Shown one piece after another: positions 1 to 64,000 of a stretch of DNA of 64,000 nt (its first letter is position 1; each line of letters opens with the position of its first letter). A program made the translations under genes and the position numbers. This DNA comes from Pseudovirgaria hyperparasitica (Eukaryota; Ascomycota; Dothideomycetes; Acrospermales; Acrospermaceae), in assembly GCF_010093815.1 (NCBI RefSeq), contig NW_022985566.1:324884-388883 (forward strand), read 5' to 3'. The notes beneath the pieces were generated by a model, which was not told where the DNA came from, did no database searches, and saw only the letters and a list, made by a program, of their open reading frames with translations.

Positions 1-528
1 TATAATAACATAATCAGATAAGCCATATAACATATCATACACACACATACGTATTATGCTCATTTCTTTCATCTAGATATGATGTACATTCTTGAAATTC
101 TTACGGGCTTTTTTCATAGTAGAGCTGTTCAGAGTTTTCTATAGTCTTTCTAGTCATATATTACTATACTAATAAGTCTGCGATCAACATTCTAGATACA
201 TTTTTACTTACTTGTTATCCCTTCATTAAAACGACGTTGTTACATACGTAGCTTACTTACCTATTCGTTGGACGCCTAGTTTTTCTATTTCCCAGAACGC
301 CTCCGGGCTGAGCCTTGTAGACTACCTTGTAGCATTCCAGGTGATCGAAGCACCGGGGTATGTCACGGTGGCAACGTGGCGGGCAATTTACACCTCTGGG
401 CTACTGGTAGTATGGACTGTAGTCATTGTAGATGCACCGGTATTATGAAATTGCCTTGTACTATCTGTACAACTGGGCACTGCCCGTTCCGCGGCTTCAT
501 ATCCCCTGCAGCTCTTTGGGCCTGCCAT
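1..528. other. AT-rich gene-free stretch, 3' flank
   Basis: The first 300 bases are AT-rich with no convincing reading frame. The rest is the probable 3' flank of the minus-strand gene that ends at 529. I see no RNA gene or transposon part. Confidence 0.5.
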
Positions 529-1647
529 TCATGGCCTAAGAACCCAATCCCTATTGATCCATACATAAGCATTATTGCGCCTCGATACATAGTATTGCCC
601 ATCCCAGTCCGAATCCGCAGGACCAGTTCCTGAGACCCTTGCTGTGGCAGATGGCGACATGTTAGACGCTGAAAAAGCAGTTGAATACTGCGATGGCCTG
701 GTAGACGTCTGATACGAAGTCTGATACGAAGTCTGATACGCTGGAGAATTGGTAGACGTCTGATACGGAGTCTGATACGAAGTCTGATACGAAGTCTGAT
801 ACGCTGGAGAATTGGTAGACGTCTGATACGGAGTCTGATACGTTGGCGACGTGATAGACGTCTGGAACGCAGTTGGGTACACTGGCGACGTGATCGACGC
901 CGAATACATACTCTGATGCACTGGTGATGTGATAGCCGTTGGAGAGACATGCGAATAGGATGGCGACGTGGTCGACCTCGAGGAAGCGTATAATGGTGAT
1001 GTGATAGCCGTTGGAGAGACATGCGAATAGGATGGCGACGTGGTCGACCTCGAGGAAGCGTATAATGGTGATGTGGTGGCCGTGGGAGGGTTCAGATTAG
1101 GCAGTGGCGGGTTGGCAGTTATAGTGCGAACAACTCTGCCCTCCACGTACACTTTAATCTCACCACTTGTTGCATCGACGAAGACAGATCCTCGATCATC
1201 GTGGTCATTGCCCGTTGGTACATTGTAAGTCTCTGTTAGGTCCACGGAAAGACCTTTATCACTTAGCTTTCTTTCCATGATCTGTTGCTGTTCGAGGAGT
1301 GCCACGCTAGACTTGTAGATAGCGCAAATAACCAGAGAGCTAGAGTCTCCCAGAGCCTTTCGATGTTTTTTGTATTTGGACAACATGCGATCCATAAATG
1401 ATTCCACATGGTTGTTTCCAGCGTATGGGTCGTCTTCACTGCTGTCATCTGGCCGAGGTGCTACGTGCCCTAGCATTGCGCCTTTCGAAGAGACAATGAC
1501 AATAACGGAGCATGAACCGAGATTATCTGTCCCAATTCCAGGTATCTTGGAGAAAATTACGAGGCCAAAGTCGTTCATGGTGACTGCTTTTGCCAGTTCT
1601 ATCGATACCACCGTACGAAATCTGCTCATTTCGGGAGGGGTGTCCAT
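529..1647 (-). CDS. CheD-like N-terminal domain protein with repetitive Ser/Thr/Tyr-rich tail
   Basis: Single-exon gene of 372 aa; the start is the first ATG of the open frame, with a second Met at residue 7. Residues about 30-175 look like the bacterial chemoreceptor deamidase CheD. LGSC (the catalytic Cys position in CheD) is followed about 15 residues later by GHVAP (the His position). A long helix-like stretch follows, then a GSVFVDATSGEIKVYVEGR segment resembling the end of the CheD fold. Residues about 190-340 are low-complexity tandem repeats: two identical 24-residue units and several YQTS/SPxYQT units. The C-terminal 30 residues are ordered and rich in Trp and Tyr. The CheD resemblance is by eye; the substrate in a fungus is unknown and I assign no function. 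It could instead be an unrelated conserved fungal hypothetical protein. Confidence 0.7.
   Translation of the reverse strand: MDTPPEMSRFRTVVSIELAKAVTMNDFGLVIFSKIPGIGTDNLGSCSVIVIVSSKGAMLGHVAPRPDDSSEDDPYAGNNHVESFMDRMLSKYKKHRKALGDSSSLVICAIYKSSVALLEQQQIMERKLSDKGLSVDLTETYNVPTGNDHDDRGSVFVDATSGEIKVYVEGRVVRTITANPPLPNLNPPTATTSPLYASSRSTTSPSYSHVSPTAITSPLYASSRSTTSPSYSHVSPTAITSPVHQSMYSASITSPVYPTAFQTSITSPTYQTPYQTSTNSPAYQTSYQTSYQTPYQTSTNSPAYQTSYQTSYQTSTRPSQYSTAFSASNMSPSATARVSGTGPADSDWDGQYYVSRRNNAYVWINRDWVLRP
690..865. repeat. Short tandem repeats in coding sequence (YQTS units)
   Basis: Reiterated units around the words tctgatacgaag and gctggagaattggtagac, about 12-63 bases in hierarchical arrangement. They encode YQTSYQTS and TNSPAYQT repeats in the minus-strand gene 529-1647, and all copies stay in frame. 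Confidence 0.85.
926..1069. repeat. Perfect 72-bp tandem duplication
   Basis: Two adjacent copies of a 72-base unit, starting at 926 and 998, that look identical by eye. They encode the same 24 residues (SPTAITSPLYASS and onwards) in the minus-strand gene. The lack of visible divergence points to a recent or homogenised duplication. Confidence 0.9.
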
Positions 1648-2049
1648 TTCGATAGAAGAAGTTGCTGCTTGTGGGTAAAGATCTTGAGAGAATTTCTTGA
1701 AACTATTTCAGGCTCAGGTTGACGCTGTGGGAAGTGCAAAGCTTTTATGTCGAGAGGCTTGTAGACTTGATTGAACCATCAGACCCTTGTCGTGGTCTGC
1801 GCCTTTTGGATATCACGCTGGTAATGCTGGAATGTACAACGCATAAGGCAACCATCGGACCTTCCTTGATGCTGATCTGATGGGAATGTTCCGCTGCTAT
1901 CCTGTCCTGTGTAACTTGCCGCACTTTGCACCGTATGGAATGCACAGTGCTGCCTAGGACAACCTACTAGACATTCAAACAATGAAAAAATTGTCATCAG
2001 TCAATGTGAAACGAACATGATCATGTGTCAGGCAAGATACACATATATC
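1648..2049. other. Intergenic spacer
   Basis: Between two minus-strand genes. It holds the presumed promoter of the CheD-like gene. No ORF with family resemblance and no RNA gene was seen. Confidence 0.5.
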
Positions 2050-2982
2050 TCACATTTTCTTCCGGTTTTCTGTGCCATAAAGCTGGCACTCCTCTGCTTC
2101 CTCAAGAATGAGGGCAACGTCATTTAAGTTATCCATCTCAGCCCAATATCGTGGTGTTTTACTCTTCGTGTCCAGTTTCAAAGGGTCAGCACCCACCTCT
2201 AACAGATACTTAACGATGTCCACCTTTCCAAACTCTGCAGCCCGATGGAGTGGTGTACCGAGGCCAAACCCTATACGCGCCCGAAATCCTTTGGGGTCAT
2301 TCGCATACTTCACCTCGTTGATTGGTACTCCTAGCTCTACGAGTCGACGAACCACCTCTAGAGCGTCAGGTTTATCCCTGATAACGGCCCAATGCAGGAG
2401 TTGTCCAAAGTTCTGGTTTGCCCCACGAGAGAACAGATAGTCGATAAGTTCCAGTGGAGCTCTCAAAATAGCATCGGACATAGGTGTCAAGTCATAGTCG
2501 CAGCGGCTGTTAGGATCGGCACCATGGTCAAGAAGCCACCGAACCATTTCCCAATCACCCTGACTTATGGGAATGCTGGGGGACCGTAAGTAAAGATCAT
2601 AGTTATAAGCGTGGAAAAGTAACCTCAACGCCGAAGCCTCACCCCGGCCTCTCGGCGTGTTTATATCCCACCCAAGCCCAAGGAAGAGATTCAGAACCTT
2701 GTATTTTCGGGAACGTACAGCGGCTACAAACAGAAAACTTGAAAGTTCCGAAATCTTCTCATCAAGCAGGTATTGAATGAGTTCTATGTTCTGCTTTGCC
2801 ATGGCGACAAGTAGCGAGTCGAACAACCAGCCGGGACGAGGCATATTTCCCCCAGATTTCGGCCACCCAGGCGTGTGTAGTAGACGCTGGACTTGTTCTT
2901 TAACACCATCGATATCTCCTCGACAAGCGGCCTCGTAACACAGCCTGACTTCCACGGGCCTTGTCAATGTTGGCGAAGACAT
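2050..2982 (-). CDS. Ankyrin-repeat protein
   Basis: Single-exon protein of 310 aa made almost entirely of ankyrin repeats. Recognisable units include the VRWLLDHGADPNSRCDYDLTP segment (about residues 145-165), IDYLFSRGANQNFGQLLHWA, and near the C-terminus GTPLHRAAEFGKVDIVKYLL followed by VGADPLKLDTKSKTP. No additional domain (kinase, NACHT, SOCS) is attached. Ankyrin repeats mediate protein-protein contacts, and the partner here is unknown. Such stand-alone ankyrin proteins are numerous and variable in filamentous fungi. The start is the first ATG of the frame (MSSPTLTRPVEVRLCYEAA) and gives a complete first helix pair. Confidence 0.85.
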   Translation of the reverse strand: MSSPTLTRPVEVRLCYEAACRGDIDGVKEQVQRLLHTPGWPKSGGNMPRPGWLFDSLLVAMAKQNIELIQYLLDEKISELSSFLFVAAVRSRKYKVLNLFLGLGWDINTPRGRGEASALRLLFHAYNYDLYLRSPSIPISQGDWEMVRWLLDHGADPNSRCDYDLTPMSDAILRAPLELIDYLFSRGANQNFGQLLHWAVIRDKPDALEVVRRLVELGVPINEVKYANDPKGFRARIGFGLGTPLHRAAEFGKVDIVKYLLEVGADPLKLDTKSKTPRYWAEMDNLNDVALILEEAEECQLYGTENRKKM

Positions 2983-4512
2983 TGTCCTGAGTGGATGCGT
3001 GTTTGGTAGGAAGTTGCCTCTGGCTCAAGAAGTCTTACCACTTCGCGGGGTAATTAGGCAGTATGTGCGACCTAATTGCGTAAGTGTGATCTCAGTGGAT
3101 TGAGACTTCCTGCCAAGGCGCCACGAGTGCGCGTTCAGGTGTCCAGTTCTTACAATTTTTAAGACAGCATCTAGGTCTTATCAGTCATAGACAATACCAT
3201 AGCCCTGGTACTTCTTATACCAACAGCGGGTTCAAAAAGTGACTGAACGCCGATGTGTCTCTGCGCGCAGATCGCAACATTAAAACAAAGATAATATTTA
3301 AGAGATTAATCTATAGATTACTAGTGGATTTAAGTATAGGAATGCTAGCATGGTTTTGGTAGTTGCCGATGATCGGTGACTTTTGAACCCACTGATGTAT
3401 TATCTTTTATCATTATCTTTCATTAGCTCTATTTTATACATATAGTTAGTTATTACTAGGTATAAAGATAGAAGAGAGAGCTATAGCTCGAAATAATACT
3501 AGTTTTATATATATATATATATATCATGAGTATAAATATAGTAGAGAGAGATAAGAACATAGAAATGTAGGAGATTTATTCTGTAGAGAGAGTGCAAACA
3601 TAAAGACTTGATAGCCTTGCCAGGAAGAAAAGACATGGCAATCTTCCATCCTTCATCTATAAGGTTGGTCGGTCTATTCTAGTACCGACCTAATGGTTAC
3701 TATTGCCTGACTATACAAGGCTAGTCAGATCGGTGACACTTACTAAGACCATCTCCTCTGCAAGGCATCGGATGGCGCCTTGCATAATCTGACGGGGAGA
3801 GTGTACCTTACTTAGTAAGACAACTTAAGTTTGCCCTCTCCATAAAAAAGGAAAACCGTCATGACAAGACCCTTCCTGGCACATAAGATGAACACCTATC
3901 ATTTCGACGACAGCACTATTAGATAGTGACAATATGCCTCAAGCTTACACCCCCAGTTTGTTTCTCTGCCAAGAGAGAATGAAACGGATCGTGCCATGCC
4001 CATGGCCCCAATCGGGTACAGCCATTGGCGGCGGGCCTGACTCGTATAAGCCTCAGGCGGAGTCTCACGTCCGTCCGATCCAGACTGAAAACTTAACCTT
4101 TTTCCTGTGCTCGTAGCCTCGTCTCGTCGGGCCGCCTGGTCAAGCAGGCAATTCACGCTTTGCGACATGTGCCATGAGAGCAGCCGCGCAACCGCCACAG
4201 TGAAATTGCATTACGATGGACTGGCATGGTGGAAGTAAACCATTAATTAATGCGATAAAGGGTGCATCGGTGAAGCCGACCATGTGATTTGATATGATAA
4301 CGATAACAATGCTTACTCTCAATAGACTTGCCCCGAGGCGTGTGGCGATACCGTCCGTATAATATAATGCAGAAGACAGCGAATGCGAGTACGAGTCTAG
4401 CAAGTATCTAGACAAATAGGAACCTTACAAAGCTACGAGCTTCGATCTCTCTACGACGCGTTCTTGCCAGGGATATGATGATTGATGCTTTGTGATCATG
4501 CTTTGGGGTATC
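2983..4512. other. Gene-free AT-rich interval
   Basis: About 1.5 kb without a supported gene. The part 3290-3620 is strongly AT-rich with a short (TA)n tract near 3506-3525 and repeated gagagag words. The part 4000-4450 is more GC-balanced but has only short frames. It may include old mobile-element debris, but I find no paired terminal repeats or coding remnants to support that. Confidence 0.5.
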
Positions 4513-6158
4513 TCAGAAAACTGTGCCGTCAGAAACGATCATGATGGGGGGCTCCTTCGTATTGGGTCGCGATACTTCCGCAAGCTCACGGCCACCCTAT
4601 TATGAGTTAGTGACATGAATCCAGGGGAAAAGCCTGAAACAGACTCACCTTCCAAGTGCCGGCTTCAAGCATCTGTGCGAGAGACAGTGCGTCGGCTCCG
4701 CGCAGACTAAGCAGTGCATTGACCTCCACCAGTAATTCATCCAAGAATCCCACTGTAACAGCTCGCCATTCAATAATGACGTCGTCATCTACAGGGAAAA
4801 GTGGTACTACTTCCATGCTCGGCTGGCCCTTCAATTGCGCATTCTTTGCAAAGTTCTCGAGACCTCGCTTCGTGTCCTCGTCTTTCAGTGTGAGGAGACC
4901 CGTGTCGATGAGTAAGCCACCGTTTCGGTATTCGGGTAGACCCGTCATCAGTTCAACCCCTGCGAATCGTACATTGAGCAGCTTCGACATGGGAACCATG
5001 AGAGAATAGGCAAGCCACTGGGTAAGTTTGTGAAATGGCAGAATGTTCTCCCACGGGCGGTCAGGGTGTGATGGCATCTGAGAGCATGGCCAGGCATCGC
5101 CGATCGACACTCCATTGATGCGAGTTCGCGTTGCCGGCCATATTGGTCCAAGGCTGTCCATTAGAACTGTCCATAAGGTTGGGACTGGGATGATTGGGAC
5201 CGAAGATGCTTGCGTCGATGGATGGGAAAGAAGATAATCTGGTTGTGGTTAGCGTGCCCGTGAGAATGATATTAGCCATGAAATTACCCAGCATGTTTCC
5301 TGGACGAGCCTCAACCCCAAATACCTCCTGTTTCTGAAGAGCATCTGCGAGTCTATTGAGAAGTTCGGTACGTCCTTCTAGGCCATTGATAGGATTCTGG
5401 TCGGTGACCTGTAGGCCCCGTGCCACAGCGGTCACATCAAGCCTACGCAGTCCCCTGCTGTCAACCTGATGCGGAACGGCGACATTGCTGCTGAACAGAC
5501 CAGCTTTGAACATCTCCAAGCTTGCAATAGCGAGGCCTTCACTCCGACGATAAATTTTTCCACTCTCTTTGCTTCGATATTGCCATTTCGTCCCTGCGCC
5601 TGCATCAAGGAGTACGGAGACGAGGAAGAGGTCAATCAACCGACGCGTACGCTCCTGTGCGTTAATTTGTGTTGACCAGGAGGCCAAGAGCTGGTCAACA
5701 CGTGGACGACCACCGACTTCAAAGTGTTGCCAGCGGCCATGAGGGGGAATGGTGGAGTAATCAGGGGCGAAGTCACGCTGTGGACAAGACACATTAGTTG
5801 TTGAAGCCAGAAAAAGTATGAAATGACCGACCTTGATGATCGACACTACATAGCCAGCAGTGTCGGCAAACTTGTCCAGATCCACAACAAAATGCTTCAA
5901 TTGATTCTTCTTGGCCTTCTCCAACACCAGCTTCGAACGATCTCTGACGGCATATATGCTGCGAAGATACCCCACAGGATCTAGATTCGGGTCTGGAGCT
6001 TTGGGAAGGGTGATATCAGGGAGAGGGTTGGAGGTACGCGAGTGAGCGCTCTGTGACATAGACATGGCTGGCGACCTTGAAGAGCCATTGGAGACTGTAG
6101 AGTGCGTGCTGGCTCCTGAGAGTGACGGCTTGTTGCCTTTTCGACCAAACAGCCCCAT
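4513..6158 (-). CDS. URC4: DUF1688 protein, uracil catabolism protein Urc4
   Basis: Four exons on the minus strand: 5832-6158, 5288-5777, 4649-5238 and 4513-4596; 496 aa. The introns (54, 49 and 52 nt) have GT..AG ends and CTAAC branch-like words. After splicing the frame is continuous with highly conserved DUF1688 blocks: RDFAPDYSTIPPHGRWQHFE, LLDAGAGTKWQYRSKESGK, NGLEGRTELLNRLADALQ, LPEYRNGGLLIDTGLLTL and the C-terminal PIMIVSDGTVF. Urc4 is needed for the URC uracil-degradation route described in the yeast Lachancea kluyveri; its exact chemistry is unsettled. The first 50 residues are Ser-rich and poorly conserved. No other URC gene is adjacent. The 54-nt first intron has no stop and is in frame, so retention would add 18 residues. 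Confidence 0.93.
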
Positions 6159-7886
6159 GTCTAGAGTTGTCGGGGCTCTCCGTCTGGTTTAGAGCGCTCG
6201 GGCAAACACGAGTGGGTCAATTGATGTCTGAGCTGGAAGTCTTTGAAGATAACGAGCGTAAAGCTGTGGTAGGCAACGTGCTTGCGGCCAGATACAAGGG
6301 ACGTGTGTGTGTGTGGGTGCAGGCCAAGTCGACAGCGGCACTTCCACCTAGAGGCAATTGTGTTTGTATACTGGCGGGGCTCAGCAAGTGAATCCAGGCA
6401 GAGAGCTGCAAGACCAAGCGCACCGCACCACGTAGGATTACGTAGCAGGGAGATGGACGAGTGAATAACGAGAACGAAAGAGGAGGGAAGAGAGAGAAGG
6501 AGAAGAAGGGGGAACCCGGGAGTTGGGATGCTTGGATGGATAAATTGGTGAACGGTGTGGATTGGGGTAGAAGCTAGGGCTCTGGATGGAAAGCTGGAGG
6601 AACGAAAGGCCCGAGATTTGGGGCCAGCCCTAGGTCCCCCTTCCGTAGTCTTGGCCTGCTTTTTGCCTCGCACCGCAGGCACACGGCAGAATCAAACGAA
6701 ATAGCAGCACACCCAGGCAACATGTGGCAGCCACAGACTCAGGCAAAGTTCAACCAGACTATAATTTCTCCATGCGAGTCACGTTAGCGTCCCATCGCAA
6801 AGTGCACCTGGCGAGACCTGAAGACTGACTACCGGCCTGTTCTCCCTCGGTCGCGTGGCGTACAAGGTCCAACGCGATCGAGCTCAAGCGGCGAGATGGC
6901 CTCGCTCTAGCCAAACGTTGTTCTGCCTCCTTCTATGTGCTGTGCTAACACTGTAATATTGCCCTTCGTCCAGATCCCACTCCGCTCGCCTATCGCAGCT
7001 GTTCCCCGGCAGCATCCTGTTGATCTCGCTGTCTAGGATGTCTCAGACTGTTCAGCTGTGGCGGGTAGCGGCACAAAGGGGTGCGTCCAGGGGTCGGGGC
7101 CATCAAGGATGCCAGTGTCCTCCCCTCGTCCCTGCAAAGGCGTGGACCCGTTGGCCGTAGCAGGGTTCCGTTCACCAACTACCCTGGATCTGTACTATGT
7201 CTATGCACGACACAAGCCGTGAGCTGTCTTCGAGAATTTCGAGGCGATGATGTGTGCTGCTCCTGTCGCTCGTCGCTTATCGGGTTGCTGGTAACCATGC
7301 ACGGAAAATAACCAACAACAATTATAGTTGTGGTAGCTCGAGACTGCAAGCAGGGACTCTGCAGCCATGCTTATCTATGTTCCGGTTTCCTTGGACGCTG
7401 CGAACGTCAGCGGCAGTCCTCGCTGATGAACAACCCTCTTTGCACCCGGTGACCATAGTTGATCCTGTGGAGGAGTTCTCTGCCCGGGCGCTCGGCAGGC
7501 TACTGTATTCGTGTAGTAGGGTTGCGGCTATGGCTCAATCGTTGTTCTTTGAGGGTTCTTTGTGAAAATGGAGGCGTCCAAGTGCAAGATGCATCCATCC
7601 ACCTCTGTAAACTCATTCGGGGCGATCGGGGCATACGGAGCAGCGCCGCGCATTCCATATCAGGCTTCCAGGCAATAAGGCACGAGTACGTTAATACAGC
7701 TCAACAGTGATCTTGTGCTTCAGTATAACTGGTTTAGTCTTCAGACCTCACGTAACGCTATACACAATCAAGAATCATGCTACGACGCGTCTAGTCTGTA
7801 TAGGCAGATAACTCTGAGATCGCTGACTTCGACGCTGATGCGTTCACGCCTTACCCCGCCAAGTGTGTGTGTGTGTCGCTGTCGAT
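6159..7886. other. Divergent promoter region between URC4 and the auxilin gene
   Basis: A 1.7-kb gap between divergently transcribed genes. It contains (GT)n words at about 6301-6316 and again just upstream of 7887, and purine-rich tracts at 6475-6510. Open frames here lack family resemblance, and those on the minus strand near 6161-6682 overlap the likely URC4 leader. Confidence 0.5.
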
Positions 7887-10638
7887 ATGGATGATCTCTC
7901 AGGCCTCAATTGGAGCTCCGGCTCTAATGGCCAACCCAGCAATATCAAGGCGAACTTTCCGACCATGAACCGGCCCATGAATATGGCACTCAGCCCTGCG
8001 AACTCCGGCCGCTCGACCCCACTATCGTCGCAGAACAGCGGCGCATTCTCATCTCTTCCTGCCCAGAAGCCAAAGATTGGATCGAAACCGTCTACACCTG
8101 CCAACGATAGCTTCGCGAGCTTGGTGACCTCAGCTTCTTCTCCAAAACCACCAGCAGCCCTATCGTTACAAGAGCGACAGCGGCAACTGTTAGAAGAGAA
8201 GGCAAGACAAGCAGGTTTGAACCATACAAACCAAGACGCGCACTTCTGGGATAATCTGGGCCAGACAGACAAAGGCAAGGCTCCTTCGTCTTTTCCTGTA
8301 CCGTCAATAAACAGAGTGCACTCACCCCTACAACAAACGGTTTCAACTCCCCAAAGCGAGTCGGAGCAGGATATTCTTGCTGCTTTCAGTTCTGACGCGA
8401 AAGTGGACTCATCGAGCCACTTCCCCCCTCCTGCGCAAGACCACACGCCTTTCGAGAATGACGACGACGACGATCCTTTTGGTCTTGGTTCCCTGCCACA
8501 AAACAAAGTCCAGCCTGTCGCCGCGAACCCGACGCATCCCGAGCAGGACGATGATATATTGGGAATGCTGGGAAAGCCAGTATCTGAACTTCCTAGAAAT
8601 GCAAACGAAAAAACTAAACCTGCCCATGTAACTCGTGAGCTATCTCCTAATGAAAACGTATCATCACCACGGGACAAAGCAGTTGCCGAAATAGTCGACA
8701 TGGGCTTTCCAGCTGATAGAGCTGCCCGTGCGCTTGCGCAGACTCAGTCCGGAACAAATGTACAACAAGCCGTGAGCATTTTGTTGAATCAGGCCCATCA
8801 AGAAGCGACAGAAAGATCTCAAGGCAGCGGTCGGTCGCGTCCAGACAGTAGAGATCGTTCTGATCGGAGAGCCTCCCCTGCTTGGGCTCAAGAAAACACC
8901 AGTCGTCCATCATCAAGGCCGGCGAGGGGTGACAACAGGACTTCGACTGCGGAGAAGGATGTAGCTCAGTACGCGCAAGATATTGGGAGTTCGTTGTTCA
9001 AGTCGGCAAATTCATTGTGGAAGACAAGCCAAAAGAAGGTGCAAAGAGCTGTGGCAGACTTTAATCAAGATGGAGACCCAAGCCAGCCAAAATGGATGCG
9101 GGATGCAATGAAAGCTCAAGCGCAAGCAGCACAGCATGAGGAAGAGCGGAGTACTTCACGGCAACGTAATGGCGGAGGGTCAGATAGAAACGATATTTTG
9201 CAGACGGATACTAGAGTCACCAACGAAGCCATGGCCCTAGAGGCCAGCCACGGTCCTCCAAGGCGGAACAAAGCTCCAGAGAGAGGCCCTAGTCCCATGG
9301 ATGCAAGCCTCAGAGGACGGCTATCCGAGCTGCCTTCTCGAGAAGCACCAGCATGGGCGTCTGATAATGTGAGAAGACCGGAACCCGAGAAAAGACCTAT
9401 AGCAAAATTGAGTCGCCAGGACGTGGAAGATCAGTCCGCGCAAGCATACGTAAGCCCAGCGCGGCGAAAGAAGGCAGGTCCTCCGCCTGCTGAACCCCAA
9501 AAGGTCTCGAGTAGCGAAAGCAGGGCTGCGGTGTCGACCCCTCTGAACTCGAATAACCCTTTCGCTCAAAGACCCAATTCCCAAAATCCTACCTCGGCGC
9601 CGCGTAACTCAGCGCCAATCGAAGTACGTCCCAAAGTACCTACACGTAATATCCCGAATGTTTCTCCTACAGCTTTGTCCACATCAGCTGCGCACCGGCA
9701 GAAAGGTACCGAGCAATTCAAACGCGGAGATTACTCCGCTGCACACTCTTCATACTCCTCGGCTCTAACTCAAATCCCATCGACACATCCTATCATCATA
9801 GTCATTCTATCGAACCGGGCACTTACATCACTCAAGAATGGCGATCCAAAATCTGCTGTAGCGGACGCCGATGGTGTCCTCATGATCATTGGTCCGTCCA
9901 AGGGTCACGGTGAGAAAATCTCCATGGGCGGCACAGAACCGGACAAAGACATGAGGGATTTCTTTGGTAAGGCCCTTATGCGGAAAGCAGAGGCATTAGA
10001 GAACATGGAGAAGTGGCACGACGCATTGAAGGTCTGGCGGGAGGCTGTAGAAGCTGGTGTTGGAGGTTCCGTGTCAATGCAGGGGAGAAATCGTTGCGAG
10101 AAGGCTATTGCGCCCAAGCCTGCCACGAAATCAGCAGCACCGAAGACAAAACCAAGACCAGCACCATTTACTTCGGCGATGGCAGACTTTGGTGGCGCTT
10201 TATCGGATGGCTCGGAGGCAGCGTCTGTCAAAAGACTCCGAGAAGCGAATGCTGCTGCGGATAAAGCTGATGACGAGAAGTTCAGGCTGTCTGATCAGGT
10301 AGATGCCAGGTTGATGGCATGGAAGGGAACGAAAGCCGATAACCTGCGTGCGCTACTTGGCAGCTTGGATAACGTTTTATGGCCCGAGGCAGGCTGGAAA
10401 AAGGTTGGAATGAACGAGTTGGTTATGCCTAATAAGGTGAAGATTGTCTACATGAAAGCTATCGCAAAGGTCCACCCAGACAAGGTAAGTGTTGTTTGGT
10501 TTTTACTCGTGGGATTTCTCTGACCTCATTTTACAGGTATCCCAAACAGCAACAACCGAGCAGAAGATGATTAGCGCGTCTGTCTTCAGCACATTGAATG
10601 AGGCATGGGATAAGTTCAAGACAGACAATAATCTTTAG
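7887..10638 (+). CDS. SWA2: Auxilin-like clathrin-uncoating J-domain protein (Swa2 type)
   Basis: Two exons, 7887-10484 and 10537-10638, with a 52-nt GT-AG intron; 899 aa. Domains in order: a disordered N-terminus with clathrin/adaptor-type acidic and DPF-like motifs (DDDDDPFGLGSLP), a UBA domain at about residues 262-305 (AEIVDMGFPADRAARALAQT), a disordered linker, TPR repeats at about 600-730 (AHRQKGTEQFKRGDYSAAHS), and a C-terminal J domain with the HPD motif in AIAKVHPDK just before the intron. This order (UBA-TPR-J) is that of yeast Swa2, which recruits Hsp70 to strip clathrin from vesicles. The ATG at 7887 is the first in frame; the frame upstream is a (GT)n tract without ATG. The second exon supplies the last J-domain helix (SASVFSTLNEAWDKFK). 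Confidence 0.93.
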
Positions 10639-11038
10639 ATTGGTGCATGAGTTCATTCAATTAGCGATATGATGAGCATTTAGGTAGATACGCTGCATGG
10701 CAAAAGTAAGATAGTGCGAATAATCCGAACCCATGCAGATATGCATCATAGACGGACTATGACTGTCTTTTCCCATCTATCCGTAAAACCTCTTGCTGAA
10801 CGAGAGGTAGTGGAACCTCGTGCAGCTCGCCACGTTGTGCAGACTAGACGTTCCTGAAAGATCGGCGTTTACCCCAGATTCTGTGCACGGACATCTATGC
10901 AGAGCCGTTGCGTCATGTGAAATTCCGAGTTTTCGCATCCACTATCTATGACTCCAATACGCGACTCACATATTGCATTGACTTCTACAACCTCGATAAT
11001 CGCGTTCAATCTCAGCTGCTGTGTTTGCTCCGAACGCC
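10639..11038. other. Intergenic spacer
   Basis: 3' flank of the auxilin gene and presumed promoter of the PQ-loop gene. I see nothing else in it. Confidence 0.5.
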
Positions 11039-12151
11039 ATGTACCCTCCCTCGGCAGGTCTCAACCTCGATGTCGAGGCTGTTAGCGGGATATGCGGCTC
11101 AATATCAATCGCCTGTTGGGTCGTTGTATTCTCTCCTCAGATCATTGAGAACTTTCGACGAAGCTCCGCAGATGGCTTATCCGTGGTCTTCATCGTAGTC
11201 TGGCTGGCCGGCGACATCTTCAACATTCTTGGTGCAGTCTTGCAAGGCGTTCTGCCTACCATGGTATGTCAGATTCCACTACATAAGCACGTAGCCGATG
11301 CTAATTGACGCTCCCAGATCATCCTGGCCATCTACTACACCCTCGCAGACATTGTCCTCCTCCTCCAATGCTTCTTCTACAAGGGCTTCACCCTCAAAGA
11401 CAAAGTCATAAAGCCCGTCTGTCCCAGCGACCCTGAGCCAGCCACCGCAACCGAATCCTCCTCCCTCCTCCCTCCCCTCAACGGCAACGGCTCACCCAAC
11501 GGCCACTCAATATCAGACTACGCCCGCCGCTCCTCATCCACCTCCTTCACCGACCGCCTTCTCGCCACAACAACAGACCCAACCCACCTGTCCCCAGCAA
11601 ACCCACACGTCGACCGCACCCGCACCCGCTCGCCCTCCGCCCTGCCCTCGCGCCGCTCCTCAGTCTCCAAATCAATCCTCCTCAACACCCTCGCCATCCT
11701 CCTCGTAGTCTGCGCCGGCGTGCTCGGCTGGTGGCTCTCGAACCGCCACCGGCGCTACCCCGACGCGCCCGCGCATCCGGAGCCCCTACGCTTCAACCCG
11801 CTCGGCCAGGCCCTCGGGTACGTATGCGCCGTGCTCTATCTCGCCTCGCGCGTGCCGCAGTTGCTGCTCAACTACCGCCGCAAGAGCACCGAGGGCATCA
11901 GTCTCCTGTTCTTCCTGTTTGCATGTCTTGGCAATCTGACGTATGTGTTGAGTATCTTTGCGTATGCGCCCGTGTGTGAGCGGGCCGGGGTCGGGCGGTG
12001 TGTCGAGGGCGAGCAGGCGCGTCTGTATTGGCGGTATATTGCGATTAATGCGAGTTGGATAATCGGGAGTTTGGGCACGTTGGGGCTGGATGCTGGGGTT
12101 TTCGTGCAGTATTTCATGTATCGGCCCGACGAGGATAGGGGGCGGAGGTGA
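11039..12151 (+). CDS. PQ-loop repeat membrane protein, vacuolar basic amino acid transporter type
   Basis: Two exons, 11039-11263 and 11318-12151, joined in phase 0 over a 54-nt intron; 352 aa. There are seven predicted hydrophobic segments and two PQ motifs: FSPQIIENFRRSSADGLS in the N-terminal half and RVPQLLLNYRRKSTEGISLL in the C-terminal half. The paired PQ motifs followed by basic, SxG-ending loops are typical of the Ypq1-3/PQLC2 family, which exports cationic amino acids from vacuoles or lysosomes. A Ser/Pro-rich cytosolic loop (about residues 110-200) separates the halves. Substrate is inferred from family only. Base use is unusual: C-ending codons dominate from about 11400 to 11880 and G/T-ending codons afterwards. 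Confidence 0.9.
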
Positions 12152-12492
12152 AGAGGCATCATGTACTTGTGTGAATTTTGACTCATGTAAGGTGTCATGG
12201 TGGATCATACAATGCATGGAATGGTTTATAAAAAGTACATTCTTCGATTTTTTTTATTGGGCGGGTATTATGTACTATGCGTCCGACTGACTCATGTGGA
12301 AGCATACAACATCCCTGTCGAGATGTCTTTTTGTGTTACATCCAATCGCCACTCTGTCCTACTTGTGAGCTATCATGCACCCCTTAAAACCTCATATGTT
12401 GACTACCACGGGTATTCCCCCACCATCCTACAATCTTAGAATCCTAGCTAGTACCTTGTACCTAGATTTTGCCACAAGTTGAACATCCTCGT
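12152..12492. other. Convergent 3' flanks
   Basis: Spacer between the ends of two convergent genes. No feature was recognised. Confidence 0.5.
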
Positions 12493-13937
12493 TCAATCTG
12501 AAATATCTTCATGAGTAACGTCCCTTGACCCTGTCGAATTGACTAGTGACCTCGCCGGGCGGAACATCTGCATTTGATTATCCTCGGCAGCAGCGCAGAT
12601 CAGCCATGGTTGGTTCTTGTTGAAATTAAAGTCTGTAATGCGGTTTGTAAAGCCTCCGTGCATGAAGAGTCTAGGACCATATTAGTAAGCAGAACCTTGA
12701 AGAAATCTTGCTTTAAGACTTACAGCTCTGGTGGACCGTCTTCAGCCTCATCAGGTGTTTGCTCTTCACCGATCTTGCTGATGTCCCAGAACAGAAGACG
12801 GCGGTCGTAGCCCGAACTGGCAATGACTGCGTCGTTATCTGGATGCCATTCAAGGCCGACAACGTCATCCTGATGGGCCTGAAGTAGGTGTAATTTGTTC
12901 TTGGTGTTGCGCAGATCCCACATGGCAATGGTCTTGTCAGCCGAGCCAGTTGCGAAAATCGTCTCGAAGTGCGGATGCCATGCCACACAATTTACTGCTT
13001 CATCATGGGCTTTCTTTGTCGTGATTACCTTGCCAGAATTGGCGTCCACGATTGAGAAGTTCAAGTCATCAGATACAGTTGCCAACCAATTGCGTTGAAC
13101 CGGGTGATACTGCACGTCGTTGACTGTGGACGCATGATGGGTGAAGGTTTGCAGAGGTTTGATGGTTTTAGCTCCTCCCTCAAAGCCGGCCTTGACATCC
13201 CACGTCTTGACCGTTCCATCGTGTCCGCCGGTAGCAAGTGTATATTCAGCAGACGGGTTCCAGCTCAGTCCGTAGCCCTCGGATGTATGTCCCTCGAGCT
13301 TGAGTTCTGCTTGAATCGTCTCATCGTTCTTCGGGTAGGAACTATGTTTCGTCCTGTCGAATACAAGAATGTCGCCATCCACGGTGAAAGACGCAATGAT
13401 GTTAGGGTTCGTGGGTTCGTAGCGTGCTTTGTTCACTTCGCCGGGGTGGTTGATCTTCTGGATGACTTGGAACGTAAACGGTCTCTTTGCATTGCCATGG
13501 CCGCCTATTTCGCCTCGAGATTCGTCGAACTCGGATGTATCAGGTTCGACAAGGTCAGGAATTTCCACATTTGCGATCTGCAGGTGATTTTGGGCTTGGT
13601 CAGAGGTATGAGTGCCAAATAGCAGTCGGTGCTGGCTCATATTCGTCCCTTCAACCCTGTTCCAGATCAGATGGTTGCTAAGCGCATAGCGGTTCCCAAA
13701 ACCTACCTCTTGACATCTGGTAACCACTGTATCGATAGGCTTGGCCATTCAAGTGCTCGACTGCAAATTGTCAGTTTCTGAACCTATAGTAGTCCGTTGA
13801 CCTCGCACCTGAACATCATGTCGTAGAGGAAGACCGAATTCTTCTTCCATATTTTGTATTCCTCATTGATGCGCCTTTGCTCTAGAGTTTCCACGTCCTC
13901 GTTCGCTTGCCGAGCGTTTGTCCGGTCTATGATGTAA
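12493..13937 (-). CDS. HAT2: WD40 histone-binding protein, Hat2/Msi1/RbAp48 family
   Basis: Exons supported on the minus strand: about 13809-13937, 13707-13760, 12724-13656 and 12493-12670. The spliced protein reads ETLEQRRINEEYKIWKKNSV, FLYDMMFSRALEWPSLSIQW and LPDVKRVEGTNMSQHRLLFG, then seven WD40 blades, ending DVTHEDISD. The N-terminal histone-H4-binding helix (EEYKIWKKN) and the GHTSEGYGLSWNP blade are hallmarks of RbAp48-type proteins. These serve in histone acetyltransferase B, CAF-1, Sin3/Rpd3 or PRC2 complexes. The first exon with the start codon is not resolved: the frame is open upstream to about 13937, where an acceptor seems to lie. An ATG at 13998 fits only with a 26-nt intron, which is too short. 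The coordinates are therefore 5' partial. Confidence 0.88.
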
Positions 13938-14729
13938 CTTGTCAGCCCATGAAGTTCTGGCTAAGGACATTGAGATATATACCGCCGGGCGATGCCATTG
14001 TTGCTAGATGGGTATCGAGGGTAGAGCGTATGACAGTGACTTGCTACTTGAGAAAATCATGCGACTATGCGCAAGACAGCAGCGGTGCAGAACGAATTGC
14101 GCCAAGTAACGTTGAAGGTGGAGTGAGAGCAATTGACGGAAGCCACCCTGCCAACAAGCGACGCGAGGCGGGCTCGGACGCGAGCGTGAAACAGCTGCAG
14201 GGCTCGGCGATCTTGGAGTGTGGGTGGGGCAGGGCAGCTCGGGCTAGACGGTGCTTTTATAATTACGTTGCGGCTCTGCACATATAAAACTGATTCTACT
14301 CCTTTTTCCCTGAGTATGAAACTTTGTCTATCATAGATAACCGAATTTCAATCTTATGGCTAGAGTACTACACTCTAAAGCCACTTTATGCCCAACAGCA
14401 ATGCCAAGGGTCTCTGACCTCAGGCGCCACTTTTATGGTGGGGAGTTCGGGTGCGGCGAAACTTTTGTGCGGCCAGACATGGACCCTCCGGTCAGACTAA
14501 CGATCATAGACAACGGCCTGAATAACAGTCACAAACCTTCCACGTTACCACACGCTCACCAACGAACCCTCGTTTCCTCTCGCGCTTAGGCGCATACCTA
14601 CCTCGAGTCCACCTCCATTCCTATACCCTAGCGACTCGGCTGCGTCTCGTTCTACTCTCACCTACTTTTATCTTGGAACAACGTCGTCGCCGTATATTTT
14701 TGAGGCACAATCGACGCTATTAGATCGCA
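13938..14729. other. Divergent promoter region, HAT2-like gene and XRN1
   Basis: Probably contains the unresolved first exon of the WD40 gene within its first 150 bases. The rest is the leader of XRN1. No RNA gene was seen. Confidence 0.45.
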
Positions 14730-17700
14730 ATGGGTGTACCAAAGTTTTTTCGATGGATGTCGGAGAGATATCCGGCGATCTCACAGCTCATAGCTGAGAA
14801 TCGCATACCAGAGTTTGACTGTTTATACGTACGTCTTGCGATTGAAGAGGGACCCATATATGAAAGCGATCTAACGAAATATAGCTTGACATGAATGGTA
14901 TCATCCATAACTGTACTCACAAAGACTCCGATTCCCCTACTTTTAGAATGACGGAAGACAAGATGTTCATAGCCATTTTCAACTATATCGAACATTTGTT
15001 CGGGAAGATCAAACCGAAACAGCTCTTCTTCATGGCCATCGATGGCGTCGCGCCACGCGCAAAGATGAACCAGCAACGCGCCCGAAGATTCCGAACCGCC
15101 CTAGAGGTAGAGAAGGCCCGTGAGAAGGCCATTCAGGAAGGCGTGGAAATGCCTAGTGAAGATGCTTTCGATAGCAATTGCATCACTCCTGGCACAGAGT
15201 TCATGGCAAAGCTTACACAGCAACTCAAGTACTTCATTGCGAAGAAAGTGTCTGAGGATGTTGATTGGCGCGGTGTAGAAATAGTGCTGTCTGGACACGA
15301 GGTTCCTGGAGAAGGGGAACATAAGATCATGGAGTACATACGGCAGGCGAAATCCCAACCCGCATACGACCCCAATCGTAGGCATTGTCTTTATGGTTTG
15401 GACGCCGATTTGATCATGTTGGGTCTTCTCAGTCATGACCCTCATTTCTGCTTACTACGCGAGGAGGTCACCTTCGGACGCCAGTCAAAAGTCAAGTCGA
15501 AGGAGTTGGAACACCAAAACTTTTTCTTGATGCACCTATGCATGGTGCGCGAATATCTGGAACTGGAATTCCAGGAGCTCGGAGAGCCTGGCGCTTTGAG
15601 CTTTCCATTCGATATGGAGCGGGTCATTGATGATTTCATTCTTATGGCATTCTTTGTTGGAAACGACTTTCTGCCAAATCTTCCGCATCTTCACATAAAC
15701 GAGGGTGCTCTAGCGCTAATGTTTGGGGTTTACAAGACAGTCTTACCCAAGGCTGGTGGGTACATCAACGAAGGTGGCGTCATTCACCTAGAGAGGTTGC
15801 GAATCTTATTAGACGAATTGTCCCATGTTGAGTACAGATTTTTTGAGTCCGAGAACTCGGATGCCCAGTGGCTCAGAGGCAAACAGGGCAAGGAAGATGT
15901 GATGGATCGAACGAAGAGAAGAGGTCAACTAGTGATATCTACGCCCCAAAAGAAGATCTATGAGGCCGTCAAAGACTACTTGATGAATAACGACTCAAAA
16001 TCTCTATCACCCCCGTTGGATCTCGCGACATCTCTTCCTGCGAGAGATCGCAAATTTGTGGAAGAGCTTGCAGAGAGCCTGAATCTCCAATGGAAAACGG
16101 TTGAAAATACCGAAGGTGAACGCCATCTACAGTTATCATATCCTCCAAGACTTGTTTCCGAAGATCTCGACGATGACGATGATGATGAAATTGATGATGA
16201 AGAAGCGCAGTACGCCCTCGCCCGGGTTCTCAAGCGCTATGATAAAGCTAAGATAGAGGACCTCACCGGTGATGAAGCACAACAGGTCATGCAAAAGCAG
16301 TATGAGCAAAAGTTTGACAAATGGAAAGACGCGCACTATCAGTCGAAGTTTGGGTGGAGTCGTGACAACAAGGAAGAGCTGAGGAAGCTCACGGAAAATT
16401 ACGTCCAGGGTCTCCAATGGGTCCTATATTACTATTACCGTGGTGTCGCCTCATGGCCCTGGTTCTATGGCTTCCACTACGCGCCTATGATTTCTGATGT
16501 TAAGGAAGGTCTTGATGCTGATATGAACTTCAAGCTTGGACAGCCTTTCAGACCGTACCAGCAACTTATGGGGGTCTTGCCGGACAGAAGTAAGAAGATC
16601 GTGCCGGAAGTTTACCATGATTTGATGACCTCGAAAGAGTCACCAATCATTGATTTCTACCCGCGAGACTTTGAGCTCGATATGGACGGAAAGAAGATGG
16701 AGTGGGAGGCTGTAGTGAAGATTCCATTCATTGACGAGACTCGCCTGCTCAGTGCTATGGGCACCAAAGACCATTTGCTGACTGATGCCGAACGCAGTCG
16801 GAATGAATTTGGAGTCTCGCTTAAGTTCACATACGACGCAGATCTGGATTACGTGTATCCTTCCTCTCTCCCTGGAGTATTCCCGGACCTACTACATTGC
16901 CGTTGTGTAGAAAATATTTTTGAGTTACCTACCATGGATGGCCTTGAAGTCTATGTTGGACTGATGGACAACGTAAAACTTGGTGCTGCAGCTTTAGCTG
17001 GGTTTCCAAGTCTGAAAGTACTTGATTTTAACGGCCAGCTAGGTTTCCATGGAGTGACCGTATTTCAACAAGAGAGTCGGAACGAAAGTCAGGTTGTTAC
17101 TTTGTTAGGAACCGATGCCGCGGCAAATGTGAAGATTGCACAAGCCCGGCTAGGTAAGGCAGTGCATGTTGGCTACCCCTTCCTTCAAGAAGGGAAAGTC
17201 GTCAAAGTCTCGGATGAGTTATTCGATTACACTTTGTCTGAAGATGGTCTTGCACAAGTTGTACAGACACCACACGCCCAACACGATATTTCGAATTGGA
17301 AAAAGAAGGCTGATCGCATTGAGAGTGTTTACAGCAAGCGTTTTGGTGTGATTATAGGATCTGTCGAGTCTCTTGTTCACGTTGACATGCTGAGAGGGCT
17401 CAGGAAAACCGAGACAGGTGCGACCGTCAAGGAGTACGGTGAAGTCCTCGGTGTTGAAACAGACTATGCAACACAAACAATTGTCGACGAGGTCATAAGT
17501 GTTGATCAACGCTTCGTTGAGAGAAAAGCCTTACCTATCGCAGAAGAATACCCAGAAGGTTCAAAAGCATTTTTCTTGGGCGAGCTTGCCTATGGTAAAC
17601 CTCTCCAAGTCATTGGGCATGAAAACGAACGGGCTAGCATTTGGGTCCTTGTACCCGGAACACGCGAGCCTGAATTCGGTCGAGATGTGGTATCTCGGGT

Positions 17701-18994
17701 TGAGCGAACGGTACCCTATACCCCTTCATTTGCCGTAGCCAGATCATTGCACTTGAGCCCTCTTGTGTTGAGCAGACTCACTTCAGCGCTTTCCGTTGAA
17801 TCTGGTGGTGTACGGTTGAATCTGGGCTTAAACCTCAAATTCGAAGCAAAGAAGCTCAAAGTATTGGGCTATTCACGGCGCAGCGAACATGGCTGGGAAT
17901 TCAGCAATAAAGCCATCGAGTTGATCCAGCAATATATGATCAAGTTCCCAGAATTTATTGCTGGTCTGATGGCGAAGCCGAAGGGAGATGTTTACAAAGA
18001 TACAGACTTCTACCCAGAAGGAGAAGCTTTCAAAAAGATGAAAGAGATCGGGACCTGGCTGAAAGAACAGAATGCCAAGGGCTTCGAAAAGGTGCCCTTA
18101 GACGCACAACAGCTGGACTCGGATGCAGTCAAGCTCATTGAGCAGGCGGCGGACGGCATCATTCCAGCTTTGCCACAGCCGGTTCCGAAGAAATTGACTG
18201 CTGTACCAAGGAGTGCTCTCATCAAGCCCTCCGATGCCGAGGCTCAACTGGGGGTTCAACATTTCACTTTGGGTGATCGAGTTGTCTATCTCTTAGAGAC
18301 AGGCAGAGTTCCCATAGGACAGCGTGGTACTGTCATAGGCATTACGAAAGTCGCTCGTATCGACTACCTCGACGTTGTATTTGATACTACTTTCATGAGT
18401 GGAACAACTCTCGACCAGCGATGCTCTCCATTCAGAGGAGCTACGGTGCCTGCAAATGGGGTTCTCAACCTCACTGATAAGCAATTCGTTCTAGGAACTC
18501 AAGCTGGATCAGCTCGCAAACCTCAACCACCGGCCCAGCCTCAGGGTTATGGCATGCCATTGGGTCCAGGAGGTCGTGGACAGCTCAGGCCTGCGCCCGC
18601 GCCTCCAGCAATTACTGACTATCGCAGCGGCGTAGTCGGTCATGCGAATGGTCATGTTACAAATGGTTCAGCCCGTGGAGGAGGCCCCGCCGGGCGTGGC
18701 CAGACTGGGCAAATTCAAACCGAGCTACCATTCCGTGGACCTCCACAGAACCGCGGTGGGAACCAGGGGCGGGCTCGAGGTGGTCGTGGACGGGCCGGCA
18801 ATCGCGGTGGATACAGGGTGGTCGATATGGACAACGTCACGGAAGGTGTGGTGACGAACAATCCGAACTTCCAACCCCGAGCGTACAATAAGGTTCCACC
18901 ACCTAACAGCTTGAATGCGCCTGGTGGTCGTGGCCGTGGCAGGGGTGGACACAGAGGGAGAGGAGCGCCCAGAGGAAGACCTGCTGCCCAATAG
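14730..18994 (+). CDS. XRN1: 5'-3' exoribonuclease 1
   Basis: Two exons, 14730-14828 and 14885-18994, with a 56-nt GT-AG intron; 1402 aa. Exon 1 gives MGVPKFFRWMSERYPAISQL, the invariant Xrn N-terminus. The nuclease core follows with LDMNGIIHNC, GEGEHKIMEYIRQAKSQP and YGLDADLIMLGLLSHDPHF, which carry the acidic metal-binding residues. The Xrn1-specific PAZ/Tudor, winged-helix and SH3-like regions fill the middle. The tail from about 18500 is rich in RGG/GRG repeats, a common RNA-binding feature. The enzyme degrades decapped 5'-monophosphate mRNA in the cytoplasm. Length and the large C-terminal half mark it as Xrn1 rather than the nuclear Rat1. An acidic Asp/Glu stretch (DDDDDDEIDDEE) lies at about residue 455. 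Confidence 0.97.
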
Positions 18995-19313
18995 TAATAT
19001 GGACACAATATATGAAAGCTAATACCATCAGGTTTGCCTGCGTAGCAGCCAGTTCAGGCAACTGCATACCAGTCGCGATCGGAACACCAATGTCTTTAGT
19101 GTTCTGCTCGCATCGAAACGTAGTTTATTCAAAGATGAGATGCTATTATACACGTAAAATATTGTAGACAGACTCCAGAGCTCTGATGCCGCCCTTAATC
19201 GAGGACCCTGTTCCGTAACGCCGTCTATGCTTGATGCCCTCTCCAGATACATCTGTCTTGATGTACTGAACCGTATATACAAGACACTATGTCCTTTCAC
19301 CGCATTCATTCAA
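18995..19313. other. Convergent 3' flanks of XRN1 and TIM22
   Basis: Spacer between convergent genes, 319 bases. I see nothing in it beyond presumed 3' UTRs. Confidence 0.5.
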
Positions 19314-19971
19314 TCAATCAATCGGTCTACTCGTTTCTGCGTCTGGTCCACGCATGTAAGCATCAATCGCCGCACTGAATGCAGCAAAGCCAGCGCAGCC
19401 CAGCGCCGTAGCTTGGGGACCCGCCTTCATAGCCAGTGCACCGCCCGTCAGACATCCAGCACTTATGCCGTTCCATAGATCGTTTTTCGCGCGAACTTTC
19501 TCGATGGCGCACTCGGTGCCGGAGTAAATGCCACCAATCATCCCAAAATTCTTGGCCGACGACCACGATGCTCTACCCATCTCTTTTGCGCCCTGCCTCA
19601 GCTGTTGTCGGAGTGGTAGCTCTGCCATAGCCGCGGATTGTGGGGACGACATTGGAGTATCGTATCGCATCTAGGTTGTGAAAGTTAGCAGCTTCCTCTC
19701 GGGGATCAAAGGCAAGCGTGGTAGACGCACAGAAGACATGAACAGGCCGAACGCTCCACCGAGACCGAAACCCATCACACCTGACAAGACGGCCTTGAAT
19801 GGGCACGATTCCATCCCAGCCGTCATCTAGGGAGTATTAGCCATATGATCCCACGCATCGTCTTTGAAATGTTGGGGCATCGCGAACATATTTTATCATC
19901 ATCTGTTCCTGGTCTGATACACCTTGATTTGATTGCTGCCCTCCAGGCATGCCCATCCCAGGAAAGGCCAT
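19314..19971 (-). CDS. TIM22: Mitochondrial inner membrane translocase subunit Tim22
   Basis: Three exons: 19888-19971, 19731-19826 and 19314-19670; 178 aa, normal for Tim22. The spliced product starts MAFPGMGMPGGQQSNQ and includes MESCPFKAVLSGVMGFGLGG, then GRASWSSAKNFGMIGGIYSG and TECAIEKVRAKNDLWNGISA. These are the conserved Tim17/Tim22/Tim23-family membrane segments plus the Tim22-specific Cys pair. Tim22 forms the channel of the carrier translocase that inserts multi-pass metabolite carriers into the inner membrane. The first intron donor is the unusual GTTCGC; the second is GTGCGT with a normal CTAAC branch word. The gene is divergent from the acid-ceramidase-like gene (418-bp gap). Confidence 0.94.
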
Positions 19972-20336
19972 GGCGACGTGTGAGTAATACAGGTTGAAGT
20001 TGCAGAGGTAGAACGGTGTTTCGAGACTTTTCGGCGCTTGTTGTTGCCCTATCACCGAAGGATCGCCGAGATAAGCTTGTCGGCGCATGAGTCATGCACA
20101 TACATCTACCACCGTTCGTTTCGTTTCTCCTCTTCGCACTCACGCAAGTATTTACCAACATACAAGTCAGATACCGCAATACGATATTGTAACAGTCCAT
20201 TGATGTTCCAGCCACAGTCGACTCTCTGCCACCATGATTTTAACGCAATTTAGCGTGATCGTGGCGCTAGCACAGCCCTCCAGGCAACAATGATAGGATC
20301 AATTTAGCAATATGACTGCCTCTCACGGACCTACGA

Positions 20337-20342
20337 GTATAA
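20337..20342 (+). promoter_or_regulatory. TATA-like box
   Basis: The word tataag lies about 50 bases upstream of the ATG at 20390, a plausible TATA element for the acid-ceramidase-like gene. The call rests on position and sequence only. Confidence 0.35.
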
Positions 20343-20389
20343 GAAGGTACAGACAGACTCGGCTTGACTTGGGATAATATTGCGCTTCA

Positions 20390-21769
20390 ATGGCTTCCAC
20401 AATTTGTTGCGATTCTGTTGAAATCGCCGGTTGTCCAGATGTCGCCGACGATAGCGCCCGCCGCCGCAAAGAGAGACAGATGCATCTCATAGATCATACA
20501 GTCCCCGCCGAGGGCACGTATATAAAATCAGTGGCTAGCGCGACGAAACCTCCGGTATACACGATCGATCTCTCCCTCCCTCCGTCTGAAAGATATATGC
20601 AACTTGCGACAGATTATAAACAGAAGATTCAAGGTCTTCCTGCACTTTTCGAGGATCTTGTCGCTGCGACACCTGTTCCTCTACTCTTGGTGACTTGGTT
20701 GTCACGGCTAGTCCTACGCAGACTGCATAGCAAAGAGCAGACAGAAGAGATACGAGGGATTTCAAAAATAACCGGCGTGGATATGTATCTTTGAGTAGCG
20801 TTCAACACTCTACTTGATCTCTTTATGGGATGTACAAGTGGTGGCATGAGAGTCTGGGACGAAGGAAGTGGAGGCCAGTCCGATGTCAAGCATACGAAGA
20901 TGCTACACTTCAGAACTTTGGACTGGGGTATGGATGCTTTGCGCGAAGTCATCGTCCAGCTCGAGTTTGTGGAACGGCCCGGTGGTCAAGTAGTAGCTAG
21001 AAGTATCACATATGTCGGGTTTGTTGGTGTTATAACAGGCATTCGGTGAGCTTGAGATACAGTTCAGTACTTGTTGCAGTCTCTAATGATGTCTAGAAAA
21101 TCTCTAAGTGTATCTCTAAACTTCCGCCCATATCACGACGACAAGACTCTAAAGGCCAACATTAGCTTCTACACTAATCAAGTTTTGGTTCTGCTCGGTC
21201 TGCGGCCGTCTATTGCATCACGACTACGAACCTACATCGTACCGGAGAAGCTTCACATCGAATCTTCTGGAGAAAGGACCGTTCCTACGCAAGCGACGCT
21301 GTCCGAGATCAGAGACGAACTTCCGAATGCCCCAACAACTGCTGCGTACATCATAATGTGCTCAGGTTCTGATACGACTGTGATGGAAAAAGATCACCGC
21401 AACGCTCAAGTATATACGTCGACGTCGTTCATAACTGCGACCAATCATGATGCGACGGATGAGTCAAATAAGTCCATACCTGTATTGAAAAACACCAAAC
21501 TAAATGTGGCCCCAGGGCTGCAAGATCTAATCGATGATTCACGAGATCGTAAAGCTTGTATTACTGATAAATGGAGAAAGGCTCTAAAGTCTTGCCGACG
21601 AAGGAACAGGACGGCCACAGAAGATAACTTCGCTGTAGATATGGGCCAACTTATTCGATGGGTCCAGACTTATCCCACTACGAACGACTCGACTCACTTC
21701 GCGTGCGTCATGGACCCAAGCGAAGGTGATATCGTGTGGGTGAAGCAGTTCGAGGCAAGCCTTGAGTAG
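20390..21769 (+). pseudogene. Acid ceramidase / NAAA-like amidase, interrupted by one in-frame TGA (possibly a split gene)
   Basis: Two exons, 20390-21045 and 21097-21769, joined over a GTGAGC..TAG intron. The frame is continuous for 443 codons except for one TGA at 20792-20794. Upstream: VYTIDLSLPPSERYMQLATD and SKEQTEEIRGISKITGVDMY, the NAAA-beta/acid-ceramidase alpha-subunit signature. Downstream: FNTLLDLFMGCTSGG with the nucleophile Cys, then FRTLDWGMDALREVIVQLEF, SLNFRPYH and TATNHDATDES, the conserved N-terminal-nucleophile core. Enzymes of this family hydrolyse N-acyl lipids after self-cleavage just before that Cys. The TGA sits 13 codons before the Cys, i.e. at the alpha/beta junction, and an ATG (20825) lies two codons before the Cys. 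It may be a pseudogene, a recent nonsense allele, a read-through case, a base error, or two separately translated subunits. Confidence 0.8.
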
Positions 21770-22237
21770 AGATTTCGGCTACGGCCTTTGGGACTGTAGA
21801 TGCGTTCAAGGCTTGTAAGGCCCATAATTCACATATCTCGCAAATGTAGATACGAAACGTTCGTCTAATAGAATGGGATGACTACATTGCTTAGATTCTA
21901 TGCTGCCTGCCGCAGATAAGCATATCTGCCAACAACGTACGTTGATCAATAAACAGGCCGATGATCGTGGAGGGCAAAGACTGATCAAGTAAGAAGAGAA
22001 CATGTATTGCATAATACACAATTGAATAGGAGGTGACACGAAATATAAGTGCGACAGCCACACCAAGAAGAAATGTGGCGCATTGATCTCGGGCTAAACT
22101 CGGATCTATGGATGTCCGATTTCAAATCCGCCACACTTCGAAAGTTCGCCTGGGCGGTTTCGAAACAATTATCCAGACCTTCTTATCAGGACTTTGGGTT
22201 TACTCCAGGTTGTCTCTGTATTTGCCCAAAGCTCGTT
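21770..22237. other. Intergenic spacer and CFD1 leader
   Basis: Holds the promoter and 5' leader of CFD1. The CFD1 frame stays open upstream to about 22049, including an ATG at 22072, but that extension shows no family resemblance. Confidence 0.45.
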
Positions 22238-23152
22238 ATGCCCCTTGAAAACGTCAAGAAGATTGTCCTTGTGCTTTCGGGCAAGGGCGGCGTTGGCAAA
22301 TCGAGCATCACCACACAACTCGCCCTAACGCTATCATCGCAAGGCCATTCAGTTGGTGTTCTTGACATTGATCTCACAGGCCCTTCTATCCCACGCTTCT
22401 TTGGTGTCGAGACTCTGAAAGTTAAGCAGGCGCCAGGCGGGTGGATACCCGTACCTATTCATGAAGCTTCGGATTCAGATGCGGACCCAAAGCGCGGTGC
22501 TTTATCATGCATGTCCTTGGGATTCATTCTTTCCAATCGCAATGACGCCGTAATCTGGCGTGGACCAAAGAAGACTGCTATGATACGTCAGTTCCTGGAG
22601 TCAGTTCTGTGGCCTCCAGGTCTCGAATATCTTCTCATAGATACACCACCAGGAACCTCTGACGAGCATATTTCGCTGCTTGAAACGCTACTCAAATCCG
22701 CTACACCTAGTCAACTTCCAGGCGCTGTTGTTGTCACTACACCACAGGCAGTTAGCATATCTGATGTCAAGAAAGAGCTTAATTTCTGCCGCAAACTCAA
22801 TATCAACGTTCTTGGTGTTGTAGAGAACATGGCCGGTTTTGTGTGCCCCAATTGCATGGAGTGCACACATGTCTTCAGCAAAGGAGGAGGTGAAGTCATG
22901 GCCCATGAGTTTGAAGTTCCCTTCCTGGCAAGCGTACCTATAGACCCTGCTTTTGTCATGCTCATCGAAGAGGGTATTGTGCCAGTCTATCCAGAAGGGA
23001 CGACAGTCGAAGGACAAGATGTCGGCACCGCACACGACAACGAGGTACAGTATCATCTCCTCGTTGAAAAGTATCAACGATGCTCGCTGTTCCCAATCTT
23101 CGATCGAATTGTCAAACAACTGGTTACCGTCATCCAAAGCGGGACCACTTGA
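22238..23152 (+). CDS. CFD1: Cytosolic Fe-S cluster assembly scaffold ATPase Cfd1 (NUBP2)
   Basis: Single exon, 304 aa with the start [20 protein letters not shown], matching the usual family N-terminus. The deviant Walker A is [10 protein letters not shown] at about residues 13-22. Switch regions follow ([26 protein letters not shown]). The C-terminal CPNCMEC cluster-binding cysteines are at about residues 205-211. Cfd1 pairs with Nbp35 to build 4Fe-4S clusters for cytosolic and nuclear apoproteins. It lacks the N-terminal four-Cys ferredoxin motif of Nbp35, which supports Cfd1. An in-frame ATG at 22072 would add 55 residues; I prefer 22238 because the extension is unlike the family. Confidence 0.93.
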
Positions 23153-23712
23153 TTATATTTTGATGATTGTGATAGAGCAGCGAGAGGTGTGGATGATGGA
23201 TCTATTATGAAGATCAAAGTATTCCTATTGTCTGCCTTATTACAAGGAGAAAGAATCCCATTCAGTTTCTGCACAGTGAACAGCACAGTGCAGGCATGAG
23301 GGTTTGACAATAAGTCTTGGCGGCGAGGAACTGAATTCACTAATCGCACGCACCACTTGACAACGCAGACAATAGGAACAGATAATAGGCTACGAAGCCC
23401 AGAGTTCCATTGACGGGGCATGGCTGCTCTATTGATGAAAGAAAATTTGCAGCAATCGGGGACCGCTATTCTATGTCCTTATCCTCCTTATAAAACAAGT
23501 GCGGGCAACCCTAGACTGATGGATCGGATTTCCAACCTTTCTACAGCCAATAATTCTTTGCTACGAGCAGCAATTCTTTGATATAAGTTCCTATCTCTAA
23601 CCACCTGGACTCTTTATTCTCAGAATTGAACGGGCACATCGCTGGCGATCGCGTCCTCTCCACGGTTTAAGAAACAAACATTCTCTACAACGCAAGATCT
23701 CAACTCTTCATC
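23153..23712. other. Intergenic spacer with promoter
   Basis: Between two plus-strand genes. It contains a TATA box near 23489 and a pyrimidine-rich leader; nothing else was recognised. Confidence 0.5.
23489..23495 (+). promoter_or_regulatory. TATA box
   Basis: tataaaa lies 224 bases upstream of the ATG at 23713, followed by a pyrimidine-rich leader. It is a plausible core promoter for the hypothetical protein downstream. Confidence 0.4.
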
Positions 23713-25071
23713 ATGTCTCAACAGCACTCTTCTTCCTTTTTCGTACCTCCACAAGGACTTGACCAACTGCACAATATCTCTACCTCCGAGTCTCGATCGT
23801 ATGACCGTGGGCTACAGGGGAAGCCCGACTTTCGTCGTGGCTCAGGCACACCTTTCCCCAGGGGTTCTGCCACAGAGTCCTACCCTCCGCGCATCCAATA
23901 CGGGGTCGAACAATCCGATTTGTCATGCGACGTTGGACTCTTCAATCCAGCGAATCTTCCTTTGTTCAGGGACCATACCAGCCCATATGGTGGCTTTTCC
24001 TTCGCTCCGTCTAGCCGCAAGACAATTGAATCTCCACCGGTCAGCCCAAGGACAAGCCCAACGCATTTCAACACTCGACTGGGTCACGAGAATCATGCTC
24101 TACCTGAGCCCGAGGACCAAGGGCCAAGTTCGAGCCACGGCTCCGACCGTGGTGCTGATGGTGTCGGTCATCCAAATCCACTCGACCGCAACACCGTCCA
24201 CGCAGGTTCGAAACGCAAGCTGATGTCTGACTCCGTCGATGACGATGACGATGATGAAATCGTGGCGCAGGCGCCACCAAAGCGTAAGAAGGGGAACGCG
24301 CTGCAGAGGACGAATCAGGTTGATTTTGAGAAGGCGAATGGCTTGTTCGTCGACTTCGCCAGTGTGGAGGTCGGGGCGCAGATTGCGGAAGCTGGCCTTC
24401 CCAATCAATATGCGCCTGCTGCCGACGAGGATGTAGAAGAAGGCAGCCTGCCACCCGACACAATGCCCACTGCGGAGTACATGCGCCACAACAACCACCA
24501 GATCTCCAGATGGAGGAGCAATCTTCAAGATCCGACAGATGTAGACTTCCCGCATGACCCCAACTCACCAGGGGCAGGCTCACCGGCAGCAATGCAGGCA
24601 ACACCGCCGCTAGAAGCGAACACTTGGGGTCCACCGATGGATCAAGCTGGCCCTAGCCCTGCACGCTTGTCGAATGGGGCAAACAATACAAACCGCAACG
24701 GAAGCCCATTTTCCGATTTGACATCTATCAGCCGCAGACGCCCAAATCCCCGTGACCACCGGGCTACACAGAGCCAACGCGGAGAACATCATGGAGGCAG
24801 AGGTCACCCTGCACCTCTCCCCAACGCCACGGCAAACCCAGTCGAACCTCCGCACTTGCCGCTTCATGGACGTGTGTATGCCGAGATCGTCGTTCCCAAT
24901 GGACGATTCGAGGAGCGCATGATTGTTGATCAGATGAACTGCCATTGGGTCTTCGAGGCTGCTTCTCGGTATGCCTTTGAGCGTGAGAATGGGATGGGCG
25001 CCGTCAGTCTAGACGACTTTGTCAGGATATTTGGGCTCGGACGACACTACGGTCACTGGGAGCCCCGATGA
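23713..25071 (+). CDS. Hypothetical disordered nuclear-type protein
   Basis: Single exon, 452 aa, family not recognised. The N-terminal 150 residues are Ser/Pro-rich and look disordered. A bipartite basic signal brackets an acidic run (GSKRKL, DDDDDDE, PPKRKKGNALQR) at about residues 165-200, suggesting nuclear import. The C-terminal about 75 residues look folded: LPLHGRVYAEIVVPNGRFEE, RMIVDQMNCHWVFEAASRYA and GLGRHYGHWEPR. The middle is again Pro/Asn/Gly-rich. The ATG is preceded by a pyrimidine-rich leader with a TATA box. It could be a transcription cofactor, but that is inference from the basic signals only. Confidence 0.75.
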   Translation: MSQQHSSSFFVPPQGLDQLHNISTSESRSYDRGLQGKPDFRRGSGTPFPRGSATESYPPRIQYGVEQSDLSCDVGLFNPANLPLFRDHTSPYGGFSFAPSSRKTIESPPVSPRTSPTHFNTRLGHENHALPEPEDQGPSSSHGSDRGADGVGHPNPLDRNTVHAGSKRKLMSDSVDDDDDDEIVAQAPPKRKKGNALQRTNQVDFEKANGLFVDFASVEVGAQIAEAGLPNQYAPAADEDVEEGSLPPDTMPTAEYMRHNNHQISRWRSNLQDPTDVDFPHDPNSPGAGSPAAMQATPPLEANTWGPPMDQAGPSPARLSNGANNTNRNGSPFSDLTSISRRRPNPRDHRATQSQRGEHHGGRGHPAPLPNATANPVEPPHLPLHGRVYAEIVVPNGRFEERMIVDQMNCHWVFEAASRYAFERENGMGAVSLDDFVRIFGLGRHYGHWEPR

Positions 25072-26189
25072 GGGTGAGCGGTCCATGAACACTGTGAAGG
25101 AAGAGGCGCAATTGGCGTGGCAATTTCTAGGAACAGATTCTTTCAGAATTTTTGACTTGGATCTCGAGGAAGTTCGTGAGTGTCGGAACATTCGGTTTAG
25201 GACCTTTGCCTAGCGGTACTTGTTATTCAAATACTGCGTCTAATATGTCGAAGGCAAGCTTGTAAAGTCGGATTCACGGGCCCTCTTACTTAGTATTACT
25301 TGCAAAGCAATACACCAAGACTGATCTTATTGGACAGTCCTGTACCTTGTAAAATGAGACAACTCCTGCGTTGCTTGTCTTTAATATCCCCGTGCTGTAC
25401 ACTTCGTCCTCTTCTCTGCATGGGCATGCATTCAGTCATCTCTGGAGCTGAACTTCGTGATGCTAGGGGCGCTATTATCCAAGATCTCGCTCAATACTGA
25501 AACAGATTACCAATGGTAGCCAGTGGTTTCACTGGTTTGTGTTCAAGTTTCATGACGCCTAGATCCCTTCGGAAGCTATCACCTTCTGTTACTGACCACG
25601 AAAGCTTCGGCCTCTGAACTTTTCGTTGAACATTGAGACTGTAACCAGGATATGAGCCATCGCTTGGTGTCACCCAACTTGTATGCTCATTGAAGGTTGA
25701 ATCTCTGTAGTTGAGCCGCCAAACAGTGGTTATCTTCTCATATCGCACGCCTAGACAGTCTCGGAGTGAGCACGCCGTTGAATGAGACTACAGATAATCA
25801 TCAATCCATGTTGATCGTATACCGACTTCAGCGACTCATGAATCGACCAGTGTGAACTTTTTACGGGTTTGTAGGCTCTTCCCTATGTGACCAAAGATTG
25901 TTGAGCTCAAGTGAAGTGGTCTGTATTTACGGACTGTACTGACAAACAGAACACAATTGCCGCCGATAGACTTCGCTGACTGTGGCCCTACTTCTTCTCC
26001 ACCTCAGCTTTCCTACTTATATTATTCCACATACAATTACTCATTCTCCGCCTCAGTTTCTCCACTTGTCTTCTACACACAATTACTCATTCTCCGCCTC
26101 AGTTTCCCCCCTTATCTTCTACATACCCACTCATTCTCTACCAGAATACTATTGCAAAATCACCAGTGTGGAGCTCCGGCTTCATCACA
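25072..26189. other. Intergenic region upstream of the first GTPase
   Basis: Just over 1.1 kb. The part 25250-25950 has only short, unconvincing frames. The part 25990-26125 is a pyrimidine-rich 46-bp tandem repeat. The last 65 bases are the GTPase leader. Confidence 0.5.
26033..26124. repeat. 46-bp tandem repeat, two clear copies
   Basis: acaattactcattctccgcc begins at 26033 and again at 26079, followed in both by a CTCAGTTT-plus-pyrimidine tail. A weaker third copy precedes it at about 25987. The array lies 65-200 bases upstream of the GTPase start, within the promoter or leader. Confidence 0.8.
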
Positions 26190-29100
26190 ATGGCGGAGCG
26201 TGAAGATATTGACATTTCAGCTACTAACCACTCAAATGGCCTTGTGGCACAACAAGCTTCAGTCTTCGATACCGAGGTGAAGATCGAGCCTGGTATCAAT
26301 TCGGTTCGTCCTGACAATCTGGAGTCGACTGAACCGGCCCATACTGCAGCCCCAATCGCAAGTCACTATTCGCCTATCATCCCCTCGCGCAAAACTACGG
26401 TGAATTCGCAAGGCAGGAAACGTAAAGGTACGTTGATCTACAACGTCGATCCGACATTCACTAATCACACGAAGTTCCTTCCATGGACTCAGATAGTGCG
26501 GTCAGTGGAAGCGAAGATGAGAGCGACAACGACAGCGATTATGATGACGGGGATGAAGCCATCACTTACAACCCAGAAAGCCAAGAACTACCCAGAATTC
26601 CCACACTGCACCCGGCATTCAAATTAGCGGAGCAGTTGGCAGTGGATATCGTGGCTCCCTTCAAGGAATTAATCCAAAGCAGTGGCTGTGAAGACGATGA
26701 GACGAGACTACTTATGAGGGAAATCAGTGCCTGCGAGGATGTGAGGTATGGTGAAGCTGTCAAGATAGGCATTGTCGGAGACAGTGGTGTGGGCAAGTCA
26801 CATAATTCGATTGTCAAGATGAATTGCTTATACAGGGGCAGGAAAATCCTCTCTCATAAACTCACTGCTAGGCTGCGTCAGCTTGACACCACAGGTTTAT
26901 TGAACTGCTACCTCTCGCTACATGGTACTAACACAACTTTCAGGCCGATGACGGAGAAGCTTGCACATACGTGGTACAAGAATTTGTCCCAGTCCCACCA
27001 AAGCAAAAGGCTCCATTCGCTGCAGAAATCTACTGGAAAGGAAGGAAGATGCGGGAATCTGACCTGAAAAGCCATATTGATAGCTATTATCAGTTTTACA
27101 GGTGCAAAAAGGAAGCCATCGACGACGAGCGAGGTGAATCTGAAGAGGTTGAAGCTCGTACAGCAAAAGAAGTGTTCCTTGCCCTTTTCCAGGACAAGGA
27201 TGAATTCGCTGATGAGGAGTCGATGAAAGACTACCTGAGTACAGTAGACCCAACAGATTATGGCCAAGTTCTATCTCAGATGATCAAGTGGACGGATCAA
27301 GTCATCGCGAAATTGGGTTGTGATGGAGAGCCTTTGATAATCGAGGCATCGAATCTGGATGCGTTGTCAGAAAATATCTTACCTTACACGAAGACAGTCA
27401 CAGACTATCTTGTGGGAAGTCAACTCAAATGCTCACCATGGTCAATGGTCCGACTTGTCAAGTATGCCACATAATATCCTTGCTCCTTCAGTTGCTGACA
27501 TTCGTTGCAGGATAGGCGTACGATCTCCACTCCTAGCAGCTGGAGTCACAATTGCCGACCTTCCAGGTATCTCGCAATCAGATTGACCACAAATGTTCTC
27601 TAATCATTCCCAGGTATTTCCGATATAAATCGGACCCGTGTTAAGACCACACAAGCTTACCTGAAAAGCTGTGACTACTTGATTATAGTTGCCGATATCA
27701 AGAGAGCCGAGACCGACACGGCCACCCACTCCAACCTTATTGACGCTCATAGGAGGAGACGTGGAAAAAGTGTTATCATGGTGTGCACTCGCTCCGATGA
27801 CATAGGAGCAAAGCAAAATATCCCAATGTCTCCACAAGAGGAGGAGCAAGCAGAATATCTAAAGCGTCAGGAGATGTCAACCACGGCTAAGTTGAAAGAG
27901 ATTGGTAAGAACATACGCGCTAGTCGTGGAGATCGAGACTTGGTGAATTCGCTCTCCAGGAAAAGGGAGAAGCTGACAGTAAAGAGCAAGATGTACAAAG
28001 CTCGACAAACCCAGGAACGTATCCTCATTCGAAACAGAAAGGTTTCTACAGGTTTAAAGAAGAAGTATCTTGAGCTTACCAAAGATGAATATCCCCTACC
28101 AGTCTTCTGTGTGAGCAACAAATTATACACAGCTCACTTGATCGGTATTCCTCGCGATGAGCCCGCGATTCTGACAGTGGAGAACACGAATATTCCAAGG
28201 ATGGTTGAGTATATATACAACCTTCCAGCGACACGAAAGTTAGCTGCGCTGGAACACCATTGCCAAGTGACCCTGTGCACGCTATTCTGTACAGTAGAGA
28301 TGGCCTCCACGATCACCAAAATCCAGAGAAAGGAGCATCTCGAAAGATTGATTCTTCAGTCCCAACAGGCGGCTCTTATCGAGGTAGATACTATTTTTAG
28401 CGACTTCAACCAGAGAGAGGTATGCGCTCTGGTCTCCAAGTTGACAAACTTTGAACAGCCGTGGATAAAGCGAGCTGCGGTGAAATGTGGCAGGTGGGAG
28501 AGTTTTGGTGCAGCTTCTCACCGCGCCTTGTGCCGAAAATATGGGATTCACAAAACGAAGAAGCTGGGCCCAAAGGACCTCAACAAGGAGCTTTTGATGG
28601 TAGTTTCGGATGATGCAGAGGTACCATTCAACAGCTTGATCAATGCATGCGAAGGACTACTTGCGACTCTTGACAGCACACTGGAGACAGTCCTAGAGAA
28701 GATGCGCTGTACCATAAACGAGGATCAAGCGTCGACACTTACACCAGTTCAGGCTTTCTTTGGAAATCTGAGACGACGCCAGACTGAACTTCAGGTGCGT
28801 TGCATGTATGCAATCAGGGCTATGAGGAAGTCTCTCGGCACTGTCAAGATCGATGCGCTTCAAGACAGCTCCGACGCATCTTATCTCGCAACAGCAATGA
28901 AGAAGGTATACGAGCGTGCCGCCGCGATTGGCTTTAGAGATTGCGAAAAGGGTGTTACTATACACAGGAAACGATGCGACGTCTTGAGCAATGACATATG
29001 CCAGCCTGATGGAATCTTCATGTTTGTGAAAGACCAGACTATGGTCCATTGTGAAGCTGTGGTCGAAACGCGGAGAGTAGCTCTCCAGAAGGATATTGAA

Positions 29101-29274
29101 ACAATCTTTGCCAGTATCCAGCACGACTTTAGTTCAATTTGCGCTACTGATGTTGAGGAATCCCCAGCCTCCAAAGAGCTTCAGAGGAAGCTTCGTGAAC
29201 TGGTGCCCAAAGCAAGAGAGGAGTTCATTTCGCCGGTCAAAGGCTATCTTGAAGAATGCCGCAAGGTCAAGTGA
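26190..29274 (+). CDS. Large P-loop GTPase, SLIP-GC/dynamin-like, copy 1
   Basis: Six exons: 26190-26427, 26493-26792, 26842-26894, 26944-27461, 27511-27566 and 27614-29274; 941 aa. G1 is GDSGVGKSSLINSLLG at about residue 180, split by intron 2. That intron needs a GC donor (GCAAGT) and an AG acceptor to give a canonical loop. The G2-like segment is ADDGEACTYVVQEF. G3 is IADLPGISDINRTR at about 386. G4-like is CTRSDD at about 447. The C-terminal 450 residues are helical with no transmembrane segment or PH domain. The N-terminus is acidic with a basic GRKRK signal. It resembles fungal proteins usually labelled nuclear GTPase SLIP-GC; cellular role unknown. It is the upstream member of a tandem pair with the gene at 30283-33509. 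Confidence 0.88.
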
Positions 29275-30282
29275 GCTTTTTAGTCCAGTCCAAGATGGAT
29301 GCAGAACAAGGAAGCTATAAAATTCCCTGCGAGAGACTGTATTTAGGCAAAGTGCGAGGAGCGGGTAATAGAGTCTGAAGATTGCAATCAGTATCCGCCT
29401 GGATCAGATGCGAGGGACATGAAGTTTACATTCGTGGAGTTTTCAATTGGGATGCATTTTATTCTCCTGCTGGCATGCGTGACTTCTTTTAGAAAGGGTG
29501 TAAGTTGAAAACGGGTCCATATAGTCAACATGCCGAATCCACATGAAAATAGTAGTACTCATCTGAATATCGCGCCACGTGTGGTAAGAAGTCTTTCGCG
29601 AGATTGCGAGATCTGGAACAGTTTACACTTCGTAGGTAGACAGATCACGAGCAATGGTAAAATCTTGCACACTGAGCGCAAAAATCTACTCTTTTTGGCA
29701 GAATGTTGGATAATTATTTGATGCCTGGAGTAAAACCATGATGGTAGGTAACATGACTGTGTCTACGTATCACTAAAACGTTCGCAGACTTGATGAGTGG
29801 AGAGATAATGCAAACAGATGCCAGAGCTTATTAGAACTTTCTGAGGCTTCCATTCGTGTGGAGTAATCCCAGAACAATCGAACTTTCAGAGGATCCATGC
29901 ATAAGCTATCTACTCTTCTCTTCTGCGAAAAGCTACAAGAATCCCAGGCCATCAATATCATAACACAGGTAGAGGATGTTCCCCTGCGGCTCGGAGTGCA
30001 GCCAACGCTCTTACCTGTACGCATATTTTGACAAACGACTACTTTTTGGTGACGCCCTTTCATTTACACTGGTGATATTGAGCTAATCTACTTTAAGTAT
30101 AGCTGGTTGCGGAGTGAATGACAGTGTTTACACAGGACGCACTTGGCCTTTCGAATATGGTCGTCTCGACCTCATCTCACCGCTCATCGGTAAACCTACT
30201 TCAATCTCTACTATGAACTAAGACTCTTTACTCCCTCAATAGTTGCCCTTGGAACGATAACGTCTCAGCATCGCTTATCAGC
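29275..30282. other. Spacer between tandem GTPase genes
   Basis: About 1 kb with the terminator of copy 1 and the promoter of copy 2. I found no third, degenerate GTPase copy and no transposon ends. Confidence 0.5.
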
Positions 30283-33200
30283 ATGATTGACAGTCAGTGT
30301 GAGCTAGTTCAAGCGACTTCAACCACTCGGCCTGTCGATGTGGAGAGATTCGACTCTGTGTTGTTAGATCAGACTATGCTGGACACACGGCCCCGGATGA
30401 CGAGCGAACAATCCTTGCTAGGCCATTCGAGACCCATGTACCCAGAATCAACCACAATGAACCCTGATCAGAACAACAGCCTGAAGCGGAAAGGTATTTA
30501 ACAGTGGAGGTTCTTCAAGCAAGTGCTAAGTTCTGTAGGGTGCCAGATAGACATTGAAAGTACAGGGAACAACGACGGAGATCTCGAATCAGACGACTCT
30601 GACGATGAGTGCAATGCAAGTTACGTACCAGACAGAGTAGAACTCCCGCAGGCGCCAAACTACCATCCAAGCTTTGCAAAAGCGATGGAAAGTCTGAACA
30701 AAGTACCGGAACACTTCCTGAATGCCATCAAGAGCAGTAGCCCTGACGGCGAGGAAGGCTCATTGCTCACGAAGAGAGTCTTGGATGACTCAAAGATCAT
30801 CTTTCCCAGTAGCCGACGTATTGGCTTGCTTGGTCGCAGTGGCGCTGGTACTCAGGACTTCACTCTCTCGTGCATCCTCTTGCTGACTCGTCATAGGTAA
30901 ATCGTCGCTTATCAACTCGATTCTAGGGAAAGAAGTCGCTATGATAGTGCGTGTATGTTAAAAGCCATGATTATCCAGCTAACATTGTCCAGGGGTCGAG
31001 TGGTGGAGCATGCACCCCATTCCCCATCGAGTATCATCCATTGCGCCACAATCAAGTGCAGGCATTTCAAGCGGAGGTTGAATACCTCACAAAGTCTGAG
31101 GGCACCAAGATGGTCAAAGGATGGGCGCGGAACGCGTACCAGTACCTCGATTCGAAGGAGAATAAGGCCTCAGATCAAGACAAAGGCGGTGATGATCAGG
31201 GATTTGAAAAGGACAAGCTGGGTAGCACCGCATTGAACTCTCTGCTTACAGTGTTTGGTCATCACGCGGAATTCGCTACGGAAAAATCCGCCAAGGTGTT
31301 TCTCAAGTCACAAAAGTCTGGCGACGACCAAGCGCTGCGGAAAATCATCACGGAATGGGTATCTTCTATTTACCAGCAGTTGATGTCAGACAAAAATCCC
31401 AGGAGTCTCTATGCATCCGATTCTGAAAACCTGGCCAATCAACTCCAGTCTTTGATTGCTTACGGCCGTTCATGTGAGTGCAAAGACCAGGCTGGGAAGT
31501 ACTGGCCGTTCGTTCACGTAGTAAGGTACATAGAAAGCTCCTGTAGTCCGTGTCGTAGTCTGGGCTAACTGTACAGGGTATCATTTGATTCAAAGATTCT
31601 ACAAGAGGGTATGATCATTGTCGACCTCCCAGGTACGCCAGGTCAACGGGATGCGCAAGACGTAGTCGACTACTAACGGAAATCCTTCAGGTCTATCTGA
31701 TATCAACATGACGCGGACGAATGCAACAAAAGCGTACCTGGGCAAATGCGACAAACTTATAGTCGTTGGCAAAATAGACCGCATTGTGGATGATGAGGAA
31801 GTTCAGAGATATCTCATTACAGCACATCACCATTTGTCGCGAACGAAAAGGGGTGTGATGTGTGTTCCCACTGCCACGGATGATTTCTGCGCAGGAACAA
31901 ACTTCGCATTCGATATGAAGCTGAATGACGACCAAGTGGTTGAGCTAAAGCTAGCCGACATCCAGATTCAGTATCTAACAGACAAGCATACAGAGATGCT
32001 CACATCTTTACAGCCAGGCAAGCTTCACCGGCGGGAACTCAAACTACACAAAGATCGACTCAAGAAAGTCCAGTAAGTGAATCATTTCCTGGGCTAGGTG
32101 AGAATTTCACTGACAAATCAGATCACAAATAGCGAAGGCCAAATTGAGGTGTGTGTGCCAATGACCAGCATCTCGGATAGAGTACTTATCATTCATGTAG
32201 TAAAGAGGAGTATCAGATCACGATCCGAAACGACAGGGTGGTATCAGAGCTGATTGCAAAGTATGCAAGATTGGCAAATGGGCAGGATCTTTTGGTATTT
32301 CCGGTTTCTAATCGCATATACGCGGAATACCTGAAGGCATTATGGGAACGCAATTCGCCCGTCAAATTAACTCCAACAGGAACCGGCGTGCCAGCTCTTC
32401 GCAAATTCCTGTACGGGATCGCGTCTGCTGGCAAATTTGAGGCACTAAATCATCAATGCTTTGTGTTGGGCAATTTGATAAGGACATGCGAGCTCTCATC
32501 GTCCCTTTCGAAGATCAAGAAGCAAGAGAGACTGGAAGTTCTCGTCAAAGAAAGCAAAGAAAAGTCGTTGGCAGAGCTCCATGACCGGTTCAAGTTGCTA
32601 CGAGAGAATGAGGTCTCGGGCCTATGTAAAGTGATGAAGACTGAAGACAGCGCTATGCGGGCGTGTGCGCAAGCTCTCTTGGATACGTGGGCTAAATTGA
32701 AGGCGCCCACCCATGCAGCCTGGTGTCGCCACTGGGGAGCTTGGAAGCTCGATGGCGATCAGAAGGACTGGAATGTCTACCTCCAGGAACCCATCAAGAA
32801 GGTACTGGAGACACAGTTTGATACTTTGGAATCGGCTTGCCTTGACGGCTCGGACTTCCTTGGCTCCACGCTCTCACAGATCCTCATCGGATATGATGGA
32901 ATGATCCAGCAAATCCGAAATCACCCGTCCACCGTCATGAAAGAATCTCTCGCGCGTTTCCTGTACAACACCGAGCAGCGAGAAGCAGGTATCCACAACA
33001 TGATTGATAGCACACTCAACGTGCTGCGCCACTCCCTGGAGACAATTGAGCAGAGAACCTTCCTCTCCAGTGCGGACTCCTACTTCACGGAATTCATCAA
33101 CCCGATCTATGAGGAATGCCAAAACGCCTATGCAACTCCAGGGGTCAAGAAGTCTCCAAAGGGTGCAAAAGTAGTCGTAAAGGAGGTGAAGGCAAAGAAC

Positions 33201-33509
33201 AAGCACCAAGTCCGTTGTGAGATTCTCACAAGCAGGATCTGCTCGCACAATACACTCTACCACCACATATGCACCAAAAGACTACAGCCCGCACTCCAGG
33301 CAGCTGTGCAAACAGCCGAGGAGACGATGAAGACCAAGATAGAGTCTTTATATGCTGATATATACCAGGATTTGCAATTCATATTCGAAAAGGACGACGA
33401 CAACGACCCTGAAACGATCAAGCTCCGACAGGCCGTTCGGGATGTGCTCGGTGTTGCTAGCAGCGATCTGGACAACGCTGTGGCGTTCTTGAAGGAATGC
33501 AAGCCTTGA
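30283..33509 (+). CDS. Large P-loop GTPase, SLIP-GC/dynamin-like, copy 2
   Basis: Eight exons: 30283-30493, 30539-30847, 30897-30946, 30993-31525, 31577-31632, 31691-32072, 32122-32152 and 32208-33509; 957 aa. G1 is GRSGAGKSSLINSILG, split by an intron at the same place and phase as in copy 1 but with a GT donor. The G2-like segment is GSSGGACTPFPIEYH, G3 is IVDLPGLSDINMTR, and the G4-like VVGKIDRI lacks the usual Asn/Thr-Lys. Five introns match copy 1 in position and phase; two more flank a 31-nt exon. The donor of the last intron was chosen (32153) because it keeps the frame into EYQITIRNDR; other nearby GT sites fail. The C-terminal helical region aligns along its length with copy 1. Function unknown. 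Confidence 0.86.
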
Positions 33510-34575
33510 GCGGACTCACTTCTTTTGTCTTCTTGTCCGCATTTTTAGTAAGGTACATGGTTTCTGACTCACACCGCAACTACATTTTCACATCGCCCGG
33601 GTCTGCTTCTTCATTGCGACATCGCTCAATCTCACTAGATATCTCACATCCATCTGTCCTTGCACTTTACTGCCTTAGCTTCGGTATTGCAAGAACCCCA
33701 TCCCAATCCTTCTCGATATCCTCTCCTAGTCTTCACTCAGGCAGACCGTTCCATTGTGTTTCCATGTACAGCTAGCAAGATATGGGATCACATACTATGC
33801 CAAACACTCAAACATATATGAATTTATAAGCCTCGAACTGCCTTTTAACCAGTTCCAACTGACCCCTATTTTACTTTGAAGTAATCCCTCTTCTAACCTT
33901 CCTACCACCGTTCTAGTCCGTAAACTCCTATTACATTTTCTCCCTTGATATCCAAACTCAGTATACTCTACTTTATATACTATTGAATCTTATTACTATG
34001 ATTCATATAAGTATGAGCCTTGACTTACATTCAACGTGTCCCAGTCGACCCTTCATTACCCTGCCAATTTCCCTCCTGCCGTTCCAGTCTACAAATCTCC
34101 CACACACATACATCATCCCTCTAACATCCGAATTCATCATACTCCCCTCTATTCACACACTGCCAGATCCCGTTGCAGTGCTTCATATGACTGCATGACC
34201 ATACGTCTTGCGCGCTCCATGTGACTGGCATGACGATAAGTCGACAGCATGAGTAGCACGCCATGGATGCCCCTTTAATGCAGACCCAGCAAGAGAACCA
34301 GAAGCACACGTCTCAGAAAGCGTCGACAAAGATACGAAGTCCACACCTCCACACAGCATACCATCACATCAGAGTCTCAAAAGCGCGTTTCGAAGCTCAC
34401 ATTCCATGTGCGAAATGTGCTGGTATTACAACACTCTCTATCGTATCGTACCATCTCATATTACAATACAACATACACAGCATGCATTTAAATTCCCAGT
34501 AATCAGCAAATACCCACCACTGATGCACATTCCCAGTAATCAGCATATGACCACCCCTTAGCCCCCCCAAACCCC
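33510..34575. other. Convergent 3' flanks, no gene
   Basis: AT-rich at 33780-34030 and pyrimidine-rich elsewhere. A weak diverged duplication of about 170 bases may relate 33840-33960 to 34030-34140 (shared ccgttctagtcc-like words). A 17-base direct repeat, attcccagtaatcagca, occurs at 34492 and 34529. Confidence 0.5.
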
Positions 34576-36000
34576 TCATCGCGGCGGCAGCGGCGGCGGC
34601 GCCGGATAAAGGCGCAGCGGCGAATCCATCAGCGTCTCACCCGCGTTCGCGCCCTTCCGGAACGGGCCCTCATTCTCCTTATCTGCGGATCCACCGACGC
34701 TCGAGGAAGGGAGGGGGCATATGTCCATGGCGTCGGGGGGAGGGATCGGGGGTTGCGATGGCCTTGCTGCTTGTGTGATTGCCTCCTCTTTCTTGTTTTG
34801 AGACGCGGTGTTTTGGATGAGTTGGATGTATGGATGGAGGGGCTGGGATGGCTGGAGGGGGACGATGCCTCGGGAGGCCCAGAGCTTGTGCATGTCTGCT
34901 GCGGATTGTGCTCGGGCTCTGTTCAGGGCTATGTTGGATTTTCCGTGCTGGGTCTGGGTCTTGTGCTGATGCTGATGCTGATGCTGATGCTGATGCAGCT
35001 GCATCTTCGTCGGATCGAGCGTGACGGGCGTGCGTTTGGCGACCTGGTCTGCGAAATCCTTCGAGCTGCTCGCAGCGACAGCCTGCTTATCCGACGCCAT
35101 CGACGGGCCGAAAACACCTGCGTTCATAAACTCCAACAAGTTGCCCTCCTCGGGCTTCAGCACACCGCCATGTTTCCGAGCGTATACGTGCTGGGCAATG
35201 AGCTGCTTCGCCTCGTCGCTGAGGGTGTACACGATCCGATGCCAGCCCTTCTGGAGCCAAAGGGCCAGCTGTACCCAGGCGTAGTTTTCTTGCGTGATGG
35301 GCGTGGGATCGAGGCACCATTCGCGCTGAATGCAGGTAATGTGTTTGGTGTAAGCGCACCATTCGACGTACATGGAGGTGCCCGCGGCGATGTCGGAGTC
35401 TTGGTTGGTCCACGAGTCTTTCTTGGAGAGCGGGATTGGGCGGTGGTCGGCCCAGAACTGGGAGCGCAGAGCTTTGAGGCTCATTTGGAATCCCATTGGG
35501 CGTACGGTGTTGGAGGTGAGGTCGGAGGATATTGTGGTTTGGAAGTAGAAGTCTGTTGCTTCGAGGGCGTGGTTCTTGGGGTCAGCGCGGAAACATAGGA
35601 GATGGGCGGCGAGGTTCGGAGGGAAGTGTTCGAGGCCGTCAATGGAGGTCGACTGCATGATTGGGACTCTGGAGAGATATCTTGGCTCCGCAGGGGGGAT
35701 GCTGAGGATGGATTTGTCCCAATCTTCTTGAGAGACCTTCAGAGTTGCGATCTGATCGACAGACGTCAAGTCGAACGTAGAGTCAAGAGGATACATGTCA
35801 GCAGTGGCCTTGGATGGCATTTGAATAGTGTTGGGCGCAGTGTAGGTGGAAGGCAGGTGAGAGAGAGGAGGATCGAAGTGGCTGCCGTGTTTCCAACCAG
35901 GCGGCCGCGACTCCAGTCGAATGGAGTGATACGTTTTGGGAGTCTCAAGTGACATTGTACCGGAAGGAGGAGAGAAACGTGATCGATAGGGGTCGGTCAT
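34576..36000 (-). CDS. Hypothetical protein with His-Gln repeat
   Basis: Single exon, up to 474 aa, family not recognised. Residues about 60-270 look folded and include a Trp-rich segment (QFWADHRPIPLSKKDSW, YVEWCAYTKHITCIQREWCL, VQLALWLQKGWHRIVYTLSD). After residue 300 it is low-complexity, with a (His-Gln)n run encoded by ctgatg repeats at about 34964-35001 and a Pro-rich end. A TATATAAA word on this strand lies only about 26-33 bases upstream of the ATG at 36000. Translation may therefore really begin at Met16 (35955), which leads into MSLETPKTYHSIRLESRPPG. No function is assigned. Confidence 0.72.
   Translation of the reverse strand: MTDPYRSRFSPPSGTMSLETPKTYHSIRLESRPPGWKHGSHFDPPLSHLPSTYTAPNTIQMPSKATADMYPLDSTFDLTSVDQIATLKVSQEDWDKSILSIPPAEPRYLSRVPIMQSTSIDGLEHFPPNLAAHLLCFRADPKNHALEATDFYFQTTISSDLTSNTVRPMGFQMSLKALRSQFWADHRPIPLSKKDSWTNQDSDIAAGTSMYVEWCAYTKHITCIQREWCLDPTPITQENYAWVQLALWLQKGWHRIVYTLSDEAKQLIAQHVYARKHGGVLKPEEGNLLEFMNAGVFGPSMASDKQAVAASSSKDFADQVAKRTPVTLDPTKMQLHQHQHQHQHQHKTQTQHGKSNIALNRARAQSAADMHKLWASRGIVPLQPSQPLHPYIQLIQNTASQNKKEEAITQAARPSQPPIPPPDAMDICPLPSSSVGGSADKENEGPFRKGANAGETLMDSPLRLYPAPPPLPPR
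34964..35001. repeat. Coding hexanucleotide repeat (CTGATG)n
   Basis: Six tandem ctgatg units in the plus-strand reading encode alternating Gln and His in the minus-strand gene. This is a simple-sequence tract that can change length in frame. Confidence 0.9.
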
Positions 36001-36025
36001 TCACCAGGGCGAGTGAAAACGGGTG

Positions 36026-36033
36026 TTTATATA
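36026..36033 (-). promoter_or_regulatory. TATA box of the His-Gln repeat gene
   Basis: TATATAAA on the minus strand lies 26-33 bases before the ATG at 36000. It is so close that transcription probably starts at or after that ATG. Confidence 0.35.
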
Positions 36034-36285
36034 TATGGAAAGTGATTCAGAGCGCGAGTTCAGAGCGCAGTTCCACGTGACGCCGGGCAGTTGCGGTGAC
36101 AAAACATGGAACAACACAATGCACCACTACATCACTGGTACGGCAGTAAGAGGTCTTGTACAGATTGGGTGACTCGCTTAGTGATGATATACGAACCTGT
36201 CACCACATACACCTTTGGTATCATGTCAAACTCCGTCAATGCATCCGCTACCAAAGCACTTTTTCGACTAGATATGAGATCAATC

Positions 36286-38930
36286 TCATGAAGTAGACCT
36301 GGCCTTCCACTCTTCATGCAGTTTCTTCTGCTTCTCCCACTCCTTCTTCAGCTTCTTTGTCTTATTCTTCGGGATCTCATCGCCCTTGGCGTCTTTTGTG
36401 GGCAGGCCCTCGTCGTCCCATGCTGAGTATTCTTTTGTTTTGTACATGTCCAGATGGCTCAGCTTTGCTTGCTCCAGCTTCTTAGCTGCCTTCTCTGCCT
36501 CCTCCTTCTCGCGCTTGGCCTTGGCGTCCTTCTTCGCCTGCTCGCGCGCTTCCTTGTCAGCTCGCTCGGCGACCAGTTGCTGGTCTACAGGGCGAACCAT
36601 TGCAGGCTGCCCTCCCTCACGATCTTCGAGGTATATGCCAAGATCCCAGAGTTGAACGTCTCGGAGCTTGTCGCAAAGCGCGAGATAGTCCTTAGACGGA
36701 GCGCTTTTGGAGCCAAGGGCCCTGACGTCTTCTTGGAACTGGCTAAGAACTTCTGCATACGGGACTGCGTTCATCTCCTGATGTTTCGCCGCAACGTCCT
36801 CTGACGCAAGCCTCTCTACTTCCTCGCTCGAGATCTGACCAGCAATTGCTCGCCGTCTAATCTCGTCGCGGAGTTTGGCGGCTGGGTAGATGAACTGCTT
36901 GGCGACGTCTGGAATGTCAGCACCTGCCCAGCCAATGGCGTTGGCAGCATCCACACGAGCAGATCCGTTAAGACCAAACACGGTCACTATGTTGGTGATC
37001 CATCGAGCTGCACTCAGCACAGTCTCTGGCGACAGCATCTCTTTCTCTCTGGCATTGTACTGTGTGATGAGCTGAGAGATGGTGCGCATGGCAGCTGGGG
37101 TATCGAAAGAATCGCAAAGCGCAACATCCAGTGCCGACTGCGCTGAGCTCAAGGCCTCAGCGAGCGCAGAGTCGGCGTCCGCGTTCGGCGTGCTCGTCTT
37201 GGGGTTTCTTTGGAGGTCTTGTGCTTTCAAGAAGAAGTTCTGCACCTTGTCCTCCCACGACTCGCCAGCCTTGACGAGCTCAGGGGTAATCTCAACACCG
37301 TCGTGCCAGCCGCCTAAGTGAGTCAGCCTTGCAAACAGTAACAACGTGATAAGTTGGAATTACCTAGTAGAAAGACAATCCGTAGGCCGCGAGGCGTCCA
37401 CTCGCCTCGCTGCAGCGCCTCTCGGATTGTCGTAAAGTTCTTCAGACTCTTGCTCATCTTCGAGCCAGAGATGGACAGATGGCCCATATGCAGAAAGTAA
37501 TTGACCCATTGATGCGTACCATCACCATGATCATGCCCATGTCCAGTTTCTTGATTCGCCCAGAACGCCTCGCTCTGAGCGAGCTCATTGTCGTGGTGAG
37601 GGAAGGCGAGGTCGATACCGCCACTGTGAATGTCAATCTTCGGGCCTAGTACATCCGACGCCATAGCTGAGCACTCAATATGCCACCCGGGCCGCCCTTG
37701 ACCCCATGGACTAGGCCAGTACGGCTCGCCCGGCTTCGAGGACTTCCAAAGCGCGAAATCGGCATCTGATCGCTTCTCCGATGTCTTGTTCGTCAGAGAA
37801 CCTTCGCCGTCCGCCTGTAGTTCCTGGTTTCCGCGATTCCACGGTTCCAGGCGAGAGTAGTTATTTCCGGCCTTCTCGAAGGCGTCAATGTCAAAGTACA
37901 CCGAGCCGTCTGAGGTCGCATAGCCGAAGCTGTTCTTCTCAATCTTCTGCACGAAATCTACTATCTGAGGACCGTATTCGGTCACGCGTGTGAGCACATC
38001 TGGATCCAGGCAGTTCAATGCCCGAACGTCTTCCATGAAGCGGTCCTCGAACTTCTTCGTTAGCTTCGTGAAGATGCTGTGGTCGCTTGTGTCGAGCGCG
38101 GCGCCGTACAGACTATCTAGATATGGCAGTAGCACATCCTCCGCCCTGGCATAGAACTCTGCCGGCTTAATCTTCTTTGACGTGTCCGATGCGCTGCTCA
38201 ACACCTCTGCCGCCGATGTAGCAGTCTTGATGTGCATCTTGACCTTCGCCTCCTTGTCCCCAGCCGGCCCATCTCCTTCCAGAGCACCACCAAACAGCAC
38301 TTTCTGATATACACGCATCGACTCTGCAGGGAAGTGTTGCGGGTCGACTCCCTCCGGCAGCTCCTTCAAGTTCTTCTTGATATATGCGGCGTACGCCTTT
38401 GTCGTGGTGTCGAGCACCTCCTCGTCAATCTCCTTGTGCTTTTCCACAAACTCCCCAAACAAGTGCTGCTGCCGGCCCCTGAGAATAATCTTATCATCCA
38501 CGTCTGTAATGTTCATGACGAACTTCATGTCGAATTTGAAGTAGTCCCGCATGATCCGCCGAATGATATCGGTAGAGACATAGTTGCGTGCATGTCCTAG
38601 ATGGGCGTCATCGTATACCGTCGGCCCGCAAGCATACCATGTCACGGCCTTGCCTGCGGGATCGAGAGGCGTGAAGGGCGTCTTGCTGCGCGTCAGGGAA
38701 TTGTACACTTTGAGCGCCGGCAGCGTCTCTGCTTTGGACTGCGTCTTTGGGTCTTGCCACACGGGCTGCTGACGAGTGGTCGCCATGGTGCGGATCGGAG
38801 GGAGAGGAGTGTGGAAAGGCAGACTGGGGAAGATTCGACGTTTTATCAGAGCGGGCCTGGCGAATGAGTCAACTGGAGAATGAGTCGGTCGGAAAGCTGC
38901 AGCGCGGAGAGTGAATGAGAGAAAGCGCAT
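36286..38930 (-). CDS. Cysteinyl-tRNA synthetase, probably dual cytosolic/mitochondrial
   Basis: Two exons, 37364-38930 and 36286-37313 with a 50-nt GT-AG intron; 864 aa from the first ATG. Class I synthetase signatures: the HIGH box is AHLGHARNY, the KMSKS box is SKMSKSLKNF, and the zinc-site neighbourhood includes CGPTVYDDAHLG and GWHIECSAMA. The C-terminal anticodon-binding region ends in a Lys/Glu-rich tail typical of eukaryotic CysRS. The first 48 residues (MRFLSFTLRAAAFRPTHSPV onwards) are basic and lack acidic residues except Asp, as in a mitochondrial presequence. The ATG at 38786 (ACCATGGCG, strong context) would start the cytosolic form MATTRQQPVWQD. It is divergent from TRM61, with 284 bases between starts. 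Confidence 0.95.
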
Positions 38931-39214
38931 CAGCAGGCTTCAGGACGGACGACACTTGGGGACAACAGAACAAGGTCGCAAATAGGGAGTAGATATACAG
39001 CGTCAGAGAACAAACAGACCAGAATTCACTCACTCTCAATACTATACACACGAACACATGCAGTGCGGATTTATCCCCCGCTACTCCCAGCCCTACGCAC
39101 AGACCCTCCACGAGCTCCCCATCCCATACAGCTCCTCTCGATATTTTTCCTCTACCAGAACACAACCTCTCAACCACCAACACCACCACCACATCACCAA
39201 CCCAAACACCCACA

Positions 39215-40873
39215 ATGCCGCCTCACGAGCCCTCACCCTTCCTCGACCCAGGCCCCTCGTCCACGCCCTCGACCCTCGGCATAATCCACCTCAAACGCGA
39301 CCTCCTCGTGCCCACGATCCTGAGCACATCCACGCCGTCCGCCACAAGCGACTACGCCGAGGGCATCGTGACGAACACACGCTTCGGCTCATTTCCACAC
39401 TCCACGCTGCTGCATATCCCATGGGGCACACAGGTGCGCGCGTCGAAAGTCGACACGGGCAGCCGCGGCAACAGAGACAAGAGCAGCTGCAACAACAGCA
39501 ACCACGGGAAGAAGCGTAAGCGCGGTGCTGGTGCTGGGGCTGGAAGAGAGAGCACACAGGACGCAGACGGGGAGGATGTAAAGGCGGCCGTGGTAGCGAG
39601 TACGGGGTTCGCGCACCTACTGCCTCCAACGCCCGAAGCATGGACGCTGAGCCTACCGCATCGCACACAGGTAGTGTACACGCCAGACTACAGCTACGTA
39701 CTACAACGACTGCGCGTGCGACCTGGCGATACGCTGATCGAGGCCGGTGCGGGCAGCGGGTCGTTCTCCCACGCCGCAGCGCGCGCAGTCTTCAATGGCT
39801 ATCCATGGGAATCACAAGAGCCGAGCGAAGACACAACACAGGGCGCGAAGGACAGCACGACGAAACCGCCAACGAAGAAGAAGAAACCAGGCAAAGTATA
39901 CAGCTTTGAGTACCACGAACCACGCGCAACCAAACTCCGCGAAGAAATCAAAGACCACGGCCTCGACTCCATAATCCGCGTCACACACCGCGACGTCTAC
40001 CAAGACGGCTTCTGCCTCCCCCCACCCGACAACAACACAACCACAACAACCACCCCCAAAGCCGACGCAATCTTCCTCGACCTCCCCGCCCCCTGGCTCG
40101 CCCTCAAACACCTCACCCGCACCTCCACATCCAGCACCCCCTCCCCCCTAAACCCCCTCTCAACAACCCGCATCTGCACCTTCTCCCCCTGCATCGAACA
40201 AGTCACCAAAACCGCCGCCGCCCTGCGCGCCCACGGCTGGACAGACATCGACATGCTCGAACTCGCCCATCGCCGCATCGACGTCCGCCGCGAGCGCGTC
40301 GGCCTCGCTGAGGAGGGCCTGCGTGGGAGTAATGCCAGTCCCGCGACTGTGCATGAGGCGCTCGGCCGGATGCGGGTGCTTGAGGCGCGGCATCAGGCGC
40401 ATCGGGCGGCGGGGGGGAAGGGGGCTGCTGGGAAGGGGACTGGGAAGGGGAAGAATGGGGAGGGGAAGAAGATGAAGGAGGGTGGGAATGGGAAGGAAAA
40501 TGGAAAGGGAGAGAAGAAGAAAGGCACGCGTGACGTCGACAACCACGAAGATGAAGCTAGCCCCAACGACGACGACGCAGCAGCAGCAGATATCACAGGC
40601 AACACCACCACCACCGACCGCAAACTATGGAAAGAAGGCCGCCTCGTCCACCGCACGGAGACAGAGCTCAAGACGCACACTTCATACCTTCTCTTCGCGG
40701 TCCTGCCGCGCGAGTGGACGGCTGCGGACGAGGCGCGGTGTGCGAGGCGGTGGCCTGTTGGGGCTGGTGGTGGTGGTGCAGGTGGTGTTGGTGGTGGTGA
40801 TGGTGGTGGTGGTGATGGAGGTGGTGGTGCTGAAGTGCAGGCACCGCAGACGAAAAAGGTCAAGACTAGATAG
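39215..40873 (+). CDS. TRM61: tRNA m1A58 methyltransferase catalytic subunit Trm61
   Basis: Single exon, 552 aa. Core motifs of Trm61/GCD14: HRTQVVYTPDYSYVLQRLRV, the SAM-binding LIEAGAGSGSFSHAAARAVF, VYSFEYHEPRATKLREEI, ADAIFLDLPAPWLALKHL, and RICTFSPCIEQVTKTAAALR before the final catalytic-fold strand. With Trm6 it methylates adenosine 58 of tRNA, including initiator tRNA-Met. The protein is longer than most because of low-complexity inserts: a Gly/Lys-rich stretch at about residues 395-440 and a (Gly)n-rich tail before QTKKVKTR. Codon use flips from C-ending to G-ending near 40330. Confidence 0.94.
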   Translation: MPPHEPSPFLDPGPSSTPSTLGIIHLKRDLLVPTILSTSTPSATSDYAEGIVTNTRFGSFPHSTLLHIPWGTQVRASKVDTGSRGNRDKSSCNNSNHGKKRKRGAGAGAGRESTQDADGEDVKAAVVASTGFAHLLPPTPEAWTLSLPHRTQVVYTPDYSYVLQRLRVRPGDTLIEAGAGSGSFSHAAARAVFNGYPWESQEPSEDTTQGAKDSTTKPPTKKKKPGKVYSFEYHEPRATKLREEIKDHGLDSIIRVTHRDVYQDGFCLPPPDNNTTTTTTPKADAIFLDLPAPWLALKHLTRTSTSSTPSPLNPLSTTRICTFSPCIEQVTKTAAALRAHGWTDIDMLELAHRRIDVRRERVGLAEEGLRGSNASPATVHEALGRMRVLEARHQAHRAAGGKGAAGKGTGKGKNGEGKKMKEGGNGKENGKGEKKKGTRDVDNHEDEASPNDDDAAAADITGNTTTTDRKLWKEGRLVHRTETELKTHTSYLLFAVLPREWTAADEARCARRWPVGAGGGGAGGVGGGDGGGGDGGGGAEVQAPQTKKVKTR

Positions 40874-40989
40874 GTCGATGGGTAGATATGGATGGGTAGG
40901 GAGGGAGATGAGGAATTCAGGCCTGCGTGGCTGACTGGCTGGCTGGATGGCTGGATGGATGAGATGGCCTGGTTCTGGTATACGCATGC

Positions 40990-41040
40990 ATGCATGTAGG
41001 AAGTAGGCAAGTAGGCAAGCAAGCAAGCAAGCAAGCATCT
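40990..41040. repeat. Simple repeat (AAGC/AAGTAGGC)n
   Basis: Tandem aagtaggc followed by caag/aagc tetranucleotides in the short spacer between the convergent TRM61 and QTRT2 genes. Confidence 0.8.
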
Positions 41041-41050
41041 CAACGCATCT

Positions 41051-42631
41051 CTACAACCTCCGCATTCCCCCCTTTCCCATTCCCATCCCCATCCCCAAGC
41101 CTCCCCCCTTCCACTTCCCACCCCCATTCAATTTCCCCTTCCCCCTCCCCCTCCCCCCACCATCCGCACTCCCCAGACCCAACCCCATATACCCCCTCCC
41201 GCGCGGCCTCACCCCCTCACTAACCGGCATCTCCACCTCATACCAGTCCTCGAACCTCGCCCTCTCCTCCTCAAACCTCCCCTTAACCCTTCCCTCCATA
41301 CCCCCCTCTCCCTCCCCACCATCCACAATCCCCCCCTCTCCCTCCCCCCCCAAAACCCCCCTCACCCCGCGAAAAAACCCCTCCAAACAAGCCAAATTAT
41401 GCACCTGCACCAGCGTCCAAGCCAACATCTCCCCGGCAGCAAGCAAATGATGCACATATGCGCGATGATGGCGCGCACAGGTATAACACGCGCAACCGGC
41501 CTGCAGCGGGGCGGTGGAGAGGGCGTGTGCGGTGGGGTTCCAGAGGGATGTGCCGAGGGGGTGTTTCTCTGCTTGTTGTTGTTGTGAATCTGATTCTGAA
41601 TCTGATTTTGATTCTGGCGAGGCCCCCCGAGGCGCAGGAAAGGTGAAAGTCAGCGCGATGCCGGCGTCCGTGGCGGTGCTGAGAAAGGGGGCGAGAGTGA
41701 GGTCTGCGCCGAGGGCGATGGAGTGGAGGAGTTGGGATGGGGAGTGTGCGGGGGCGAGGCAGAGGCGGGGGAGGTGCGTGAGGGGTTGCGGAAGAGCGGG
41801 GATGGCGGAGGGGTCGTAGATGGCGAGACCGGCGGGGAGGGCGTGCCCTTCTCCATCACCGTGTCCGTCGTCAGTGACGGCGTCGAGCAAAGAATCCAAA
41901 TACCAGCGCTGCGCCTCGACGGGCAGCGGCAACACAGCCGCGAAAACAGCATAGTCGCCCCCTACTCTCCCCTTCGCGCGTTGCAGATCCGTCAGCCATG
42001 AAGCGGTGCGATCGAGCATTTTGACGCGGCGCTTGAGGCTGGGCGCGGGGTTGCCGTGGGGGATATCGGCGGGGGCGACGAGGATGTCTGGGTTGAGGGA
42101 TGGGGCGGCGGCGGAGATGTATGTGGCTATGGACAGGGCGGAGAAGCCTACGGAGGTGCAGATTGCGAGGGAGGAGGATGAGTTTGGGTTTGGGGAGGGG
42201 ATGGGGGAGAGGCGGCGGGGGGCGAGGATGGAGAGGGTGGTGTCTGGGAGGGCGGTGAAGGTGCGGAGGGTGGAGGAGGGGGATGTGGTCGTGGGTTGGA
42301 GGTATATCGGGGGTGTTTTGAGGGGTGCTTTTTCGACGACTAGGAGGGGTGTTAGTGGTAATTAGTGGTGATTGAGTTATGCTGGCGGCGGCGTACAGTC
42401 TTCCAGCGCGACGTACACGCCCTTGACATCTGTGTGCCTGCGGAACGTGTCTTGTGTGATGTGTGGTATGACGCCTCGTGAGGTATCCGCGATGTAGTGC
42501 GGGGTCTCGAGTGTGTTTCGGGCATCGTGAGTGAGGAGTCCGAGGCGCGGACCGGAGGTGGATGCGCTGCCGGCGAGGATCGTGAAGCGGAGCGGGTCGG
42601 GGGATCTTTCGGGGCCGCTAGGATCGGACAT
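41051..42631 (-). CDS. QTRT2: Queuine tRNA-ribosyltransferase accessory subunit 2
   Basis: Two exons, 42397-42631 and 41051-42339, joined by a 57-nt GTACGC..TAG intron; 507 aa. Diagnostic features: the N-terminal LRFTILAGSASTSGPRLGLL and TPHYIADTSRGVIPHITQDT; central SLNPDILVAPADIPHG and VKMLDRTASWLTDL; and the zinc site GCACYTCARHHRAYVHHLLA followed by LVQVHNL, giving CxCxxC plus His. QTRT2 is the non-catalytic partner of QTRT1, and together they insert queuine at tRNA position 34. The C-terminal 100 residues are Gly/Lys/Met-rich low complexity and probably not part of the fold. It is tail-to-tail with TRM61 (177-bp gap). No catalytic QTRT1 is in this window. Confidence 0.92.
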
Positions 42632-43523
42632 GTTTGTGGTGGGTGGTCACCAGTATGTGGCGATTGGTTGTGGGTTGTTGTGCGCGAGGTGGTAGATGGA
42701 TGTTGGAGTCCAATTCGCAATCGATACGGAATCCGTGGATGCGCGCGCCGACCCGCGGATCAAACGCGCAATCACGTGTACACAACCCAGCTCTAAATTA
42801 CTCTTCCAAAAGCATGAGTATAAAGTCAAAAGTAACTCATAAGACATATACCATCTGCTTTTATTTGCTTGTGATCACGCGTCAGGTCTGTAATCACGCG
42901 TCAGGTCTGCAGTGCTAGAATACCCAAGAATATATTTCCTTTTACTTTGTTCCATTCAACCACGACATCCTCTTCTCGCCCAGGCGGTTACGTTTCTTCG
43001 CGACTTGGAAGAAGAAGCAAACAAACCATGATATGTACAACAAACTGCCTTCAGTCTTCCATCATACCATCCTGACCGCACAACCTGATATGGCCCGTGC
43101 AGTACTTTCAAACCCAGAGGGAAATAACGCAAAGAGATACCGCCTTTCGAAGCTACAACGGCTTCGCCCAAGCACGAAAAGACAAAAGAACAGTGAGTGA
43201 GTGGTCCTGGCGACGCAGCCTGAACGCCCACCTTTGCCGTTTTGACATGACGAAACCAGCGATCGTGAATGCCCCACGGGCATGTGAAAAGATCTTCTGT
43301 AACACAACTGTAGAAGCGAAAATAACCGAGTCCCTTAATAATTGGACTGGGGTGTGGGATATAAGACTCGGCCTGAGCAGTCAATGCTCATCTGCCGGGC
43401 GTCGAATTATGCGTATTTGTTCTCGCAGGTTTTGGATGTGACTACTGCCGTCAGATTGGTACAATCCAATAAGATATCGAGCCAGCGCACGGCTCCCGGA
43501 ATACGTGGTTGGTAGAAGGTCTT
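42632..43523. other. Intergenic region, QTRT2 promoter and exchanger 3' flank
   Basis: Upstream of QTRT2 and downstream of the Ca2+/H+ exchanger. It contains a tandem ACGCGT-bearing repeat at about 42874-42910. Minus-strand frames at 42956-43384 lack an ATG start and family resemblance. Confidence 0.5.
42874..42910. promoter_or_regulatory. Tandem ACGCGT (MCB-like) elements
   Basis: atcacgcgtcaggtctg occurs twice with a 19-base period, giving two ACGCGT palindromes about 240-280 bases upstream of the QTRT2 ATG. ACGCGT is the binding core of MBF-type (Mbp1/Swi6) cell-cycle regulators in ascomycetes. Function here is inference. Confidence 0.45.
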
Positions 43524-44882
43524 CTAGTGACCGCCAGTGAGGCTGGTGGGGTCGGATGAAGCGTCGTCCGGGTAGACGTAGAAGGCGAGGGCAATGATGA
43601 TGTAGGTGCCGAGACACATGGCGCCCTCCAAGTAGTTGCTCTTGCCGTCCTGAATCAGGTAGTTGACGACCAAGACACTGAGGAAGAAGACGACCGTCTC
43701 GAAGAGCTGGAAGTGGAGGGTCATGTTGATGTCCATGATCCATCCGAGAATGACCATGAATGGCGTGACGAAAAGCGCAATCTGCATGGAGCTACCAATG
43801 GCAACACCCACGGCCAAGTCCATCTTGCTCTTGTACGCAACCACGACGGCCGTGACGTGCTCGGCTGCATTTCCAACAATGGGCAGCAGCACAAGACCGA
43901 TAAAGGTCTTGGACACTTTCCCTGTCGCGACAATGCCTTCAATGCTTCCGACGAGATATTCAGCACACACTGCTGTGATGATCGTGATGACCGCAAGAGC
44001 GATACCAGCCGGAATGGGCCCTAGGACTTGAGCTTCTGCATGTTCCTCGTTTCCATTCTCGTCAGACGCTTGTTCCTCGTCAAACAAGTGCGCGTGACTC
44101 TTCAATTGGAAGTACAGGTAGAGAACGTAGAGAATGAGGAGGATGATGGAGGTGCCGTGAGACAAAAGGAGGATATTGTCGTTGGAGCTCTCCTTGGAGT
44201 CACGTAGCGCGGCGTACAAGGTGGCAGGGATGATCAGCGAAGCCGAGGCGACAGCCATAAGCGACGACATGGTCGATGCGACGGTCGAGTTGAACTTCTG
44301 CTCTGGCTTGGCGATGCCACCAGCAATAAAACAGCACCCAAGCACGAGGAGGATGTTGGAGAGGATGCTGCCGAGCATACTAGACTGGACGATTCTGACC
44401 TCATTCTTCCTCAGCGCAACAATGGAGACCTAGATAGACGCATTAGTTATATGCCTGAGTATGATTGGCGCATCTCTTACAATCAGCTCTACGGCATTGC
44501 CAAACGTCGCATTCAACAGACCACCAAGTGTTTGACCAACATGCACAGATATCTCTTCCGTCGCAAAGGCCAACAGCGATGCCAACGGGATGATGGCCAA
44601 GAAGTTGAGAATGAAGACAGCAGTGGAGCTCCAACCAAGCTCGCCAGAGATGATACCCAGAGGCACGAATACCAGTAGCACGTTGACGTAGTTGCTTGCC
44701 AAAGTCTTCCAGGTGGTATAGAGGATTAACATTGGCCACTTGACCCAGGCGCGATCGTCTTTGAGGTGCCACCTGTCGCCGTCATCGGTATGGGAATGGT
44801 TTCCGCCTCCTGGTAGCAAGGGATCCCTCTCGCCGGATGCTCCATCGACATGGCCATTCGGGCCATTCGGTCTTCCAGGCAT
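43524..44882 (-). CDS. VCX1: Vacuolar Ca2+/H+ exchanger, CAX/Vcx1 family
   Basis: Two supported exons, 44481-44882 and 43524-44429, with a 51-nt GTAAGA..TAG intron; 435 aa from the ATG at 44882. About eleven hydrophobic segments form two repeats. The paired cation-selectivity motifs are [17 protein letters not shown] in the first half and [20 protein letters not shown] in the second; an acidic loop ([16 protein letters not shown]) separates them. Family members drive vacuolar Ca2+ uptake with the proton gradient. The N-terminus may be longer: the frame stays open upstream through [20 protein letters not shown] to a possible acceptor near 44959, so an additional 5' exon is likely but not resolved. 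Confidence 0.9.
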
Positions 44883-46633
44883 GTTCCTTTGCCGCTGAGA
44901 TTCGTCAATTGTATCCTTGCGACGGGAAATCTTGTTGGATTTTTTCTTGTAGATATCTAGACAGCGCCGGATAGGCGCGCAATATTAGTCTTGGCTTTCT
45001 TCGTGGGTGGTGAAGTGTGGTGCAAGATGGATCGCGCGGTTCGCGGAAGAGGGAGGTGGTATGAGGCAGCGTACTACGAGAGAGGGAGACACAACGTTAA
45101 AAGAACAATGAGGGATATACAAGAATTAATGTGTGGGTGGTGAGAGTGGTTGGCAGAGTGATAGTATGGATAGAGTACCACGAATTGGAGGTGGTGGGAG
45201 GTTGAAGGACAGGGTAAGACGTACGCATAGCTGGCTGTGAGAGAGAGCGACGAAAGAGTCGAGATGGAGGAAGACTGGCGGCGCTCAAGCACAAATAAGA
45301 GGAGCAGAAAGACGGTATGTTGAACAGGAGGTACCTTGGACCGTGGACAGGGCCGATGAAGATGATGGTGCAGGCCGGGTCTTGGCTTTGGGAGGAGGAT
45401 GTCTTGGGGTTGATGAAGGAAGGGCACAAAGAAGGGTTCAGGTTAGTTAAGATACGTGGTAATTAGCGGCTTTGATGCACAGCGAAGGGGGGGGGGTGAT
45501 GTTCAACGGAATGCAAAGAATCAGGAATGAATGAATGAATTAGACAGAATATGTACCAAGCAAAAGCCCCGACGAATGATGCAGGTAATAGTAGAGAGAG
45601 ACGCCGCAAAAAGAGTCGCACGCTGCTAACCTGAAGCTTCAAAAGTCGCTGGTTGGCGGTGGTGAGGTCAGAACGGGTGGTGTTGGGCGGTGATGCCAGC
45701 TCCGGCCAATCAGCGTGCAGTACTGACTCTTGGCATTTGGGCTATGCAAAACAGCTCCTTCGACGCCATCCATGTCATGCGAGACTGCGTCACTCTCGCT
45801 CTCTTCTTCTTCATTAACTGGAAGTGTTGCGAGCCCTGCACCTAACGCTTACTAACAACGACACAGCTCGCATCGGCAACTTGGACGGTAGATGATGGTA
45901 TCGACTACAGTCTCATCATATATATATGTAGTAGACATATAGCGCGCTATAAAAGAAAGAGAGTCATCATAGAACAAGTCTAGGTCTATTCATCCAAGAT
46001 CATCATACATTCTGGCTAATTATACTAATTAATTACCACTACCAAAAGCGAGCGGAAAAGAACTGGCCCGCCAGAGCCAAGAAGACCGCTACTAATTAAC
46101 TACCCAAGCTAACCTCATCAATGCATCACGTAGGCGTGTGTGGCTGAACATCCCAAGCACACGCTTGGCAGGGCAGAATACCCTTCTTTCGCTCCCAAGA
46201 TGCTTGGGAATAAGGCGCAGTTCAAGTAATTGCGTGTGTGCTCTTGTAATAGAGAAAGAGAGAAAAGAAGGTGGCGAGGTAAATATCACCTCACTCACTC
46301 ACTAATAGTTAGTTCTACGTAGCTCAAGGTAGATGGATGGCTTCTTACATACATTCCCGTCGTCATCCGGTCGCGAGAAAAACCTCGCTGAACAAACAGC
46401 CCTGGAATGAATGCCGAACCAATACAGATACCAAAGACAGCTGCCCTCAAGAAGAAAAAATAAATGCTTTGCAGGGTGTCAATCGAGTACTCCTTATCGC
46501 GCCACACTGCGCGAGCTTGTTGCCGTCTACGCGCCTGTCCAAGAAATGCTCATTTGGGACTCCGCTATCATTAACCATCATACCGTAGAAAGACTCCGTA
46601 TAACGACTAACAAAAAACCGTGTTGCATCACTC
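44883..46633. other. Long intergenic region
   Basis: Probably contains an upstream exon of the Ca2+/H+ exchanger (44883-44960) and its promoter. Beyond that are short simple repeats: gaatgaatgaatgaat near 45530, a g-run near 45486-45494, and tatatatatatg near 45919-45930. No other gene is supported. Confidence 0.5.
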
Positions 46634-48469
46634 TCATGACGAGCCTTCAATGACCTTCTGGGACTCCTTGTGACCGGAAAGTCGTCGTTCATCGCGCATT
46701 CGAACCTTGTGATTGTCGCGAATCTTGTCGACGTATTCATAGATTTCATTCAGGCCCTCGATCTGTTCTGCGGCGCTCAACGAACTGCTGGCATTGCCTC
46801 TGACAAGCGGACTGAATAGACGTCGTCGCAAGCCCTCCAGATTCGCCTTCAGCGTAAGGAGGCGTCCGTGGTGGCTGACGAGCATGTGCTTGTCCCTGAC
46901 TGTGCGATCTTTGATGCTCGATAGCAGCTTTCTGTTCTTCTCGAACTTGGCAATCGCCGAGTTGCTTCCGAGCAGGCGATGCCACATACTGCCCAGGATG
47001 TCGCCTTCCTCGCGCTCTTGCTGGTCCTTCTCACGAATCACCGTACGCTGCAGGTTCATAAATTGCCCGTCGACATCGTTAAAGAGCCGGATGATGTTGT
47101 TGCAATGAGTAAGCTCGTCATTGATACTTCTCTCCATCGTATTCAGGAACTCGTTGAAGGTTCGGTGCAAGCTGACCATGGTCCTTTGGTGCGTCGTTTG
47201 CCCAAAGAGCTCAGTCACAACTTCGCCAATCTTGGTCGATTGTCCACCCCTCTCTAGAAGCTTGATACGGCTAAAGATGCCGTGGACACTATCAAAGATG
47301 GTAGTCGGCCGTGTCAACGCCTTTGCGAGCTCCCGCTTCGCCCAGTCCATGGTCGAGAGTATGCTGTATAAGGTCAGTCACGTGTTATTTCAAGGAAAAA
47401 AGACATCTACGTACCTGTCCACGTCACTAGTGACCTGTCCCAAGAACACATTCAGATTCTGCGATAGCTCCATCAGAGTGCCGCTGAGATCGTCCAGCTC
47501 GCGGAAGATGATCGGACCTGATGTCATGTTACTTTGCCGGATGGTTTCTCCCAGGTCCCAAACGGCGATGCTAGTCTCCTGCAGGGTATCGACCTGTCTG
47601 AATCCATCCTCAGTGTAGTAGAGTAAAGGCTCATACGATTTGCTTAGTTGCGCAACCATCACAAGATCGGGCGAGGCTGGTTGCTCGGCTGTGGCGAGCA
47701 GAAGCTTGAAAGCGATGTAACCTAGCAGTATAACAAGTATCGTGGACGCCTTGGACAGCTTGGCTTCGGTAACCGCATCGTATCTTGACTTGAGCCACAA
47801 CAGGCTATTTTCGATATGCTCGATCGAAGAATGTATTTCCCCGCGCATCGTGAACCGGATAACTAGCGACTGTCAGTATGAAGGTCATCATGGCATAGAC
47901 GCCCACTCACATGAATACCCTGCGGACGTATGCTGGACGGCTGGAATTTCCTCCTCCTTTTTATCATCATCGTCGTCACCATCATCGTTCCCGTCCTCTG
48001 CCCCTTCATGCTCCTCCTCTACGACGCTCAGCTCTCCCACGTTCGGAATGTCATCACGGTCCGGACTGGAGCGAGGAGTCTGGTCTCGAGAAAGCGGTAG
48101 TAATATTTGTGTTGGGTGTAGCGATCTCCTTGAAGGTGACATGGAACGCGACATTGTGGGAGACTCGCTACGACGGACCAGCCCGGCATTGCGATTATAC
48201 CAGTGTCGAGCTAGAGGGCCCCAGGTGCTTTCCAACGATGCGCCTCCAATAGACTCGCTGACCGCAGAGTCGCTAGCGACCGAGTACGCATCAGGATCTG
48301 TTTCCGAAGGCTCGAACGGATAGCCCGAGTACGACAAATGCTCTCCATAGGGAGATTGATGGCGCGTTGGTGTGAAGTCGGAGAGAGGACTGTTCAGGTC
48401 TGGGAATGTTGTGCGCTCGTCATATTGGCTCGCGATGTCGCTGTCGTACATGTCTCGAGATTCGCTCAT
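46634..48469 (-). CDS. Conserved-type fungal single-pass membrane protein, unknown function
   Basis: Three exons, 47911-48469, 47415-47862 and 46634-47363, with GT-AG introns of 48 and 51 nt; 578 aa. The N-terminal 185 residues are disordered, Ser-rich and end in an acidic run (EDGNDDGDDDDDKKEEEIP). One strong hydrophobic helix lies at about residues 225-245 (SKASTILVILLGYIAFKLLL). The remaining 330 residues are mostly helical with coiled-coil character (TVIREKDQQEREEGDILGSM, LLSSIKDRTVRDKHMLVSHH). I do not recognise a family domain. The layout resembles fungal proteins that display a helical domain from an internal membrane; localisation is inference. Confidence 0.78.
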
Positions 48470-49232
48470 TGTGACTTGTGTGGATGTATGTGTGCGTGTG
48501 GGAGGGAAGGAGGGCCACAGGCGGAGTGGAGGACCAGAGGTAGATCGAGGAGGACAAGAAAGACCGGAGATTATGGAATATATCTGCAAGATGCGCAGCC
48601 AGTCGAGTCGGTCAAGCAGAGTGTGAATGTCGAGTGTCCAAGTGGATATGTCGAACGCGTTGGCGCGGACAGGTGGGCGCGTCCTTTCCTATGTGTTCTA
48701 TCACGGCTGCCTGGTGGGTGGGAATTGAGTCGTTAGTGTTGTAGTAGACAATGAAGCGCGCCATAACATAACGAAGAAGAGAGAGTAGTAGACTCAACTC
48801 CTCCATCGAAGAGTGCTGGAAGTCCGCCAGGCCAGGCCAGCGGACAACTGCAGGGGTGCTGAATCCGAAACGCATTTTATATCTTGCAGAAGTCGATTGG
48901 ATGGGGATGTTTAGGAAATGGAGGGGCTGGAAGGAGGCTGGTTGGTCGTAAGTGGAGAGTAGTGTGGCGGCGTGCAGATGCCTTAAGCTGTTCGTGGCAT
49001 GGCCGGAGGGGTAGACCGTTGGCGCCTTGCTGGCCTTGCTGCCTGAATCAACCCGTTCCCCGCTTTCTCAGTCTTCTGGCGTCGAGTATTACCTGCCGTT
49101 GCTTGCTGAAAAATAGTGCAGTAGAGAGTAACATACTGATAAAAGAGAGGGCGTCTTGGACGATTATACTCGAGCTCAAGTGTGTAGCAGCACCAAAAAT
49201 AAAATATGACAATGTCTGAAAAAGAAAATATA
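48470..49232. other. Intergenic region between membrane-protein gene and tRNA-Leu
   Basis: Contains the promoter of the minus-strand membrane-protein gene, with a gtgtatgtgtgcgtgtg tract near 48488. No further gene is supported. Confidence 0.5.
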
Positions 49233-49346
49233 ATGACAAGAGTGGGACTTGAACCCACGCAGATTTCTCTATGCGAATACTAAAGACTTCTGGGAAGCCT
49301 AAGACGTATCTTGAGTCGCACGCCTTAACCACTCGGCCATCTTGCC
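49233..49346 (-). tRNA. tRNA-Leu(CAA) with intron
   Basis: On the minus strand the sequence folds as a type II tRNA. Acceptor stem GGCAAGA pairs with TCTTGTC. The D arm is ATGGCCGAGTGGTTAAGGC. Anticodon stem TGCGA/TCGCA encloses a CT-CAA-G loop. A variable arm AGA-GAAA-TCT is present, and the T arm is GTGGG-TTCAAGT-CCCAC. An intron of about 32 nt (about 49278-49309) interrupts the anticodon loop one base after the anticodon, the standard position. Anticodon CAA reads UUG. Introns in tRNA-Leu(CAA) are common in fungi. Discriminator base A also fits leucine. Confidence 0.95.
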
Positions 49347-50701
49347 TGATACGAAAGAAGTGTGGTCTTAGTCAAAATATATACGTATCATACTATATTC
49401 TCAAAAGCGCGGCATTAGCGCCAAGCGACTGCACGATTAACACGACAGGACAGTTCCACACGTCTTACCTTCAAAATGAAGGAAAAGTGCCTCTCAAACA
49501 CCACGCGTGAGATCGCACACACGTTCAAATCGCCATACATATATATATATACATTCCTATCGCATGAGGCTCAACACCCACCGGGATCTATGACAGTGCT
49601 TTCGCGTGCGTCTGGGGTCATGCAGCTCCATCAGGTGCAGCTGCAGAGTTGATCTTGATCTCGATCAAACCACTATCTTGTCCAACTTCACAACCAGACA
49701 AACCGACTATCAAGCGAATACCCAGCCATAACCACACACACTCGTACTCACCGTCTTGCGCAAACCGCGTATATCGGACTCCCTCCCAGCTCGTCCGCAT
49801 TCTCCGGCCCCTCCTCCGCAAGCATCCCCAGTCCACAGCTCGCAGTATTGCCAACTTCCATCTTGGTTATTACATAGGTTAGTTGGGTGCCGACAAAAAG
49901 CAAACTTTCTTAACCTCAAAGCCTACGCCGCTGTCGTATGATGCGTGCCATGTGTGTTTGTCTGATTATGCGATGGCGTGGCCGTCGATGCCCGAGTGCA
50001 TAGCGGTCAGGTCGCAAAAGGCCTGAGAGCTACGTATCATCCATGTGGTCGTCGTCCATGTGGTTTGTCCATGGATCCGCGTCTTCCGCAGTACGTGCCG
50101 CCGCCTGCATCCTCGCTCGCTCAGCTTTCAACGCTCATGACATACACACACACCTGCTTGTCACGCGGCGCCCTCTTGACCTTGACCGGAGGATTTGGCC
50201 AAGCTGGCTGGGCAGGCGTAGTAGTAAAAAGTGTCCGGGATGAAAGGGCTGTAAAGACATAAAAGGTGGGTGGACAGGCAGAGCAAGGCCAGATACAACC
50301 CGAGATCTGCGCCATGCGACGACTGTGAAGCCTCTTTTCCTCCTCTCTCTGTCTCTATTTCTCTCCCTACAAATCCTCTATCGAGGTTCGGTTTTTTGAG
50401 GCTGCTTTTGTTTGCTTCTTTCACGCAGCTAGCACTCAAGAGAGGCTGGGGTACAAGGTTTGACGTCTGCGGTTCTCTGTCGCCCTGAGAGCTTTTGTCT
50501 CCCTCACGCATCTTCATCGCATCGCATCGCTATACACTACGTCCATACATATCGACTTCCAACCTTCATCCTCCACCGACCGTCCGACCATCCGCCCGTC
50601 CATGTCTCCAAACCAGTAACAAGCCATACTGGAAACAACGAATCCATCTTCACACTCTACAACCACTCCGACCGGAACCGCAACGCACCAAAACCACCAC
50701 C
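49347..50701. other. Intergenic region and leader of the cysteine-rich protein gene
   Basis: About 1.35 kb. A (TA)n tract lies near 49541-49552. The last 200 bases are a C- and A-rich leader without upstream ATG in the gene's frame. No other gene is supported. Confidence 0.45.
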
Positions 50702-51379
50702 ATGCAACTCCAACCCACTCTCCTCACCCTCCTCATCCTCACCCTCACCCCCCACACAACCGCCAAAGCCCTCCCCTACCCCAATCCACACCCCCTCCCT
50801 CTCCCCCAAACCCTAATCAACAACGCCCCCTTCTCCGGCGCAATCTACATCGTCGACCCCTCCGGCCAACCCATCACCACAACCACCACCCCAAACACAA
50901 ACAACCCCCTCACAAACCCGCCCGCAAACACCAACATCTGCCCCGCCACCGCCCCCCAGCCATGCTCAAACCTCCTCTCCTGGTGCTGTCCAACAGGCTA
51001 CACATGCGTCGCCCCAGCCTCCGCCGCAGGGCTAGTGGGCTGCTGTCCCGACGGCGCAACATGCACGGGCACGCTGGACGTGGCGCTCGTGACGACGGTG
51101 ACGGTGCAGGTTGCTGTTGCGCAGGCGCCGCGCACGACGGTCGCGGGCGTGTATGATGGCGTTGGGGGTGTGGTTGTGCAGGGAGGGTATTGTAGTACTT
51201 TGACGGTTAGGCAGGCGGAGGGATTGCCTACTGAGAGGGCTGGGGCGTGTGGGACGATTTTGGTGGTGGGTGCGGGAGGGAGGAGTGTTGGGAATGCGGG
51301 GTTGATGGGGGGTGTTGGGGTGGTGGGGATGATGATGGGTTGGATGGTGGTTTGGTTGAGGGTGCTTGGGGGGTGGTGA
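50702..51379 (+). CDS. Small secreted cysteine-rich protein, probably GPI-anchored
   Basis: Single exon, 225 aa. Residues 1-23 (MQLQPTLLTLLILTLTPHTT plus AKA) form a signal peptide. A Pro/Thr/Asn-rich segment follows. A cysteine block at about residues 79-122 has paired cysteines (NICPATAPQPC, SWCCPTGYTC, GCCPDGATC), then a Val/Thr-rich domain with two further Cys. The C-terminal 28 residues are hydrophobic (GLMGGVGVVGMMMGWMVVWL), compatible with a GPI-attachment signal. Small Cys-rich GPI proteins of this build are common on fungal cell walls; no specific activity can be assigned. The sense strand is extremely C-rich up to about 51050, then G-rich to the end. Confidence 0.8.
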   Translation: MQLQPTLLTLLILTLTPHTTAKALPYPNPHPLPLPQTLINNAPFSGAIYIVDPSGQPITTTTTPNTNNPLTNPPANTNICPATAPQPCSNLLSWCCPTGYTCVAPASAAGLVGCCPDGATCTGTLDVALVTTVTVQVAVAQAPRTTVAGVYDGVGGVVVQGGYCSTLTVRQAEGLPTERAGACGTILVVGAGGRSVGNAGLMGGVGVVGMMMGWMVVWLRVLGGW

Positions 51380-52403
51380 GAAGGGAATGGGAGGGGATAT
51401 GGCGACGAGGAGGAGGAGGAGGAGGAGGGTGATGAGAGGGAGAAATGAGTCAAGGCACAGGAGAAGGCAGGACGAGGAAAGGAGAGGGATATACAAGGCC
51501 CATGAAGTCATGAAGATACGACACACACCGAGCAACCAACTTACCAACCATCTAATAATCCACAACAGCATCCATCAACAAAAAGTCAAGACAGAGCTGG
51601 CTACACATTCACACATTTACACATCCACATATCCACACATTTACACATCCACATATCCACACATTTACATATCCACATATCCACACATCCACACACCCAC
51701 ACACATCGTGTGCTGAACACATCTACTCCGGCATTTGACGACAAACATATACCAATACGATTACACTACACTGCTACTGTCTATTACTTTGCTTTCTATA
51801 TGGATGCAATGCCATGCCGTGCCATGCCTCAATCTCCCTCCTCCCTCTCTCTCTCCCTTCTCTCTCCTCCTCCCAAGACTCTCAATCTCAATCTCAACCT
51901 CAACCCCTCACACACACACACTCATCCCCCCCAAATCAGAACAAAACCCATCAACAAAGCGTATATATATCTGCGTATGCATAAGCAAAAGAAACGCCAA
52001 AAAACCCCCAAAATGTGCTATAAATCACGCAGAAAAAAGGGGGCCGCGGGACGACACGCTCAAATAAGTGTGCATTAAAATACAATAACCACCTAGCAGG
52101 CAGGTAACTGTATGTAGTAACACACAAAAAAAAACTCCAATCCGATCCGCTTCAAAACAAAACCCCAATCTAAAGAACCCTCGCTTACTCAAAACAATGC
52201 TTCGCTGCGTCGTCATGGGGACTAATTATTCGTGAGGAGTGGAGTGGAGTGGAGTTTCAGGCGACGGGGGGTGATGGTGTGCGTGTGTGGTGTATAAGAG
52301 CGAACAAGGAAGCAAGCAAAGCAAAGCAAGCCCCTAAAAAATGCAAGGCCTCTTCAAAAGACCCCCAAAAACAACTTTTTTCATGCTTTCAAAGGACCTA
52401 TCC
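51380..52403. other. Intergenic, repeat-rich
   Basis: Convergent 3' flanks. It contains a gagg-type purine run (51403-51430), the cacat minisatellite (51601-51705), a pyrimidine-rich tract (51835-51900), and ggagtggagtgg and gcaaagcaa repeats (52235-52335). No gene is supported. Confidence 0.5.
51601..51705. repeat. Minisatellite of acac/atttacacatccacatatcc units
   Basis: At least three imperfect copies of a unit of about 26 bases (cacatttacacatccacatat), degrading into shorter cacatccacac words. It lies downstream of the cysteine-rich protein gene. Confidence 0.8.
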
Positions 52404-54585
52404 TCACGACAACGGCCACCTCGACTTCAGCCCCTCCATCCACCGCCCATACAGCACATCCGCCAACAGCCCAGCATGCTCCATCCCCGGCTGGACATGC
52501 CCGGGCAGCTTCTTCTCGTCGAAGCCGGCGTAGTGCGCAGCAGCCGCAAGATCACGATCGACAGCCCCGCCGACAAACGCGCTCTGGCGGCGGCGATGGT
52601 GGCTCTTGAGATGAGGGTTGTTTTGCGCGAGGACGAGCTTGGTTTTGGTGGGTGTGTCTGGGGCGCCGCTGTCGCGGCGGCTGGGCGTGCTTGGGGGTAT
52701 GCTGCTGACCTCGCGGACGGCGGGTGCTGGGGTGTTCTTCACGGGGGACTGGTGGGTGAATTGGATGCCGAGGGCGGTGGCTAGGCGGGCGTCGCCAGAG
52801 ACGCGCTCGAGCATCATTTTCAGAAGGAGATATTCTCCTTCGGGGTCGACGCGGTCCAAGGCACTCCATGCATTGGCCACTTTGCTCAGAGCTTCTCGTT
52901 TCGTTTGGCTTCCTGTCTGTGCGTATGTCTCCTGCAATGCAGGATCGATTATCTTGGAGAATGCGCGGCGCCCGAGGAGAGCTTCTTTAGTTGCCGGTGG
53001 GGGGTGCGCATCAACCGGCATTAGAGGTGCATTCTCGTCTTGGACTCCTGCGTCTTCGTGGATCGGGGTATTTCCGTCACCGACATGTATGACGCTGTTC
53101 GATCGAGACAGAGGCCCGGGCTGACCATGTTCCTTCTCTCCTGAGACTCGGCGAAATTGCCGGACTGTGGATGGACTGTTGCCAAAGGACATGTCCAGCC
53201 CCAGGGGTTGCTTCTGGCCACTGGCTCTCCTGTTGTCACTCACGCGACGTGCTGTTGGCGTCGAGCCTGACGGTTGCCGTATGGCGGTTGCAAATGACGA
53301 ACGGCGGGAGGCGGTCGACACTTTGCGGACTTTGCGGACTGCGGGGGACGCGGACAAAGTTCCTAGTGGCGTCTCGTTGATGTTGAGCCGTTCCAACAGT
53401 GCTTCGGAAATGTCATTTCCTCCAGATGGAATGCGTGCGAGTTTCCGGCGTTTTGTGGTGTGTTTATTGACAGGCATCTTGACAGTGGATGGTTTGAGTG
53501 TGTCAAACACCCACTCGTCTTGGTCTTCCCGGGGTGATATGTTTTGCATTGTCTCTTCGTAGTATCGTCGATGAGTCTCATGTTCGTCCTCGGACGTGTC
53601 GAATTGCTCCTTGCGTAGGATGAGCTCTCGTAATGTTTCTGTGCGTCCAGCGCGCTGAATGAAGCGGTGTCGTAGCAACTCCTTTGCTGTTGCTCGCCGG
53701 TCGGGGTCTTTGATCAGGCATGATGCGATGAAATCTTTGAAATCCTTGCTCCACTTACTTCCCTCCAACCGTGGTGCTGGTGCCTTGGGTATTAAGAATA
53801 GTACCTTCATGGGGTGGGTCTCAGCATTCGGCGGTGCTCCGTTTGCCATTTCCATTGCTGTTATACCGAGCGACCATATGTCTGCCTTGAAGTCGTAGCC
53901 ATTTTCCTGAATAACCTCTGGTGCCATCCAGAACGGCGTACCTACAAACGTCATGCGTTGAGACTTGATGTTGGTAAGCTGCGCAGCAACTCCGAAATCA
54001 GCAATCTTGACTCTCCCATCCTGTGACAGCAGGGTGTTGGCTGCTTTTATATCCCTATGGATCTTGCCAGTATGGTGGAGGTAGTCGAGGCCTAATAGGA
54101 GTTCGCGGCAGATGATGGCGATATGTGCTTCAGAAAAGGAGCCGGGTTTCAGCTATAATGAATGGGTCAGAGAGGCGCTTTGATGGAGGCATCACTCGAC
54201 TTACGAGATCCAGGCAGGAGCCTCCTCCCAGGTATTCCATCACAATCCATAGCTTCACTCCTTTTACAAAGCTCGCCTTGTACTGGGTAACGTATGGACT
54301 TTTGCATGTGCTCAGCACAGAGATCTCTTGTTGGATCTCAGCAAGGTCATCACCGCTCCCTTCCAAGTCAATCTGTAGACTACGTCAGTCTTGAAGCGAA
54401 GTAGCAACCGAACTTAGTGAACATACGTGTTTGATTGCTACCAGCTCGCCGGTAGACTTCTCGATTGCTTTGTAAACGACGCCGAAACTACCATCTAAAC
54501 AGAGTGTCAGCATAGATCATACTTGCAGGATATATCTGGTCCGCATACTGCCGAGCTCCTCGAGTACTTGATAGTTGTCCGCCAT
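52404..54585 (-). CDS. Ste20-like serine/threonine kinase, GCK-III (Kic1/Nak1/Sid1) type
   Basis: Four exons, 54549-54585, 54427-54494, 54205-54372 and 52404-54152; 673 aa. Kinase landmarks in order: glycine loop ELGNGSFGVVYKA, VAIK lysine, HRDIKAAN catalytic loop, DFGVAAQL, and GTPFWMAPEVIQENGYDFKA with the GCK-type activation segment. The kinase domain ends near residue 260 (RHRFIQRAGRTETLREL). The tail of about 410 residues is mostly disordered with basic and Ser-rich runs, plus a helical C-terminal region ending RWMEGLKSRWPLS. GCK-III kinases act in the septation or morphogenesis Hippo-like networks (SIN, MOR/RAM). Which one this is cannot be fixed without a tree. The 37-nt first exon is supported by the glycine-loop reading. 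Confidence 0.93.
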
Positions 54586-56299
54586 TATGGAGAAAGCCGA
54601 TTGCGGCGAGCTGTAGTCAGACTAGGGCGCACCGAGAAGTTGTGAAAGCACCACCATGCGCAGCAATAAAGAGAGGCTCACAGAAATAAATCTGTATAGA
54701 TTAAAATCGTTAAGGATACTCGGGGATGAATGCGCAAAAGGCTGATGCTGGCCGTCATAGACCTTTTACTCAAGGATTGTCGCAGTGTTGTGTCCAAGCC
54801 GCAGCTCCAGTGTAATCGCTATAGCAACCGGCAAAAGGAACGTGCGCATCGATGCCCGCCATGCACATCCCACAATTTCGGACAAAGGGGCTGTGGAGTT
54901 CCGAAACGTCCTGATCTCTCTTTACATGATCAAATGGGTGAATTTCGCGACTTTGTTATGTACAGATATACAGATATTCTCCATAAAGTATGACGCCCAT
55001 ACTTCGGTACGTGAGAAGCGGCAAGCGTTTATATCTGGCATACACTGCAGCCTACCAGAACCTGATGATGAGGACGGGATGCAGACCCCTATCTGACGGG
55101 TACCTGCAATAGCCGCTAATGACAAGCCCACAGTGTTGATTCATTCGTTGTGATTCGTTACTCTGTCAGGCATCCTGCTTTAGCCTTCACTTGAAACTGT
55201 TTACACTTTTCCCTATTGGGACAGCCACATACCGTGCCTAGTCCGTTAATCGGAATATTCAGGGTCTTTGGATTCTCGATACCGAGGAAACGGCCCGGTT
55301 GTCTGAAAGGATTGATCCGACGCGGAGAGGGCTCGCGGCTCGCTATGGACCTAGAATCCTCCTTCTCGTGGAGCCTCACGATATGCCGTGATGTATATAA
55401 ATATCCGTACGTATCTCCATCCTTCCCTGCCTCCAGCCGGCTCCATACTCCCCCATCGAAAGCCAAAGTCGTTGCTGTTGGGCTGGAGTTGGCCATGCCA
55501 CCAGAGCTTTGACTGCCTGATCATATGCTTATACGACTCGTAGTCCTATTTCTGGACATAAACACAACATAGTTTTGGCATGCTTGCGTCATAACACTGG
55601 CAAACCTGATATTCTGCTCGGCCATGCCGATCTGGCAGACCTGTCCCTGCAACGCCATAATATATGGCCTTGCCGCGTAACTGTGTTGTCGTGCTTTTTC
55701 TTATTGACACCTTGATGTTCCATGCCACGGCTATTCGAGGGGCACATGTGATGATGCCACAGCCAAGCACCACGGCTCATCCACCAGTAGCATCCTGTGT
55801 ACCATAATAGTAATACGCGCATCACTGGACCTTTTGCCGACCATCGCAATGGAAGCCAAACGCGTTTTGGAAAAAGGAGATTCCAGGGCAGACTGGTGAC
55901 TGTCATAGCGTCTCTCCCCGCCGTGGATCCAGTCTACTCAAGTACGCCATGGCGGCACCGTGGTAACGAGGACGGTGGAGGATCATCTCGCCGTCTGTCT
56001 TTGTCCTCCACGCTCGCTGCAACACCACAAAAAACTCATTGAGTATCAATGACTTCCACTTTGTTATGGGGTTTGGACTTCTAGGGCCTAAGTCGCTGCC
56101 CTTGAGATTCTGTTTTGTTCTTCCCGCGTGGCGCACCTTGACCCTAGCCGTCTTCTTGCTGACGATTCGCTGGGAGTTTTCAGCCTCCGAATCTTCGTTA
56201 GCGTTCCTCCACCGACTGTTTTCCTATCTCCATTCCTACGCTCCCTTACTGTACAATCGGCATGTTGTGAAGAAGCTATTTCTAGGAGACATAGATACC
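54586..56299. other. Divergent intergenic region
   Basis: Promoters of the kinase (minus) and the DUF4048 gene (plus). It may contain one small minus-strand gene at 55158-55496, listed separately. The part 56066-56299 is open in the DUF4048 frame but looks like leader. Confidence 0.45.
55158..55496 (-). CDS. Possible small hypothetical protein
   Basis: Open frame of 112 aa with a genuine ATG and a reasonably polar composition. It has a short cysteine cluster near the end (GTVCGCPNREKCKQF). No family is recognised and no homology can be claimed. It stands alone in a 1.7-kb gap. It may be chance. Confidence 0.3.
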   Translation of the reverse strand: MANSSPTATTLAFDGGVWSRLEAGKDGDTYGYLYTSRHIVRLHEKEDSRSIASREPSPRRINPFRQPGRFLGIENPKTLNIPINGLGTVCGCPNREKCKQFQVKAKAGCLTE

Positions 56300-57983
56300 A
56301 TGGAGTCCGACTCTTATGCGCGCGCAAAGTCCGGTAGACGTCACACAATCGCTCCAATCGACCCGCCTCAACTCGCACCTTCAACATCAGGGGCTTCCAA
56401 AACAAACTCTGCCACCGCGACCGACAGAACACATCCACTACACAGCCCAGCAACCTCTGACACCGTATCACCTTCTCTACCTTCCCATTCAAATCGATCT
56501 TCGACGATATACGAACAACATGGGCCCACGACAGACCGGCAGTCGAAGCGGCTCTCACTAAATTTTCCCATCCAGCCGCCTGATTCGCGACCCAGGCCGC
56601 AATCATGGATGTCTACAGCTACACCTGTCCTGCCCTCTCCAGAAATACCCGAACCCTTGCCATCGCCGACATCTGGCAATTTTCTTACCTCCCTGGCTGC
56701 ACAGGAACGACGCGTTCTCGAACTGAGAGAAGAGTTGCACAAGGCAGAGAGTCAGTTAGGATCGCTTAAGAAACAATGGGCGCTGCATGAAGTGCACCGA
56801 AAGCGAACTGAAGTCCGCACACGAACGCAGTCTTTACTACCACTCAATACATTACTATCGACTGTGCCCAGTCCAGTCGACGACTCCGATGGGCAGTCGT
56901 GGATGCAGAAAGATTTGGAAAGACGTCGGACTCTATTGAGTGCTCCGAAACAGCCGACGAGAACTGTCTTTAGTGGATCAAGACATACCCGACAACTGTC
57001 ATTGTTGTCGCCAGATACCAGCTTCACACCATCCTTTCGACAGCCGTCTGACCTTCTTGACGACAAGCAAGAGACTTCAGATTCCCTCGTTCAGCCGCTC
57101 ACAAGGTCTTTAACTGTCTCGGATGTGCCGAAACAGCAGAAAGTGTCGGATGACGGGTTCGATGCGGCGAACGCCCAGGGAGAAGCAATTCTGCGGCAAG
57201 GGAAGAAAATGGCCACCGACTTCAAAGACGGCCTCTGGACCTTTATTGACGATCTTCGTCAAGCCACTGTTGGCGAGGAAGCAGCCAACACTCCTCAGTC
57301 TCGAACAAAGCAGAGCACCCAAACGTCCAGGAACAATCGTCAGTCCAACAAAGGGAACATGAACGGCCCAAAGAATGGCGCTACAATCAGACCACAGAGT
57401 TGGGCACCCCAGAAGACCAGCAGTGACGCGCTGATCGACATTGGAGGGTCATTTTGGAAAGAGCACGGTCTTGACGAACCCAAAACCTCTGGGTTGAAGA
57501 AGAACAACGCGGCAAAACACATGATCAGGACACCTCAGAAGTCGGTGCACCAGGCAGTAGACGACCAGGGCGAGAGCTGGGACTCATGGGAGACTCCGAA
57601 TGAGAAACACATTGGGCGGCTCAGCAGCAATGACTCGGGGTCCGAGGGCCGCAGCACACCACGGTCAGCTCGCAGCACGCCTCGGACTAGCACAAGGTTC
57701 GATCAGCTCCATGTTCTCATGAAAGAGTGTTACTGATGTCAACAGCTCAACTGGCGACGTGACCACCGTCCAAACGCCAGTCCATGGCCGTAACGACTCG
57801 ATAACATGGCCGACACTAGACAAGCTGTCGCCGACAAATCTGAAGAGAACAGCTTCGCACCTCATGCGAGAGTGGGAAAAGAGCCTCACGCCGACAGCAG
57901 AGTCGCGGGACGAACCATCTACAGGCGAGGATGTCGACAGAAGTGTAGCTTGTAACACTGGTCCATCCAGGAAGGCCGATTGA
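56300..57983 (+). CDS. DUF4048-type protein of unknown function
   Basis: Two exons, 56300-57696 and 57746-57983; 544 aa. The intron donor is the atypical GTTCGA, with acceptor CAACAG; splicing keeps the frame into STSSTGDVTTVQTPVHGRND. Main features: a Ser/Pro-rich N-terminus, a coiled coil at about residues 135-175 (SLAAQERRVLELREELHKAE), and a conserved-looking block GKKMATDFKDGLWTFIDDLR. SDALIDIGGSFWKEHGLDEP follows, and the C-terminus is NLKRTASHLMREWEKSLTPT. The coiled coil followed by the DGLWTF..DLRQATVGEE segment matches the DUF4048 proteins I know from ascomycetes; their function is not established. The frame is open upstream to 56066, but that part reads as an unlikely hydrophobic leader. 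Confidence 0.75.
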
Positions 57984-59445
57984 TTAGGTGTGCGATTGAG
58001 CGACCAGTGGATCGGCGGCCCAGAACGACGTACGAAGTAATGACGATACTCTAGCGAGCGGACTATGATGTTTGTTTGCAAGACTGGGCATTCATAGTCT
58101 CGTAGTGTCAGCAGGAACAGGACACAGACTTTATTATTCACTTCCACTGTACATATTAGACAGCAGGGGCCTGTGGCGTCTGGGTGGGCATACCGGTGTC
58201 TTTTTAGACGAGTTTCAAAACTTGCACCAAGATTTTTATAAGATCATGCAGCTTCACTTTGTCCTTCTTTATGATGGAGCTATCCACTACGACGGAAATG
58301 TGGTGCAGCGCCAGGTATAATTTTTTGGCGTGACTGGACATGCCATGCAGAGACGGCTGGCCTTAACATCTAGGCTCCGGGTTGCGATAAGCCGTCAGTA
58401 CGCTCTTCGTCTTCTGCATAGATACATGGATACACAACAATGCAGAACGGATCGTTCACAGTAACAAGACGAGGCACAGCAATGTTTAATTGTTTCACGA
58501 CAAGAGACACAGTGCCACCAGTCGAGTGTTGAGCGTATATACACACCTGTGGACAGAGAGAAGAAGGCCAAGACCTCAACAGGGAGCAGGTTTCGACAAC
58601 TGCGCCGTGCGTAGGACATCTCCACACACAAAGCGGGACGGGCTTCCTAGAGCGGCGAACGTTGTCTGCATGGTCAGGGTTGTTCTGTGTATGTATAATT
58701 ACTCTGTGCTCTAGTGACTGATACTGAAGGAATCGCCAGCTCGGTGACAATCGGCTGATGGGCGATGACTGATGACTGATGGCCGAGCGCTGCTGACCAC
58801 AGAGCCGAGACTGGGACAAGAATTGGCGGTTCTTAGCAGTCAGTTCCTAGCAGTGCCGGAGCAGATATCCGTGCAATCTAGCTGCTATCGACAGTGTAGT
58901 GTCATTGGTGTTGTTGAGTGAGCTGAGGGCTGGGCAGTGTGTCAGAGAAAGGCGCGATCCGACGCGACGGCACTCTTGAGGGAATTTGTACGGGGGAGTC
59001 ACTACTCATCACAGCACAAGAAGACGACAGGACGACCATGACATTAAAATAATAGTAGTAGTAACAAGAAGAAGAAGGTCCATTATAGTCAATATGAATA
59101 TGTAGTACGCAGGGCACACTGGGCGGGGTTTCGGTTTCAGTCCCGCAACGCAAACCTCCCCCAAGAGTCCTAAGACCCGCGCACGCGGAATCCACATTAT
59201 TACTACTACGACGACCATACACATACATATATAGATACATGATCCCCTACTGCGGCCGGCGGCCCCATCTGTCCACTCTTATCAGACAATCCAAAGAGCA
59301 AAAACGTCAGAGACGCGAACAAGAAGAGTCAAGCGGCGTTCTTAAGACGGCCAGTCTGCACGTCCCGAAGCCACCACCACCTACAGAGCTAGCACCACCT
59401 TTTGTTATTTTCACCGACACCACATCTGCCTGCACCACTGACAAC
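57984..59445. other. Intergenic region
   Basis: About 1.45 kb without a supported gene. It has short gatgactgatgactgatgg repeats near 58760-58785 and a tagtagtagtaacaagaagaagaag run near 59052-59078. The end is the promoter or leader of the carbonic anhydrase. Confidence 0.5.
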
Positions 59446-60311
59446 ATGTCTTTTACCGGTGAGATTTCTCCTTTTCTCTTTTGCTCTCTCTCCACCCTAA
59501 ATTGCTTCACTTTGTCCCGGTAGCGAGTCTGCGCCGTAGAGTCGCTGCTGTGGCCGTCATGGCCCTTCTACCCCGTCGAATGTCATCACTTGCGCTCGGC
59601 CTCGGGAGCCGCACTGCTCCTCTGCGCTGCTCCGTCATCTCACCTCGATCCCTGCGTTTCCCCATATCATCGCAAAGACAATGGCAATGGCACCAAACAG
59701 CTAATTGCTCCTCCAACTCCTCAGACTCAATCGAACGAGCCATCAATGGCAACAGGTCGTTTGCCCAACGCTTCAAAAATGAAAAGCCAGATCTCTTGAA
59801 GGAGCTCATCGCCGGCCAGCACCCTGAAATGCTCTGGATCGGATGCGCTGACTCGCGAGTCCCCGAGACCACCATCTGCGGCAGCGAACCTGGCGATATC
59901 TTCGTGCACCGCAACATTGCCAACTGCCTTCATGAGAATGACGTCAACTCCGCCAGCGTCATCGAGTATTCCGTCGCCTTTCTCAAGGTCAAGAAGATTA
60001 TGCTCTGCGGACACACAAAGTGCGGTGGAGCTGTTGCTAGCCTTGGCGACGACGACTTGGGCGACACACTCAACACCTGGCTCACGCCCATCCGCGAGAT
60101 ACGCAGGAAGCACCAGGCTGAGCTTGACAAGATTGAGAACCCCGACGACCGGGCGGTGCGTCTAGCTGAGCTCAATGTTCACAGGGGAATTGAGGTTCTG
60201 CTTGCCAACCCGACCGTTCAAACAGCCATGAAAGAGCGAGGACTCACCGTGCATGGCGCCATCTACGACATTGCAGAGGCTGAGCTTCGTGTGCTCGACA
60301 CCCCGCAGTGA
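59446..60311 (+). CDS. Beta-class carbonic anhydrase, likely mitochondrial
   Basis: Two exons: a 13-nt first exon 59446-59458, then 59524-60311; 266 aa. The intron is GTGAGA..TAG with a CTAAAT branch word. Zinc ligands and active-site residues of beta carbonic anhydrases are present: WIGCADSRVPETTICG (Cys and the Asp-Arg dyad) and MLCGHTKCGGAVASL (His and Cys); GDIFVHRNIANCLHEND also fits. The first about 65 residues are rich in Arg, Ser, Leu and Ala (MSFTASLRRRVAAVAVMALL onwards), as expected of a mitochondrial presequence. A Met at MALLPRRMSS could give a shorter form. The enzyme interconverts CO2 and bicarbonate, supplying bicarbonate to carboxylases. Confidence 0.94.
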
Positions 60312-61149
60312 GCAAAACTACCACAATGTGCAACGTTTAGCGTTTTGTTTGTTTTGGAGTGGGAGCGGAGTGGAGTTGAGTCAAGCATGGAGCGGAGCAG
60401 CATAGAGGAGCAGCACACGAGCCCTGGCGTTGTATTAGATGATGAGCAGCAGCAGCAGCAGCAGCAGCATTGACCCTAGAGTATCGCTATTGAATTAATA
60501 TCGATGCAATTCTCCGACATGACAAAATAACCTCCGGTCCTCTTCCGCCTGTCCGTGAGGTGCTTGCGAGACATTGGGCCAATCTATGAGAGCATTCGAT
60601 CGACGATGTCCGCACAGAGTCTACCATGCGGCATTGACGTTTCATGGCGTGACGATTAAATTTCATTTTAACGCACTTGGATACAAAAGTTTATTCGTCC
60701 CTGCGACTAGAGACGAGACCAGACAAGACTATCCGTTCATGGTCTTTTGCACGTGCTCCTCTTGCTTAGTGGAAGCTTGGTACCCAATAACCGTAGAGGT
60801 AATTCGACTTTTCATCACTGATTGCGCGATCCACCGCACCGACGTAATCCTCACGCTTGGGGAGACGAAAATAATACTGTAATGCCTCATCTGAGACTGA
60901 CACGCAACGACAGATATCTTGTTGGTGCGAGTATATGGCCACCGCTCCTGCCCAAACACATGATATATCCATAAACAACAGAAGACACAACCATTGACAC
61001 ACAAATGCACATCCTGGACTGACACAGACCTTTTCCTCGAACACAGACACTCGCACCGTCACACGAATTGCATCATGCTAAGCAAGATCGTGCTCAACAC
61101 TGGCAACAAAACACCATCCCTCTTCACCGCCCGGTAACACCTCCAGAAC
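60312..61149. other. Intergenic region
   Basis: Contains the CA gene's 3' flank with an AGC microsatellite and the promoter of the next gene. Frames such as 60574-60882 show no family resemblance. Confidence 0.5.
60446..60470. repeat. (AGC)n microsatellite
   Basis: Eight consecutive agc triplets about 140 bases downstream of the carbonic anhydrase stop, probably in its 3' UTR. Confidence 0.9.
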
Positions 61150-62811
61150 ATGGAGATAGGCCGTCGAGAACAGAGAAACCGTCTACTTACCGCATCGCTC
61201 CGTCTTGCCCTCACAAACATGCTGTCTACTGGGCTGACTCGACCACACGTGAAGAGTGTGTTTGCGATTGATCCTTCGATGATGCCTAGGCAACGCGACC
61301 AGGCGACAGATACCCATGGGTGGATTTCTTCTCTCCGTCGATATCTGACGCCAACGAGTATGAGCCAACCCAAGCGTCTGGTCTCGGGCCCGACGGCCTC
61401 CGCGGTTGTTGACTCCCAGGAAGATCAAGCTGCTTCTATGCCTGAGGATGCAAGCATGGAGCGTGTAACTGAGGACCTGCCACGTGAAATCAGCGTCCCG
61501 ACAGCCTGTGCTTCGACTATCCGGCCGCGGAAGACGCGAATGCCGCGCGTGGATTCTGGCACTGATTCAGGTAACATACTACAACCACGCTCCTCCAAAG
61601 ACGAGAGTGAGCTCCCGTCGCAATCGCTTGAGGCAAGAGGAACGCTCTCGGATAGCACCACGCTCGTATCTCTCGACCTATCACCAGCGATAGCGCAAGT
61701 CATACAACCACTATACTCGACATTTACGTCGCCTACAACAGACTCGTCTTCCTTTCCTTCGGTTGCCTCGCCTTGCATTCGCATAGATTCGAACTTGTTG
61801 GAAGGCGTGGTATTGAATGGCTCAAACTCACCGCAGATACTACAAAGTCCACAGGAATTGGCGGCAGATACCAATGGCACGGTCTTGAGACGCACAAGAC
61901 GCACCAGGGCGTCAGAGCACCACCGAAGCAGTTCAGGGTCTCAGTCTCCTGCTCAACAAGTACCATCACTCCCAAGATCGGCATCGACAGACTTTCGTAG
62001 AGAAGGTGTCGACAATCTCAAGACATGGCTGCACCGACTTGCTGTGAATGGCGCCTTGGAATCTTCGCCATCCGTCAATCATACGGCAGCTCACACATTG
62101 CGTCGCATATCCACACGCTCCACCGCCCCAACCGCAGGCTCCTCGAGTCACGGCTCCATCTCCTCGCCCGCCACGCCCTCACAATACCTGCGCGAAACCT
62201 ACCCACGCACACGTCTTACACCCGGCCGTATAATATACAAAGCACCCGCGACGCCTAGCGTCGACGAGCAGGCTCGTCCCAAGCCGGGCGAGTTTCGTAG
62301 GAAGCCACGTCTACAGAGATGTGATTCGTTCGACTCGTTACTGACAGGGACTCCAGATGCTTACACATATGCCCTGCGCTCGCGCACGAGTCGGCGTCTG
62401 CGCGAGCTATTCGCGAAGGACGACGCGAATAGTCAAGAGGGGGACTACGAATCGACACCAGAGCAGAGGAGGGTGTCGGAAAGCACAGTTGACGCAGAGG
62501 GCGACGACGTGAGCGGGCGGTTCATGGCCGCGATGGCGACGCTGAGAAGCATGTATGGACAGGCGGATATGGCGAATAAGTCTCGGATTACAGACGACGT
62601 AGAGCGTATGTTGAAAGCGCTTGGGCCGAATAAGGCGAAGGCCGCTTCGGGCTCGGGCTCACGTTCACGTACCCAGTCAAACGGCCAGTCGGTGTCGAGG
62701 GGACGCTCGCCCCGACTGAAGAAGCAGAGCAGCGAGGTTAGCATTATCAAGGGGAAGCATGGCGACGAGAACTATTTCGGACAGGCGGTGCTTAGTCCTG
62801 CATTCATCTGA
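61150..62811 (+). CDS. Hypothetical Ser-rich disordered protein
   Basis: Single exon, 553 aa from the first ATG; several Met codons in the first 75 residues make the start uncertain. No family is recognised. Most of the chain is Ser/Thr/Pro/Arg-rich and looks disordered. Short order-prone segments are DNLKTWLHRLAVNGAL (about residue 286), FRRKPRLQRCDSFDSLLTGT, and near the C-terminus GRFMAAMATLRSMYGQADMA followed by RITDDVERMLKALGP. RxxS-type sites (RRVSES, RSRTQS) suggest regulation by basophilic kinases, but this is inference. It ends in GDENYFGQAVLSPAFI. Confidence 0.68.
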   Translation: MEIGRREQRNRLLTASLRLALTNMLSTGLTRPHVKSVFAIDPSMMPRQRDQATDTHGWISSLRRYLTPTSMSQPKRLVSGPTASAVVDSQEDQAASMPEDASMERVTEDLPREISVPTACASTIRPRKTRMPRVDSGTDSGNILQPRSSKDESELPSQSLEARGTLSDSTTLVSLDLSPAIAQVIQPLYSTFTSPTTDSSSFPSVASPCIRIDSNLLEGVVLNGSNSPQILQSPQELAADTNGTVLRRTRRTRASEHHRSSSGSQSPAQQVPSLPRSASTDFRREGVDNLKTWLHRLAVNGALESSPSVNHTAAHTLRRISTRSTAPTAGSSSHGSISSPATPSQYLRETYPRTRLTPGRIIYKAPATPSVDEQARPKPGEFRRKPRLQRCDSFDSLLTGTPDAYTYALRSRTSRRLRELFAKDDANSQEGDYESTPEQRRVSESTVDAEGDDVSGRFMAAMATLRSMYGQADMANKSRITDDVERMLKALGPNKAKAASGSGSRSRTQSNGQSVSRGRSPRLKKQSSEVSIIKGKHGDENYFGQAVLSPAFI

Positions 62812-63815
62812 GGCGGCGTTGAACGCGGGCAGGCGGATACCCCAGCATTCTTTACAGAGGTGTAGTAATGGCGTTGTTTTCATTTGTTACTGATATCAAG
62901 ATGCATTGTATAGACTGCTTCGGTGTGTTTGATAGAGCGATGAACACATGTCCGTGTACGGATAGATACCCGGGTATTGATAGAGGGTAGTAATGGTGTT
63001 TTTCATTTGTATTATCATCAAGATTTGTTGTATAGACTGCTTCCAAGTGCTTGATAGATACATGAATAAACAAAGAACCATGTACATGGTAATGATTAGA
63101 GACTGAGACTATGATCCATCCTTTCACGTGCAAGACACGTGGAGGCGGGGGAGCCCAGAACCGTCCGCCCGACACCTGCACGCACGATCCGGGTTTTTCG
63201 GTTCGCGCCGGGATCGGCACCGCTACATCAGCCACCTCGGATCATCACCCATCTCCTCCATGTCATGCCACTCGATCTTTCAATGCCATAAGTACGACTA
63301 CCTACAGGACTCCCACAGGCAACATAATGCACAATACCCTCGTCAACCTCTCCACCACCGACCTCCTGCCTCCATAAGCAAGCATTGATCTCATTGATGT
63401 GCTGCGCTCGCCTAGGTGTACTGTGATCGAGCACTCCCCCCGAAACCCGCATTACTCAGCGTTGACCGAGCCGAGCTACTGTGGCTGGCATAGGTCGCCG
63501 ACGGTCCGTTCGGCTGGAAGTTCTGCTTATAAAGGGCTGCTGAGAAATAGGCTGTGAATTGCGGATAAGACGAAGCGGCATACATACACATATACATACA
63601 TATACGCGCACGAGGAAGAACAGGGTTGAAGACGACCACGACGGTGGGGTGTAAGAGGCTTGGGATACACGTATAGCGTACGGCATACGGCATACGGCAT
63701 TCGACAGCATTCGCGAGAGACGAGGGACGAGTAGACGAGACAAGACGAGGGACGTGTATACATATACACACATCTACATACCACACCACAAAGCACATCC
63801 CTCCACCCAGCAACG
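62812..63815. other. Intergenic region with duplicated segment
   Basis: Holds the diverged tandem duplication 62862-63075, and further on CT- and tacg-type simple repeats (cggcatacggcatacggcatt near 63681). The end is the RIB3 leader. Confidence 0.5.
62862..63075. repeat. Diverged tandem duplication of about 125 bp
   Basis: gtagtaatggcgttgttttc and gtagtaatggtgtttttcat begin at 62862 and about 62987. Both copies run through (tc)attgtatagactgcttc-like sequence to a tgatagaNNNatgaa word. Visible divergence is moderate. It lies just downstream of the Ser-rich protein gene. Confidence 0.8.
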
Positions 63816-64000
63816 ATGCCGCAACAAGACCCCCCAACACAGCCAAACGGCACTCACCCACCCACCACAACCACAACCACCTCCCCCCCAAAATTCGACT
63901 CCATCCCCGACGCAATCGCCGCATTCGGTACCCCTCTCCCCCTCCCTCCCTTCCCCCCTTCAAACCACCACCCCAAACTAACACCCCCAACCCAGCCGCA
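63816..64000 (+). CDS. RIB3: 3,4-dihydroxy-2-butanone 4-phosphate synthase, 5' part
   Basis: The gene runs off the window. Exon 1 is 63816-63927, the intron is 63928-63995 (GTACCC..CCCAG), and exon 2 begins at 63996. The visible protein is MPQQDPPTQPNG, a Thr-rich linker, then KFDSIPDAIAAFAA. That last segment matches the start of the fungal DHBP synthase fold, normally FDSIPDAIxAFxxGEFIVV. The enzyme makes the four-carbon precursor of riboflavin from ribulose 5-phosphate. Only about 39 residues are visible, so the call rests on one motif. Confidence 0.72.
   Translation, partial: MPQQDPPTQPNGTHPPTTTTTTSPPKFDSIPDAIAAFGTPLPLPPFPPSNHHPKLTPPTQP

What the first reader, a model, noticed from the sequence alone, without database searches (positions are those of the whole stretch)
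20390..21769. Acid-ceramidase-like gene split by a TGA exactly at the alpha/beta subunit junction
The frame is continuous across 443 codons and one well-placed intron, with a single TGA at 20792-20794 where homologs, as I recall them, have Leu (MYLLVAFN). The stop falls 13 codons before the autocatalytic Cys. An ATG at 20825 encodes Met-Gly-Cys, so the downstream frame alone would make almost exactly the mature beta subunit, and the upstream frame (134 codons) the alpha subunit. The rest of the catalytic core shows no sign of decay. This could be a new nonsense allele, a read-through enzyme, a base error, or a naturally split two-chain enzyme that bypasses self-cleavage.
Basis: partly seen in the sequence, partly recalled or inferred. 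Interest (0 to 1): 0.75.

Follow-up and report, generated by a model that had tools for sequence, protein, structure and literature searches.

The report
Acid-ceramidase-like gene with one nonsense codon
A fungal genome carries an acid-ceramidase-like gene that looks intact except for one early stop codon, most likely a recently broken (or, less likely, mis-sequenced) copy and not a new kind of two-part enzyme.

Summary
A frame runs from ATG 20390 to TAG 21769 over one 51-nt intron and is broken only by TGA 20792-20794. The upstream piece is an NAAA-beta domain (PF15508, E 3.5e-14). With X at the stop, the alignment to solved acid ceramidase runs through it (5u81, E 1.4e-6). No second copy was found in the 35-Mb genome.

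The split-enzyme reading is weak. The TGA lies 13 codons before the Cys. Ten codons (20795-20824) would be in neither chain, yet still match the family (0 of 11,022 control decapeptides score as well). They correspond to the end of the helix that reaches the cleavage site (PMC5915598 passages). Readthrough lacks support: UGA-GU, not UGA-CU(A) (PMC4207609 passages), and no unusual fold. No well-formed intron removes the TGA and keeps the Cys.

Best reading: a young loss-of-function allele; alkaline and neutral ceramidase genes are also present. Base error and splicing-out stay open. No fungal relatives, reads or RNA were available.

The parts
20390..20794 (+). upstream open frame, 134 codons plus TGA; NAAA-beta (alpha-subunit) domain at residues 53-111
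   Evidence: Pfam PF15508 E 3.5e-14
20792..20794 (+). in-frame TGA, the only interruption; takes the place of mammalian residue 130
   Evidence: alignment with X at the stop; numbering counted by hand back from residue 143
20795..20824 (+). ten codons between TGA and the next ATG; would be in neither chain if split, yet family-like
   Evidence: 0 of 11,022 decapeptides score as high
20825..21045 (+). start of the beta-like part: ATG-Gly-Cys (candidate nucleophile at 20831-20833), Arg and Asp of the active site
   Evidence: no Pfam model matches this piece on its own
21046..21096 (+). 51-nt intron, GTGAGC to TCTAG
   Evidence: sequence; the family match continues a few residues across it
21097..21769 (+). 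exon 2, rest of the beta-like part, ends TAG
   Evidence: on its own no Pfam model and no significant solved relative; its end shows only sub-threshold stretches to acid ceramidase and NAAA
20785..20838 (+). best-looking candidate intron that would remove the TGA (54 nt, GTATCT to TACAAG); it would also remove the Cys
   Evidence: candidate only, no transcript data

Best explanation
This is an acid-ceramidase/NAAA-like gene, the only copy found, of what looks like a filamentous fungus, that has recently taken one nonsense mutation in the sequenced strain or its close lineage. The message, if made, would give a truncated alpha-like chain without the nucleophile, and would probably be degraded by nonsense-mediated decay because a splice junction lies about 250 nt after the stop (inferred). 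No active enzyme would be made. Shown: one stop, an otherwise open frame, no second copy found, a family match through the stop. Inferred: that the base is real, that it is recent, that function is lost.
For: One TGA in a frame otherwise open over 443 codons counting both stops. In-frame codon scores exceed both shifted frames before and after the stop. The family match runs through the stop with no gap there, and Cys, Arg and Asp are in place. The ten codons after the stop still look like the family. No second copy found (these searches score only their best candidates). Other ceramidases are present: an alkaline one (two matched stretches; the TGA inside one of them lies in an intron as I read) and a neutral one (675-codon open frame), so loss could be tolerated. 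Acid ceramidase is reported as rare in fungi (PMC13161914, passages). Rough age bound: with nonsense 3.7% of substitutions, or 13% disabling events if indels are counted at a rate I assumed, about 79 or 22 neutral events would bring a second break with 95% chance.
Against: No reads, transcripts or sister strains could be examined, so neither a polymorphism nor recency is shown. Two of the three pieces score below all 26 long ORFs of the window in codon usage, and only 15 of 314 windows have so high a RIP index, which could mean longer relaxation than assumed, or simply low expression. The gene could also be intact if the base is wrong.
Confidence: 0.6

Rival explanations
1. Base error in the assembly; the real gene is intact.
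For: A single substitution-type oddity in an otherwise open gene is what an isolated error looks like.
Against: No indel-type damage nearby and no run longer than three T at the site. In the few genes looked at, no other unexplained break: the XRN1 ORF (14885-18991) and the ParA/NUBPL-type ORF (22049-23149) are open over their matched domains, and the DUF1688 gene goes on in a neighbouring frame as over an intron (read by eye). The sample is small.
Confidence: 0.16
2. The stop is spliced out: a 54-nt intron 20785-20838 gives an in-frame protein without the stop.
For: GT to AG, length like the gene's other intron (51 nt), in frame, a YTRAY match at 20814, product of 424 codons without a stop.
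Against: The acceptor ends AAG, an unusual acceptor (recalled). It would delete 18 codons including the nucleophile Cys, so the product could not be a working Ntn hydrolase. Six in-frame candidates keep the Cys: two GT-AG (donor GTCTTC) and four GC-AG (GCAGAC or GCAAAG). None of the six has a branch match, and each removes the EEIRGIS segment that aligns with the family.
Confidence: 0.08
3. Translational readthrough of UGA makes some full-length proenzyme.
For: Coding character and family match on both sides; UGA is the leakiest stop (recalled).
Against: The context is UGA-GUA, not the UGA-CU(A) motif that drives readthrough in fungi (PMC4207609, passages); the same paper notes that some readthrough genes lack that motif. 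No unusual RNA fold in the 100 nt after the stop (z 0.07; 97 of 200 shuffles as stable). TGA is also the commonest stop after the window's long ORFs (18 of 24 checked), so a general recoding is unlikely; some of these may be stops in introns.
Confidence: 0.07
4. A natural split enzyme: alpha from the first frame, beta re-initiated at ATG 20825, with self-cleavage bypassed.
For: ATG 20825 stands two codons before the Cys; neither frame holds a further stop or frameshift.
Against: Ten family-like codons would be untranslated. They correspond to residues 131-140, the end of helix alpha-5 that reaches the cleavage site, and autocleavage is intramolecular (PMC5915598, passages). Met-Gly-Cys still lacks a free N-terminal Cys. 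Re-initiation after 134 codons is inefficient in eukaryotes (recalled). Position -3 of this ATG is T, though so is that of ATG 20390.
Confidence: 0.05

Closest known systems
Acid ceramidase (ASAH1), solved as 5u81, 5u84, 5u7z, 6mhm
   Same: Alpha domain, junction segment and the TS after the nucleophile place; best match E 1.4e-6 (5u81)
   Different: Broken by TGA. The residue aligned to Thr141, said to be conserved in all acid ceramidases, is Met here, and Tyr137 aligns to Leu. About 52 residues lie before the domain.
N-acylethanolamine-hydrolyzing acid amidase (NAAA), solved as 6dy3, 6dxw and others
   Same: Its alpha chain is the best match to the upstream frame alone (6dy3_A E 1.2e-5); Pfam PF15508
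   Different: Beta matches are weak (best E 0.014, 0.057 for exon 1b alone); substrate cannot be assigned
UGA-CU(A) readthrough genes of fungi (PMC4207609)
   Same: An in-frame UGA followed by more coding sequence
   Different: Context UGA-GU; there readthrough adds a C-terminal targeting extension, here it would add most of an enzyme

Membership tests
Acid ceramidase / NAAA family | alpha-subunit (NAAA-beta, PF15508) domain | tested here: met
   E 3.5e-14, 53.4 bits against cut-off 27
Acid ceramidase / NAAA family | beta-subunit domain | tested here: inconclusive
   Neither beta piece matches a Pfam or NCBIfam model, and PF02275 finds nothing in the genome; the 5u81 alignment covers the beta part only to about residue 215 of the chain
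Acid ceramidase / NAAA family | nucleophile Cys at the junction | tested here: met
   CTS aligns to ATS of 5u81, where the paper gives Ala143 for Cys143
Acid ceramidase / NAAA family | Arg159 and Asp162 equivalents | tested here: met
   HFRTLDW aligns to HGRNLDY of NAAA beta (6dy3_B; also 6dy2_B), equated with Arg159 and Asp162 by recall; the 5u81 and 5u84 alignments are gapped and out of register here
Acid ceramidase / NAAA family | Asn320 and Arg333 equivalents | tested here: inconclusive
   A TNHD and a WRKA in exon 2 look right, but the alignment over WRKA is a stretch of -1.2 bits and Asn is assigned by recall
Acid ceramidase / NAAA family | one uninterrupted proenzyme frame | tested here: not met
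   TGA 20792-20794
Acid ceramidase / NAAA family | self-cleavage and amide hydrolysis | not testable with these tools
   needs protein
Fungal UGA-CU(A) readthrough | UGA followed by CU(A) | tested here: not met
   UGA-GUA against PMC4207609
Two-chain split enzyme | the two frames together cover the functional protein | tested here: not met
   ten family-like codons, residues 131-140, in neither frame
Two-chain split enzyme | a separate start of translation or transcription for the second frame | not testable with these tools
   no RNA data

The most novel reading that the evidence does not exclude
The gene is kept as two cistrons on one message: an alpha-like chain that ends in the segment of helix alpha-5, and a beta-like chain re-initiated at Met-Gly-Cys, which together give an Ntn amidase that needs little or no self-cleavage.
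Probability: 0.04. Interest if true: 0.8.

Novelty: new member of a known kind. Interest (0 to 1): 0.2.

Why it matters
As a broken single copy it is an ordinary case of gene loss in an enzyme family that fungi keep patchily. It would matter more only if the stop proved fixed with both halves under selection, since no self-cleaving enzyme of this family is known to me (recalled, not searched in full) to be made as two separate chains.

Tried and rejected
Second copy as donor or backup: none found in the own genome by protein, DNA or PF15508; PF02275 also found nothing. Relatives: three scans of viral contigs gave 0 relatives. The one genome-contig scan gave one locus, L009, from a bacterial assembly (20 residues, 65% identity); its 407-codon frame looks like a HemW-type radical-SAM protein by recall, so I dropped it as a chance match. 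No metagenome scan was available. NCBIfam: 0 of 3 pieces matched. Exon 2 alone found only an oxysterol-binding protein at E 0.14, taken as chance.

RIP as the cause: the gene's composite index is negative (-0.23), although high for the window (15 of 314 overlapping windows reach it). The rDNA copy at G000:C40 looks TA-rich and mutated, so RIP may act in this genome, but this gene shows no strong sign of it.

Altered genetic code: judged unlikely. TGA follows 18 of the 24 long ORFs checked (24 of the 26 listed, two shorter ones not included). These are stop-to-stop frames, so some of the stops may lie in introns; the one after the DUF1688 ORF probably does. A TGA inside the alkaline ceramidase match lies in what I read as an ordinary intron. 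The bacterial promoter and terminator scan is of no use for a fungus. Structure prediction was not run.

Papers: six text searches. Four asked about the enzyme in fungi; no title or abstract start in their listings names a fungal acid ceramidase with a stop or a split. Searches returned 0 papers. Passages only were seen of PMC5915598, PMC4207609 and PMC13161914; of all others only the listing.

Full report
What is there. The frame from ATG 20390 is open for 134 codons, meets TGA at 20792-20794, and continues in the same frame to a GT at 21046; a 51-nt intron (21046-21096) leads into exon 2, which ends at TAG 21767-21769. No other stop lies in the spliced frame. The codon score is higher in frame than in either shifted frame for all three pieces (alpha 0.005 against -0.136 and -0.197; exon 1b -0.011 against -0.144 and -0.324; exon 2 0.018 against -0.111 and -0.135). 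Alpha and exon 1b are below all 26 long ORFs of the window (0.010 to 0.168), and exon 2 is near the bottom. The ORFs of 250 codons or more were also the training set, apart from this gene, which raises their scores. I report it as a mild point against strong, steady constraint.

What it is. The upstream piece matches Pfam NAAA-beta (PF15508; E 3.5e-14) and the NAAA alpha chain 6dy3_A (E 1.2e-5). The two beta pieces match no Pfam model and on their own reach only E 0.057 (exon 1b, 6dy2_B) and a chance-like 0.14 (exon 2). With the exons joined and X at the stop, the best solved relative is an acid ceramidase, 5u81 (E 1.4e-6). The alignment passes the stop without a gap there: GVDMYL-X-VAFNTLLDLFMGCTS lies on EIPLGEIISFNIFYELFTMATS, whose A is the mutated Cys143. 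The four printed alignments that cover the stop have Ile at that place. Arg and Asp align with NAAA beta (HFRTLDW on HGRNLDY), while the 5u81 and 5u84 alignments are out of register there. Asn320 and Arg333 equivalents are likely but not shown by a significant alignment.

Where the stop falls. Counting back from Cys143 on that alignment, the TGA takes the place of residue 130; the next ten codons are 131-140, and ATG 20825 is 141. Passages of PMC5915598 say that helix alpha-5 reaches up to the cleavage site, that its last turn (135-140) bends away on activation, that autocleavage is intramolecular, and that the free N terminus of Cys143 possibly helps to form the oxyanion hole. That residue 130 itself lies in this helix is my inference. 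A split protein would lose the segment from both chains. Yet the ten codons score 26 and 20 (BLOSUM62) against the decapeptides of 5u81 and 5u84, and 0 of 11,022 decapeptides from 24 window ORFs reach either value. The register was taken from the alignment, which used the same letters. They were therefore translated until recently, or still are. This is the strongest result against a long-standing split.

Ways round the stop. Readthrough: the context UGA-GUA is not UGA-CU(A) (PMC4207609, passages; the paper adds that some readthrough genes lack the motif), and the following 100 nt fold no better than shuffles (z 0.07, 97 of 200 as stable). Splicing: one search listed 231 pairs, GT or GC to AG, of 40-250 nt that remove the TGA (donors from 20560, acceptors to 20959). 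Six of the in-frame ones keep the Cys: two GT-AG with donor GTCTTC and four GC-AG with GCAGAC or GCAAAG. None has a branch match, and each removes the EEIRGIS segment. The best-looking one by donor and length (20785-20838) removes the Cys. Recoding: TGA follows 18 of 24 long ORFs checked, with the caveat that some of these stops may be intronic.

Genome setting. The window lies within an 846-kb contig of a 35.0-Mb, 59-contig assembly. No second copy was found. An alkaline ceramidase gene (two matched stretches; its TGA lies in an intron as I read) and a neutral ceramidase gene are present. PMC13161914 (passages) states that acid ceramidase is rare in fungi and found mainly in pathogenic Pezizomycotina and Mortierellomycota. 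A fungus with other ceramidases could plausibly lose it (inference). No call names the organism; that it is a filamentous ascomycete is my inference from gene content, short introns and the mutated rDNA.

Verdict. A real, single in-frame TGA in the assembly, in an otherwise open acid-ceramidase-like gene. Most likely a young nonsense allele (0.6), next a base error (0.16), then splicing-out (0.08), readthrough (0.07) and a split enzyme (0.05). Reads, RNA and fungal relatives were out of reach (for relatives), so recency and fixation are not shown. On re-checking the calls I corrected the residue at the stop (Ile), the splice count (six, not two, keep the Cys) and the weight of the TGA count; the odds did not need to change.

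Noticed in passing
L005:1261-1860 (G000:C40): The one 5.8S rRNA match reported in the assembly (39 of 965 candidates scored) lies in an rDNA copy that is TA-rich and looks mutated, as repeat-induced point mutation would leave it.
   Followed up: no
window 27604-29271 and 32181-33506: Two nearby ORFs carry the same domain of unknown function, DUF7605, possibly a local duplication.
   Followed up: no
window 19314-20088, minus strand: A TIM22-like gene (named by recall from the ORFs) lies divergently upstream of the ceramidase-like gene, so the two may share a promoter region.
   Followed up: no
window 49234-49346, minus strand: A tRNA match of 113 nt, longer than a plain tRNA, so probably with an intron.
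   Followed up: no
window 20813-20827: Residues aligned to Tyr137 and Thr141 of acid ceramidase are Leu and Met here, so the fungal enzyme may differ in its cleavage chemistry.
   Followed up: partly
L008 (G000:C1): A neutral ceramidase gene with a 675-codon open frame, although PMC13161914 calls this type rare among non-flagellated fungi.
   Followed up: no
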